Source: Puniceicoccaceae bacterium K14 (lineage in GTDB: Bacteria > Verrucomicrobiota > Verrucomicrobiia > Opitutales > Opitutaceae). Taken from it: a stretch of 46,051 nt of DNA. Every line of letters begins with the position of its first letter. Position 1 is the stretch's first letter. Shown here in pieces: positions 1 through 46,051 of this stretch. Where the stretch lies: the NCBI GenBank assembly GCA_022538095.1, contig JAKYXN010000042.1, positions 1-46,051 of the forward strand, in the 5' to 3' direction. The translations under genes were made by a program, and so were the position numbers. The notes beneath the pieces are model-generated. The model ran no database searches, was not told where the DNA came from, and saw nothing but the letters and a program-made list of their open reading frames with translations.

Positions 1-93
1 AGGTACGATAGAAAACCGGAAACTTATATGGGATTCGCAACGCTCTCAGCATTAACTGATTGGATCAAATTCGATATTGTCCACACGGCCTAA
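1..93 (+). mobile_element. C-terminal end of a DDE transposase (IS5-like), cut by the window edge
   Basis: Frame 1 is open from the first base to a TAA at 91-93 and encodes 30 residues beginning RYDRKPETYMGFATLSALTDW. The pattern of basic RYDR, a short aliphatic helix, then a tryptophan and the end of the protein is the usual C-terminus of IS5/IS4-type DDE transposases. The catalytic residues lie upstream, outside the window, so activity cannot be judged. The reading frame that follows immediately belongs to a different transposase family (RAYT). I therefore infer that the right end of this insertion sequence lies between about 94 and 106 and that the IS sits inside the older RAYT gene. I could not identify the terminal inverted repeat without the left end. 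Confidence 0.6.
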
Positions 94-94
94 G

Positions 95-369
95 TCCTCC
101 TTGGAAATGAAAAGTCTCAAATGGCAACCTAATTTTTACGATCATCGACTGAGGAAAGACAATGCATTAGAAGGTTTCGCTTTCTACATATTCATGAACC
201 CATACTGAAAAGAAATTATAGATACAGATAAAACTTGGCCATGGTGGGTGATAAATAGAAACTACAAACCTTTATTTACGGACCACTTGTCTAAAATGAA
301 AAGCCTCCTAAAGAATGGCTAAACCAGCCAGGCTCTGCCGAAGATTTAGTAAATTCAGACTTATCGTAG
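95..369 (+). pseudogene. Decayed C-terminal part of a REP-associated tyrosine transposase (RAYT, Y1_Tnp family)
   Basis: Reading from about 107 in frame 2 gives KSLKWQPNFYDHRLRK, then EGFAFYIFMNPY. This is the hallmark C-terminal region of IS200-like/RAYT proteins (WQ.nFyDH.LR followed by YI..NP[YV]R). A TGA at 206-208 stands where an Arg codon (NPYR) is expected, consistent with a CGA to TGA change. The frame then continues to about 295, where a -1 shift is needed to read on as NEKPPKEWLNQPGSAEDL until TAG at 367-369. That stop lies inside the left arm of the adjacent palindrome. The N-terminal HUH half is missing, probably displaced by the IS whose end lies at 1-93. RAYTs are domesticated relatives of IS200 transposases that act on REP palindromes, so the neighbouring hairpin supports the call. 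Two lesions make this a pseudogene. Confidence 0.7.
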
Positions 370-440
370 GGCCTCAGCTCGCTGAGTGCCGTTCACCGGA
401 ACCCTAACTAATTGCGGCTCTCAGCGAGCTGAGGCCCTAC
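366..440. repeat. REPIN-like element: perfect 21-bp inverted repeat with palindromic arms
   Basis: The arm at 366-386 (GTAGGGCCTCAGCTCGCTGAG) is the exact reverse complement of 420-440, separated by 33 nt. A further GCCG/CGGC pairing lies inside after one mismatch. Each arm also holds its own small hairpin: CTCAGC-TC-GCTGAG at 373-386 and CTCAGC-GA-GCTGAG at 420-433. Two inverted REP-type palindromes separated by a short spacer form the REPIN architecture mobilised by RAYTs, and a RAYT relic ends inside the left arm. It has no T-tract, so a terminator role is unlikely. No second copy was noticed in this window. Confidence 0.7.
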
Positions 441-833
441 AGAAACCAATTACTTTGGAGATCCTGGATTCTCATCGTCGTGGGCGGCTCTAATGACTGG
501 GACATCACCGATTTCATCGGGGTTGGACACAATCACGACCATCTCTAGATTGTCACTGTAAAATAATTACGATGCCTCAATTTTTTAGGAAAAATCGCCC
601 CAATGTAATTTAAATCGTATTTTTCCCACAAGGACAGAAATCACTTCTTTCGCCGAGTTCGTCAAACAAATGGGATGCCACCACGAGAGTTTAAGCTCCA
701 AAGGTTCTTTAAGGCCTGTCTTCTCAGCCCAAACGAAGTGCCCTATTAGGCATCGTTTTCGATGCCTTTAAGGAACCTAATTATTCAATCAAAAAAGATA
801 AGCCTATTGACTCTAATGAATTAATTACTCTTT
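441..833. other. Non-coding stretch between the REPIN-like element and ompW
   Basis: I see no convincing gene here. A short hairpin AGGCATCG-TTTT-CGATGCCT occupies 748-767 and could be a weak transcriptional stop or a folded leader. A 39-codon open stretch on the minus strand (450-566) reads protein-like but is unsupported. The segment looks like degraded sequence followed by the AT-rich ompW promoter region. Confidence 0.4.
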
Positions 834-839
834 TATAAT
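807..839 (+). promoter_or_regulatory. Putative sigma-70-type promoter of ompW
   Basis: A perfect -10 hexamer TATAAT lies at 834-839, which would place transcription start near 846 and give a leader of about 27 nt. The only -35-like hexamer, TTGACT at 807-812, is 21 bp upstream. That spacing is too wide for a standard promoter, so only the -10 is well supported. Confidence 0.35.
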
Positions 840-872
840 TTATTCTAATTAACCTCTCAAATTCTGACTAGA

Positions 873-1502
873 ATGAATATAAAACTCATACCACTCCTGA
901 TCCTAACCGTTGCTGCTTCAATTGCCAGTAAAGCAGCTGAACCAAAAACCTGGGAAGTAAAACTGCGGGCGGCCTATCTGCAAACGGTTGATCATTCGGA
1001 TGCATTCTCAGCTCTTGGAATCGACTTTGCTCGTGACTCTGTCGTCGTAGAAGATAAATTGATACCTGAAATCGATATCGCTTACGCATTCACAAAAAAT
1101 ATCGTCGCTGAGCTTGTTTTAACAATTCCGCAAACGCACGATGTATCGCTCAATGGTGTTGGTTCCCTCGGCACCTTGGAACACCTTCCTCCAACATTGA
1201 GCCTTGTTTACGAGTTCGACAAATTCGCTGGTTTGACTCCTTACATATCAGGTGGTCTCAATTTTACGTGGATTACTGACAAAGACTTGAGCGTCGCTGG
1301 TGTAGAGCTCGACCTCGAAGACTACAGCTTAGGAGCCGCAATCGGTACCGGAGTCACATACGACCTCAACGAAAAATGGAAACTCGATGCCAGCGTTAAG
1401 TGGATCGACCTTGAGTCAGATGTCACTGCGGGAGGAGTCGTTCTTACAAACGCGCAGCTTGACCCATTCTTATTTAGCTTCGGAGCAAACTTCAGTTTCT
1501 AG
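873..1502 (+). CDS. ompW: OmpW family outer membrane beta-barrel protein
   Basis: The 209-residue product has a signal peptide (MNIKLIPLLILTVAASIASKA, cleavage expected near SKA-A). It ends in a phenylalanine, as barrel proteins recognised by BamA do. The internal motif LGTLEHLPPTLSLVYEF followed by LTPYISGGLNFTWITD closely follows the OmpW signature, in which HLPPT precedes a beta strand and a PY.G.GLNYT strand. OmpW proteins are eight-stranded barrels thought to pass small hydrophobic molecules; the substrate here is unknown. The gene stands alone, faces the convergent xyl operon and is followed directly by a good intrinsic terminator. The leader is short, with a TATAAT box 33 bases ahead of the start codon. 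Length and fold match the family, so confidence is high for the family and low for the substrate. Confidence 0.88.
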   Translation: MNIKLIPLLILTVAASIASKAAEPKTWEVKLRAAYLQTVDHSDAFSALGIDFARDSVVVEDKLIPEIDIAYAFTKNIVAELVLTIPQTHDVSLNGVGSLGTLEHLPPTLSLVYEFDKFAGLTPYISGGLNFTWITDKDLSVAGVELDLEDYSLGAAIGTGVTYDLNEKWKLDASVKWIDLESDVTAGGVVLTNAQLDPFLFSFGANFSF

Positions 1503-1532
1503 CCACTTTTTTTTCCATTCTTACTCTTCCTC

Positions 1533-1558
1533 AAAGCTACCTTCGGGTAGCTTTTTTT
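1533..1558 (+). terminator. Rho-independent terminator of ompW
   Basis: AAAGCTACC-TTC-GGGTAGCTTT forms a tight stem followed by a run of T residues, 30 bases after the ompW stop codon. On the opposite strand, 22 bases past the xylH stop, the T-tract is poor, so it mainly serves ompW. Confidence 0.85.
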
Positions 1559-1579
1559 CGTGTTTCACCGGGTCTACTA

Positions 1580-2707
1580 TCAACTCTTATTCATTCGAAC
1601 GTCCATCCATACCGCAAGGGTCAACACAAGACCACGCGCTATAAACTTCGTCGCTGGATCGACAGACATGAGGGTCATACCATTGAGAAGAGAGGCCATT
1701 ATAAGAGAGCCAGCTAAAACGCCAATGACCGTCCCCTTGCCTCCTTTAAGACTGACCCCGCCAATCACACAGGCTGCAATGGCGTCGAGCTCCATCAGGT
1801 CGCCTACCGACGTCGTTGAAGAGCCGGCGTATGATGTTTGCAAGAAACCGGTAATCGCAACCAAAGCCCCAGCAATTGCAAAGGCCCCAATCGTTACCTT
1901 GCCTACAGGAACACCGGAGATATGAGCTGCCTCTTCGTTACCACCAATCGCATAGAGATGCCTTCCAAACTTCAAGTGTTGGGTCAGTACATAGATCCCG
2001 ACCGCTACTATGCCTAGAATCAAAGCCGACAGCGGAATACCTCGATATTCATTCAAAATCGTCGTGGCAATGAACATGCAAATTGAAACGATAAAAAATT
2101 TATAGAATGCGATCTCTCCATCATCTACTTCAAAATTGTGCTGTTTTCGGTTTGATCGCGCTCTCAAATTGGATACACCCATAGCTATTACGACAAATGC
2201 AGTAACCATGTAGCTGATCGAAGGACTCAAATACTGCGTCGTCAAAATTGAGTACAAATTCTCCTTCCCTCCCTCAACAATCGGGATCGTCGAAGTATTG
2301 ATCACATTCCAAAACACTCCCTTAAAAATCAATAGTCCGCCAAGTGTTACGATAAAAGCCGGTATACGTTGCTTCACAATCAACGCACCCATACCCGTCC
2401 AAATCAGGATCGCTGCGATCAATGCCAACGTCATCGAAATTGGTGCGGGGAGACCAAAGGCAGTCGTCAACACAGCCGCAATGCCTCCGAACAAGCCAAT
2501 ACCGCTCCCTACTGCTAAGTCAATGTGGCCACATACAATAATGAGAAGAACTCCCAGAGCAGCGACAGCCGTAGTTGAAATTTCGATAGTCAACATCGAC
2601 AAATTTCTAGCTCCTAAAAACGACGGATTCATAATGGCAAAAAATGCCCATATCCCAATAATTGCGAAAAAGAGCGTGTAATCCCGAATTGGTATCTTCT
2701 TTGTCAT
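1580..2707 (-). CDS. xylH: D-xylose-type sugar ABC transporter permease XylH
   Basis: This 375-residue inner-membrane protein is almost entirely hydrophobic helices and belongs to the BPD_transp_2 family of sugar permeases. The segment GHIDLAVGSGIGLFGGIAAV near residues 60-80 and the C-terminal ELDAIAACVIGGVSLKGGKGT are the conserved permease signatures. The very end (LAVWMDVRMNK) mirrors the LAVWMD ending of E. coli XylH. It pairs as a dimer with XylG to import a pentose, most likely xylose. The start codon overlaps the xylG stop by four bases, a classic translational coupling. It is the last gene of xylFGH. No xylA, xylB or xylose regulator is seen in the window, so the exact sugar is inferred from family resemblance. 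Confidence 0.88.
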   Translation of the reverse strand: MTKKIPIRDYTLFFAIIGIWAFFAIMNPSFLGARNLSMLTIEISTTAVAALGVLLIIVCGHIDLAVGSGIGLFGGIAAVLTTAFGLPAPISMTLALIAAILIWTGMGALIVKQRIPAFIVTLGGLLIFKGVFWNVINTSTIPIVEGGKENLYSILTTQYLSPSISYMVTAFVVIAMGVSNLRARSNRKQHNFEVDDGEIAFYKFFIVSICMFIATTILNEYRGIPLSALILGIVAVGIYVLTQHLKFGRHLYAIGGNEEAAHISGVPVGKVTIGAFAIAGALVAITGFLQTSYAGSSTTSVGDLMELDAIAACVIGGVSLKGGKGTVIGVLAGSLIMASLLNGMTLMSVDPATKFIARGLVLTLAVWMDVRMNKS

Positions 2708-4224
2708 AGCGATTGTCCGATTGCTGCGCCAATAAGCGCCTCTTGATTAAATTCTTCTTTTGCAAATTCCCCGCCAATGCGTCCCTCAAATAGCATCATA
2801 ATTCGATCGCTCATTCCCATAAGCTCAGGCAACTCGCTCGATACGAGAACAACCGCTTTCCCTTCATCCGTTAATCGATTTATCAACTCATAGACCTCTA
2901 ACTTGGCGCCCACATCTATTCCTCGCGTCGGCTCATCCAGAAATATCACTTCAGGCTCGGATAGCAAAGCCTTACCCAAAACTACTTTTTGCTGATTACC
3001 TCCTGATAATGTTCCGGTAACCGTCTCTAAACTTGGCGCTTTTACGCGAAGCTGCCTGGAGGTTTTTTCGTTTTTTTGAAATTCTTTATTCGTATCCATT
3101 TTTCCAACTTTATTGGAAATAGAATCAAGAGACGAAAGTGAAAAATTGAAATTATTGGACTGCTCAATCACAAGTCCGAAGCGTTTTCGATCTTCAGACA
3201 CGAGAACCATTCCCGCTTCGATAGCTGCCTGTGGACTTTGCCCCTCATAACTTTTTCCGTGTAACGCGACACTCCCTTCCTCGCGTTCTCCATAAGCTCC
3301 CATGATATGCATCAACGTTTCTGTACGCCCCGCGCCCATCAAACCGCCCAAGCCTAACACTTCTCCCTTTCTAACCGAAAAAGATATACCCTGTAAGTCG
3401 ATAGCATCCTCTGGTCCCTTAACCGAAAGCCCTCTAACTTCCAATAGGTTCTCTCCACAAGCGCTCTTGCGTCGAGGAAACAAATCATCGATTTCACGGC
3501 CCACCATTAACTGAATAACCTCGGCTGCGGTAGTCTCCGAAGTTTCAAGCGTTTTGATAGTGTGCCCATCCCGCAATACCGTAATGCGATCTGAAATGCT
3601 AAAGACTTCGTCGAGTTTATGGGAAATATAAATACACGCGATTCCTCGCTTTTTTAAATCGCGAAGCATCTCAATCAAGATATCGACTTCATGCTCCGTT
3701 AAAGCAGCCGTCGGCTCATCTAAGATCAAAATATGCGATTCCTTGCGGAGCGCTTTGACGATCTCGACAAGTTGCTGTTTTCCCACCCCGAGATCTCCCA
3801 CACGGGCAGTCGGGTCAATATCGATTTTGAAATGTCGCAACAACTCTGAAGTATCCGTGTACATTTTATTCCAATCGATGAGAACACCCATCATCGGCTC
3901 ATGTCCTAGATAAATATTCTCGGCGACTGTCATGTCATTGACTAACGCTAGCTCTTGATAAATCACCGCGATTCCAGCCAATTCAGCATCTTTGATACCT
4001 TGAAAGTTAGCTTCGGTTCCATCGACGAAAAATGCTCCGTCGTAAGTGCCCTGTGCCCAAATTCCGGATAAAATTTTGATCAAGGTCGATTTACCCGCTC
4101 CATTTTCTCCGCACAGCGCATGTACTTCGCCTTTCGCCAGATCAAACCCCACCTCACTCAGCGCTTTCACACCAGGAAAGGTTTTGCTCACTTTTTTCGC
4201 GTGGAGTACGACGTTTTCTTTCAT
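2704..4224 (-). CDS. xylG: D-xylose ABC transporter ATP-binding protein XylG
   Basis: The 506-residue protein has two fused ABC ATPase domains, as in the RbsA/XylG/MglA class. The first domain has a good Walker A (GENGAGKST, about 39-47), a signature region and Walker B (ILILDEPTAALT). The second keeps LSGGNQQKVVLGKAL and VIFLDEPTRGID. Its P-loop is the altered GLMGAGRTE, which is normal for this family. The stretch LCGENGAGKSTLIKILSGIW followed by GIAVIYQELALVNDMTVAENI is closest to E. coli XylG (GIAIIHQELALVKELTVLENI). It powers sugar uptake through XylH using sugar delivered by XylF. It lies 26 bases downstream of xylF and overlaps xylH. Confidence 0.9.
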   Translation of the reverse strand: MKENVVLHAKKVSKTFPGVKALSEVGFDLAKGEVHALCGENGAGKSTLIKILSGIWAQGTYDGAFFVDGTEANFQGIKDAELAGIAVIYQELALVNDMTVAENIYLGHEPMMGVLIDWNKMYTDTSELLRHFKIDIDPTARVGDLGVGKQQLVEIVKALRKESHILILDEPTAALTEHEVDILIEMLRDLKKRGIACIYISHKLDEVFSISDRITVLRDGHTIKTLETSETTAAEVIQLMVGREIDDLFPRRKSACGENLLEVRGLSVKGPEDAIDLQGISFSVRKGEVLGLGGLMGAGRTETLMHIMGAYGEREEGSVALHGKSYEGQSPQAAIEAGMVLVSEDRKRFGLVIEQSNNFNFSLSSLDSISNKVGKMDTNKEFQKNEKTSRQLRVKAPSLETVTGTLSGGNQQKVVLGKALLSEPEVIFLDEPTRGIDVGAKLEVYELINRLTDEGKAVVLVSSELPELMGMSDRIMMLFEGRIGGEFAKEEFNQEALIGAAIGQSL

Positions 4225-4250
4225 CGGAATAACAAAGGAAAGAAAACTTT

Positions 4251-5318
4251 TTAATTCGCTGTTACCTTATAAATTTCTTCCTGCGAATGAAAGCCATCCG
4301 CAACCACCGTCTCCATCATATTCTCTGCAGTCACAGAAACGATATCCGCCATCCCCATTGGAATTTCGGCCATATTGTTATCGATTGATTCGGGAACAAC
4401 AATCGGCTTTGCAGTCGCTAAGTTATACGCCATCTCTGCTGCCATTTTAGCAAGTTCTGGTATAGGCTTATAAACCGTTTGGTTTTGAGTCCCCTGAACA
4501 ATCCGTTGGCAAGCCACCAAGTCAGCATCTTGGCCCGTTAAAAGGATGCGTCCTGACAATCCTTCTTCTTCCAAAGCTTTGGATGCGCCATTGGCCAAAA
4601 CATCCGCCGAGGCGAGAATGCCATGAAATTCCTTACCGTGTTTAGTAATTGCTGCGTTCACGATCATTTTGGCGTTTCGTCCTTCCCAATTTTCACACCA
4701 GTCCTCATGGATAATCTCAAGTTTGCCAGCTTCAACCAAAGGCATCAAAATCTCGTCCTGCCCCTTCTTGAATAAGAAGGCATTGTTGTCCGATTTCGAA
4801 CCAAGCAAACGAACGATTTTCGGATTAGGCACATTTTTCAAGGCCTCAACCAAATAAGCAGCCTGTAACCTCCCCACCTTTACATTGTCGAATGTCACAT
4901 AGAGGTCCAATTTGTCAGTACCGGTTATTAGGCGATCGTAGCTAATTGTCGGAATACCTGCTTCCGCCGCCAGCTCAACACCTTTAGCCATGGCTGCTCC
5001 ATCATGAGGGATGATTACCAAAACATCCACTCCCTGCGTAATGAGACTTTGAATATCCTGTATCTGCTTCGCATCATTCGAATTCGCGACTTGGATGGAT
5101 ACCTCTGCTCCAAGTTCTTCAGCTCTCGCAATCAAAGCGCTTTGGTCTTTATGCCAACGGGGTCCCCGAATCTCATCCATCGAAAAACCAATCAACACTT
5201 TCCCCTCTTCCGACGCTCCAGTAGTTCTTTCGCCACTCTTGCCAGGTTTTGATAGGCTCAAGCCGAGACCAACACATAACAACAAACAGGTGATCAACAG
5301 ACCAATGCGATACTTCAT
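4251..5318 (-). CDS. xylF: D-xylose-binding periplasmic protein XylF
   Basis: The 355-residue product starts with an export signal (KYRIGLLITCLLLCVGLGLS), followed by a Peripla_BP_4 type I solute-binding fold. VLIGFSMDEIRGPRWHKDQ, GVDVLVIIPHDGAAMAKG and ILLTGQDADLVACQRIVQGTQNQTVYKPI align with XylF (IGMAIDDLRLERWQKDR, GVDVLVIIPYNG, AISGQDADLAGIKRIAAGTQTMTVYKPI). The cysteine in the signal region is not in a clear lipobox, so I call it a periplasmic protein, with a lipoprotein as the alternative. It is the first gene of the xylFGH operon. The 208-base gap to the divergent uvrD-like gene must hold its promoter, but I could not pick out an operator. Confidence 0.9.
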   Translation of the reverse strand: MKYRIGLLITCLLLCVGLGLSLSKPGKSGERTTGASEEGKVLIGFSMDEIRGPRWHKDQSALIARAEELGAEVSIQVANSNDAKQIQDIQSLITQGVDVLVIIPHDGAAMAKGVELAAEAGIPTISYDRLITGTDKLDLYVTFDNVKVGRLQAAYLVEALKNVPNPKIVRLLGSKSDNNAFLFKKGQDEILMPLVEAGKLEIIHEDWCENWEGRNAKMIVNAAITKHGKEFHGILASADVLANGASKALEEEGLSGRILLTGQDADLVACQRIVQGTQNQTVYKPIPELAKMAAEMAYNLATAKPIVVPESIDNNMAEIPMGMADIVSVTAENMMETVVADGFHSQEEIYKVTAN

Positions 5319-5526
5319 AATAGGGTAGAGTAATTATTTTGCTAGATCCAACCATTGAAGATATTCTCTAGAGCTGGTAAATGAAAAACGACCCTTAGCA
5401 AAGTACTCAAGCAAACTAAAGCAAAATACATAGCTACTTGCTTAAGTTGCCGTAAACCAGAGGACCACAAGTAAAACGAGCAACCAACGAAGTCCCTTCT
5501 TGCCAGACAGCATCATATCCTCTGCT

Positions 5527-7539
5527 ATGAATCGAATGGATTTCGATCTTAGCTCTCCCAGTCGCTTTTCTTTAGATGTTCCGGCCATCGATTTCCGGGC
5601 CGAACTCAACGACGAGCAATACGCCGCCGTCACCGCGAAACCCGGTCCCCTCCTGATACTCGCCGGAGCTGGCAGCGGCAAGACTCGCACACTCACTTAC
5701 CGTGTCGCCTACTTACTTAGCCAAGGCGTTCCGCCAAACGAAATCCTTCTTCTGACCTTTACCAATAAGGCTGCCAAAGAAATGCTCGAACGGGTCGAAG
5801 ATCTCACTGCCGTCGAAGGCAGGCGTTTTTGGGGTGGCACCTTCCATAGTATTGGTCATCGCCTTCTTCGACTTCACGGAGAAGCCGCTGGCCTGGCAAA
5901 GAATTTTACCATTCTAGATGCCGGCGAAGCAGAAACCGTCATGAAGCAGTCCGTAGAGACAGTAGACAAGGCCTTCTTCAAAGTTAAGACTCACCCCAAG
6001 GCAGGTCCCCTCTCCTCGATCATCAGCATGTCCCGCAATACCATGCTAAGCATCGAAGAAACAGTGCTGACCCATTTTCCACAGCACTCTGATTTCATCG
6101 ATCCTATCATTCGCTTTGCCGACATGTACGCTCAGAAGAAAAAGGAACAACAAGTCGTCGATTATGATGACTTACTCGTGTATTGGCTAAAACTTCTTCA
6201 AGACACTCCCGAAATTGCTGAATATTACGGTAATCGTTTTCAACATACACTCGTCGACGAATACCAAGACACCAATATTCTACAGGCAAAGATCGTCGAC
6301 GCCATGTGTGCCAACCATCAGATTATGGCCGTGGGTGACGATGCTCAATGCATATACTCCTGGCGAGGGGCAAACTTCGATAACATTCTCAATTTCCCGG
6401 ATCGACACCCCGGCACGCAAATCCTGCGAATCGAAACGAACTACCGCAGTACACCGGAGATTTTGACCCTGGCAAACTCAGTAATCGAAAATCGCACTAG
6501 CCAAGGATTTGACAAGGAACTTAGAGCCCATAAGCCATCGAGCCAAAAACCATATGTCGTCCAAACAATGGATACGCGTGAGCAAGCTCACTTCGTCATC
6601 AAACGCATTCATGGCTTGTTAGACGAAGGAAGAGAACCTGCGCAAATCGCGATATTGTACCGTTCCCATTTCCAAGCCCTCGATATGCAAATGGAGCTTT
6701 CGCGATCCGGAATTTCCTACCAAATAACGAGTGGCGTCCGGTTTTTTGAACAAGCGCATATCAAAGATTTAGTCGCTCACCTACGTATCATATACAACCC
6801 AAGTGACGCGGTCTCATTCTATCGCCTTTTTACCTTGTTGCCCAAAGTTGGCCCGAAATCCGCCGAAAAGCTCTACGCTCTTACCGCTGCAACAGCGAAA
6901 AAGAAGGAAGTCGATTTCATTGATGCCCTAGCCCTTGAAGAGGTTATGAAGAAGGTGCCCGCAGCTGCCAAAAAAGATTGGGAAAGCTTAGCCATAAGCT
7001 TGCGTGACATGAAAGAAACCAACCAAGAAGGATCGCCGGACGATGTCGTTAAAATGGGGATCGATGGCTGGTACAGTATGTACCTCCAAGGCGAATACGC
7101 AAACTACACTAATCGTATGGAAGACCTGCAATCTCTCGTGGGTTTCGCGGAGCGCTATGAAAGCATGCAAGAACTCATCGCTCAAATCACACTGCTGAGC
7201 TCCGAGACGGCTGACCGCTCCGAAGAGAATGCTCGTGAGAGCATACGCTTGACCACTATTCACCAGGCTAAGGGCCTAGAGTTCGATATCGTTTTCTTGA
7301 TCGGTGCAGCTGACACTCTCTTTCCAACTCGACGCTCGATCGAAGACGGCGATACGGAAGAAGAACGGCGTCTTTTCTATGTTTCCGTAACACGAGCCCG
7401 CGATGAACTTTATTTGGTCTATCCCAAAATGAGCATCGGCAAAGGCGAAACTAAGATTCTAAACCCGAGTCGCTTCCTCCAGGAAATACCAACCGACCAA
7501 TACGAGCCAATTCGCATTCGACGCAGCTACGGGTGGTAA
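5527..7539 (+). CDS. UvrD/Rep/PcrA-type superfamily 1 DNA helicase
   Basis: The protein has 670 residues from the ATG at 5527. An ATG at 5500 in frame would add nine unconserved residues. Superfamily 1A helicase motifs are present in order. They are the Q-motif/motif I (LNDEQYAAVT, then AGAGSGKTRT near residues 46-55), motif Ia (LLTFTNKAAKEM) and motif II (VDEYQDTN). Motif III (VGDDAQCIYSWRGA), motif IV (ETNYRST), motif V (LTTIHQAKGLEFDIVFLIG) and motif VI (EERRLFYVSVTRA) follow. These are ATP-driven 3'-5' translocases that unwind DNA in mismatch or excision repair and clear stalled forks. I cannot decide between UvrD, Rep and PcrA by motif alone, and the RNA-polymerase-binding C-terminal Tudor tail is not obvious. 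It heads a plus-strand run that also includes an 8-oxoguanine glycosylase, a plausible DNA-repair association. Confidence 0.92.
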   Translation: MNRMDFDLSSPSRFSLDVPAIDFRAELNDEQYAAVTAKPGPLLILAGAGSGKTRTLTYRVAYLLSQGVPPNEILLLTFTNKAAKEMLERVEDLTAVEGRRFWGGTFHSIGHRLLRLHGEAAGLAKNFTILDAGEAETVMKQSVETVDKAFFKVKTHPKAGPLSSIISMSRNTMLSIEETVLTHFPQHSDFIDPIIRFADMYAQKKKEQQVVDYDDLLVYWLKLLQDTPEIAEYYGNRFQHTLVDEYQDTNILQAKIVDAMCANHQIMAVGDDAQCIYSWRGANFDNILNFPDRHPGTQILRIETNYRSTPEILTLANSVIENRTSQGFDKELRAHKPSSQKPYVVQTMDTREQAHFVIKRIHGLLDEGREPAQIAILYRSHFQALDMQMELSRSGISYQITSGVRFFEQAHIKDLVAHLRIIYNPSDAVSFYRLFTLLPKVGPKSAEKLYALTAATAKKKEVDFIDALALEEVMKKVPAAAKKDWESLAISLRDMKETNQEGSPDDVVKMGIDGWYSMYLQGEYANYTNRMEDLQSLVGFAERYESMQELIAQITLLSSETADRSEENARESIRLTTIHQAKGLEFDIVFLIGAADTLFPTRRSIEDGDTEEERRLFYVSVTRARDELYLVYPKMSIGKGETKILNPSRFLQEIPTDQYEPIRIRRSYGW

Positions 7540-7640
7540 AACCCGTTGGGCTTTCCCCACACTGGAATGCAGACAATAAATCTCCACGCTTGATTCCTCG
7601 GCAACTGCCTGTAATCGTACCGGCAACTACTTTTAGCTAC

Positions 7641-8093
7641 ATGCGTTCACTACTAAGCCTCATTCTCAGCCTCGCCCTTGTTGGCCCTGCCATTGCTCTA
7701 GAAGTCATTTCCTCCGAGCACCGTAACGACGATTCATTCAAGCGAATTTCGGAGCACATCACGGGTAAAGAAAACGAAGGCCGCTACACAATTGTGCGAA
7801 CAGACGCCAACCGACGCGACGGCTTCTATATCGCTCTCAAAGTCCAAAATAAGAAGACACACTTAACTTACGACGCCGTACGCATTTCCCATGTCAAACC
7901 AGGCAGTATGGAAACACACACTCAAACCGTACGAATCATGAGCAAACTCAAAAAACGCATGCTCATTGGTTTTACCAACGAAGAATGGGAAACGTCCGAC
8001 CGGATCCCATTAGCCTGGAAAGTCGAGCTCATTAACCCAGCAGGCGAAGCAGTAGAAATAGCTGAGAGCTTTCTTTGGTCACACGAGAGCTAA
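7641..8093 (+). CDS. Small secreted protein of unknown function
   Basis: I start this gene at the ATG at 7641, which gives a 150-residue protein. Its first 18 residues (MRSLLSLILSLALVGPAI) form a clear signal peptide ending ALA-like before LEVISSEH. An upstream in-frame start would bury this signal and overlap the helicase gene. The mature part is rich in alternating polar and hydrophobic residues with few helices predicted by eye (YIALKVQNKKTHLTYDAVRI, then RIPLAWKVELINPAGEAVEI). This suggests an all-beta, Ig-like periplasmic or surface domain. It has no cysteines and no motif I recognise. It sits 101 bases after the helicase and 11 bases before the glycosylase gene, so it is probably co-transcribed. 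No function is proposed. Confidence 0.65.
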   Translation: MRSLLSLILSLALVGPAIALEVISSEHRNDDSFKRISEHITGKENEGRYTIVRTDANRRDGFYIALKVQNKKTHLTYDAVRISHVKPGSMETHTQTVRIMSKLKKRMLIGFTNEEWETSDRIPLAWKVELINPAGEAVEIAESFLWSHES

Positions 8094-8104
8094 TTCGAGC
8101 CACA

Positions 8105-8986
8105 ATGGCGAAAAACGATTGGCAGGTCATAGAACCCGCAAGCCACTTTTCCCCGAACACCCTTGCCGAAACGCTTGATGGCGGACAAGCCTTCCGCTGG
8201 AAGTTCAATGAAGAAGTTGGAGCCTGGCAGGGAATTTTTGATAGATTCGCGTGTCTCCTGAAGTTAGATACAAATAGCGATCTCCTCTTTCAATCACTTT
8301 CTAAAAACAAGGCTAAGTCTTTCTCTTCTTGTAAAGCTTTTCTGCGGAGTTCCATAGATTGGGCTAGCCACGAAGACAGCCTTCCCTGGCGAAGCGATAC
8401 CCATATGAAGCAATGCCTCGAATCATTTCGTGGTTTGCGAATCCTCAAGCAGCCCTTTGGCGAAGCTCTCCTGGCGTTTATGTGTTCCGCCACCAAACAA
8501 ATTCCGCAAATAAAAGTGATGTGCCAAAACTTAGCGCAGACCTTAGGTTCGCCACTTGGAAAAAACTTGCACGCGATGCCTACTTGGGAGCAAGTGGCCG
8601 AAGCAAGCGAAACACAACTGCGCTCCTTAGCTCTCGGGTTCCGCGCTAAGAATATCAAGAAGACCGCTGACCTGATAGCCGCAGACTCGACTCTATTGAA
8701 GCAAATCGAGCAGGCAAGTTATGAAGACGCGAAAAGCGCTCTCGTTGAATTTCCGGGAGTTGGCGAAAAAATTGCCGACTGCGCCCTTCTATTCGGTACC
8801 GATCACATGCAAGCCTTTCCCGTGGATACCTGGATTATCAAAGTCCTCGAAAAACGTTACGAATTGGAAGGTTGGGACAACAAGCAGCTTGCTCAATTTG
8901 GTCGCATCCACTTCGGCCCTCTCGCCGGCTTTGCTCAACAATTCTTATTCTCTTGGGAAAGAACACAGCCCAAAGTACGAGCGTAA
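8105..8986 (+). CDS. ogg: 8-oxoguanine DNA glycosylase/AP lyase, OGG1 type
   Basis: The protein has 293 residues from the ATG at 8105. The N-terminal OGG domain carries ETLDGGQAFRW, equivalent to the LxxGQ(S/A)FRW motif of human OGG1. The HhH-GPD core follows with SFRGLRILKQPFGEALLAF and the helix-hairpin-helix EFPGVGEKIADCALLF. The catalytic lysine is Lys222 in GEKIADC and the activating aspartate is Asp241 in FPVDTWI, both as in OGG1 (GTKVADC and VPVDVHMW). The enzyme removes 8-oxoguanine opposite cytosine and nicks the abasic site. Bacteria usually use MutM for this job, so an OGG1-type enzyme is less common though well known. A longer start at 8075 would overlap the preceding gene and is less likely. 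Confidence 0.88.
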   Translation: MAKNDWQVIEPASHFSPNTLAETLDGGQAFRWKFNEEVGAWQGIFDRFACLLKLDTNSDLLFQSLSKNKAKSFSSCKAFLRSSIDWASHEDSLPWRSDTHMKQCLESFRGLRILKQPFGEALLAFMCSATKQIPQIKVMCQNLAQTLGSPLGKNLHAMPTWEQVAEASETQLRSLALGFRAKNIKKTADLIAADSTLLKQIEQASYEDAKSALVEFPGVGEKIADCALLFGTDHMQAFPVDTWIIKVLEKRYELEGWDNKQLAQFGRIHFGPLAGFAQQFLFSWERTQPKVRA

Positions 8987-9057
8987 CCGAATTGTCCCTT
9001 TGAGCTTGTGAGGATCCGGAGTTAGAGCAACACTCTGTCCAACAAAACCAAGTCACC

Positions 9058-10176
9058 GTGGAAAAAAGAAACGCTCCTAAGAATTTTTTGGCTAGACCGC
9101 AGGCAAATGGCCCACAACAGCCAATAAACAAAACCGAACGAAAGCCACCGAGCCCGATTAGCTCACAACTTCGCTCCTATCTTAAGCAATATTCTCGGAG
9201 CATCGATCTACCGGCGACCTATCAACAACTCGAAGCATTCGACACCTCCGCCCCACTCTACGATGACGAAGGCAATGACACGCTCTGGGAAACGGTTATT
9301 TATAACTACATCGAAATGCAGGAGATCACCAAAGCCCTGCGCGAAATTTATGCGATTCTTAAAGCAGGCGGCGATAACACCGTTATCGAACACCTCTATG
9401 TCGACCGCATCGATTATTGTTCCTTTGGAAACTCCAAACCTTTTCGTATCCGAATTGTCAATTCACGAAACGACAACCAAGATTATTTCTATATCAAACG
9501 CGCTGATGCTTCGCGCATTTATGGACTAGAGCTCGAGCACCTTCTCTCGCCCAATCGGATGTTCTATCTCATCTACAACGACACCCTCGTTGAAGAGCAC
9601 ATCGTTGGGCTCCCTGGAGATATGTTCATTCGTGACTGGTTAGAAAACAATCGCTTGAAAGCTGTCCGTATCGCAAAGGAATTAATTAAGTTCAACGAGC
9701 GCTGCTTCGTTCGGCTCTTAGGAGATATGCGATCATATAACTTTATCGTCGATATTACACCCGATTTCGAAGACACTCAGATTCGTATCCGTGCGATGGA
9801 TTTCGACCAACAAAGTTACGATGCTCGCAAGAAGTTTTATCTCCCTCAGTTTTTTAAGGAAAACAATGCTTTGGTAGAATTTTGCATGCGTCACATCGAC
9901 ACGAAGACAGCAAAGCAATACCAACGAGAAGAACACTCCATCATTGTTCGTCGCATGAAAGCGATAGACGGCCGCCTGCGAATGCTTCTTGCCGCCATGA
10001 GCCAAGACCAGATTGCTCCAAGAGAACATGTTATTCAGCTTCGGCAAGAACTCGCCAATCACTACGAAAACAAGCAATTTCTCCACTGCGAAACAATGGG
10101 CGGTCTCGTCTTGCAAAGTCTAGAGCATATTAAGGAAAGCGCACTTCAGCAAACTACGCCACCCTCGGGATTCTAA
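9058..10176 (+). CDS. Uncharacterised protein with protein-kinase-like (APH/HipA-style) motifs
   Basis: The 372-residue protein starts at a GTG; the first in-frame ATG is far inside. I do not recognise a named family, but the spacing of motifs is that of the protein-kinase-like fold. There is a beta-strand lysine in YFYIKRAD (Lys147) and a following acidic helix (GLELEHL, Glu158/160). The loop LLGDMRSYNFIV (Asp223...Asn228) resembles the catalytic loop D-x(4)-N, and RAMDFDQQSY (Asp248-Phe-Asp250) resembles the metal-binding DFG/DFD motif. The N-terminal 40 residues are basic, proline-rich and probably disordered. The C-terminus is helical and charged. No membrane helix or signal is seen, so it should be cytoplasmic. 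It lies 71 bases after the ogg gene and 10 bases before the amidohydrolase gene. The kinase reading is inference; substrate and biological role are unknown. Confidence 0.6.
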   Translation: MEKRNAPKNFLARPQANGPQQPINKTERKPPSPISSQLRSYLKQYSRSIDLPATYQQLEAFDTSAPLYDDEGNDTLWETVIYNYIEMQEITKALREIYAILKAGGDNTVIEHLYVDRIDYCSFGNSKPFRIRIVNSRNDNQDYFYIKRADASRIYGLELEHLLSPNRMFYLIYNDTLVEEHIVGLPGDMFIRDWLENNRLKAVRIAKELIKFNERCFVRLLGDMRSYNFIVDITPDFEDTQIRIRAMDFDQQSYDARKKFYLPQFFKENNALVEFCMRHIDTKTAKQYQREEHSIIVRRMKAIDGRLRMLLAAMSQDQIAPREHVIQLRQELANHYENKQFLHCETMGGLVLQSLEHIKESALQQTTPPSGF

Positions 10177-10186
10177 TTGACCTCGC

Positions 10187-11065
10187 ATGATCATCGATGC
10201 CCACATTCATCTGTATCCTGATGAAGCGAGTACGGACCCACGGCAGTGGGCGGCCCTGAGGAAAGAAAACTATTGGGCAGATTGCGTCGCCCCCGTCAAA
10301 GGCCCGACTCTCCAGGGCTGGGCGTCCCCTAAGAAACTCCTGCGAGACATGGACGATGCGCGTGTGGACCAAGTTATTATTCTCGGTTGGTATTGGGAAA
10401 ATCCAGACACATGCTATGAGATGAACGATTGGTTGGCGGCTATTAGAGAGAATCACCCTGATCGTCTTCTCGTCGCTGCAGCCTTTAACGCAAACGGGGG
10501 CGAGAAAGCCTTGGACGACATTCAGCGTCGATTCGATCAAGGCTTCGTCGGCATAGGCGAAATCAACCCGCCTACTCAAGGGTTCGCGTACAACGATAGA
10601 TGGTTAAACGACGCTCTTGAGCTAGTCGCAAAGCGAAACAAGTTCGCAAACTTTCATGTCACCGAACCTGCAGGTCACAGTTATCCTGGAAAAATAGACA
10701 CTCCTTTCTCTTCGCTCCAAAACATGGCTGCCGGCCATCCAAAGACCAAATTCGTCTTTGCTCACCTCGGCGGACTCCTTCCTATCTACGAGCTCAATCG
10801 AAAGACAAAAAAAGACCTACAAAACGTCTACTACGATACAGCTGCCATCCCGCTCCTTTATGACCCAAAGGTTTACCGTACCGTCTGCGATATCGTTGGC
10901 TCCGAACGTATCCTTTTCGGCACCGATTATCCCTTAAAGACATTCCCGAAAAAGCAAAAAGCCGATTTCTACGACCAAATTGAATCCATTAAAAATACAA
11001 ATTTGACCTCAAACGAAACGGCAAATGTTCTTGGCCTAAACATCCGCTCCATAATAGAGCAATAA
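10187..11065 (+). CDS. Metal-dependent hydrolase of the amidohydrolase (Amidohydro_2) family
   Basis: The 292-residue TIM-barrel protein opens with the metal-binding HxH strand (MIIDAHIHLY, His6 and His8). It continues with GIGEI (Glu125), FHVTEP (His157), FVFAHLGG (His193) and the final metal/catalytic aspartate in ILFGTDYPL (Asp247). This is the layout of the COG2159 amidohydrolase group, which includes decarboxylases such as ACMSD and lactone hydrolases. The substrate cannot be read from sequence. Length is normal for the group. The start overlaps nothing and lies 10 bases after the kinase-like gene, so the two are probably co-transcribed. The downstream TPR gene converges on it, with only 31 bases between the stops and no clear terminator. 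Confidence 0.82.
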   Translation: MIIDAHIHLYPDEASTDPRQWAALRKENYWADCVAPVKGPTLQGWASPKKLLRDMDDARVDQVIILGWYWENPDTCYEMNDWLAAIRENHPDRLLVAAAFNANGGEKALDDIQRRFDQGFVGIGEINPPTQGFAYNDRWLNDALELVAKRNKFANFHVTEPAGHSYPGKIDTPFSSLQNMAAGHPKTKFVFAHLGGLLPIYELNRKTKKDLQNVYYDTAAIPLLYDPKVYRTVCDIVGSERILFGTDYPLKTFPKKQKADFYDQIESIKNTNLTSNETANVLGLNIRSIIEQ

Positions 11066-11096
11066 ACATTAGAGCTCTTTTCGACTCTATCGCCAG

Positions 11097-13217
11097 TCAC
11101 ACGTCCTTCAAAAATTTCTTAAGAATCTCCATTCGCTTCTGGACATCAATGGTTCGGTTATCTTCGCCTCCAAATGCTTCAAGGTAAAATTCTAAAGTGA
11201 CCTCAAAAGACTCCAACCCTTTCTCGTATTCTAAAACATCACACATTACCAAAGCTCTTAGGAAATAATTATAAGCCACAGTACTATGATTTTCTCCATA
11301 CGTTTTTTTAAACTTCTTTAAAGCCGAGTCATAATATTCAATCGCTTTATCATAACGCTGGAGCCCATAAAAAACTGTACCCAAGTTTTGCTCGGTCACT
11401 GCATTATCAGGGTGATCTTCACCCAAATGTTTTTTACCAATTTCCAAGGACTGTTCAAGTAGCATGATTGCCTTATCAAATTCGCCAGTATCTCGAAAAA
11501 CCAGAGCTAAGTTATTTCGATCGACTGAAACACTTAGGTGATCATTTCCAAATGTATTCAAATTAACTTCCAACGCCTTAGTATATAAATCAATCGCTTT
11601 TTGCTTTTGCCCAACAAGATTCAACACAGAAGCTAGATTGTTTCGTCTTACAGCGACAGTCGGGTGCTTATCGCCCAAAGATTTCAAGTCACTTTCCAGA
11701 GCAAGTTTATAGTAATTCAGACACTCTTGAATGCTTCCTTGATCCATCAATACCCCTCCAAGCTGGGTATATAACGATGATACTTTCGGATGATCGGCTC
11801 CAAATTTATCTAGATAAATAACTAATGCCTTATTGTAACATTCCTCCGCTCTCTGGTATTCATCCAGCTTCTGATGGGCGTCTCCTAAAATTGACCAATT
11901 TACAGCTAAATGAGGATGACTCTCTCCATATATCACAGCATTAATTGAAATCGATTCTTCAATACGTTCGATAGCCCCAACATAATTTGCCTGTTTAATA
12001 TAAATAAGCCCAAGATTACTCTGAAGAGCGGCTGTCAAATAGTCATTAGAATTTCGATGCTCTAAGTTCCAATTAAGAGCTTCTTCAAAGTACTTTATAG
12101 AAGCAGCATAAACGCCTAAGCTCGAACAAGTGATACCGATAAAATTCTGGATCTGGCAAATTATGGAACCTGGAATCCCCTGAGTGCTCAAAGCCATCTC
12201 CAAAGCAAGCTCTCCATAGTTATATGCTTCGGAGTAATTGCCTAGCTTGTACTCAAGCTCCCCTATGGCTTTGTAAAGCTCAACGCGTTCTAAAACAACT
12301 TCTTCACCTAGATTTAGGTTTTCGCGAAGAGCCAATTCATACTGCGAAAGAGCTTTTTCATACTCAGCTAATACGGTGTAGATGCCAGCCAAAGCTCGCC
12401 TGGACTTACTAATTGCGAGATTGTCAACCGGTTCGCAATTTCTAGCCTCCCAAAGTGCGACTTCAAAGAACTCTACAGCTTTAGAATAATCTGCAAGAGA
12501 TTCCATTGCTCGGCCAAACTCATAGTTCAGTAGATGGCCTCCCCAAAGTGCCGATTCCAAAATATCAATCGCACCATAGTAATCGCTCAACGCCAAGGCC
12601 ATTTCAACTGCTTTACGACTGCATTTGGGATTCGTTGGATCCAAGCGATACGCTTCCTCAAAATGAAGATAGGCTAAACGAAAATCATCAGACTTCTCTG
12701 CAATCCTACCGCGCTCATAATAAATCAATGAAGCATAATGTTTTGATGAGATTTCGTCTATAATAACGGAGACAAGTTTACTCTCTACGTCGTCAAATTC
12801 TCCACGTAGCAAATTTTCGACTACAGAATCAATTAAAGAGTCAGGCAAATATCCTCTCAATTCTTCAAATCCCTCTACTGATCCATAAATAAATTCGACG
12901 AGTCGAGCATAGGATTCATCTATATTATCCAATGCGTTCCGTTTATTAGCGATCGCTTTTCGGACAAAACCTCTCTCTTGTTCCAAGGCCTCAATCTCGC
13001 CTTCGTTGGCCGGTTCAACGACCACCACTTTCTCCATTTTTTCAAAAAGACTGGCCAGTTCTTGATTTAAGTGCTTCTGAAAGTCGGCAACTGAATAGTT
13101 TACGTCTTTATCCGAATCTTTACTCGCTCCCGACAGGAAAGAAAGACTTACTAAGCAAAGTAAAAAGGAACTAAAATATTTCGTAATTCGGACTAATAAG
13201 CTTCTCGTCTCATGCAT
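11097..13217 (-). CDS. Large secreted tetratricopeptide-repeat protein (kinesin-light-chain-like repeats)
   Basis: From the ATG at 13217 the product has 706 residues. A TTG at 13262 in frame would add 15. The N-terminus (RITKYFSSFLLCLVSLSFLSGAS) is a signal peptide, so the protein acts in the periplasm or beyond. Residues from about 150 onward are tandem helical pairs. The C-terminal half has regular TPR_10/TPR_12 repeats of about 42 residues, with cores such as HPKVSSLYTQLGGVLMDQG, HPTVAVRRNNLASVLNLVG and HLSVSVDRNNLALVFRDTG. Such arrays are protein-interaction scaffolds. No enzymatic domain is fused to it. It is divergent from the gamma-carbonic anhydrase gene with about 93 bases between starts. 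Its binding partner is unknown. Confidence 0.8.
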   Translation of the reverse strand: MHETRSLLVRITKYFSSFLLCLVSLSFLSGASKDSDKDVNYSVADFQKHLNQELASLFEKMEKVVVVEPANEGEIEALEQERGFVRKAIANKRNALDNIDESYARLVEFIYGSVEGFEELRGYLPDSLIDSVVENLLRGEFDDVESKLVSVIIDEISSKHYASLIYYERGRIAEKSDDFRLAYLHFEEAYRLDPTNPKCSRKAVEMALALSDYYGAIDILESALWGGHLLNYEFGRAMESLADYSKAVEFFEVALWEARNCEPVDNLAISKSRRALAGIYTVLAEYEKALSQYELALRENLNLGEEVVLERVELYKAIGELEYKLGNYSEAYNYGELALEMALSTQGIPGSIICQIQNFIGITCSSLGVYAASIKYFEEALNWNLEHRNSNDYLTAALQSNLGLIYIKQANYVGAIERIEESISINAVIYGESHPHLAVNWSILGDAHQKLDEYQRAEECYNKALVIYLDKFGADHPKVSSLYTQLGGVLMDQGSIQECLNYYKLALESDLKSLGDKHPTVAVRRNNLASVLNLVGQKQKAIDLYTKALEVNLNTFGNDHLSVSVDRNNLALVFRDTGEFDKAIMLLEQSLEIGKKHLGEDHPDNAVTEQNLGTVFYGLQRYDKAIEYYDSALKKFKKTYGENHSTVAYNYFLRALVMCDVLEYEKGLESFEVTLEFYLEAFGGEDNRTIDVQKRMEILKKFLKDV

Positions 13218-13310
13218 AATCCTAACAAATAAAACCGATAAACGTTGAATCTTCAACTTCAACGGGAATTCATTCTAAATAATTCTCTTACCATCAACTT
13301 TAAGGTAAAA

Positions 13311-13847
13311 ATGACAACGGAAGAACGATTAGAAAAATTTCTTAGCAAAGATCCGAGTATTCACGACTCCGCTTATGTCGCCGATCAAGCAACGCTCCTT
13401 GGCGATGTGAGAATTGGCGAGCAAGCGAGTGTTTGGCCCGGTTGCGTCTTACGTGGCGACATAAATTACATATCCATCGGAAACCGCAGCAACGTCCAAG
13501 ATGGAACAATCGTTCACTTGGCCGACGACTATCCGGTCGATGTCGGCAACGATGTGACCATCGGGCATGCCGCAATCATTCACGCCTGCAAGATCGAAGA
13601 CGAATGTCTCATTGGAATGGGAGCCACGGTCATGGATGGAGCAGTAATCGGTAGTCGTTCAATCGTCGGTGCGAATGCTTTGGTAACACAAGGAACTATC
13701 GTGCCTCCCGGCTCGTTAGTACTTGGTTCCCCCGCAAAGGTTGTGAAATCTCTCTCCGACGTGCAGCAATCTAAGTTAAAAGACATGGCCGCCAAATACG
13801 TAACCGTCTCTTCCACACACAAGAAAAAGTATCAAAGTGGCGATTGA
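13311..13847 (+). CDS. Gamma-class carbonic anhydrase family protein (left-handed beta-helix)
   Basis: The protein has 178 residues from the ATG at 13311, which follows TAAGG at a good ribosome-binding distance. A longer start at 13245 would overlap the divergent TPR gene region. Hexapeptide repeats (SVWPGCVLRGD, YISIGNRSNVQDGTIVHL, VTIGHAAIIHACKIED) form a left-handed beta helix as in YrdA/PaaY/Cam. The three zinc ligands are present at His69, His86 and His91. The segment LRGDINYISIGNRSNVQDG is the invariant Arg-Asp and Gln stretch of the family. These trimers bind a metal and may hydrate CO2, though many bacterial members lack proven activity. Its 3' end overlaps the convergent lnt gene by 16 bases. 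Confidence 0.85.
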   Translation: MTTEERLEKFLSKDPSIHDSAYVADQATLLGDVRIGEQASVWPGCVLRGDINYISIGNRSNVQDGTIVHLADDYPVDVGNDVTIGHAAIIHACKIEDECLIGMGATVMDGAVIGSRSIVGANALVTQGTIVPPGSLVLGSPAKVVKSLSDVQQSKLKDMAAKYVTVSSTHKKKYQSGD

Positions 13848-15436
13848 GAACGGAAGCGCATCCAGGCAAATATGCCGATCGCTCCAGCAAGGCCGTAACA
13901 TAACCAGACAAACCAGTCGCCATTCTTTACATACGGAGTGTCTCGCCCAATCCATCGAGAATCGCGGCTCAACTCCCAAGCCGTTCCGCCAATTTCCCAC
14001 ATTTCGAATTCGTCTTGCACATTTCCATATTCATCGATCCAGCCTGTCCATCCATCGTTACCCACACGAATAATAATTCGTCGTGTCTCTACGGCCCGCA
14101 AAACGGAATGAGCCATATGCTGAGCCGCCGCCCCTTCTTGGCCATACCAGGCACTATTCGACGCAACAAAAAACATTCCCGCTCCTTCTAACACCATCGA
14201 TCTGGCTAAGTTTGGGAAAATATCTTCATAACAAATAAGCGATCCCACATTAACAGTTTTTTCCTCTAAGTTCAGTGGAATTAAGACAGGCTTCTCCCCT
14301 GGCAAAAAATCTCCAGAGAGGGGCACTACCTTTGTCATCCAAGGCCAGAAATCTCTCAGTGGAATGTATTCGCCAAATGGAACGAGATGACGTTTCGAAT
14401 AATACGTCGGATGTAAGCCCCACTTTGGCCGAACCAAGAAAACGCTATTGCTAAACAAATCAGTTTCGTCTTCACCCGCTTCAAGTTCAATACCCAAGGC
14501 CCCTGCAACAATCGGAATCTCCATCTGATCAGCAAGCCCTTCCGCCCATTGGCGAATAATTGGATCTCCTTTCAGTGGATACGGAATACTTGCTTCCGGC
14601 CAAAACAGAACATCCGCCTTCATTGGTTTCAACAACACTGAGTTTCGAAATAGTCGATGCAAGATATCAGTGGCAAACGCTTCATCCCATTTCTGGTCCT
14701 GTGGAATTACTGGCTGCAAAACTGCCGCACGCATTAAGGCTTCACGATTTTGCCCTGTCGTTTGACGGGCCATCATGAAAGTAGCTCCTACAAAAATGAT
14801 TAAGGAAAAATAGAACTCCGGGCAAAAGGTCTTTTTCTTTGATTTTGCAAATTCATAAATTCTGACCGCATAGGAAGCGATTCCAGCATTCAGCAGCACA
14901 AGTACAAACGAAACGCCCCAAGCTCCTACAAAAGAGGCGCTTTGTAACATAATCGGGCGATCCCACTGAGTTGCCGCCAATGGAAGCCATGGAAACCCAG
15001 TGAATACCCAGGACCTAACGTGCTCCAGCACGACCCACAACACGGCTACACCCACCGCAAAAACACAGCCCATCCACGGGCCTTGCTTGAGGCTTCGCTT
15101 AGCAAGCCAAGCCGCACCCACGCAAAAGATTGAGAGATGAGCCGCCACGAACCCCGCAAGTAAAAAGGTCCCCAGCAGAGTCACATGGCGTAGCCAAAAT
15201 ACGAGGACAATCCAGCCGAACCAGAACACAACAAAACTCCCTATCCCTACGACTTTTAGGCTTGGATGTCGCCTGAGCCACAAAAAGAAAGGTGCCAAAA
15301 AAACAAATGCAGCCTCAGGCGCATTATACGGCGGAAAAGCCACCACATAAAGAAAGCCTGTCAAAACCCAGCTTATGACAAAACTCAACTCGATTTGACG
15401 ACGGGAAAAAAACTCGCTTAAAGCAGTGACCCACAT
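13832..15436 (-). CDS. lnt: Apolipoprotein N-acyltransferase
   Basis: The 534-residue enzyme has about seven N-terminal membrane helices followed by a nitrilase-like (carbon-nitrogen hydrolase) domain. The catalytic triad is visible as Glu281 in WPEASIPYP, Lys348 in YSKRHLVPFGEYIP and Cys402 in SLICYEDIFP, matching E267/K335/C387 of the E. coli enzyme. Lnt adds the third acyl chain to the N-terminal cysteine of lipoproteins in the inner membrane, the last step of lipoprotein maturation. In this window OppA is a likely client. Length is normal (E. coli 512). The gene is divergent from the FmdB-like gene and its stop overlaps the gamma-carbonic anhydrase gene on the other strand. Confidence 0.93.
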   Translation of the reverse strand: MWVTALSEFFSRRQIELSFVISWVLTGFLYVVAFPPYNAPEAAFVFLAPFFLWLRRHPSLKVVGIGSFVVFWFGWIVLVFWLRHVTLLGTFLLAGFVAAHLSIFCVGAAWLAKRSLKQGPWMGCVFAVGVAVLWVVLEHVRSWVFTGFPWLPLAATQWDRPIMLQSASFVGAWGVSFVLVLLNAGIASYAVRIYEFAKSKKKTFCPEFYFSLIIFVGATFMMARQTTGQNREALMRAAVLQPVIPQDQKWDEAFATDILHRLFRNSVLLKPMKADVLFWPEASIPYPLKGDPIIRQWAEGLADQMEIPIVAGALGIELEAGEDETDLFSNSVFLVRPKWGLHPTYYSKRHLVPFGEYIPLRDFWPWMTKVVPLSGDFLPGEKPVLIPLNLEEKTVNVGSLICYEDIFPNLARSMVLEGAGMFFVASNSAWYGQEGAAAQHMAHSVLRAVETRRIIIRVGNDGWTGWIDEYGNVQDEFEMWEIGGTAWELSRDSRWIGRDTPYVKNGDWFVWLCYGLAGAIGIFAWMRFRSQSPL

Positions 15437-15550
15437 AGGACCCCAAGCAGCCCTAATTAGATCTCGAGATCAACGCAATAATTCACCAGTTGCACAGCCT
15501 CAATAGAAGGCAATGTTGACGAATCCAAAACTCGCCTCTACCTATTGATC

Positions 15551-15775
15551 ATGGCGACTTACATTTACGAAACAATCCCAAGTGACGAGAATGAAAAACC
15601 TGTTCGTTTCGAAGTCCAACAAAGCATGAAAGATGATCCACTGACACATCACCCAGAAAACGGAAAGCCAGTTAAGCGAGTCATCACCGGTGGGTTCGGA
15701 TATACCCCAAAGTCCGGCTCAACTCCTCCTTCCTCATCCGGATGCTGCGGAAGCAATTGCGGCTGCCACAACTAG
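15551..15775 (+). CDS. FmdB-like small protein lacking the usual zinc-ribbon cysteines
   Basis: The product has 74 residues from ATG 15551. MATYIYETIP, FEVQQSMKDDPLTHHPENG and PVKRVITGGFGY follow the FmdB/zinc-ribbon family pattern (MPTYEYEC..., QSM.dpPLt.CP.cG, v.RlisgG.G). Here the two CxxC knuckles are gone: ETIP stands where ECxxCG should be, and HHPENG where CPxCG should be. Cysteines occur instead in a C-terminal tail (CCGSNCGCHN), which could bind metal on its own. The function of the family is unclear, although it is often annotated as a regulatory protein. Only nine bases separate it from the queuosine-mannosyltransferase homologue, so the two are probably one transcription unit. Confidence 0.7.
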   Translation: MATYIYETIPSDENEKPVRFEVQQSMKDDPLTHHPENGKPVKRVITGGFGYTPKSGSTPPSSSGCCGSNCGCHN

Positions 15776-15784
15776 ATCTGGCAA

Positions 15785-16915
15785 TTGAATTCTCTTCGCA
15801 TTTGCCTGGTCGAACCCTTTTACGGTGGATCCCATAAACGCTGGGCGGATGAGCTAAAACGCTTCTCTTCCCATTCGATAGACATCCTAGCACTCCCCGG
15901 ACGTCACTGGAAATGGCGTATGCACGGAGGAGCAATCACTTTAGCTCAAGAGTTTAAGGATCGCGGCAAATCCTACGATATTATTCTCGCTAGCGACATG
16001 CTGGACCTAAGCTTGTTCGTATCATTGATTGGCGAATCGATTGCAGGAGCTGCCACTGCGATTTACTTTCACGAAAACCAACTCACCTACCCGTGGTCCC
16101 CAAGGGACAAAGACACCCAGAAAGGACGCGACAATCACTACGCGTTTATAAACTACAGCAGTGCATTGGCTGCGGATAAAGTATTCTTCAATTCCAATTA
16201 TCATAAAAACAGTTTCCTCAACGAGCTCCCTAAATTTCTAGCGCAGTATCCAGACTTCGAAAACAAATCGACTATACAGTCTATTAGGGAAAAATGTGAG
16301 ACACTCCATTTGTGTATGGATTTGAAAGCATTCGACTTGCACAAACCTATTGAAGCAATCGAGAACGATGCACCTACGATCCTCTGGAATCACCGCTGGG
16401 AGTACGACAAAAATCCAATGGGCTTCTTTAGAGTTATTAATATTCTCCGCAAGCGACGTCTTCCATTTCGCCTCGCTCTTTTAGGAGAGCACTTTCAGGT
16501 AGAACCTCCCTATTTTGCCAAAGCTAAACAGCAACTAAGTGATAAAATCATTCAATACGGTCATGTGTCATCGTTTGAAGAATACGCTAGTTGGCTGTGG
16601 CGATCTGACATCGCTCTTGTAACCTCGGTGCAAGATTTTTTTGGCGGAAGCGTTGTTGAGTCTATTTATTGCAACGCCTTGCCACTACTCCCGAACAGGC
16701 TGGCGTACCCTGAACATATAACAATAACTAATCAAAAAGACTGTTTTTACGAACAAGAGAAAGATCTCGTCGAAAAATTGGTTGAGATTATTGAAACGAA
16801 ATCGTGGAAGAGTGCCTCAATCGACAAGTCCGTGATTGATTCATACGATTGGACCCATGGTATTCATAAATACGATAGCGCTTTCGAAGAACTAGCTTCC
16901 ACTAAAGCTCCATAA
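15785..16915 (+). CDS. tRNA-queuosine alpha-mannosyltransferase-like glycosyltransferase (GTDC1/QTMAN family)
   Basis: The 376-residue protein starts at a TTG; this start puts MNSLRICLVEPFYGGSHKRW over MSILIIEAFYGGSHK of animal GTDC1. Further shared blocks are LPGRHWKWRMHGGAI (LPAKKWHWRARTSAL), YFHENQLTYP (YFHENQLIYP), WNHRWEYDKNPMGFFRV (WPHRWEHDKDPESFFKV), and DFFGGSVVESIYCNALPLLP...YPE ([20 protein letters not shown]...YPE). GTDC1 is the enzyme that attaches mannose to queuosine at position 34 of tRNA-Asp, using GDP-mannose. By homology this bacterial protein could glycosylate queuosine in tRNA, but I see no queuosine biosynthesis gene in the window. It is a GT4-like two-domain fold (DUF3524 N-terminal domain), cytoplasmic, without membrane segments. 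Its end overlaps the convergent peptidase gene by 14 bases. Family assignment is firm; substrate is inference. Confidence 0.82.
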   Translation: MNSLRICLVEPFYGGSHKRWADELKRFSSHSIDILALPGRHWKWRMHGGAITLAQEFKDRGKSYDIILASDMLDLSLFVSLIGESIAGAATAIYFHENQLTYPWSPRDKDTQKGRDNHYAFINYSSALAADKVFFNSNYHKNSFLNELPKFLAQYPDFENKSTIQSIREKCETLHLCMDLKAFDLHKPIEAIENDAPTILWNHRWEYDKNPMGFFRVINILRKRRLPFRLALLGEHFQVEPPYFAKAKQQLSDKIIQYGHVSSFEEYASWLWRSDIALVTSVQDFFGGSVVESIYCNALPLLPNRLAYPEHITITNQKDCFYEQEKDLVEKLVEIIETKSWKSASIDKSVIDSYDWTHGIHKYDSAFEELASTKAP

Positions 16916-18044
16916 GGAGAGCACTATTGAGGTATTTTTCAAGGTACTCATATCGAATAACCCCATATCCTCCAGCACCCCAATCACGGCCCCAAGAGTT
17001 TCTAAATATAAACGAAGTATCTTCTAAACGACCTGTTTCGCACCGATACCCGACTAAAGTCACTGCGTGTCCTGCACCTTGCAAAGGCGTTTGCTTTCTC
17101 AACAAGGCCGTTTTCGCCAATTTATTATAATGCGGCCACGCGAGGCCTATAACAATGGGTTTATCACCATTCAGAGCATGAATGATATTTGCAATTTTCG
17201 TTGAATTGGAGCGCCCAGGGACTAAGTACGCCGAAATCTTAGAGCGCTCCCGCGCACTTTCAATTACAGCATCACTAGGCGAGTGATCTGTATTCATTCC
17301 GCCAAAAAGCGAATACGGCATCTGCGAACGCAACGGAATCCCATATGCTCTAAGAGCTTGGGCTACCTCCAATAGAGTAAAACCAATGTCGAAACCCGAC
17401 TCTTGGTGTCCATTAAGCCCATTAACACCCCTGCCCAAAGTCTGTAGTACCGCCCAAATCAGATACTCTTCAGAAAATTTTTCCGTAACTCCTGTCCGTT
17501 TAGCTCTCAAATACTCGATAGCGCTTACCATGGCGAAAACAGCGCAACTTGGGCGCGAGCCTTGATTACGGGTTCCGAGTTCGAGCGATGAATATATTGG
17601 TCGAAAATCCACATTGTTTTGAACGACTGGTGGACTTCCGAATAGGCTCATCAGATTACCCGATTCTTCATTTGATCTAGGTTTAGGATCAGAAGTAGGC
17701 TGTTTGATTAATCGCTCTTGCACCTGCTTTGCCAGGATCTCCCGGCGAGCATGGTCACGCTCTTCGTCGTAGTTTAAATCGGACTTCAACTCATCGGGCA
17801 AATCTTTGAGTTCGAGCTGCGCGATACCTGCAGAATGAAAAATGACTATCGATGAATCATTCAGCTCCTTAATTCGCACGTTTTTGTATGCTTTGCCCCC
17901 CACATGGATTTCCGTGAATCGATCATCGGAATTCTGTTCCCCGTAAACGCTATAACAAAGCGTGGCAAAAAGCAAAAAAAACGAGAGACAGGGCAAGGCT
18001 TGTATCCTTGTGCACCTATCTCTCGTTTGAAAATTCGGTCTCAA
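16902..18044 (-). CDS. Secreted papain-like (C1A) cysteine peptidase with an N-terminal SHD1-like module
   Basis: The 380-residue protein begins at a TTG at 18044; no ATG is available upstream of the signal peptide (LPCLSFFLLFATLCYSVYG). Residues about 43-92 (FTEIHVGGKAYKNVRIKEL ... LELKDLPDEL) form a small beta module seen in many verrucomicrobial and planctomycetal secreted proteins. The peptidase domain has the oxyanion glutamine and nucleophile in RNQGSRPSCAVFAM (Gln161, Cys167), the histidine in GAGHAVTLVGY (His326) and the asparagine in FRNSWG (Asn349), so it looks active. The domain lacks a long inhibitory propeptide. It follows the chemoreceptor gene by 34 bases on the same strand. 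A terminator-like hairpin lies within its first 25 codons, which makes both the start choice and its expression unusual. Confidence 0.8.
   Translation of the reverse strand: MRPNFQTRDRCTRIQALPCLSFFLLFATLCYSVYGEQNSDDRFTEIHVGGKAYKNVRIKELNDSSIVIFHSAGIAQLELKDLPDELKSDLNYDEERDHARREILAKQVQERLIKQPTSDPKPRSNEESGNLMSLFGSPPVVQNNVDFRPIYSSLELGTRNQGSRPSCAVFAMVSAIEYLRAKRTGVTEKFSEEYLIWAVLQTLGRGVNGLNGHQESGFDIGFTLLEVAQALRAYGIPLRSQMPYSLFGGMNTDHSPSDAVIESARERSKISAYLVPGRSNSTKIANIIHALNGDKPIVIGLAWPHYNKLAKTALLRKQTPLQGAGHAVTLVGYRCETGRLEDTSFIFRNSWGRDWGAGGYGVIRYEYLEKYLNSALLMEL
17974..18028 (-). terminator. Intrinsic terminator or attenuator-like hairpin inside the peptidase 5' coding region
   Basis: On the minus strand AAACGAGAGA (18028-18019) pairs perfectly with TCTCTCGTTT (17988-17979), with further inner pairing CAAGG/CCTTG. 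The right arm runs into eight consecutive T residues (17981-17974). This is a textbook intrinsic terminator. It lies about 50-100 bases after the chemoreceptor stop, so it may end that transcript. It also lies over codons 6-24 of the peptidase, where the T-run encodes the hydrophobic FF/LL of the signal peptide. Any peptidase mRNA starting upstream must read through it. Confidence 0.65.
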
Positions 18045-18078
18045 TTCTAGTAGATTTCTTTGGGAAATTCAGCTAATT

Positions 18079-20013
18079 CTAGTTATCCCATCCATCGCCA
18101 AAAACATCGCTTGTTGCTGGGCTTTTAGCAGAGCTTCTAGGACTAAAATCATCAAAGCTACTGTTATCTTTTACTGTAGTGATTGGACTCGGTGTTGATT
18201 CGACCTTTGGAGAATTAGCCTTTGGCGATGAACCATTACCATAAATTACTGTTACGAGGTTGTGGATAGCTCCTTGCATGTCATTCGACCCTTCCAAAAG
18301 TACTTTAGAAGACGATGCAGTCTCTTGCGCACCTGCGGCATTACGCTGCGTTACGCTGTCCATTTGAGCAATTGAATTCTGAATAAGCGAGACACCTTTG
18401 TTTTGCTCTACTGATGCATCCGAAATTTGCATAACGAGCTCGTCCATCTGTTGAGTTCGCTCTACGATTGACTGCAAATTCTCAGCAACTTTCTGGTTAA
18501 GCTCTACACCACGCTCACTTTTCTGAACGGAGTTTTCAATTTTCTCTGCTGTCAAAGAAGCTGCTTCGGCACTTCGATGGGCTAGACTGCGTACTTCATC
18601 TGCAACTACAGCAAATCCTGCTCCCGATTCACCTGCACGGGCTGCTTCAACTGCGGCATTCAGAGCCAGAATATTCGTTTGGAAAGCGATTTCATCGATC
18701 GTCTTGATGATATTAGCAATATTATCACTAGAGTCCTTAATATCTTGCATCGCGTTGACCATGTCATTCATCGAGTCAGCTCCAGTTTCCGCAGCTACAC
18801 GTGCTTCGCGAGCAAGCTTCTTAGCGCTCTCTGCATTCTGAGCATTCTTCTCTGTCATCGCGTTCACTTCCTCGAGGGAAGAACTGGTTTCCTCAATTGC
18901 AGCAGCCTGTTCAGAAGCATCACGGGCTAAGGATTCACTATTGGATGATACAGTTTGAGAAGCTTGATAAGTCTCCACAGCGTTCGATTCCAAGCGAGTA
19001 ACAATCAAACTGATTTGTTTCGTAATACCGCGAACAATCAAACTACTAACAGTGACTCCAAGTCCCAATCCAATAGCGCTTATAGCTATTACCCACCATC
19101 GAGCAGTCGCTTGATGACTTTCCGCTGAACTCTGCAATGCACCTTGATTTGCGACAATTTTCGCCTGCATCGCTCCAATTTTTTCACTAAATTTTGGTCC
19201 AACCGGCAACAGCTCATTCGCATTGATTCTCTTCACATCCGAAAGCACGTCAGCTAATGTATTCAAATCTTGAACAAGAATAGTAGAACTCGCCAATCCT
19301 TTACTTAATGCTTTTTCCTTATCTTCGTCTTTCAGCGATTCATCGAACTCAACATTCATATTGTAATCGTCGAGCAATCCAGTTAGCTGAGATTCAAGCT
19401 TGGCTACAATTTCCTTACTCAAAGCAACGTCTTTTTCGTTAAAGTTAACAATAAAGCGATTCATCGCCGCTTCCAATTCAAAAGCGCTTTGTAATGCAGA
19501 CGAAGTCGCAAACGCTCCTGCAATGTCCCCTTTCGCTTGGTCTGCTGCGAGCATCTCTCGGAGAGTTTCCTTTACGGTCTCCTCGGCTGGCGTTATCGAA
19601 TTATCAATCAAGTCATGTTCCTGTGTTCGCAACGATACAACTTGATTGAATGCATCATTGTACGAATTCATTAAACCTTCAGCAGATTTTAAAAGACTCT
19701 TCGCTTCTTGGTCCTCTGTACTCGAAATTGCAGTTGAGAAAAGGTCACCAAGTTTTGAATTCATGGCACGGTGCTTCGAAACTAGGGATTCGTCTCCAGT
19801 ACCCAAATACTCGTTGATGTTAGATCGTATTTCAAGTACTGACGAACTCATAACCCAAGCAGCTTCGCTTTCACTTACGCTTTGAGAGAACAGTCCGAAA
19901 GATTTATTCAAACTAGAGACTGCCCATAAGGATACAGCTCCTAGGATTACGAAAAAGGCTAACGCTAAGCCTATTGTCGCAGATATTTTTTTAGCGAGAG
20001 ATAATGAGTTCAT
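18079..20013 (-). CDS. Methyl-accepting chemotaxis protein
   Basis: The 644-residue transducer has an N-terminal membrane helix (about 13-33), a periplasmic four-helix-bundle-like sensor (34-304) and a second helix (306-327). A long cytoplasmic coiled coil follows. The hairpin tip that contacts CheA and CheW is complete: [24 protein letters not shown] at about 440-462, followed by [19 protein letters not shown]. Methylation-helix sequence ([27 protein letters not shown]) begins only about 35 residues after the second membrane helix, so no complete HAMP domain fits between. The C-terminus (FGDGWDN) is not the NWETF receptor-tethering peptide. The ligand is unknown. It lies 78 bases downstream of the TonB-domain gene on the same strand. 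No che genes are present in the window. Confidence 0.92.
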
Positions 20014-20091
20014 AGTGGGATTAATGTCGATGCTTTTAAAGGACTAGGGTAATGGTAATGTTCACGAAACCGGGAAAAATGGAGCTGAGAC

Positions 20092-20610
20092 TCACCCGCC
20101 GGTAAATTTAAACGGAACGCGTAGTTTTGCTTTCACTGCTTTCCCTCCGAGTTTCGCTGGGGCAAATTTCCACTGCTTTGCAGCGACTACGGATACCTCT
20201 TCTAACTCTGGGTGAGTTGATTTATTGACTTTGGCAAAGATCACTTTGCCCTTTTGATCTAGAACAAGGTCGAGGCTCACCATTCCCTTAAATCCCGGAG
20301 AGTTAACCGAGTCAGGAACCTTCGGCATACTACTCGATTTAATTACCGGATTTGAGTCCCACTTAGTGTAGACATCTACAAAATGCGGGTTGGAATCAGA
20401 CCATGACTTGATTGCCCCTTGTGAAGCAGCATCAAACCCATCTAACGGGTAAGAGGTTCCTGCAATAGAAACCTGTCCGTCGACTATCTTTGAGATGTCT
20501 CCATCAACTGCCGTACCGTCCGCCAATGTATATGTATCAGCAATAGCAATTGGAGTAACTGCAACCGTCGCAGCTAACAGGAGACCTTTGAGTGATTTGT
20601 GAATGTTCAT
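20092..20610 (-). CDS. Periplasmic protein with SHD1-like module and TonB C-terminal domain
   Basis: The 172-residue protein carries a cleavable-looking signal peptide (SLKGLLLAATVAVTPIAIA-D), so it is probably free in the periplasm. Classical TonB is instead anchored by an N-terminal helix. Residues 25-70 (TYTLADGTAVDGDISKIVDGQVSI ... SYPLDGFDA) resemble the SHD1 beta module. Residues 75-172 match the TonB C-terminal fold: GMVSLDLVLDQKGKVIFAKV, then VVAAKQWKFAPAKLGGKAVKAKLRVPFKF. In TonB this domain contacts the TonB box of outer-membrane transporters. Whether a soluble version transmits energy is doubtful, and it may be a structural or binding variant. No exbB/exbD neighbours are present. 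It precedes the chemoreceptor gene. Confidence 0.75.
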   Translation of the reverse strand: MNIHKSLKGLLLAATVAVTPIAIADTYTLADGTAVDGDISKIVDGQVSIAGTSYPLDGFDAASQGAIKSWSDSNPHFVDVYTKWDSNPVIKSSSMPKVPDSVNSPGFKGMVSLDLVLDQKGKVIFAKVNKSTHPELEEVSVVAAKQWKFAPAKLGGKAVKAKLRVPFKFTGG

Positions 20611-20943
20611 TTTATCGTTTAATAACCAGTGTTTGAGAATAGAATGATGCGACGGATTTAGTCGTCATTTTCTTCTATCGCCGACGGTGCCAAAAACTTT
20701 ACAATTGAAGGAGGCAACAGTTCTTCGCACAAAGACCTAATCGATAGAACCCAAGAACAGAGTGGTTGTTTACCCGCACATCTAGATTCACGCCAAACAG
20801 CTCCAATACCTATGACACTAGATTGTTGATGAGTAAATGCGCTCATCGATTCGCAATTTCAGCGCACTTTGCTACTAAAATGTAAATATTGCCAAAATCG
20901 AAAGCAGATCATTAACGATCAAAGATAGAGAACCCTAAAGCCC
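20611..20943. other. Intergenic stretch with no supported gene
   Basis: This 333-base gap separates the dgt stop from the TonB-domain gene start, both on the minus strand. It should contain the promoter of the latter. A 62-codon minus-strand open stretch at 20658-20846 has no recognisable motif, and I do not call it. No RNA motif was seen. Confidence 0.4.
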
Positions 20944-22212
20944 CTACTCTAGATCAATTAAAGAGGCGTATTCTGGATCGTACAAACGCTTATAGATTCT
21001 CAACGCTTGACCGTCTGTGAGGCTAGCGAGGTAATCACGCACAATTAGCCACTTATCATCGCTCTGCGAATTCTTTATAAGATTCGCTGTCATTTCAGGA
21101 AGTATGGCGAACGAAGAAGATCTTCTTTCGCCCAAATAACAATCGCGTAAGGCTTCAAATATTCCAACCAGTATCTTATCGCCTTTGTAGTCCATTTGCT
21201 GCAAAGGCGCAGACTTAAAAATCAAATCAAACGCTAGCTTTTTGTAGAACCGCGCCTGGCTCTTAATCTCGCTACCTACAACCAAATTGAAGGCGTATCG
21301 GTTCGACTCCTGAGAAAGGGCATTATCCGCACGAACGAGTTTACAGGCACCGATAAATGCCCCGATTTTAGTGCCAAATACCGCCTCAAGCCGGTCCCTT
21401 CGAATATCGTTAACAAATCGCTCGAATATTGGCTGAGTTTCGGCAGTCAGCCCGTTCTTCTCCGCCCAGTTTTCCAATCTTTCCACCGTAATGAAACGAG
21501 CGCGAACACCATCTACGATATCATTGATACAATAAGCGGTATCGTCTGACCAATCCATGATCTGGCACTCGATACTCGAATACTGACTAAATGCGCCTGC
21601 TTTCTGCCTCCCTTGTAATTCGTGGGCTCTTTCATGGGCAAAATCACGGTACTGTAGTTGGAAATCGTATATGAAATGATTACTTGGGCTGTCCAATTCG
21701 CTGTACAGATTCTTATATTTTAGAATGCCATCAATAAAACTGCGCGTAGGAGTCATACCATCCTGCCTACTTGGCGATTGGTATAAGGTCTCTGTCAATA
21801 GCCTCAAGGTTTGAGCATTTCCTTCAAAGCCTCCTTTATCCTTAAACAATCGATGCAAGGTTTTCTCGCCCCCATGACCGAAAGGAGGATGCCCTAAATC
21901 ATGGCTTAAACAGGTCGCCTCTACAAGATCAGAGTCAATGTAGAACGAGTCCTCAAGGTGCTCGCTCTTTGCCTTCAATGCATGGCAAATAGAACGGCCA
22001 ATTTGAGCTACTTCAATAGAATGAGTCAGTCGCGTTCTATAAAAATCATACTCTCCCGAAAGATAAACCTGAGTTTTCGACTGCAACTTGCGAAAAGCAG
22101 ACGAATGAATAACTCGATCCCGATCAACTTGAAAAGCAGATCGATAATCCTTTGGGCGGCTCCCTTTCAAGGTTTGAAGATCGTACTCATTATAAAATTT
22201 ATTTTCGCTCAT
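20944..22212 (-). CDS. dgt: dGTP triphosphohydrolase (dGTPase family, HD domain)
   Basis: The 422-residue protein has the HD-domain phosphohydrolase signature in order: RDRVIHSSAFRKLQSKTQV, then TRLTHSIEVAQIGRSI (His64). CLSHDLGHPPFGHGGE (His104-Asp105 and following histidines) is next, and then GGFEGNAQTLRLLT. These are the metal ligands and the substrate-binding segment of dGTPases, which convert dGTP to deoxyguanosine and tripolyphosphate and so help balance dNTP pools. The length is closer to the deoxyguanosinetriphosphate triphosphohydrolase-like group than to the 505-residue E. coli Dgt, so substrate breadth may differ. It is divergent from the thioredoxin-like gene. A dCTPase-like MazG protein encoded nearby (24586-24942) is another nucleotide house-cleaner. 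Confidence 0.9.
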   Translation of the reverse strand: MSENKFYNEYDLQTLKGSRPKDYRSAFQVDRDRVIHSSAFRKLQSKTQVYLSGEYDFYRTRLTHSIEVAQIGRSICHALKAKSEHLEDSFYIDSDLVEATCLSHDLGHPPFGHGGEKTLHRLFKDKGGFEGNAQTLRLLTETLYQSPSRQDGMTPTRSFIDGILKYKNLYSELDSPSNHFIYDFQLQYRDFAHERAHELQGRQKAGAFSQYSSIECQIMDWSDDTAYCINDIVDGVRARFITVERLENWAEKNGLTAETQPIFERFVNDIRRDRLEAVFGTKIGAFIGACKLVRADNALSQESNRYAFNLVVGSEIKSQARFYKKLAFDLIFKSAPLQQMDYKGDKILVGIFEALRDCYLGERRSSSFAILPEMTANLIKNSQSDDKWLIVRDYLASLTDGQALRIYKRLYDPEYASLIDLE

Positions 22213-22363
22213 CGTCAGATTACGGAGTTACAACTTGGGGTATAACACACGATTTTTTAAATTAGCCAAGCACGCCAGTTTAAATTTATTATGTAAAAAG
22301 CAATTACGAAGAGTGATGGCTCAAGCTAGATGAGGCACTTGCCGATTAGATCCCCCAAAAGTC

Positions 22364-22780
22364 ATGAACAAAAGACTCTTTCACAAGCTCCTTCTTCCAC
22401 TCGCACTATTAACACTTCTATCTTTAGCAAAAGCGGATGAAGACAGAGCAAACGTGACTGGCATGTATTTTTACGCCTCATGGTGCGCTGCTTGCAAAAC
22501 TCTAGAGCCTAAACTGGAAGAGGCTAAGTCGCTCGCAAGTGATAACTCCTTTGAACTCGTTCGATTTGACGTTTCCAATAAGGCAAAACAAAACGCATCC
22601 AAATTACTCGCAGCTGAATTGAATCTTGAAAGCATGTACGAAAAAATCGGCGTCAAATCTGGAATCGTCGTTCTAGTCGACACTCAAACGGGAAAAGAAA
22701 TCGGGCGCATAAAGAGATCCGATGCTCCTCAAGCTATCGCGAAAAAAATAGCTAATGCAGAAGAATCTCTTAAGATTTAG
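22364..22780 (+). CDS. Periplasmic thioredoxin-like protein
   Basis: The 138-residue protein starts with a signal peptide (KRLFHKLLLPLALLTLLSLAKA). It continues with a thioredoxin fold whose active site is FYASWCAACKTLEP (Cys41 and Cys44, WCAAC). The region VKSGIVVLVDTQTGKEIGRI corresponds to the cis-proline strand, but the usual cis-proline (TP) is replaced, here by an SG step. The protein should act outside the cytoplasm, either reducing disulfides or as a Tlp-type redox partner. It is a single gene, ending at a bidirectional terminator shared with glyA. Confidence 0.8.
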   Translation: MNKRLFHKLLLPLALLTLLSLAKADEDRANVTGMYFYASWCAACKTLEPKLEEAKSLASDNSFELVRFDVSNKAKQNASKLLAAELNLESMYEKIGVKSGIVVLVDTQTGKEIGRIKRSDAPQAIAKKIANAEESLKI

Positions 22781-22804
22781 ATCAACAATCGAAATTTTGA
22801 TAAC

Positions 22805-22836
22805 AAAAAAGCGACCTCACAAGAGGTCGCCTTTTT
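22805..22836. terminator. Bidirectional intrinsic terminator between the thioredoxin-like gene and glyA
   Basis: GCGACCTC-acaa-GAGGTCGC is a perfect 8-bp stem (22811-22830). It is flanked by an A-run on the left and a T-run on the right, so it can stop transcripts from both convergent genes. Confidence 0.92.
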
Positions 22837-22855
22837 CACGAAATAGATTAATCAA

Positions 22856-24385
22856 TTAAGCGCAGAAATGCTTTTTCAAAAACGCTAAATCGATTTCTGG
22901 ATACAGAACGAATTTGTCGAGCAAAGCCTTTACGCGGCCTTTAGCTTCCTCGCTGACACCCTCAGTAATGGTAAACTTAACCTTGCTTGCCTTTCCTGCA
23001 TTCTTACCGCTACTTAAAATCACAGGCTTCGTATTAGATAGGATCAGTTTGAAAATAGAGGCAATTTCCTTCATTTCCTCAACACCCATCCCCAAAGAAG
23101 TAATCGCAGGCGTTCCAACACGCAATCCACTTGTATACCAAGGGCCGTTTACATCGAAAGGAAGCGAATTACGGTTCAAGGTAATACCTGCCTCACGCAC
23201 GGCATTCTCCGCCTGACGACCGTTCAAACCAAACGGAGTCACGTCGATAAGCAACAAATGGTTGTCCGTACCACCAGAAGCAACAGTCAAGCCTTGAGCC
23301 ACCATTTCCTCTGCCATTGCGTTTGAGTTTTCTACAATTTTGGACGCATACTCCTTAAACCCTGACGAATTTGCCTCTTTGAAAGCGATCGCTTTTGCAG
23401 CCATCATATGCGGTAATGGTCCACCAATTACGAGCGGGCATCCTTTATCGACAAACTCAGCAAACTCTTCCTTACAAAGCACGATTCCACCACGTGGCCC
23501 ACGAAGGGTTTTGTGCGTAGTAGATGTGACAACATCCGCAAATGGGAATGGATTGTAATCACCTTGAAAAACACCGCCAGCAACAAGACCAGCAAAGTGG
23601 GCCATATCGACCATGAGCACTGCTCCTACCTTGTCTGCGATTTCTTTCATGCGGCGGAAGTCCATTTTTCTTGGATACGCACTGTAACCGGCAAGGAGGA
23701 TCAATGGCTTGATCTCGATCGCTTGCTTCTCCAACTCGTCGTAATCAAGAAGCCCCGTTTCCTTGCTAACTGCATAGCTGTATGCATCGAAGAATTGAGC
23801 CGATACGTTTTGACGGTAACCATGAGTTAAATGCCCTCCGGAATAATAATCCAAGCCTAGCATCTTTTGATTACCCATGCTGTTACGAATCTTATTCCAG
23901 TCGTCGCGGGAGAGCTTTGCTGGGTTTGTTTCGCCTAAGGCTTCCATTTCAGGAACACCCACCCGAGCTTGAAGGATCGCCCAAAATGCAATCATATTTG
24001 CATCCGCGCCCGAGTGAGGTTGGACATAAGCGTGTTCCGCTCCAAAAAGCTCGCAGGCTTCTTTCGATGCTGCTGCTTCGATCGAGTCAATATTGTCGCA
24101 ACCCGCATAAAAGCGAGATCCCGCAAAACCCTCGGCGTATTTGTCGGTCAACAAATTCCCCATCGCTGCTTGGGTGTTCAGAGACGTGTAATTTTCTGAA
24201 GCAATTAGCTTCAAATGACTACGCTGGTCTTCCAACTCCTTGACGATAGAAGCGGAAATCTCTGGATTTACTGCAGCGACTTGCTGCAAATTGCATACAT
24301 AAGACAGGAATCCGGCATCTACCGAATCTGGCGTGTTATCAGAAAGATAACTTTCGACGGCTGTAGTGGCTTGAATCAGTGACAT
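22856..24385 (-). CDS. glyA: Serine hydroxymethyltransferase, long form
   Basis: The 509-residue PLP enzyme interconverts serine and glycine, loading one-carbon units on tetrahydrofolate. The core is unmistakable: LIASENYTS (57-68), TDKYAEGFAGSRFYAGC, YVQPHSGADANM, and the Schiff-base lysine in TSTTHKTLRGPRGG (Lys292). VDMAHFAGLVAGG and TSGLRVGTPAITS are also present. Most bacterial GlyA proteins have about 415-430 residues. This one has an extra N-terminal stretch of about 40 residues and an insertion around 143-175 (GVPEMEALGETNPAKLSRDDW). A form of about 497 residues is known from Chlamydia, supporting a PVC-group origin. The leader carries a candidate ZTP riboswitch, which fits the folate/one-carbon role. 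Confidence 0.95.
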   Translation of the reverse strand: MSLIQATTAVESYLSDNTPDSVDAGFLSYVCNLQQVAAVNPEISASIVKELEDQRSHLKLIASENYTSLNTQAAMGNLLTDKYAEGFAGSRFYAGCDNIDSIEAAASKEACELFGAEHAYVQPHSGADANMIAFWAILQARVGVPEMEALGETNPAKLSRDDWNKIRNSMGNQKMLGLDYYSGGHLTHGYRQNVSAQFFDAYSYAVSKETGLLDYDELEKQAIEIKPLILLAGYSAYPRKMDFRRMKEIADKVGAVLMVDMAHFAGLVAGGVFQGDYNPFPFADVVTSTTHKTLRGPRGGIVLCKEEFAEFVDKGCPLVIGGPLPHMMAAKAIAFKEANSSGFKEYASKIVENSNAMAEEMVAQGLTVASGGTDNHLLLIDVTPFGLNGRQAENAVREAGITLNRNSLPFDVNGPWYTSGLRVGTPAITSLGMGVEEMKEIASIFKLILSNTKPVILSSGKNAGKASKVKFTITEGVSEEAKGRVKALLDKFVLYPEIDLAFLKKHFCA

Positions 24386-24424
24386 AAATGGAAGCTTTCT
24401 CTTAAAAAATAAGATGATGTAACG

Positions 24425-24505
24425 AAGGTCCTACCCAGGCGCACGATAGAACAGATAAGCTTCCCAGCGGTCAATCCCGCCTTTGCATCGCCAGTCGCAA
24501 AATTG
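24425..24505 (-). promoter_or_regulatory. Candidate ZTP (pfl) riboswitch in the glyA leader
   Basis: Read on the minus strand, the leader holds the conserved blocks of the pfl/ZTP aptamer in the right order. GACTGGCG lies at 24496-24489. A hairpin GGCGG-GATTGA-CCGCT follows and leads straight into GGGAAGC (24465-24459, consensus GGGGAGC). After a linker comes CGCCTGGGTA (24441-24432, consensus CGCCUGGGCA). The P1 helix is only weakly supported by eye. GGAAGCTT (24464-24457) is complementary to AAGCTTCC (24397-24390), just before the glyA start codon, which suggests a switchable expression platform. ZTP riboswitches sense the folate-stress alarmone ZTP/ZMP and commonly control glyA, folD and purH. 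Confidence 0.8.
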
Positions 24506-24585
24506 AAACAAATTGGATGCTCGTTCCGCCCTTCCCTGTCAATGCTTGTTGCGTCGCAAATGCTAAGAAAAGTTACAGAATCAAG

Positions 24586-24942
24586 CTAGAGCTGATCGTA
24601 TTTATCCGAACGCCCCTTGGATTTCTCCACTGGATACTTTGCTGCGTTTATTTTCATCTTACGGTGGATCACTTCTGAAACGTCGATACCTGAACGGTTA
24701 GCGAAATGGAGGGCATAAATAATGATATCCGCCAGCTCCTCGCCCACTGCATTCTTAGACTTCTCAACCAATTCAAAAGACTCTCCTCCACCGCACCACA
24801 AAAAGTGCTCCATCAACTCGGCTGCTTCTCCTGCCAGGGCCATTGATAGGTTTTTTGGGTTGTGAAATTGAGCCCACTCTCTCTCCGCCACAAAGTCACG
24901 AGCCAGCACCTTTAGGCTCTCAATCGTTGTTTCTTCATCCAT
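24586..24942 (-). CDS. MazG-like nucleotide pyrophosphohydrolase (dCTP pyrophosphatase/RS21-C6 type)
   Basis: The protein has 118 residues from the ATG at 24942 (MDEETTIESLKVL). An in-frame start at 24975 would add 11 unconserved residues. The all-alpha NTP-PPase motifs are present: REWAQFHNPKNLSMALAGEAAELMEHFLW gives the ExxE pair and the tryptophan, and GEELADIIIYALHFAN gives the ExxD pair that binds magnesium. The arrangement W.QFH.P.NL is typical of mammalian DCTPP1 and its bacterial relatives, which hydrolyse dCTP and modified dCTPs. It is a house-cleaning enzyme of the nucleotide pool. It lies upstream of glyA on the same strand with the riboswitch leader between them. Confidence 0.85.
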   Translation of the reverse strand: MDEETTIESLKVLARDFVAEREWAQFHNPKNLSMALAGEAAELMEHFLWCGGGESFELVEKSKNAVGEELADIIIYALHFANRSGIDVSEVIHRKMKINAAKYPVEKSKGRSDKYDQL

Positions 24943-25123
24943 GGCGAATAGCAAATAGACGAAGCGATCGTCCAAAGGAAGTCGATTCCCTTCGCTTAGA
25001 AAAAAATGCCTTAATTAAGCACTCAAGCAAACGAACTGATTCTCCTAAGAGTTGAATCGGCGGAAATCTTACGTTTTTGCTATTGCTTGTAAAAAATCTG
25101 ATGCCAATAAACGACGGCTTCGA

Positions 25124-26443
25124 ATGGTTAGCAACGAACAACGCACGAGCCCAGCTAAATCCCTGTCACTGGGGGTCATCTTTCTCACGATATTTATAGA
25201 TCTCGTAGGGTTCAGCATAATATTTCCACTTTTCCCCGCAATCTTGGAGCACTACTCCCAGGATGGGCTCTTACTCGCTTTAACCCACCGTCTCGACCAA
25301 TTCGCGACTTCCTTGGGTATGAGCGAAAGCTTTTCCCTCGTTCTATTTGGAGGAGCTTTGGGGTCCCTATACGCCGCCCTTCAATTCGTTTTCTCACCAA
25401 TCTGGGGAAGTCTTTCCGACAAACGCGGCAGACGTCCAATCATTCTCATTACAACTGCTGGTACTTTCCTTAGTTACTTAATCTGGGTTTTCGCCGGAAA
25501 CTTCGGCTTGCTCGTTCTGGCACGCCTGATTGGTGGGGCAATGAGTGGAAATCTTGCCGTGGCAACTGCAGCAGTGGCCGACGTAACGACCGACGAAAAT
25601 CGGGCCAAAGGAATGGGAATTGTCGGCGTCGCATTCGGACTTGGCTTTGTTATCGGACCTGCAATCGGCGGAATCGCCGCCATGTACAATCCCTTGGTAA
25701 ACAACCCAGAATTGGTCCAATGGGGAATCAACCCCTTCTCTTTAGTTGCTCTAATCGCAGCGGTCTTTTCTCTCGTAAACTTTGTTTGGATACGATCGCG
25801 TTTTCAAGAATCGCTCCCCAAAGACGAAGAGATCGAGCAACGAACAGCTAATCCAATTGCTCGTCTGTTGAAGACGCAAACGCCTGCCGTTCAAAAAACC
25901 AATTTCGCCTACCTCGTTTACATTCTCGCCTTTAGCGGGATGGAATTCACCCTAACGTTCTTGGGAGTCGATCGGTTCTCCTTTGGTATCGGCGAGATCA
26001 CCAAGATGATGATTTTTATAGGATTCATTCTCATCCTAACTCAAGGTGGCATCGTTCGCCGCTTGAGCCCGAAAATCGGGGAGAGAAAGACTGCCACTAT
26101 AGGACTCGCTCTCGTTGCTGTTGGACTTGTCTGGCTCGCCTTCGCCCCATCAGTGTTACATCTTTACATCGGCTTATTTTTTATGGCTCTTGGTGCAGGA
26201 TTATGTAGCCCGACTCTCACAGCGCTTGTCTCCTTGTATTCAGATAAATCCAACCAAGGGAACGCACTCGGAGCCTTTAGAGCGATAGGCTCTCTCGGAC
26301 GTGCGGTCAGCCCTATCATTGCAGGTTTTGTCTTCTGGTCCCTCGGATCGAAGATGCTCTATATCGTGGGCGCCGCAATGGTTTTGATTGCTACAGCACT
26401 TTGCGCAAAGCTTCCGAAGCCTTCTAAAGACGCAAATCAGTAA
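25124..26443 (+). CDS. MFS transporter, DHA1/TetA-like
   Basis: The protein has 439 residues from ATG 25124, with about 12 membrane helices. The first helix starts at LGVIFLTIFIDLVGFSIIFPLFP, an antiporter-like helix 1 with an acidic residue. Motif A is GSLSDKRGRRPIILI in the loop between helices 2 and 3. Motif C-like GVAFGLGFVIGPAIGG lies in helix 5, typical of drug/proton antiporters. An insert after helix 1 (YSQDGLLLALTHRLDQFATSLGMSE) lengthens the periplasmic loop. It probably exports a small molecule by proton exchange; the substrate is unknown. It is divergent from the MazG-like gene and ends 17 bases from the convergent rsmB gene. Confidence 0.85.
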   Translation: MVSNEQRTSPAKSLSLGVIFLTIFIDLVGFSIIFPLFPAILEHYSQDGLLLALTHRLDQFATSLGMSESFSLVLFGGALGSLYAALQFVFSPIWGSLSDKRGRRPIILITTAGTFLSYLIWVFAGNFGLLVLARLIGGAMSGNLAVATAAVADVTTDENRAKGMGIVGVAFGLGFVIGPAIGGIAAMYNPLVNNPELVQWGINPFSLVALIAAVFSLVNFVWIRSRFQESLPKDEEIEQRTANPIARLLKTQTPAVQKTNFAYLVYILAFSGMEFTLTFLGVDRFSFGIGEITKMMIFIGFILILTQGGIVRRLSPKIGERKTATIGLALVAVGLVWLAFAPSVLHLYIGLFFMALGAGLCSPTLTALVSLYSDKSNQGNALGAFRAIGSLGRAVSPIIAGFVFWSLGSKMLYIVGAAMVLIATALCAKLPKPSKDANQ

Positions 26444-26460
26444 ACGTCTCCGTTTCCACA

Positions 26461-27720
26461 CTACATTTTCCTACGAAGCGAAAATGCCCCAGCTCCATCG
26501 TGCTGTGCTTTCCAAGGGAAGTGAGCTACGCTCTTAATCATCTCAAAGTCTTCAGAATTCTCGACTAAAAAAGCATCCACGACTCCTTGATTCTCTTCGT
26601 TCTCGATGCTGCAAGTGCTATAAACAAGCATCCCCCCTGGCTTAACAAAAGAAGAAGCCATTTGAATCATTCTCTTTTGCAACCCAACGACCGCCTCCAA
26701 ATCCTTTTCACGTTGGCGCCACTTCGCGTCGATCTTCCGTTGCAACACACCAGAGTTACTACACGGAGCATCTAATAACACGGCTTCGAATTGCCCTAAT
26801 TTTTCGACTTCTAAATCAAACAAGTCAGAACCGACTATCCTCACATTATCATGAGCAAAATCATCTATGTTTTCCCGCAATCGCTCAAGTCTCGGCCCAG
26901 GTAAATCAACCGACACAATTTCGGAGATCTCGCCAGAAGACACTCTGTCTAAAACGATCCCCTTTCCTCCAGGAGCCGCACACAAATCCAAAACTCGCCC
27001 ACCCTTATCCAAAGAATCTGCTGCAAGTTCAATCGCCGAACGAGCTCCAGGATTTTGAACATAACACGATTTGGCTTTTAGCGCCTTGCTAGCACTAGAC
27101 CACTCACCTTCCAACTTATAATAACCACTCCAAGCAGTCTCACCAAAGCCAGCATTACGCAAAATAGCACCTGCATCTTCCTCCAAGCTACGAACAAACA
27201 ATTCCGGTTCTTGCTCATTCCAGGCCAATAACTCTTGAGTCTCCTCAACACCGAATTGTCCCACCCAACGCTTAACCATCCATTCCGGATGACTATACCG
27301 AATCGCCAAGCCTGGGACTGTTTTCGGAAAATTCGTGAGCGATTCGTCCAACTTTGCCCCCATTTTTCTCAAAACCGCGTTTGCCAAGCCCGCTTCGGCT
27401 TTGCTATATCTAGAGCGAATACACGAAACAGCGTGGTTTACCGCCTTTGCACGATGCTCCGGACGAACCAAAATTTCGAAAGAAGCCAGTAAAAGGTATG
27501 ATCGAAGCCCAAGTTTAGGCTTTTTTTTCAAAAACGAATTCAAGCAATTATCTAAGAAGCTGAGATGTCTCACCGAACCGTACAACAACCACTGGCAAGA
27601 TCGACGTTTTCCGTCGTCAAGCCCTATGGGGAGCCGCTCCATCAAATGCTGAAGCCGAGCCGGCTTGGCTAAAAAACGCTGCAATAAACCAGCCGCTAAA
27701 TCCCATGAAGTATCACTCAT
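26461..27720 (-). CDS. rsmB: 16S rRNA (cytosine-967-C5)-methyltransferase RsmB
   Basis: I start at the ATG at 27720, giving 419 residues (MSDTSWDLAAGLLQRFL). The frame stays open upstream, but that part overlaps the divergent greA-like gene and is not conserved. The N-terminal NusB-like domain is evident (LLLASFEILVRPEHRAKAVNHAV). It is followed by the SAM-binding core (DLCAAPGGKG) and the two cysteines of the m5C methyltransferase family: Cys320 in DAPCSNSG and the catalytic Cys370 in VYSTCSIENEEN. The enzyme methylates C967 of 16S rRNA. Its gene faces greA with 94 bases between start codons. Confidence 0.9.
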   Translation of the reverse strand: MSDTSWDLAAGLLQRFLAKPARLQHLMERLPIGLDDGKRRSCQWLLYGSVRHLSFLDNCLNSFLKKKPKLGLRSYLLLASFEILVRPEHRAKAVNHAVSCIRSRYSKAEAGLANAVLRKMGAKLDESLTNFPKTVPGLAIRYSHPEWMVKRWVGQFGVEETQELLAWNEQEPELFVRSLEEDAGAILRNAGFGETAWSGYYKLEGEWSSASKALKAKSCYVQNPGARSAIELAADSLDKGGRVLDLCAAPGGKGIVLDRVSSGEISEIVSVDLPGPRLERLRENIDDFAHDNVRIVGSDLFDLEVEKLGQFEAVLLDAPCSNSGVLQRKIDAKWRQREKDLEAVVGLQKRMIQMASSFVKPGGMLVYSTCSIENEENQGVVDAFLVENSEDFEMIKSVAHFPWKAQHDGAGAFSLRRKM

Positions 27721-27814
27721 TATTTTAGCCCAAGGCAACTTGACCAAGAGTGACTCATTGACAACTCCATAAAAAGAATTCTCTCTAGATCCTTTACACG
27801 ATAAAATACCGAAG

Positions 27815-29671
27815 ATGAACGAAGCAATCGTACAAGAAATCATCGCTCGTAAGCCTGAACTTAAGGCTGCGAAAGCAAAGCTGGAATCAATGCAGCCAGG
27901 CAATTTTTGCATCCACCAAAGTTGGGGATTCGGGCAAATCAAAGACTTCGACGAAGCTGACACCAAGCTTATAATCGATTTCGAAGATAAGCCAGGCCAC
28001 CGCATGGACCCAGGTTTCTGCGTCGCCACAATGCAAGTGTTGCCCCCAGAGCATCTTTTGGTTCGCAAGGAATTGGATCCAGCTGAAGTTGCGAACTTGA
28101 TCGCAAACGAGCCGACTGACCTAATCGTTAACTTGCTGAAGCAGTACCCAGGTAATGCGACCAGCAATGCTGAAATCGAAAGCGTACTCGCTCGCGTCAT
28201 CGGCCCGATTAAATTTAAGAAATGGTGGACCGCGACTAAGAAGCTTCTCGCGAAGGACCCACGCGTAGCTGTTCCACCGCGCAAAACTGGACTTTACGTT
28301 CTTCGAGAAGAGCCAGTTAGCCTAGAAGATGAAATCATCGAGGAGTACAACTCCACTCAATCGGCTAAACGCCGCGTTGCTCTCGCAGAAAAACTTTTGG
28401 ATGCCGGAGCCGACAAAGAAGAAATCAAAGAACCACTCGCTAGCATTCTTCACACTTTGGCGACCGCAATTAAGGAAAGTAACCAGCTCTCCGATGCGGA
28501 AAAACTCAAGGGAGCCTGGATCCGCAACGACTTTGCAAAGATCCTCGAAGTGGACATTTCCCAATTTGAGCCAACACTTTCTGATCTCGTTTCTGAGATT
28601 ACTGGCCTAGATGCTCTTATCGAAGAGATGCCAACCAACATGCAAACGCGCACCTTGGCACTCATCAAGGAATCGCATCCAGCACAGTGGGTTGAGCTTA
28701 CATTCAATCTTCTAAAGGCTTCTAGTGGTAAGTTCACTACAGATTGCGTTAACTTCCTCCTCGAAAATGATCTCGCAAGCGAGCTGAAGGAAACACTCAA
28801 CCGCTGGCAAACAGAGCAAAATCTTAAAGAACCGGTACTTCTTTGGATCGTCAAGAATCGTGCTTCCAAGAAATTTGGCGAATTGATCCAAGATATGATT
28901 CAGCCCCGCTTGTTGAATTCTATCTTCTTTGCGATCGATTACGAAGCACTTCAATCTGCAAGCTCGCGCCGCATCCCTCTCGCTGATGCCTTGAGCGATG
29001 ACAAGGAATTGATTCCCGATCTTCTCGCGGAAGCTGATGCGGAAACAGCCAGAGACTTGGCAAACAACCTCCTCCTTAACCAAGGATTCGAGGAATTGAC
29101 TAAGAAGTCTTTACTCGCCCGCTTCATCAAACTTTTCCCAGGCGTGCAAAGTCTACTCGATGGCGAACAAAAGGAAAAGAAGGTCGAAGGTCTTATCGTT
29201 TCCCGCGAAAGCTACGAAAAGGCTGTCGCCGAGTACGAAGAAATCAAAACCAAGAAGGTTCCAGAAAATAGCCGTGCGATCGCCGAAGCTCGCGAACATG
29301 GTGACTTGAAAGAAAACTCCGAATACAAGATGGCAAAGCAGGACCAAGCAGTCCTTCTCGGTCGCAAGGAGATGCTGGAAAGAGATCTTCAAAGAGCTCA
29401 AATCACAGATTTCGAAGAAGTTGGATCAGAAGTGGTTGGTATCGGAAGCGTGGTTACGCTTACAGATTCAACTGGAAAAGATATCACTTACACCATCCTC
29501 GGTGCATGGGATAGCGATCCTGATAACCAAGTTATTTCCTACCAAACTCCGATGGGTGCCAGCCTCCTATCGAAAGCCGTAGGCGACGAAGTCACCATCA
29601 CGATTGCCGACGAAGATTCCCAATACAAAGTAAAGGGCATCCAACGCTACGTGGACCTCGTCAAAGCCTAA
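27815..29671 (+). CDS. greA: GreA-type transcript cleavage factor with a long N-terminal extension
   Basis: The product has 618 residues, whereas ordinary GreA has about 158. The C-terminal 160 residues are a complete GreA. The coiled coil is SRESYEKAVAEYEEI ... EAREHGDLKENSEYKMAKQ, with the acidic tip Asp497 and Glu500 that enters the RNA polymerase channel. The FKBP-like domain follows (VVTLTDSTGKDITYTILGAWDSDPD ... SPQ-like SLLSKAVGDEVTI). Residues 1-450 are a different, mainly helical region that opens with a small beta domain (FCIHQSWGFGQIKDFDEADTKLIIDFEDKPGH). A similar extended protein is found in Chlamydia and its relatives, so the architecture is a lineage marker. It rescues stalled RNA polymerase by stimulating cleavage of backtracked RNA. 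What the extension does is unknown. Confidence 0.9.
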   Translation: MNEAIVQEIIARKPELKAAKAKLESMQPGNFCIHQSWGFGQIKDFDEADTKLIIDFEDKPGHRMDPGFCVATMQVLPPEHLLVRKELDPAEVANLIANEPTDLIVNLLKQYPGNATSNAEIESVLARVIGPIKFKKWWTATKKLLAKDPRVAVPPRKTGLYVLREEPVSLEDEIIEEYNSTQSAKRRVALAEKLLDAGADKEEIKEPLASILHTLATAIKESNQLSDAEKLKGAWIRNDFAKILEVDISQFEPTLSDLVSEITGLDALIEEMPTNMQTRTLALIKESHPAQWVELTFNLLKASSGKFTTDCVNFLLENDLASELKETLNRWQTEQNLKEPVLLWIVKNRASKKFGELIQDMIQPRLLNSIFFAIDYEALQSASSRRIPLADALSDDKELIPDLLAEADAETARDLANNLLLNQGFEELTKKSLLARFIKLFPGVQSLLDGEQKEKKVEGLIVSRESYEKAVAEYEEIKTKKVPENSRAIAEAREHGDLKENSEYKMAKQDQAVLLGRKEMLERDLQRAQITDFEEVGSEVVGIGSVVTLTDSTGKDITYTILGAWDSDPDNQVISYQTPMGASLLSKAVGDEVTITIADEDSQYKVKGIQRYVDLVKA

Positions 29672-29697
29672 GGGTAAGCGCCAATTTAATAATCTCA

Positions 29698-29731
29698 AAC
29701 CGCTGTCTTCGAAAGAAGCAGCGGTTTTTTT
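29698..29731 (+). terminator. Intrinsic terminator after greA
   Basis: AACCGCTG.CTTC-GAAA-GAAG.CAGCGGTT forms a 12-bp stem with a one-base bulge and a GAAA tetraloop. It is followed by seven T residues. Confidence 0.9.
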
Positions 29732-29768
29732 ATTTCACAATTCACTCTACACTCTTCACTCTTCCGGC

Positions 29769-30701
29769 ATGAAACCTGATTGGGAAATCCTAAAGACGCT
29801 CTCCGATCCTACTCGACTAAGGCTCTTGAGCCTCGTCGAAAAAGAAGAGCTCTCCGTTGCCGAGCTACAGGAAATTTTGGACATGGCCCAATCTCGCATT
29901 TCTTCACAGCTCTCAATTCTTCGCCAATCGAATTTGGTAAGTGACCGACGAGACGGAAAAAAAACGTTTTACTCCCTCAACACAAATATCCCAAGCCAGC
30001 AACTACAGCTTTTCAAAGCTGCCTTGAAAACCGTGGAAGGAGCCAGCGAGTTAACTGACGATCAAGATAACCTCAATCGAGTCATTGCCCGGCGGCGCAA
30101 AAAATCTGAAGAATACTTCAACCTCATCGCTGGCAGGTTGGGTAAGAACTATTGTCCCGGCCGCTCATGGGAGTCCATCGGACACTCTCTTCTCTATCTT
30201 GTCCCCAAAATCAAAATAGCAGACCTCGGAGCAGGTGAAGGCCTCATCTCCCAGCTTCTAGCCAAGCAAGCAGAGTTTGTCTACTGTGTAGACAATTCTT
30301 CCAAAATGGTGGATGTCGGTACTGAGCTGGCAAAAAAGAACGGCCTTGAAAACCTACAGTATATTCTCGGGGACATCGAAAAAGTCCCACTCGAAGATTC
30401 TTCAGTCAACCTGGTAATCCTAAGCCAAGCCCTCCACCATGCGAGTCATCCAGAAACGGCAATCAAAGAAGCCTATCGAATCCTCGCTCCAGGTGGACGA
30501 GTCGTAATCCTCGACCTAAAAGAACACACCTTTGAAAAAGCGCGTGAATTATACGCCGACAACTGGCTCGGATTTGCCGAGAATAAACTACATTCTTGGC
30601 TCAAAAATGCTGGATTCGAAAGTGCCGAAGTCTCAACAGTATCAAAAGAAGAAAACGCGCCATATTTTGAGACAATTCTCGCCAGTGGGCTAAAACTGTA
30701 A
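29769..30701 (+). CDS. ArsR-family HTH regulator fused to a SAM-dependent methyltransferase
   Basis: The 310-residue protein has an N-terminal winged helix (residues 1-85: LKTLSDPTRLRLLSLVEKEELSVAELQEIL ... RISSQLSILRQSNLVSDRRDGKKTFYSL), typical of ArsR/SmtB regulators. No metal-binding cysteines are visible. Residues about 115-310 are a class I methyltransferase with motif I ADLGAGEGLISQLL (about 151-164), the acidic end of strand 2 (YCVDNSSKM) and LSQALHHASHPETAIKEAYRILAPGGR. Fusions of this type are widespread, often near methionine-cycle genes, and may sense SAM or SAH rather than methylate DNA or protein. No such neighbour is seen here. It is a single gene after a terminator, converging on ptsI. 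Confidence 0.85.
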   Translation: MKPDWEILKTLSDPTRLRLLSLVEKEELSVAELQEILDMAQSRISSQLSILRQSNLVSDRRDGKKTFYSLNTNIPSQQLQLFKAALKTVEGASELTDDQDNLNRVIARRRKKSEEYFNLIAGRLGKNYCPGRSWESIGHSLLYLVPKIKIADLGAGEGLISQLLAKQAEFVYCVDNSSKMVDVGTELAKKNGLENLQYILGDIEKVPLEDSSVNLVILSQALHHASHPETAIKEAYRILAPGGRVVILDLKEHTFEKARELYADNWLGFAENKLHSWLKNAGFESAEVSTVSKEENAPYFETILASGLKL

Positions 30702-30711
30702 CCATAAAAAA

Positions 30712-32478
30712 CTACAGTCCAGACATTAGATCCGTGTAGTAATCTAACAAGTTCTCCAAAATCTTAGTACTGTCCGGCTCGGCCAATGCCATTTTCCCGA
30801 GCCTCTCCGCTTCCTCCATTGACATATTCTGCACAACGAATTTCACGCTTGGCAATAAGCTAGGAGACATACTCAAATTTTCAATACCGAGCCCTAACAA
30901 AAGAGGTACCATAACCGGATCTCCCGCAACTTCACCACAAACGCTCACACTCAAATCTCCTCGTCTTGCTGAAGAGACAATGTTATCAAGCGTTCTAATT
31001 ACAGCCGGATGCGTTGGCTCATATAAATGAGCCACCCGATCATTCAGACGGTCCACCGCAATTAAGTACTGAATCAGATCATTTGTCCCAATACTAAAGA
31101 AATCTGAATCCGCCACCAAGGTATCACTCGCAATCGCAGCACTTGGGATTTCAATCATTGTCCCAACCTTGACGCTCTCATTAAAGGCAACGCCCTCACT
31201 TCGCAGCTGACTCTTAGCGTCCTCAAGGATTTGATTAGCATCTTTCAATTCCGCAGAACCGCTGATCATCGGATACATTATCCGAACATCCCCATGCACA
31301 CTTGATCGCAACAACGCCCTCAGCTGAACGATAAAAACATCATCATGATCCAGGCAGTAACGGATTGCTCGATATCCCAAAAATGGATTCGATTCCGGTC
31401 CTAGAGACATTTCCATCGACTCACGTGGCATTTTATCTCCCCCGAGATCCAATGTCCGAAAGACAACTGGCTTCCCTGCCATCGCTTTTGCCGTTTTGGA
31501 ATAAACCTCAAACTGTTCATCCTCCGTTGGCAACGAATCAGCATTGATAAATAGATACTCTGTACGAAACAATCCAACGCCATCGGCACCGAATTCTAAA
31601 GACCGACTCGCTTCCTCAGCTGTTTCGATATTCGCCATCAAAAGGATTTCTTTACCATCCTTGGTGGTAGAAGCCTCTCTGGAATGAACCAACAAACGCT
31701 CTTCCAACGAAGTTTTTTCGTCTTTTAGCTTCCCGTAAGCATGCAGCGTACTTTCGCTTGGGTTTAAAATAACCACACCTTCGTATCCATCAACCAATAC
31801 GATATCGTCTTGATCGACTTCGTCGGTAAACGAGCCCAAACCAACAACTGCAGGTACCTCCATTGAACGAGCCATAATCACGGCATGGCTCGTTTTGCTA
31901 CCCGCATTTGTTACGATGCCCAACAATTTACTTCTATCAATATTAGCGGCGGCCGATGGTGAAACGTCATTTGATACCAAAATTCGGTCATCCATATGGG
32001 TGCCGATTTGCTCTAACGCTTGGCCGGTTAAATTGCTCAACAATCGCCGCAACACATCACGCAAATCACTCGCCCGCTCCCTCAAATACTCGTCATCAAT
32101 TTGTCCAAAAGCTTCTATGTAGCGATGACCAACCGTCCAAACGGCCGCTTCTACATTTAAGTCATGTTCCTGCATCTCTTTGATGCTTTCCTCAATAAGG
32201 GCCTGGTCTTCCAAAACCAAAAGGTGAGCATCGAAAATTCGCGCTTCATCCTCACCCAAATTCTGTCGGATTTTTTCCTGGATCGATTGAATCTGACCGC
32301 GCGTTTCTAGTAAGGCATTTTCAAAGCGTTGAATCTCGTTTTCTATCGCATCGCCTTCGACACGATAACGAGGAACAGTCAGCTCTTCTTCGGCAAGAAG
32401 CAACACGCAGCCATGGGCGATGCCTGGCGAAGCGGCAATCCCTTTAAATCGCTTTTCCTGCTTTAAATTTGCGTCCAT
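30712..32478 (-). CDS. ptsI: PTS enzyme I (phosphoenolpyruvate-protein phosphotransferase)
   Basis: The 588-residue protein has the normal length and order of enzyme I. An N-terminal phosphohistidine domain carries the active-site histidine in GSKTSHAVIMARSMEVPAVVG (His198). The C-terminal PEP-binding barrel carries LFRTEYLF, RTLDLGGDK, NPFLGYRAIR, GTMIEIPSA, FFSIGTNDLIQY and the cysteine in VSVCGEVAGD. It takes phosphate from PEP and passes it to HPr. No ptsH or sugar-specific enzyme II is found in the window. It may serve a sugar PTS encoded elsewhere or a regulatory PTS-type relay. The ispE gene lies 95 bases upstream on the same strand, with its stop at 32574. Confidence 0.93.
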   Translation of the reverse strand: MDANLKQEKRFKGIAASPGIAHGCVLLLAEEELTVPRYRVEGDAIENEIQRFENALLETRGQIQSIQEKIRQNLGEDEARIFDAHLLVLEDQALIEESIKEMQEHDLNVEAAVWTVGHRYIEAFGQIDDEYLRERASDLRDVLRRLLSNLTGQALEQIGTHMDDRILVSNDVSPSAAANIDRSKLLGIVTNAGSKTSHAVIMARSMEVPAVVGLGSFTDEVDQDDIVLVDGYEGVVILNPSESTLHAYGKLKDEKTSLEERLLVHSREASTTKDGKEILLMANIETAEEASRSLEFGADGVGLFRTEYLFINADSLPTEDEQFEVYSKTAKAMAGKPVVFRTLDLGGDKMPRESMEMSLGPESNPFLGYRAIRYCLDHDDVFIVQLRALLRSSVHGDVRIMYPMISGSAELKDANQILEDAKSQLRSEGVAFNESVKVGTMIEIPSAAIASDTLVADSDFFSIGTNDLIQYLIAVDRLNDRVAHLYEPTHPAVIRTLDNIVSSARRGDLSVSVCGEVAGDPVMVPLLLGLGIENLSMSPSLLPSVKFVVQNMSMEEAERLGKMALAEPDSTKILENLLDYYTDLMSGL

Positions 32479-32573
32479 TAACTAGTGCAGCATGGATATC
32501 CATTGACAAATAATTGCCCATCTGAATCGCCACGAAGCTCTAAAGATGAAAGACCCGCCTCTGGCGTCAACAC

Positions 32574-33458
32574 CTAAAGCGAAACCGAGGCGGTCTCAGC
32601 AAAAACCCTATATCCCCAGCAATCTTGTACGGCTTCTCGAATACGCTCACGTCGCTCTCCCTCACATATAGCAAAACATGCACTGCCACTGCCCGACATC
32701 AAAGTAGGTACGCAAATCTCCTCCTGAATTTGCCTCTGCATCTCGAAGATTCCACGATGTTTCCGAAAAATCGGCTCTTCAAAGGAATTAAATAGAAGGG
32801 AGTCCAACTCCATGCGCCCGTTTAAGAACTGAGATAACCTAAGCTCCGCTTCTTCCTGGCTCATGAAACTCTTACCGGAGAACTTAGACAATTCTCCATA
32901 TGCCCAAGGAGTCGCATTCGAAAGGCTTGGCTTGTACAACAGTAGCTCTAAGCCATCGAGCCGACTGCATTGCTCATCCGGCAATTCCTCGATTTCCTCA
33001 CCGCGCCCGCGCATCACCACTGGCTTCCCTTTCAAAAACAAAGGACAATCAGAGCCGATTTCTGATGACAATTGACTGAGCTCGGTCTCTTCACAGGCAG
33101 CAAAGTAACCGTTCAACGCTTTTAGTACAGCCGCTGCATTGCTACTCCCGCCCCCGAGGCCTGCTCCTGAGGGAATTCGCTTTTTCAAATCGATCTCTAC
33201 TTTTGCATCGATACCGTAACGTTCCATAAAGAGCATCGCCGACTTACTCGCAAGATTTCGACCATCAACAGGAATTCCAGGCGCATCGCACTCCAACTCC
33301 ACACTTCGCTCACCCTCCGTGATCCTAATCTCGATTTCGTCTCCAAAGCTCACAGGAGTAACCAAACTCACCAAATCGTGAAATCCGTCCTCCCTCTTAC
33401 CAGTAATTGCGAGAAAGAGATTTATCTTTGCTGGACTGAAAACAATAATCTGGGCCAT
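32574..33458 (-). CDS. ispE: 4-diphosphocytidyl-2-C-methyl-D-erythritol kinase
   Basis: The protein has 294 residues from ATG 33458 (MAQIIVFSPAKINLFLAITG). The in-frame start at 33506 lies inside the divergent pyrF gene and adds unconserved residues. GHMP-kinase motifs are present: PAKINLFL at the N-terminus, the glycine-rich ATP loop RIPSGAGLGGGSSNAAAVL, and TLMSGSGSACFAI near the C-terminus. IspE phosphorylates CDP-methylerythritol, the fourth step of the MEP isoprenoid pathway. ispD and ispF, the steps on either side, lie just across the divergent promoter region. Only 21 bases separate its start from that of pyrF, so promoters must lie within neighbouring coding sequence or overlap back to back. 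Confidence 0.93.
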   Translation of the reverse strand: MAQIIVFSPAKINLFLAITGKREDGFHDLVSLVTPVSFGDEIEIRITEGERSVELECDAPGIPVDGRNLASKSAMLFMERYGIDAKVEIDLKKRIPSGAGLGGGSSNAAAVLKALNGYFAACEETELSQLSSEIGSDCPLFLKGKPVVMRGRGEEIEELPDEQCSRLDGLELLLYKPSLSNATPWAYGELSKFSGKSFMSQEEAELRLSQFLNGRMELDSLLFNSFEEPIFRKHRGIFEMQRQIQEEICVPTLMSGSGSACFAICEGERRERIREAVQDCWGYRVFAETASVSL

Positions 33459-33479
33459 AGTGATAAAAACGAAAAAACT

Positions 33480-34196
33480 ATGCCCGAAGCAATGCAACGC
33501 AATCACTCTTGTCAGCTTATATTAGCTCTAGATATCGAAGATAAAAAGGAAGCAATCGATCTCGTAAACAGCACGGGCGATCAGCTCGAGTGGATCAAGG
33601 TCGGGCTACAGATGTTCACCAAGTACGGGCCTGACTATATTCATGAACTATCAAACCTCGGAAAGAAAATCTTTCTAGACCTCAAGCTACACGACATTCC
33701 CAATACAGTTGCCAAGGCCATAGAATCTCTAAGCGCACTTCCTATCGACATGCTAACCCTACACACATGTGGCGGGTTAGAAATGATGCAATGGGCAGTT
33801 AAAGCCCAGGAAAACTCAAAACCGGATCTCCAACTACTTGGAGTCACCGTCCTCACCTCGATGGATGATAATGGACTCCGACAAATGGATATCCGACAAA
33901 GCGCGGCTGAACGAGTCGTTCACCTCGCGGGCCTAGCGCAAGAAGCTGGAATGAGCGGACTGGTCTGTTCCACTCATGAAGTCGTCGCACTGAAAGAAAA
34001 ATTCGGGAAGCAGTTCAAACTAGTCACCCCAGGCGTTCGTCCTGCGGGAAGCGCTACCGGCGATCAAAAACGAATAATGACCCCCGGCCAAGCTCGAGAA
34101 GCAGGTTCAGACTACATCGTCGTCGGTCGCCCAATTATCCAAGCTGCCAATCCGGCTGAAGCAGTCGCTTCCATCACAAAAGAGCTGACTCAATGA
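33480..34196 (+). CDS. pyrF: Orotidine 5'-phosphate decarboxylase
   Basis: I start at ATG 33480 (238 residues). An ATG at 33492 is also possible, and the longer in-frame start at 33378 would run across the ispE start. The TIM barrel shows CQLILALDIEDKKEA for the first strand and the catalytic Asp-Lys-Asp array in FLDLKLHDIPNTVAKA (Asp67, Lys69, Asp72). LGVTVLTSMDD is the base-binding strand, and VTPGVRPAG ... DYIVVGRPI forms the phosphate site. The enzyme makes UMP from OMP. It is the first gene of a tight plus-strand string, and its stop overlaps the ispD start by four bases (ATGA). Confidence 0.93.
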   Translation: MPEAMQRNHSCQLILALDIEDKKEAIDLVNSTGDQLEWIKVGLQMFTKYGPDYIHELSNLGKKIFLDLKLHDIPNTVAKAIESLSALPIDMLTLHTCGGLEMMQWAVKAQENSKPDLQLLGVTVLTSMDDNGLRQMDIRQSAAERVVHLAGLAQEAGMSGLVCSTHEVVALKEKFGKQFKLVTPGVRPAGSATGDQKRIMTPGQAREAGSDYIVVGRPIIQAANPAEAVASITKELTQ

Positions 34197-34930
34197 GCGA
34201 TCGCTCTCTCAAAGTCACAGCCATACTTCTCGCCGGCGGCTCCGGCAATCGCATGCAAGGCGCCACCAGCGATAAAATCCTAATGCCACTTCAAGGAAAA
34301 TCGATTTTCCAATACTCATTTGACGCTTTTCAGGCGAGTCAGGCAGTATCCCACTACGTCATTGTTTATAGAGACCAACCGCAAAGAGAACAACTCTCAG
34401 GCCTAATACCTCCCGACTCTACCGAAGTATCATGGACACTAGGTGGTAAAGAAAGGCACAACTCAGTTCACAATGGGCTCAAAGCCTGCCCCTCCGATAC
34501 AGATGTTGTTTTGATCCATGATTGCGCTCGCCCCTTGGTAACTCCCAGTGCAATTGAATCTGTCACGCAGTCCGCTTCGACCCATGGCAGCGCTTGTATA
34601 GCAAAGAAGGTTACGGATACAATAAAACAAATTAGTCCTTCTCCCGGTGCTACAAACACCTACCGATTACAAGGACTAGATCGCTCCAAGCTCTGGGCCA
34701 TGGAGACGCCGCAAGCATTTCGTTATGAGCTAATAGCGAGTGCATACGAAAGCGTATCGAGACGCGGACAACATATTACCGACGATCTATCAGCAATCGA
34801 AGGTGATCAAATCGCCACTCAATTAATCGAAAATGGTCGCCCAAACATCAAATTGACCACACCGGAAGATATCCACTTTTTGGATTTCATTCTCCAGAAA
34901 ACTTCAAATTCCATAAATAGTGAGCAATAA
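34193..34930 (+). CDS. ispD: 2-C-methyl-D-erythritol 4-phosphate cytidylyltransferase
   Basis: The 245-residue nucleotidyltransferase has the CTP-binding loop AILLAGGSGNRMQG, in which the usual GxGxRxG reads GSGNRMQG. It also has DKILMPLQGKSIFQYS, the mid-protein VVLIHDCARPLVTP, and the C-terminal DDLSAIE plus GRPNIKLTTPEDI. IspD couples MEP to CTP, the third MEP step. It overlaps pyrF by four bases and ispF by 11 bases, so translation is probably coupled along the string. Confidence 0.93.
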   Translation: MSDRSLKVTAILLAGGSGNRMQGATSDKILMPLQGKSIFQYSFDAFQASQAVSHYVIVYRDQPQREQLSGLIPPDSTEVSWTLGGKERHNSVHNGLKACPSDTDVVLIHDCARPLVTPSAIESVTQSASTHGSACIAKKVTDTIKQISPSPGATNTYRLQGLDRSKLWAMETPQAFRYELIASAYESVSRRGQHITDDLSAIEGDQIATQLIENGRPNIKLTTPEDIHFLDFILQKTSNSINSEQ

Positions 34931-35414
34931 CATTCCCAATATCCGAGTCGGGCAAGGATACGATATCCACCCATTCAAAGATGGACGACCCATGGTTCTA
35001 GGAGGTGTCACATTCGAAACGCCTTACGGACTAGACGGCCACTCCGATGCCGACGTACTGACCCACGCAATCTGCGATGCCCTCCTCGGAGCAGCCGGCC
35101 TTGCAGACATCGGACACTTCTTTCCAAACGACGACCCGAAATACAAAGGTATCAATTCGCAAGAACTCTTGAAAGAAGTAGCAAAGAGTTTGAAAGAACG
35201 CAGCTTTATCATCGGTAACATAGATGCCATGCTCATTGCCGAAAAACCCAAGATAGCAGGATCAATCGATCAGATGAAGTCTCATATAGCCGCAAGCGCA
35301 AACATCGAAACAGACCAAATCGGCGTCAAAGCAACCACCAATGAAAAACTGGGATCCCTTGGACGAGCCGAAGGCATAGCCGCTCTGGCTACGGCTCTTA
35401 TAATGAAGATATGA
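34920..35414 (+). CDS. ispF: 2-C-methyl-D-erythritol 2,4-cyclodiphosphate synthase
   Basis: The 164-residue trimeric zinc enzyme starts at a GTG inside the end of ispD. RVGQGYDIHPF gives the ligands Asp15 and His17, and LDGHSDADVLTHAICDALLGA gives the third ligand His49. DIGHFFPNDDPKYKG and the C-terminal VKATTNEKLGSLGRAEGIAA complete the signature. It closes the diphosphate ring in the fifth MEP step. Its stop overlaps the oppA start by four bases. Confidence 0.94.
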   Translation: MSNNIPNIRVGQGYDIHPFKDGRPMVLGGVTFETPYGLDGHSDADVLTHAICDALLGAAGLADIGHFFPNDDPKYKGINSQELLKEVAKSLKERSFIIGNIDAMLIAEKPKIAGSIDQMKSHIAASANIETDQIGVKATTNEKLGSLGRAEGIAALATALIMKI

Positions 35415-37042
35415 TCCGCTCCGTATTTCCAACGTTTCTTCTAGTCTTAGTTGCAACTTTCCTCAGTTCCTGTGGCCCCGGCTCAGGCGACAACAAACGA
35501 GATACAGCTACTCAGAAAGGAATCCTATTATTTGGAAACGAAGCAGAGCCACCAAGCCTCGACGCCCACTTAATAACAACAATTCCAGGATTTCGAGTAG
35601 TGAACGCACTGACAGAAGGTTTGATAGCTTACCACAAAAGTGACGACAATATTCCAGAACCAGGCGTAGCGGAAAAATGGACACACTCTGATAATCAATA
35701 CTGGACCTTTCATTTACGAAAAAACGCTCGTTGGAGCAATGGAGACATTCTCACAGCGCATGATTTCATTTACTCCTTCGAACGCGCTTTAAGTCCTCAA
35801 TTAGGAGCGCGTTACGCTGAAATGCTATTTCTAATCAAAAATGCAGAAGCATTCAACAAAGGCGAGTTATCCAATTTCTCGGAAGTCGGCGTCAAAGCTA
35901 TCAATGATCACACGCTCACAATCGAATTAATCGGTCCCATTCCCTACTTCCTCAACCTTCTAAAGCACCCGACATGGTACCCCGTTCACCCGTCGACAAT
36001 AGAAAAGTACGGAGGAATGACGAAACCAGATTCCAATTGGACACGAGAAGAATATGTAGGTAACGGACCCTTTATTCTCGAGGAATGGACAATCAACAAA
36101 ATCATTAGTGTCAGACCAAACCCGATGTATTGGGATTCCAAAACGGTTCGGCTCAATGGAATCGATTTTTTTCCCATAAACGATATCTCAACAGAAGATA
36201 AAATTTTCAACAGCGGCGGCTTACACTACCAAAACACTATACCCAGTGATCTAATTCCTGGATACAAGAAGGCCAACGATCCCTACCTTAGAATGGAACC
36301 ATGGATGGCTTCCTATTATTACCAGGTCAATACGGAAGAACCTCACCTACAAGACAAACGCGTTCGCCAAGCCCTTTCACTCGCAATCAACCGTAGAGCA
36401 ATCGTAAAACGAATAATGAAAGGCGATCAAGCAATCGCCTTGAGCGTTACGCCCAGTGGAATCGCAGGATATACACCGCCGCAAACCGAGTCCTTTAACC
36501 CTAAAAAAGCACGCCAGCTTCTCGCCGAAGCAGGCTACCCAAACGGAACAGGATTCCCAAAAACAAATTTAGTTTACAATACGTCGGATCAACACAAAGC
36601 AGTCGCCGAATCTATTCAACAGATGTGGTATAACATACTTGGCATTGAGGTAAGTATCCGAAATTTGGAATGGAAGACTTTTATATCCGCGAGAGAAAAC
36701 AAAGACTATGAGATAGCGCGTTCCGGCTGGATTGGAGATTACGTTTACCCAGATACGTTTCTCACACTTTGGCAAAGTGGCAATGGCAACAACACAACTG
36801 GTTGGTCAAACCCTCGATATGACCAATTGATCAATGATTCTTTAGTTGAAGCTAACTCCGAACGCCGTCTAGAGTTGCTTGCCGAAGCTGAAAAGATTCT
36901 CATGGACGAGCTACCACTCATTCCACTTTTTTATTACAATCGTATTTACCGTATTGATCCCACTGTAAAAAATTGGTTTCCAAAAATTTCTGACAGTAGA
37001 AATTATAAATATATATACTTGGAAGCCGAAGGCTCAAACTAA
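35411..37042 (+). CDS. oppA: Oligopeptide ABC transporter substrate-binding lipoprotein (OppA-like)
   Basis: The 543-residue SBP_bac_5 family protein begins with a lipoprotein signal ending in the lipobox LSSC (MIRSVFPTFLLVLVATFLSSC). It should therefore be lipidated and held in the membrane, a client of Lnt. EAEPPSLDAHLI, GVAEKWTHSDNQYWTFHLRKNARWSNGD and TAHDFIYSFERAL are the usual first-lobe motifs. RVRQALSLAINRRAI and ARQLLAEAGYPNGTGFP follow in the second lobe. The MppA/OppA-type ligand would be a peptide, possibly a cell-wall peptide. It is translationally coupled to ispF and followed by two permease genes. Confidence 0.9.
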   Translation: MIRSVFPTFLLVLVATFLSSCGPGSGDNKRDTATQKGILLFGNEAEPPSLDAHLITTIPGFRVVNALTEGLIAYHKSDDNIPEPGVAEKWTHSDNQYWTFHLRKNARWSNGDILTAHDFIYSFERALSPQLGARYAEMLFLIKNAEAFNKGELSNFSEVGVKAINDHTLTIELIGPIPYFLNLLKHPTWYPVHPSTIEKYGGMTKPDSNWTREEYVGNGPFILEEWTINKIISVRPNPMYWDSKTVRLNGIDFFPINDISTEDKIFNSGGLHYQNTIPSDLIPGYKKANDPYLRMEPWMASYYYQVNTEEPHLQDKRVRQALSLAINRRAIVKRIMKGDQAIALSVTPSGIAGYTPPQTESFNPKKARQLLAEAGYPNGTGFPKTNLVYNTSDQHKAVAESIQQMWYNILGIEVSIRNLEWKTFISARENKDYEIARSGWIGDYVYPDTFLTLWQSGNGNNTTGWSNPRYDQLINDSLVEANSERRLELLAEAEKILMDELPLIPLFYYNRIYRIDPTVKNWFPKISDSRNYKYIYLEAEGSN

Positions 37043-37053
37043 TCGTAGTACCC

Positions 37054-37971
37054 GTGATCCGCTTTATACTCAAAAGATTACTACAAGCTATCCCCGTATT
37101 GATAGCCATCTATACGATCACCTTTTTCATGATACGTTTGGCTCCAGGCGGGCCTTTTTCCGATGAGCGAAAAATCGCCGAACACATTCTTGAGCAACAA
37201 AAAGAATACTACGGCTACAACGACCCAATCATCACCCAGTATTTTCGCACGCTTGGCCAACACATCACACTCGACCTCCCTCCACTAACGAGCCATCCCG
37301 GACTAACAGCTGCTGATATTATCACAGAATCCTTTCCCACTTCTCTCGAACTCGGCCTGTATTCAATAATCATTGCCTTACTGATCGGCATCCCCGCAGG
37401 TGTCCTGGCAGCCGCTAAAAAAAACTCCTGGCTAGACCATATCCCCATGAGCCTATCCATGGTGGGAATTTGTATGCCTACTTTCGTCATCGGCCCGCTC
37501 TTGGCAATTGTGTTTGGAATATGGCTTAACTGGACGAGTGTTTCTGGCTGGGAATATCCAAGAGATAAAGCGCTCCCATCCCTCACTCTAGGACTATTCT
37601 ACGCTGCCTACGTCGCTCGCCTCACACGTGGCTCTATGCTAGAAGTGATTAATAGCGATTTCATTCGTACAGCCCGAGCTAAAGGCGTATCAGAAGTTAG
37701 GACAATCTTAGTACACGCCCTTCGTGGAGGCATTATGCCAGTAATTTCATTTTTAGGGCCAACGCTAGCAGGATTAGTAACAGGCTCCTTTGTCGTTGAA
37801 TCTATTTTTCAAATACCAGGAATTGGCAGGCACTTCATACTCGCGGCAGTTAATCGCGACCACTCCCTTATTTTGTCAACCGTCCTCCTTTATGCTGCTC
37901 TCATCATGTTGGCCAATCTATTAGTAGACATCCTGCAAGTCGCTCTAGACCCAAAGTTGCGTCAGCAATAA
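37054..37971 (+). CDS. oppB: Oligopeptide ABC transporter permease OppB
   Basis: The 305-residue protein starts at a GTG 11 bases after oppA. Six membrane helices are visible. Its N-terminus (IRFILKRLLQAIPVLIAIYTITFFMIRLAPGGPF) is the standard DppB/OppB opening. The EAA-type coupling helix DFIRTARAKGVSEVRTILVHALRGG contacts the ATPase subunits. The C-terminal segment LVTGSFVVESIFQIPGIGRHFI is also conserved. It forms the translocation pore with OppC. Confidence 0.92.
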   Translation: MIRFILKRLLQAIPVLIAIYTITFFMIRLAPGGPFSDERKIAEHILEQQKEYYGYNDPIITQYFRTLGQHITLDLPPLTSHPGLTAADIITESFPTSLELGLYSIIIALLIGIPAGVLAAAKKNSWLDHIPMSLSMVGICMPTFVIGPLLAIVFGIWLNWTSVSGWEYPRDKALPSLTLGLFYAAYVARLTRGSMLEVINSDFIRTARAKGVSEVRTILVHALRGGIMPVISFLGPTLAGLVTGSFVVESIFQIPGIGRHFILAAVNRDHSLILSTVLLYAALIMLANLLVDILQVALDPKLRQQ

Positions 37972-37985
37972 GAATATTTATCGGA

Positions 37986-39062
37986 ATGTTTCTAAACTCA
38001 CCCACAAAGAGCAAATCACTATCAGACGCAGCGAATTATTCTCTGAGCAAACTGGCAGTTACTCGGCTAAGACGCAATCGTTTGGCCGCCGCGAGCCTAT
38101 GTTATTTCATAATCATAATCGCCCTCTGTTACATTGGACCTATCTTGTATTCTCTTTCCCCACACGCTCAGGTTCTCGCTCTCGACACAACCCTACCATT
38201 CACCCGAGTAAACTTAGTCGAGGTACGTTACGACGAAGCCAAAGAGACCCCAGATGAGGTAACCACTTTTCCCGACTTCCTAGAAGTATACGCTATAAAT
38301 GGCGAGACGGACGTCGCAGCTCTCGCAAAAGAAGGAGCCCTCGAAATCAACGGCGTGTACTTTAAGCAGATTGAACGATTCCACCTTTTAGGAACGGATT
38401 CAAAAGGACGTGATCTTCTGGCACGAATCCTCCACGGTGGCCGCATCTCGCTCGGCGTCGCTTTTCTAGCCACGCTCACTGCTCTAGTCATTGGCCTTTC
38501 TTACGGCACGGTTTCTGGCTTTCTAGGAGGCAAGGTCGATACCTTTATGATGCGAATTGTAGACATTTTATACGCTCTACCTTTTATCATTTTCGTAATT
38601 CTTTTGATGGTTCTCTTTGAAGGCTTCGAATACAAAATTTTGCTCGTATTCCTTGCGATAGGAGCAATTGAATGGCTTACAATGGCTCGCATTGTTCGAG
38701 GGCAAGTACTACATCTCAAAAAGCAGGAGTTCATCATAGCCGCTCAAGCGACAGGAGCTAGTTTCTTCCGTATCATGACGAAACACCTAGCTCCCAACCT
38801 AATTGGGCCTGTAATCGTTTATTCCACTTTACTCATCCCTGCAGTAATGCTTTTGGAGGCGACCCTCAGTTTTTTGGGTCTGGGCATGCAGGCTCATTCA
38901 GCGTCCTGGGGCACTTTAATTCACGAAGGCCAAGAGACTATGCACTCCTCCCCTTGGCAACTAATTGCTCCTTCACTATTTTTTTCCTCAACTCTTTTTG
39001 CTATGAATATACTCGGAGATGGCCTCCGCGACGCCCTAGATGTAAAGTCAGCAAAAGATTGA
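37986..39062 (+). CDS. oppC: Oligopeptide ABC transporter permease OppC
   Basis: The 358-residue permease is longer than usual (about 300). The extra length is in the periplasmic loop after the first helix, with roughly 65 additional residues (YDEAKETPDEVTTFPDFLEVY ... NGVYFKQIERF) before the conserved LLGTDSKGRDLLARILHGGRISL. The coupling segment ARIVRGQVLHLKKQEFIIAAQATGAS and ATLSFLGLGMQ are canonical. The transporter needs OppD and OppF ATPases, which are not in this window. The next gene encodes an exporter with its own ATPase instead. Confidence 0.91.
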   Translation: MFLNSPTKSKSLSDAANYSLSKLAVTRLRRNRLAAASLCYFIIIIALCYIGPILYSLSPHAQVLALDTTLPFTRVNLVEVRYDEAKETPDEVTTFPDFLEVYAINGETDVAALAKEGALEINGVYFKQIERFHLLGTDSKGRDLLARILHGGRISLGVAFLATLTALVIGLSYGTVSGFLGGKVDTFMMRIVDILYALPFIIFVILLMVLFEGFEYKILLVFLAIGAIEWLTMARIVRGQVLHLKKQEFIIAAQATGASFFRIMTKHLAPNLIGPVIVYSTLLIPAVMLLEATLSFLGLGMQAHSASWGTLIHEGQETMHSSPWQLIAPSLFFSSTLFAMNILGDGLRDALDVKSAKD

Positions 39063-39095
39063 ACTTTTCCGCCCCCTACCCACTCTACGCTCCCA

Positions 39096-40826
39096 ATGTT
39101 CAAAAATCTAGCGCTATACATTAAGCTCCTCAGCCCGTACAAAATCCAATTTTATATTGGAGTTTTAGCAGGCGTTGTAGCTGGGGCAGGATCTGCCGCA
39201 GTAGCCGGAGGAGCAGAAAAACTATTCAAAGTTTTAATGGAAAGCGACATCGTCTTGGAACGTGCTGAGATGATAGGAATAGCTCTTATGTTCCCAGCCG
39301 TTTTCCTCGTAATCGGGGTATCGCTTTTTATAAGTGGCTACTATATTAGCTATTGTGCCGCAAAAGTTGCTGAGGATTTGAGACTGCAGCTTTTTAGGAT
39401 GTATCAGGATGTAGAGCTTTCTTACTTCCAAAAAGAACAAAGCGGAACACTGGTTTCTAAGATAGTAACCGATTGCCAGCTGCTACAAACAATACTAAGC
39501 GCTACGGCCAGAAACTTAATAACCCACCCGATCAGTGGTGCCGCCAGTCTTCTTTATTTGATTTCTCTGTGTATTCGCGAACCAGGTCTTCTTCCGGTTC
39601 TCGGCAGCATATTAATCATTCCTATAATTATATTTCCGATAAGATACTTCAGTAGGAAAATCCAAAAAAAAGCCTACACCCAACAAGAGGAAGTTGGTAA
39701 TCTGACATCCGACGTTTCTCAAAACATTTCTGGAGCAAAAGAAGTCAGAGCATTCAACCTACAAGAAAGCGAATACAAAAGCTTTTCCGAAAGAATTGCA
39801 ATTTTGTTCAAAGCTCAGATGAAGGTCGTAAAGTATACGATTTCTCTATCGCCATCTGTAGAACTGATTACATCCTTTGGGTTATCTATCGCTTTTATCG
39901 TTGGAAAAACAAACGGCGTCGGTCCAGATAAATTCATTGGTGTTTTCCTAGCGCTCTACCTCACTTATACATCAATAAAGAAATTCAGCAAAGTCACTGG
40001 CGAACTAAGTAAAGGGACTGCTATCTATAATCGCATTCAAGAAACGCTCAATCATTCTATTTCCATCGTCGACCCTTTGGAACCAGTATCCAAAGAAAAG
40101 CTCGAAGGAGCAATCGACTTCAAGAACGTATCATTCTCATATTTAAAAGAACCCGCTCTTGATGATATAAATGCCTCCATCGCTAAAGGAGAAATCATTG
40201 CCTTAGTTGGACCCAGTGGAGCTGGCAAATCAACCTTTGCCCACCTAATCCCACGATTCTACGATATAAATTTAGGCGAGTTAGCTGTGGATGGAATTGA
40301 TGTGAGGCAACTTAGCCAAAAGCAACTCCGCGACAACATTGCAATCGTATCCCAAGACCCCGTTCTCTTTGACATAAGCATCAAAGAGAATATTCGTCTT
40401 GGAAAACTGGATGCATCAGACCAAGAGATTTTCAAAGCAGCTCGGCTCGCTTTCGCCGACGACTTCATTCAGCAACAAGATCAAGGATACGAAACGATCG
40501 TTGGCGAGCGCGGGGCTCGTCTCTCCGGAGGACAAAAACAACGCATCGCTATCGCTCGCGCATTTCTTCGAAACGCCCCGATTTTGATCCTAGACGAAGC
40601 GACTTCCGCTCTTGATTCCGAGAGTGAAACAAAGATCCAAAAAGCTTTGGAGCAACTCGTGACCGGAAAAACGGTACTAATCATCGCACACCGATTCAGC
40701 ACTATCAAAATTGCCAACCGAATCTTCGTTTTCGAAAAAGGGAAAATCATAGACAAAGGCAACCACGCTGAACTTTACGAGGGCTGTGATCTCTACAAAT
40801 CGCTCGTCGACAAACAAAGTAACTAA
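39096..40826 (+). CDS. MsbA-type ABC exporter (lipid flippase-like, half transporter)
   Basis: The 576-residue protein has an N-terminal six-helix ABC_membrane domain (1-310) and a C-terminal ATPase. The ATPase has Walker A GPSGAGKST, Q-loop VSQDPVLFDISIKENI, signature ARLSGGQKQRIAIARA, Walker B ILILDEATSALDSESE and the H-loop IAHRFST. Coupling-helix features such as ELSYFQKEQSGTLVSKIVTDCQL match MsbA and its relatives. MsbA flips lipid A-core across the inner membrane; this protein may do so or export another lipid. It lies 33 bases after oppC at the end of the string. The convergent neighbour encodes an LPS-core mannosyltransferase-like protein, which fits the lipid A assignment. Confidence 0.85.
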   Translation: MFKNLALYIKLLSPYKIQFYIGVLAGVVAGAGSAAVAGGAEKLFKVLMESDIVLERAEMIGIALMFPAVFLVIGVSLFISGYYISYCAAKVAEDLRLQLFRMYQDVELSYFQKEQSGTLVSKIVTDCQLLQTILSATARNLITHPISGAASLLYLISLCIREPGLLPVLGSILIIPIIIFPIRYFSRKIQKKAYTQQEEVGNLTSDVSQNISGAKEVRAFNLQESEYKSFSERIAILFKAQMKVVKYTISLSPSVELITSFGLSIAFIVGKTNGVGPDKFIGVFLALYLTYTSIKKFSKVTGELSKGTAIYNRIQETLNHSISIVDPLEPVSKEKLEGAIDFKNVSFSYLKEPALDDINASIAKGEIIALVGPSGAGKSTFAHLIPRFYDINLGELAVDGIDVRQLSQKQLRDNIAIVSQDPVLFDISIKENIRLGKLDASDQEIFKAARLAFADDFIQQQDQGYETIVGERGARLSGGQKQRIAIARAFLRNAPILILDEATSALDSESETKIQKALEQLVTGKTVLIIAHRFSTIKIANRIFVFEKGKIIDKGNHAELYEGCDLYKSLVDKQSN

Positions 40827-40832
40827 GATAAA

Positions 40833-41918
40833 TTACTTTGCGGCCTGCTCCTGGTACACCTTGAGCAACGCTTCCGCCTCTCGCTCGACTGTGAATTCTG
40901 TCTCTACGCGCATTCGAGCAGATCGTCCCATCACAGCAAGCCCATCGGAATCCTTCGCCATAGACTCGAATGCCAAGGCAATTGATTGAGAGTCGCCGCA
41001 TGGAACCAATTTTCCATCAACACCGTCTCGAACTACGAGTTCAAACCCACCCGTTCGGCTTGCGATTACTGGTGTACCACTACTCATCGCCTCTAAGCAA
41101 GTAAGTCCAAATCCTTCAACTCTGGATACAGCGGCTACAATCGACATTGTTCCAAATAACTGTGGGAGCTCTTCGTAATCCACTTCTCCAAGCCAAACGA
41201 AGCGATTCTCTAAACCAGCCGACAGGATCTTTTTCTTTTGCTCATCAACGAACGAGTGGAACTTTTCCGTAGTCTTCCCAACAATCACCGCAGTGTACTC
41301 AGGAAACGCTGGAAGCATTTCGATCATTGCATCAACAAAGAGATCTATGCCTTTTTGAGGGCGAACACGGCCAAATATTCCGATCCCTCGCCTACCTGGA
41401 AAACCTAGCTTGCTCCAAGCGCTCGCTTTATCCTCAATATACGGATACTCCTGCAAACTAACGCCATGCGGAATTGTGTAATCAGCAGGCTTTATCAAAA
41501 AGCTACCAGCTTTATTCGATGTAGTAACGATCGCATCCATTTTCATGTAAAGAAACCGTGTATACGCTGAATGCTTACGTTGCGCAGTCGAAGTGAAAAT
41601 CAACTTCAATGACCGTCGAAAAACTTTCTTCAGGATTAACCCCCAAAGCATCTCAATATTGCGCCTCGCATGAAAAACCCTGCAACGACCAGCAGGTAAC
41701 GGAGATTTTGTGATTTTCAACAATTCGCTTAAGCCAACAGCAGGCATTGATGGATCCAGAAAACGCTTTCCCCAAACTACAAGATTAGCTCGTTCCAATT
41801 GATATGGGAGCACTTTGAGCATCGTTGAGGTAACGCCTGAGAAGCGCTTCCCAAAGTTCGGGATTATCACCTCCACTTTTACTTCGCTCTCCTTGCTACT
41901 ATTGGCTACGCTACTCAT
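40833..41918 (-). CDS. GT4 glycosyltransferase, LPS-core mannosyltransferase (LpcC)-like
   Basis: The 361-residue GT-B enzyme has a distinctive N-terminal domain: VIIPNFGKRFSGVTSTMLKVLP, RVFHARRNIEMLWGLILKK and LIFTSTAQRKHSAYTRFLYMKMDAIVTTS. This pattern is typical of LpcC-type core mannosyltransferases of alphaproteobacteria. The C-terminal donor domain has GIFGRVRPQKGIDLFVDAMIEM, the WLGEVDYEELP loop and the EGFGLTCLEAMSSGTPVIASRTGG motif with the conserved glutamates (E-x7-E type). It would transfer a sugar, probably mannose from GDP-mannose, onto a lipid-linked acceptor at the inner membrane. It converges on the MsbA-type gene with six bases between the stop codons. Confidence 0.85.
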   Translation of the reverse strand: MSSVANSSKESEVKVEVIIPNFGKRFSGVTSTMLKVLPYQLERANLVVWGKRFLDPSMPAVGLSELLKITKSPLPAGRCRVFHARRNIEMLWGLILKKVFRRSLKLIFTSTAQRKHSAYTRFLYMKMDAIVTTSNKAGSFLIKPADYTIPHGVSLQEYPYIEDKASAWSKLGFPGRRGIGIFGRVRPQKGIDLFVDAMIEMLPAFPEYTAVIVGKTTEKFHSFVDEQKKKILSAGLENRFVWLGEVDYEELPQLFGTMSIVAAVSRVEGFGLTCLEAMSSGTPVIASRTGGFELVVRDGVDGKLVPCGDSQSIALAFESMAKDSDGLAVMGRSARMRVETEFTVEREAEALLKVYQEQAAK

Positions 41919-42035
41919 TTTCGCTCCACACTAGAAAGCTTCAGAACGGCATGGCAAGATTCGTTGTGGATTAAGCTGCTATGAAAAAAATCCTTTCGAC
42001 GAATACCCACTTTCACGACAACTTGATCTTGTCAC

Positions 42036-43478
42036 ATGCGACTCTTTGAAATTTCTCACAAAGGCCTAGTTATTAGCAATTGGACAGCCTCTCCCTATGA
42101 GTCATGGTGCTTGCTCAACGGAAACACTGCACACAATGGTACCGTAGCCGCTTTTGTGGCTAAAGAAGCAGTCCCCGATGAAGGCGAACTTTCCGGCCTG
42201 CCACTCAAATCATCAATTGTTTCACTCAAGAAACAACAAGCACTCTATGAAAAGGAGCTTGAGAATGACGATTCAGACTTCACCGACCGTATTAATTACG
42301 GTTCTACAGGCGAAGAATTGCTCGCTAGAACAAAAGCCCGTCAAAGTCGCATAAATGAAATCGTCCTCCTTCTCTCGATTGAGAATCTCTTGTCACAGCA
42401 TTTTCGTCTCTACTCTAGCGGCGAGTCTCGCAAGATCATGTTGGCCATCGCATTCCTTGAAGCACCAGACTTATTGATCCTGAATGACCCTTTCGAAGGC
42501 TTGGATGTTGAATCGCGATCATCATTGCAATCCGCGTGCGTAAAACTCGCAAGGAGTGGCCAGCGATTGCTAACCCTCGTGAGCAAGCCAAGCGACATTC
42601 CGCAATGGTCCACTCACCTCGGAGTATTCACCCACGGAGCTTTGATCAAACAAGGTCCAATGCCTGAGTTAATGAGCGATCAGTCGGTTCGCCAGCTCCT
42701 CCACATCAACAAGCAGAAATGTGAACGCCTACCGGCCCCGCCAATCGGACCAGACCTCGAGTTCGAAGAACTCGTGATTCTGAAAAACGGTTTCGTTCGA
42801 TATGGCGACGCCTACCAATTTAAAAACTTCAATTGGACGCTTCGAAAAGGAGAACACACCAGTATATGCGGTCCCAACGGAGCAGGAAAATCAACTCTCC
42901 TCCAACTTATCACCGGCGATCACCCACAATGCTACTCCAACCACTTGACCGTTTTCGGCAAAAAAAGAGGCAGCGGCGAAAGCATCTGGGAAATAAAAAA
43001 ACACGTCGGTATCGTTTCAGCGAGTCTTCATCGCGACTACCGTGCCCCCGGGAACGCACTCTCAACAGTCCTATCAGGGCTATATGATTCAATCGGTCTC
43101 TACCAACAACCGACTCGAGCAGACACTCTACTCGCTCGCTCTTGGATAGAGCTCATTGGCTTGCAGGACCTGACTAGCAATTACTTCCAACAATTTTCCT
43201 ATGGACAGCAACGCCTGCTATTGATCGCTCGCGGGCTAATCAAACAACCTCCGCTATTAATATTAGACGAACCCACCCAGGGGTTGGACGAATTAAATCG
43301 ACAGATCGTTCTTTCATTTATCGAACGGTTGGCTGAGCTCTCGCAAACCACTCTTCTGTTTGTCAGCCATCGCGAGGACGAACATTTACCCCTATTCCAA
43401 CATCGAATCGAATTCCACCACTCAACCGAAGATAACGTTCGATTTGAAGCCCAAGCCAAGAAGCTAAAAAATCCATAA
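42036..43478 (+). CDS. modF: ModF-like twin ABC ATPase with a degenerate first nucleotide-binding site
   Basis: The 480-residue soluble protein aligns along its length with E. coli ModF (PhrA). The second ABC domain is intact: Walker A GPNGAGKSTLLQLITGDHPQ (about 279-287), IWEIKKHVGIVSASLH, the modified signature FSYGQQRL, Walker B LLILDEPTQGLDE and SHREDE. In the first domain the P-loop is destroyed (LLNGNTAHNGTVAA, residues 26-39, where ModF has VGSNGSGKSALA). Walker B reads LLILNDPFEGLD instead of LLILDEPFDGLD. The signature YSSGESRK is kept. ModF has been linked to molybdate transport and stress, but its function is not settled. No mod genes are nearby. It is a single gene divergent from the glycosyltransferase gene. 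Confidence 0.85.
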   Translation: MRLFEISHKGLVISNWTASPYESWCLLNGNTAHNGTVAAFVAKEAVPDEGELSGLPLKSSIVSLKKQQALYEKELENDDSDFTDRINYGSTGEELLARTKARQSRINEIVLLLSIENLLSQHFRLYSSGESRKIMLAIAFLEAPDLLILNDPFEGLDVESRSSLQSACVKLARSGQRLLTLVSKPSDIPQWSTHLGVFTHGALIKQGPMPELMSDQSVRQLLHINKQKCERLPAPPIGPDLEFEELVILKNGFVRYGDAYQFKNFNWTLRKGEHTSICGPNGAGKSTLLQLITGDHPQCYSNHLTVFGKKRGSGESIWEIKKHVGIVSASLHRDYRAPGNALSTVLSGLYDSIGLYQQPTRADTLLARSWIELIGLQDLTSNYFQQFSYGQQRLLLIARGLIKQPPLLILDEPTQGLDELNRQIVLSFIERLAELSQTTLLFVSHREDEHLPLFQHRIEFHHSTEDNVRFEAQAKKLKNP

Positions 43479-43680
43479 TATCCCCTCTAGAAGCCTCGAT
43501 TCGATGCCTTTAAAGAAACCTTAGGCAAATTGTAGCGCTATTAGTTGATTTTAATGATTGATGCCTAGCAAAATGATGTTAGGTCCCTTCTCTTCTATAA
43601 TTTTGCAATCATGCCTAAGAGGCCCATTTCGTAGGCAACTTTACAGCAAGCAATTTCAGAATAAATCAACGAATAGTAAA
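43479..43680. promoter_or_regulatory. Leader region of the EF-G gene with a putative -10 box
   Basis: TATAAT at 43596-43601 is a perfect -10 hexamer, but no good -35 stands 17 bases before it. Transcription would start near 43608, giving a leader of about 73 nt. The frame upstream of the EF-G start is open back to 43558, but it encodes nothing conserved. Confidence 0.35.
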
Positions 43681-45771
<2,091 letters not shown>

Positions 45772-45811
45772 TCTCTTTTTCTCGCTAATCTAAAAACTCA
45801 ATTTATTACCG

Positions 45812-45844
45812 ACTCCCATCTTTAACGAGATGGGAGTTTTTTTT
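45812..45844 (+). terminator. Intrinsic terminator after the EF-G gene
   Basis: ACTCCCATC-tttaacga-GATGGGAGT is a perfect 9-bp stem followed by a run of T residues, about 40 bases after the stop codon. Confidence 0.92.
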
Positions 45845-46015
45845 GCATCTTCCAGAACCGCCAATGCACGCAAGTAATTTTAGAGAATCTTTCTCTAAGA
45901 GCTAAGCGGAAGCCTCCTCTTTCACATATTCTACGTACTCGGCCTATACAAAAAAAGTAAGCGACACAGAATCGACCTCCTTCCTATTGTTCGTTTTTTC
46001 GTATAGTCTTCGCGG

Positions 46016-46051
46016 ATGAGCAAAAGCAAGGGAACCCGATACACGAGACAA
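46016..46051 (+). CDS. Start of an unidentified gene, cut by the window end
   Basis: ATG at 46016 opens a frame of 12 codons (MSKSKGTRYTRQ) that runs off the edge. The basic start resembles small HTH or transposase-associated proteins, but this is too short to name. A TATAGT -10-like box at 46002-46007 lies just ahead, so the message could be nearly leaderless. 45845-46015 shows nothing else. Confidence 0.35.
   Translation, partial: MSKSKGTRYTRQ

Follow-up and report, generated by a model that had tools for sequence, protein, structure and literature searches.

A ZTP riboswitch whose ligand-binding core may mask the start region of a glyA gene lacking a Shine-Dalgarno motif

The ZTP class of riboswitches, its target gene glyA and its ON logic are already known (PMC2864571, PMC7266159). 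In the accessible parts of the published work, transcriptional members are described in which, without ligand, a terminator strand invades helix P3 and the pseudoknot (PMC10085676, PMC7337938); covariation models of whole ZTP riboswitches reported in 2026 were built from terminator-bearing sequences (PMC13273304), and a Pectobacterium ZTP riboswitch has been placed in a translational lacZ fusion (PMC10117056). Strand-exchange translational riboswitches, as set out in the available text of PMC10907184, use one strand in common for the aptamer and for a mask over the ribosome site.

The locus described here resembles the ZTP switches of Clostridium beijerinckii (pfl), Fusobacterium ulcerans and Thermosinus carboxydivorans in its aptamer blocks, helices P2 and P3 and pseudoknot strands, and like them it has a one-carbon/purine target gene and an expected ON logic. 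Unlike those transcriptional switches, it has a vestigial helix P1 and no terminator was found in it; the competing strand would be the start region of the gene and the strand taken would be the junction and 3′ P1 strand, rather than a terminator strand invading P3 and the pseudoknot. One strand common to aptamer and mask would be a feature shared with the strand-exchange riboswitches, although, as far as the available text of that source goes, the present case differs from them generally in that the start to be masked lacks a Shine-Dalgarno (SD) motif and the near-invariant ligand-binding core itself would serve as the common strand.

The window, meaning the whole stretch of DNA analysed, comprises 46,051 nucleotides (positions 1 to 46,051 of contig JAKYXN010000042.1, Puniceicoccaceae bacterium K14). 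The features on which the analysis turns, with the evidence for each in brackets, are these:

22856 to 24385, minus strand: glyA, long-form serine/glycine hydroxymethyltransferase (SHMT), 509 aa, ATG at 24385-24383 (NF010094, 788.9 bits against a cut-off of 735; Pfam SHMT)
24426 to 24508, minus strand: ZMP/ZTP riboswitch aptamer, RF01750 (cmscan, 43.1 bits against a gathering score of 39)
24489 to 24492, minus strand: pseudoknot strand GGCG, within CTGGCG (sequence; invariant in 25 of 25 leaders)
24438 to 24441, minus strand: pseudoknot partner CGCC, in the P3 loop (sequence; invariant in 25 of 25 leaders)
24466 to 24481, minus strand: helix P2, hairpin GGCGG/CCGCT (Rfam match and folding)
24429 to 24451, minus strand: helix P3, hairpin TTCTATC/GGTAGGA (Rfam match and folding; sequence)
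24497 to 24498, minus strand: GC forming the 5′ side of the two continuous P1 pairs, opposite GC at 24459-24460 (Rfam match, leader comparison)
24457 to 24464, minus strand: core strand GGAAGCTT, which supplies the aptamer junction and the 3′ side of P1 and is proposed to mask the start region (sequence, pairing comparison)
24390 to 24397, minus strand: start-region segment AAGCTTCC, complementary to the core strand, 4 nt 5′ of the ATG (sequence, pairing comparison)
24537 to 24542, minus strand: TTGACA, candidate −35 element, 44 nt 5′ of the core-opening GCGA (leader comparison; putative promoter role)

The closest GlyA among the matches listed is that of L062, an Opitutales MAG, with 78% protein identity. 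Long-form GlyA is the single match to the GlyA query in each of five long-form genomes in a search of 57 genomes of relatives, and the switch therefore probably governs the main or only cellular SHMT. Immediately upstream of the riboswitch lies a gene for a MazG-like nucleotide pyrophosphohydrolase (24586-24975, minus strand; Pfam PF12643), and downstream of glyA one for an HD-domain dGTPase (20944-22212, minus strand), whose top NCBIfam match is the anti-phage dGTPase NF041026 at 348.9 bits, below the cut-off of 400. A terminator-like hairpin, GCGACCTC/GAGGTCGC, at 22811-22830 separates a convergent thioredoxin-like gene from glyA.

When the whole window was compared with 4227 Rfam families, RF01750 was the sole family to reach its own gathering score anywhere; the match, at 24508-24426 on the minus strand, runs end to end (model positions 1-86 of 86; E = 7e-4). 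The 5.7 Mb genome contains one RF01750 match above the cut-off, the second listed match having 19 bits and an E-value of 2. Read along the minus strand from 24510 to 24383, the order is GCGACTGGCG, the P2 hairpin, GGGAAGCTT, the P3 hairpin with CGCCTGGG in its loop, a linker, AAGCTTCC and the glyA ATG, so that the hallmarks of the family (CTGGCG, GGGAAGC, CGCCTGGG, the complementary GGCG and CGCC, and helices P2 and P3) are all found. We take GGCG and CGCC to form the pseudoknot, as in published work on the class. The original prediction of a ZTP riboswitch ahead of long-form glyA had been built on the blocks GACTGGCG, the GGCGG/CCGCT hairpin running into GGGAAGC, and CGCCTGGGTA; all are present on the minus strand, and both the class and the gene assignment are borne out, RF01750 lying above its gathering score in the covariance-model search that had been suggested as a check and NF010094 above its cut-off. 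The stretch upstream of glyA is thus very probably a ZTP riboswitch, a sensor of folate shortage. The folding stability of the whole leader is ordinary (z of −1.08, with 25 of 200 shuffles folding at least as well), and folding energy alone is uninformative.

Long-form glyA was found in 21 of the 372 genomes sampled from the order, and 19 of the 372 have an RF01750 match at E ≤0.02 (18 of these above the cut-off); all 19 belong to the 21. The long-form glyA leaders of G043 and G122 (genus g44) lack the aptamer blocks as judged by eye, and parts of loci L160 and L162, searched for inverted repeats, yielded none. At family level, 252 genomes gave 21 RF01750 matches, one of which (G411, 28.2 bits) was discarded as a chance match without the core, and a class-wide sample of 384 genomes gave six matches, all in the same order. 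Matches in short-form relatives (E 0.06-1) were taken as noise collectively rather than one by one. With L062 and L180 (G504), which have the same position and score, counted once, there are 27 distinct leaders: 20 from family f1 (one from genus g1, two from g12, eight from g19 and nine from g63), five from family f8 (g76) and two from family f4 (g40). The aptamer lies close upstream of the glyA start in all 27. The f4 aptamers (L003 of G039 and L144 of G097), from a third family of the same order, have the core GGGAGTC. Across the 25 f1 and f8 leaders the core blocks GCGACTGGCG, CTGGCG, GGAAGC and CGCCTGGG are invariant.

The weak P1 helix noted as a caveat in the original prediction is real: in the Rfam register five of the ten model pairs in the window are standard and five non-standard, the inner two being the only continuous ones, and this weakness is common to relatives outside genus g19. 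Just two continuous P1 pairs are present in 18 of the 25 leaders, that is, in all 17 outside g19 and in G018. Longer helices are seen in five leaders, all from g19: runs of 5-9 pairs in G377 (nine pairs), G500, G501 and G379, and in G356 a good P1 interrupted by a bulge. At the 5′ edge of three g63 leaders (L180, L148 and L181) UCGCGA could pair with UCGCGA past the core as a shifted alternative P1, which would bury the GA of the junction. TTGAC is found 36-51 nt upstream of the core-opening GCGA in 27 of 27 leaders, a figure that comes without a background rate, and no clear −10 consensus was found alongside it. If TTGAC serves as a −35 element, the transcript would begin near the aptamer, with scant space for the 5′ side of P1.

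Because P1 is nearly absent, affinity for the ligand could be low, and an alternative is that the aptamer-like RNA, though conserved, binds ZMP poorly, the leader being a structured 5′ UTR or responding to some other signal. Although the two continuous P1 pairs of the window and of most of the leaders favour such a reading, it is unlikely, given the invariance of GCGACTGGCG, GGAAGC and CGCCTGGG in all 25 leaders and the place of glyA among the usual targets of the class, as reported in the accessible part of PMC2864571.

The predicted complementarity of GGAAGCTT and AAGCTTCC was located on the minus strand as described, and in each of the 25 f1 and f8 leaders, which span five genera, a segment 2-15 nt 5′ of the glyA ATG complements the core strand GGAAGC(N); the competition proposed between aptamer and start region thus has its putative pairing partners in every one of these leaders, and conservation of the blocks and the pairing in glyA leaders of relatives, which had been named as a check, was found in 25 of 25. 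The core-linker helix comprises eight pairs in the window and 6-10 across the leaders, in some of which it includes a wobble, a mismatch or a bulge. Its start-region strand is exactly GCTTCC in 21 leaders and GCTTCT, GCTTCA (two) or GTTTCC in the others, and the remainder of the linker is poorly conserved in the leader alignment. Linkers pairing as well as the real one or better made up 0 to 0.030 of 1000 mononucleotide shuffles per leader, whereas in the f4 leaders G039 and G097 of the same order the pairing lies within the shuffles (fractions of 0.23 and 0.51 of 1000).

A ZTP riboswitch acting through transcription termination, as in C. beijerinckii, F. ulcerans and T. carboxydivorans, would follow the mechanism reported for the class in the parts of PMC10085676 and PMC7337938 accessible to us, and a T-rich stretch is present at 24404-24412. 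A consensus scan found no terminator-like minus-strand site between the aptamer and the gene (24385-24508), however, the T-rich stretch is not common to relatives in the alignment, and what is conserved downstream is a complement of the core and P1 strand, all of which make termination very unlikely here.

Beyond its six-pair core the helix is extended differently in different leaders: by UU/AA in the window, by UUC/GAA in four leaders of g12 and g63, by GG/CC in most of g19, and by GGUU/AACC in four g19 leaders; the g76 leaders and five of those from g63 have no contiguous extension past six pairs. Cognate strands pair with a mean energy of −13.2 kcal/mol, against −11.4 for strands of different genera. 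In two of five genus rows (g1 and g19) no linker pairs better than the cognate one, and in g12, g63 and g76 the linker of another genus is better by 0.2-0.4 kcal/mol. MAFFT placed the start-region segment wrongly when whole leaders were aligned, so covariation was assessed on the two strands alone, in a trimmed alignment with 18 distinct rows. There, 77.8% of cells pair as against 73.4% in shuffles (9 of 500 reach the observed value), the score for covariation is 0.141 as against 0.087 (4 of 500 reach it), and sliding the partner strand lowers pairing to 27-49%; pairs changed on both sides number 4, compared with 3.9 in shuffles, and are not above chance. The six core positions are nearly invariant and hardly vary, so the covariation signal rests on the extension. 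Covariation is thus supportive of the core-linker helix and does not decide the matter, and kinship inflates the score.

Among 181 distinct ORFs taken from the fetched loci (ATG-started and of at least 150 aa), GCTTCC occurs no more than 20 nt from the ATG in 14, and all 14 are long-form glyA genes with the switch. That GCTTCC before the ATG is an independent translation or protein-binding signal, matching the aptamer core by coincidence, is highly improbable: the near-invariant six-base core does leave the pairing unproven by covariation alone, but the motif is absent from this position in the other 167 ORFs, the f4 leaders with their GGGAGTC core also lack it, the extension changes in step with the aptamer strand from g1 to g19, and GCTTCC-N(1-15)-ATG is no commoner in the window than chance would give (6 occurrences against 5.9 expected). 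It is the comparison across relatives, and not counts in the window, that places the pairing above chance.

SD-like motifs (GGAG, GAGG or AGGA in the last 20 nt) are absent from all 25 f1 and f8 leaders. The 32 listed ORFs of the window mostly have weak SD complementarity at their predicted starts, and some Verrucomicrobia are described as SD-scarce in the accessible part of PMC10783764. Outside the order, RF01750 reached threshold in 29 of 78 fetched loci (the best 80 of at least 585 candidates, with L062 and L063 excluded): 23 of 25 from Actinobacteria, three of three from Ktedonobacteria, one from Anaerolineae and two from Spirochaetota. These leaders from Actinobacteria, Chloroflexota and Spirochaetota have the same aptamer family and downstream protein family as the locus described here. 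Unlike the f1 and f8 leaders, all 29 have an SD-like motif, with start codons that were picked by hand and a count favoured by that choice in two (L103 and L113), because an SD-bearing start was taken over the first in-frame candidate. None of the 29 has core-linker pairing beyond shuffles at the 0.03 level, which was fixed after the 25 f1 and f8 values were known; the lowest fractions are 0.058 and 0.074 (500 shuffles).

Two Treponema leaders may be mentioned separately. In the ZTP-glyA leader of L073 (2893-3005), CUCCC directly after the core could pair with an SD-like GGGAG, a pairing that lies within shuffles (0.204). In L084, no more than about 100 nt upstream of position 3001, a ZTP-like leader can be read by eye ahead of glyA (CTGGCG ... 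GGGAAG ... CGTCTGGGC); RF01750 is not reported there at the Rfam gathering score.

From sequence comparison we conclude that the ZTP riboswitch is likely to be a translational ON-switch of glyA, in which the ribosome landing region would compete for the strand that forms the junction and the 3′ side of P1; ligand binding, the sign of control and translation as its level we infer from the class. Without ligand, the core strand GGAAGC(UU) would pair with the segment directly 5′ of the AUG, the resulting helix of about 6-10 pairs lying over the ribosome landing region of an SD-less message. Shortage of 10-formyl-THF would lead to accumulation of ZMP and ZTP, and the ligand would stabilise the pseudoknotted aptamer, which would occupy the same GGAAGC strand through the junction and inner P1 pairs and so free the start region. 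GlyA would then be made and feed one-carbon units into folate.

In ensemble folding without pseudoknots, the core-linker pairing is predicted with a probability above 0.5 in 24 of 25 leaders, the exception being G377 (0.11), and when the aptamer strands are blocked the mean accessibility of positions −14 to +6 rises from 0.47 to 0.64, with an increase in 23 of 25. The AUG triplet itself is not masked in the folding model (mean unpaired 0.61 free against 0.53 with the aptamer strands blocked). As accessibility rises for −14 to +6 and not for the AUG, the helix would cover the landing region upstream rather than the start codon.

A maximum-likelihood tree was built from 79 long-form GlyA proteins, with a midpoint root for drawing only. 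Of the 25 leader genomes from f1 and f8 it includes 17; the other eight, known from the family search only, come from genera that are represented. Four of 25 actinobacterial loci are included, and the Treponema row L084 bears its ZTP label on the strength of the by-eye reading. The f1 and f8 GlyA rows form one clade of 20 rows (support 100/100), inside which the switch-less rows G043 (L162), G122 (L160) and L063 are nested; the simplest reading of their missing switch is a loss within genus g44. The two f4 proteins fall outside this clade, next to a Hydrogenedentota protein (94/97). On balance, we favour the view that a lineage SD-less at glyA rebuilt its ZTP riboswitch: the start region would have become a near-exact complement of the ligand-binding core, P1 would have been largely dropped outside one genus, with the start-masking helix taking over from it as the conserved pairing for the core, and the platform would have arisen once and been kept with long-form glyA through five genera and two families.

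The class and the target gene are known, and the unusual part is the expression platform. An SD-less platform with the core as mask was not met in the part of the literature that was accessible to the search, and it may have been described before. These leaders provide a natural comparative example of start-region control in an SD-less message with a ligand-binding core as the mask. With them, the minimum P1 that a ZTP aptamer requires becomes testable, as does riboswitch control of translation where there is no SD to hide.
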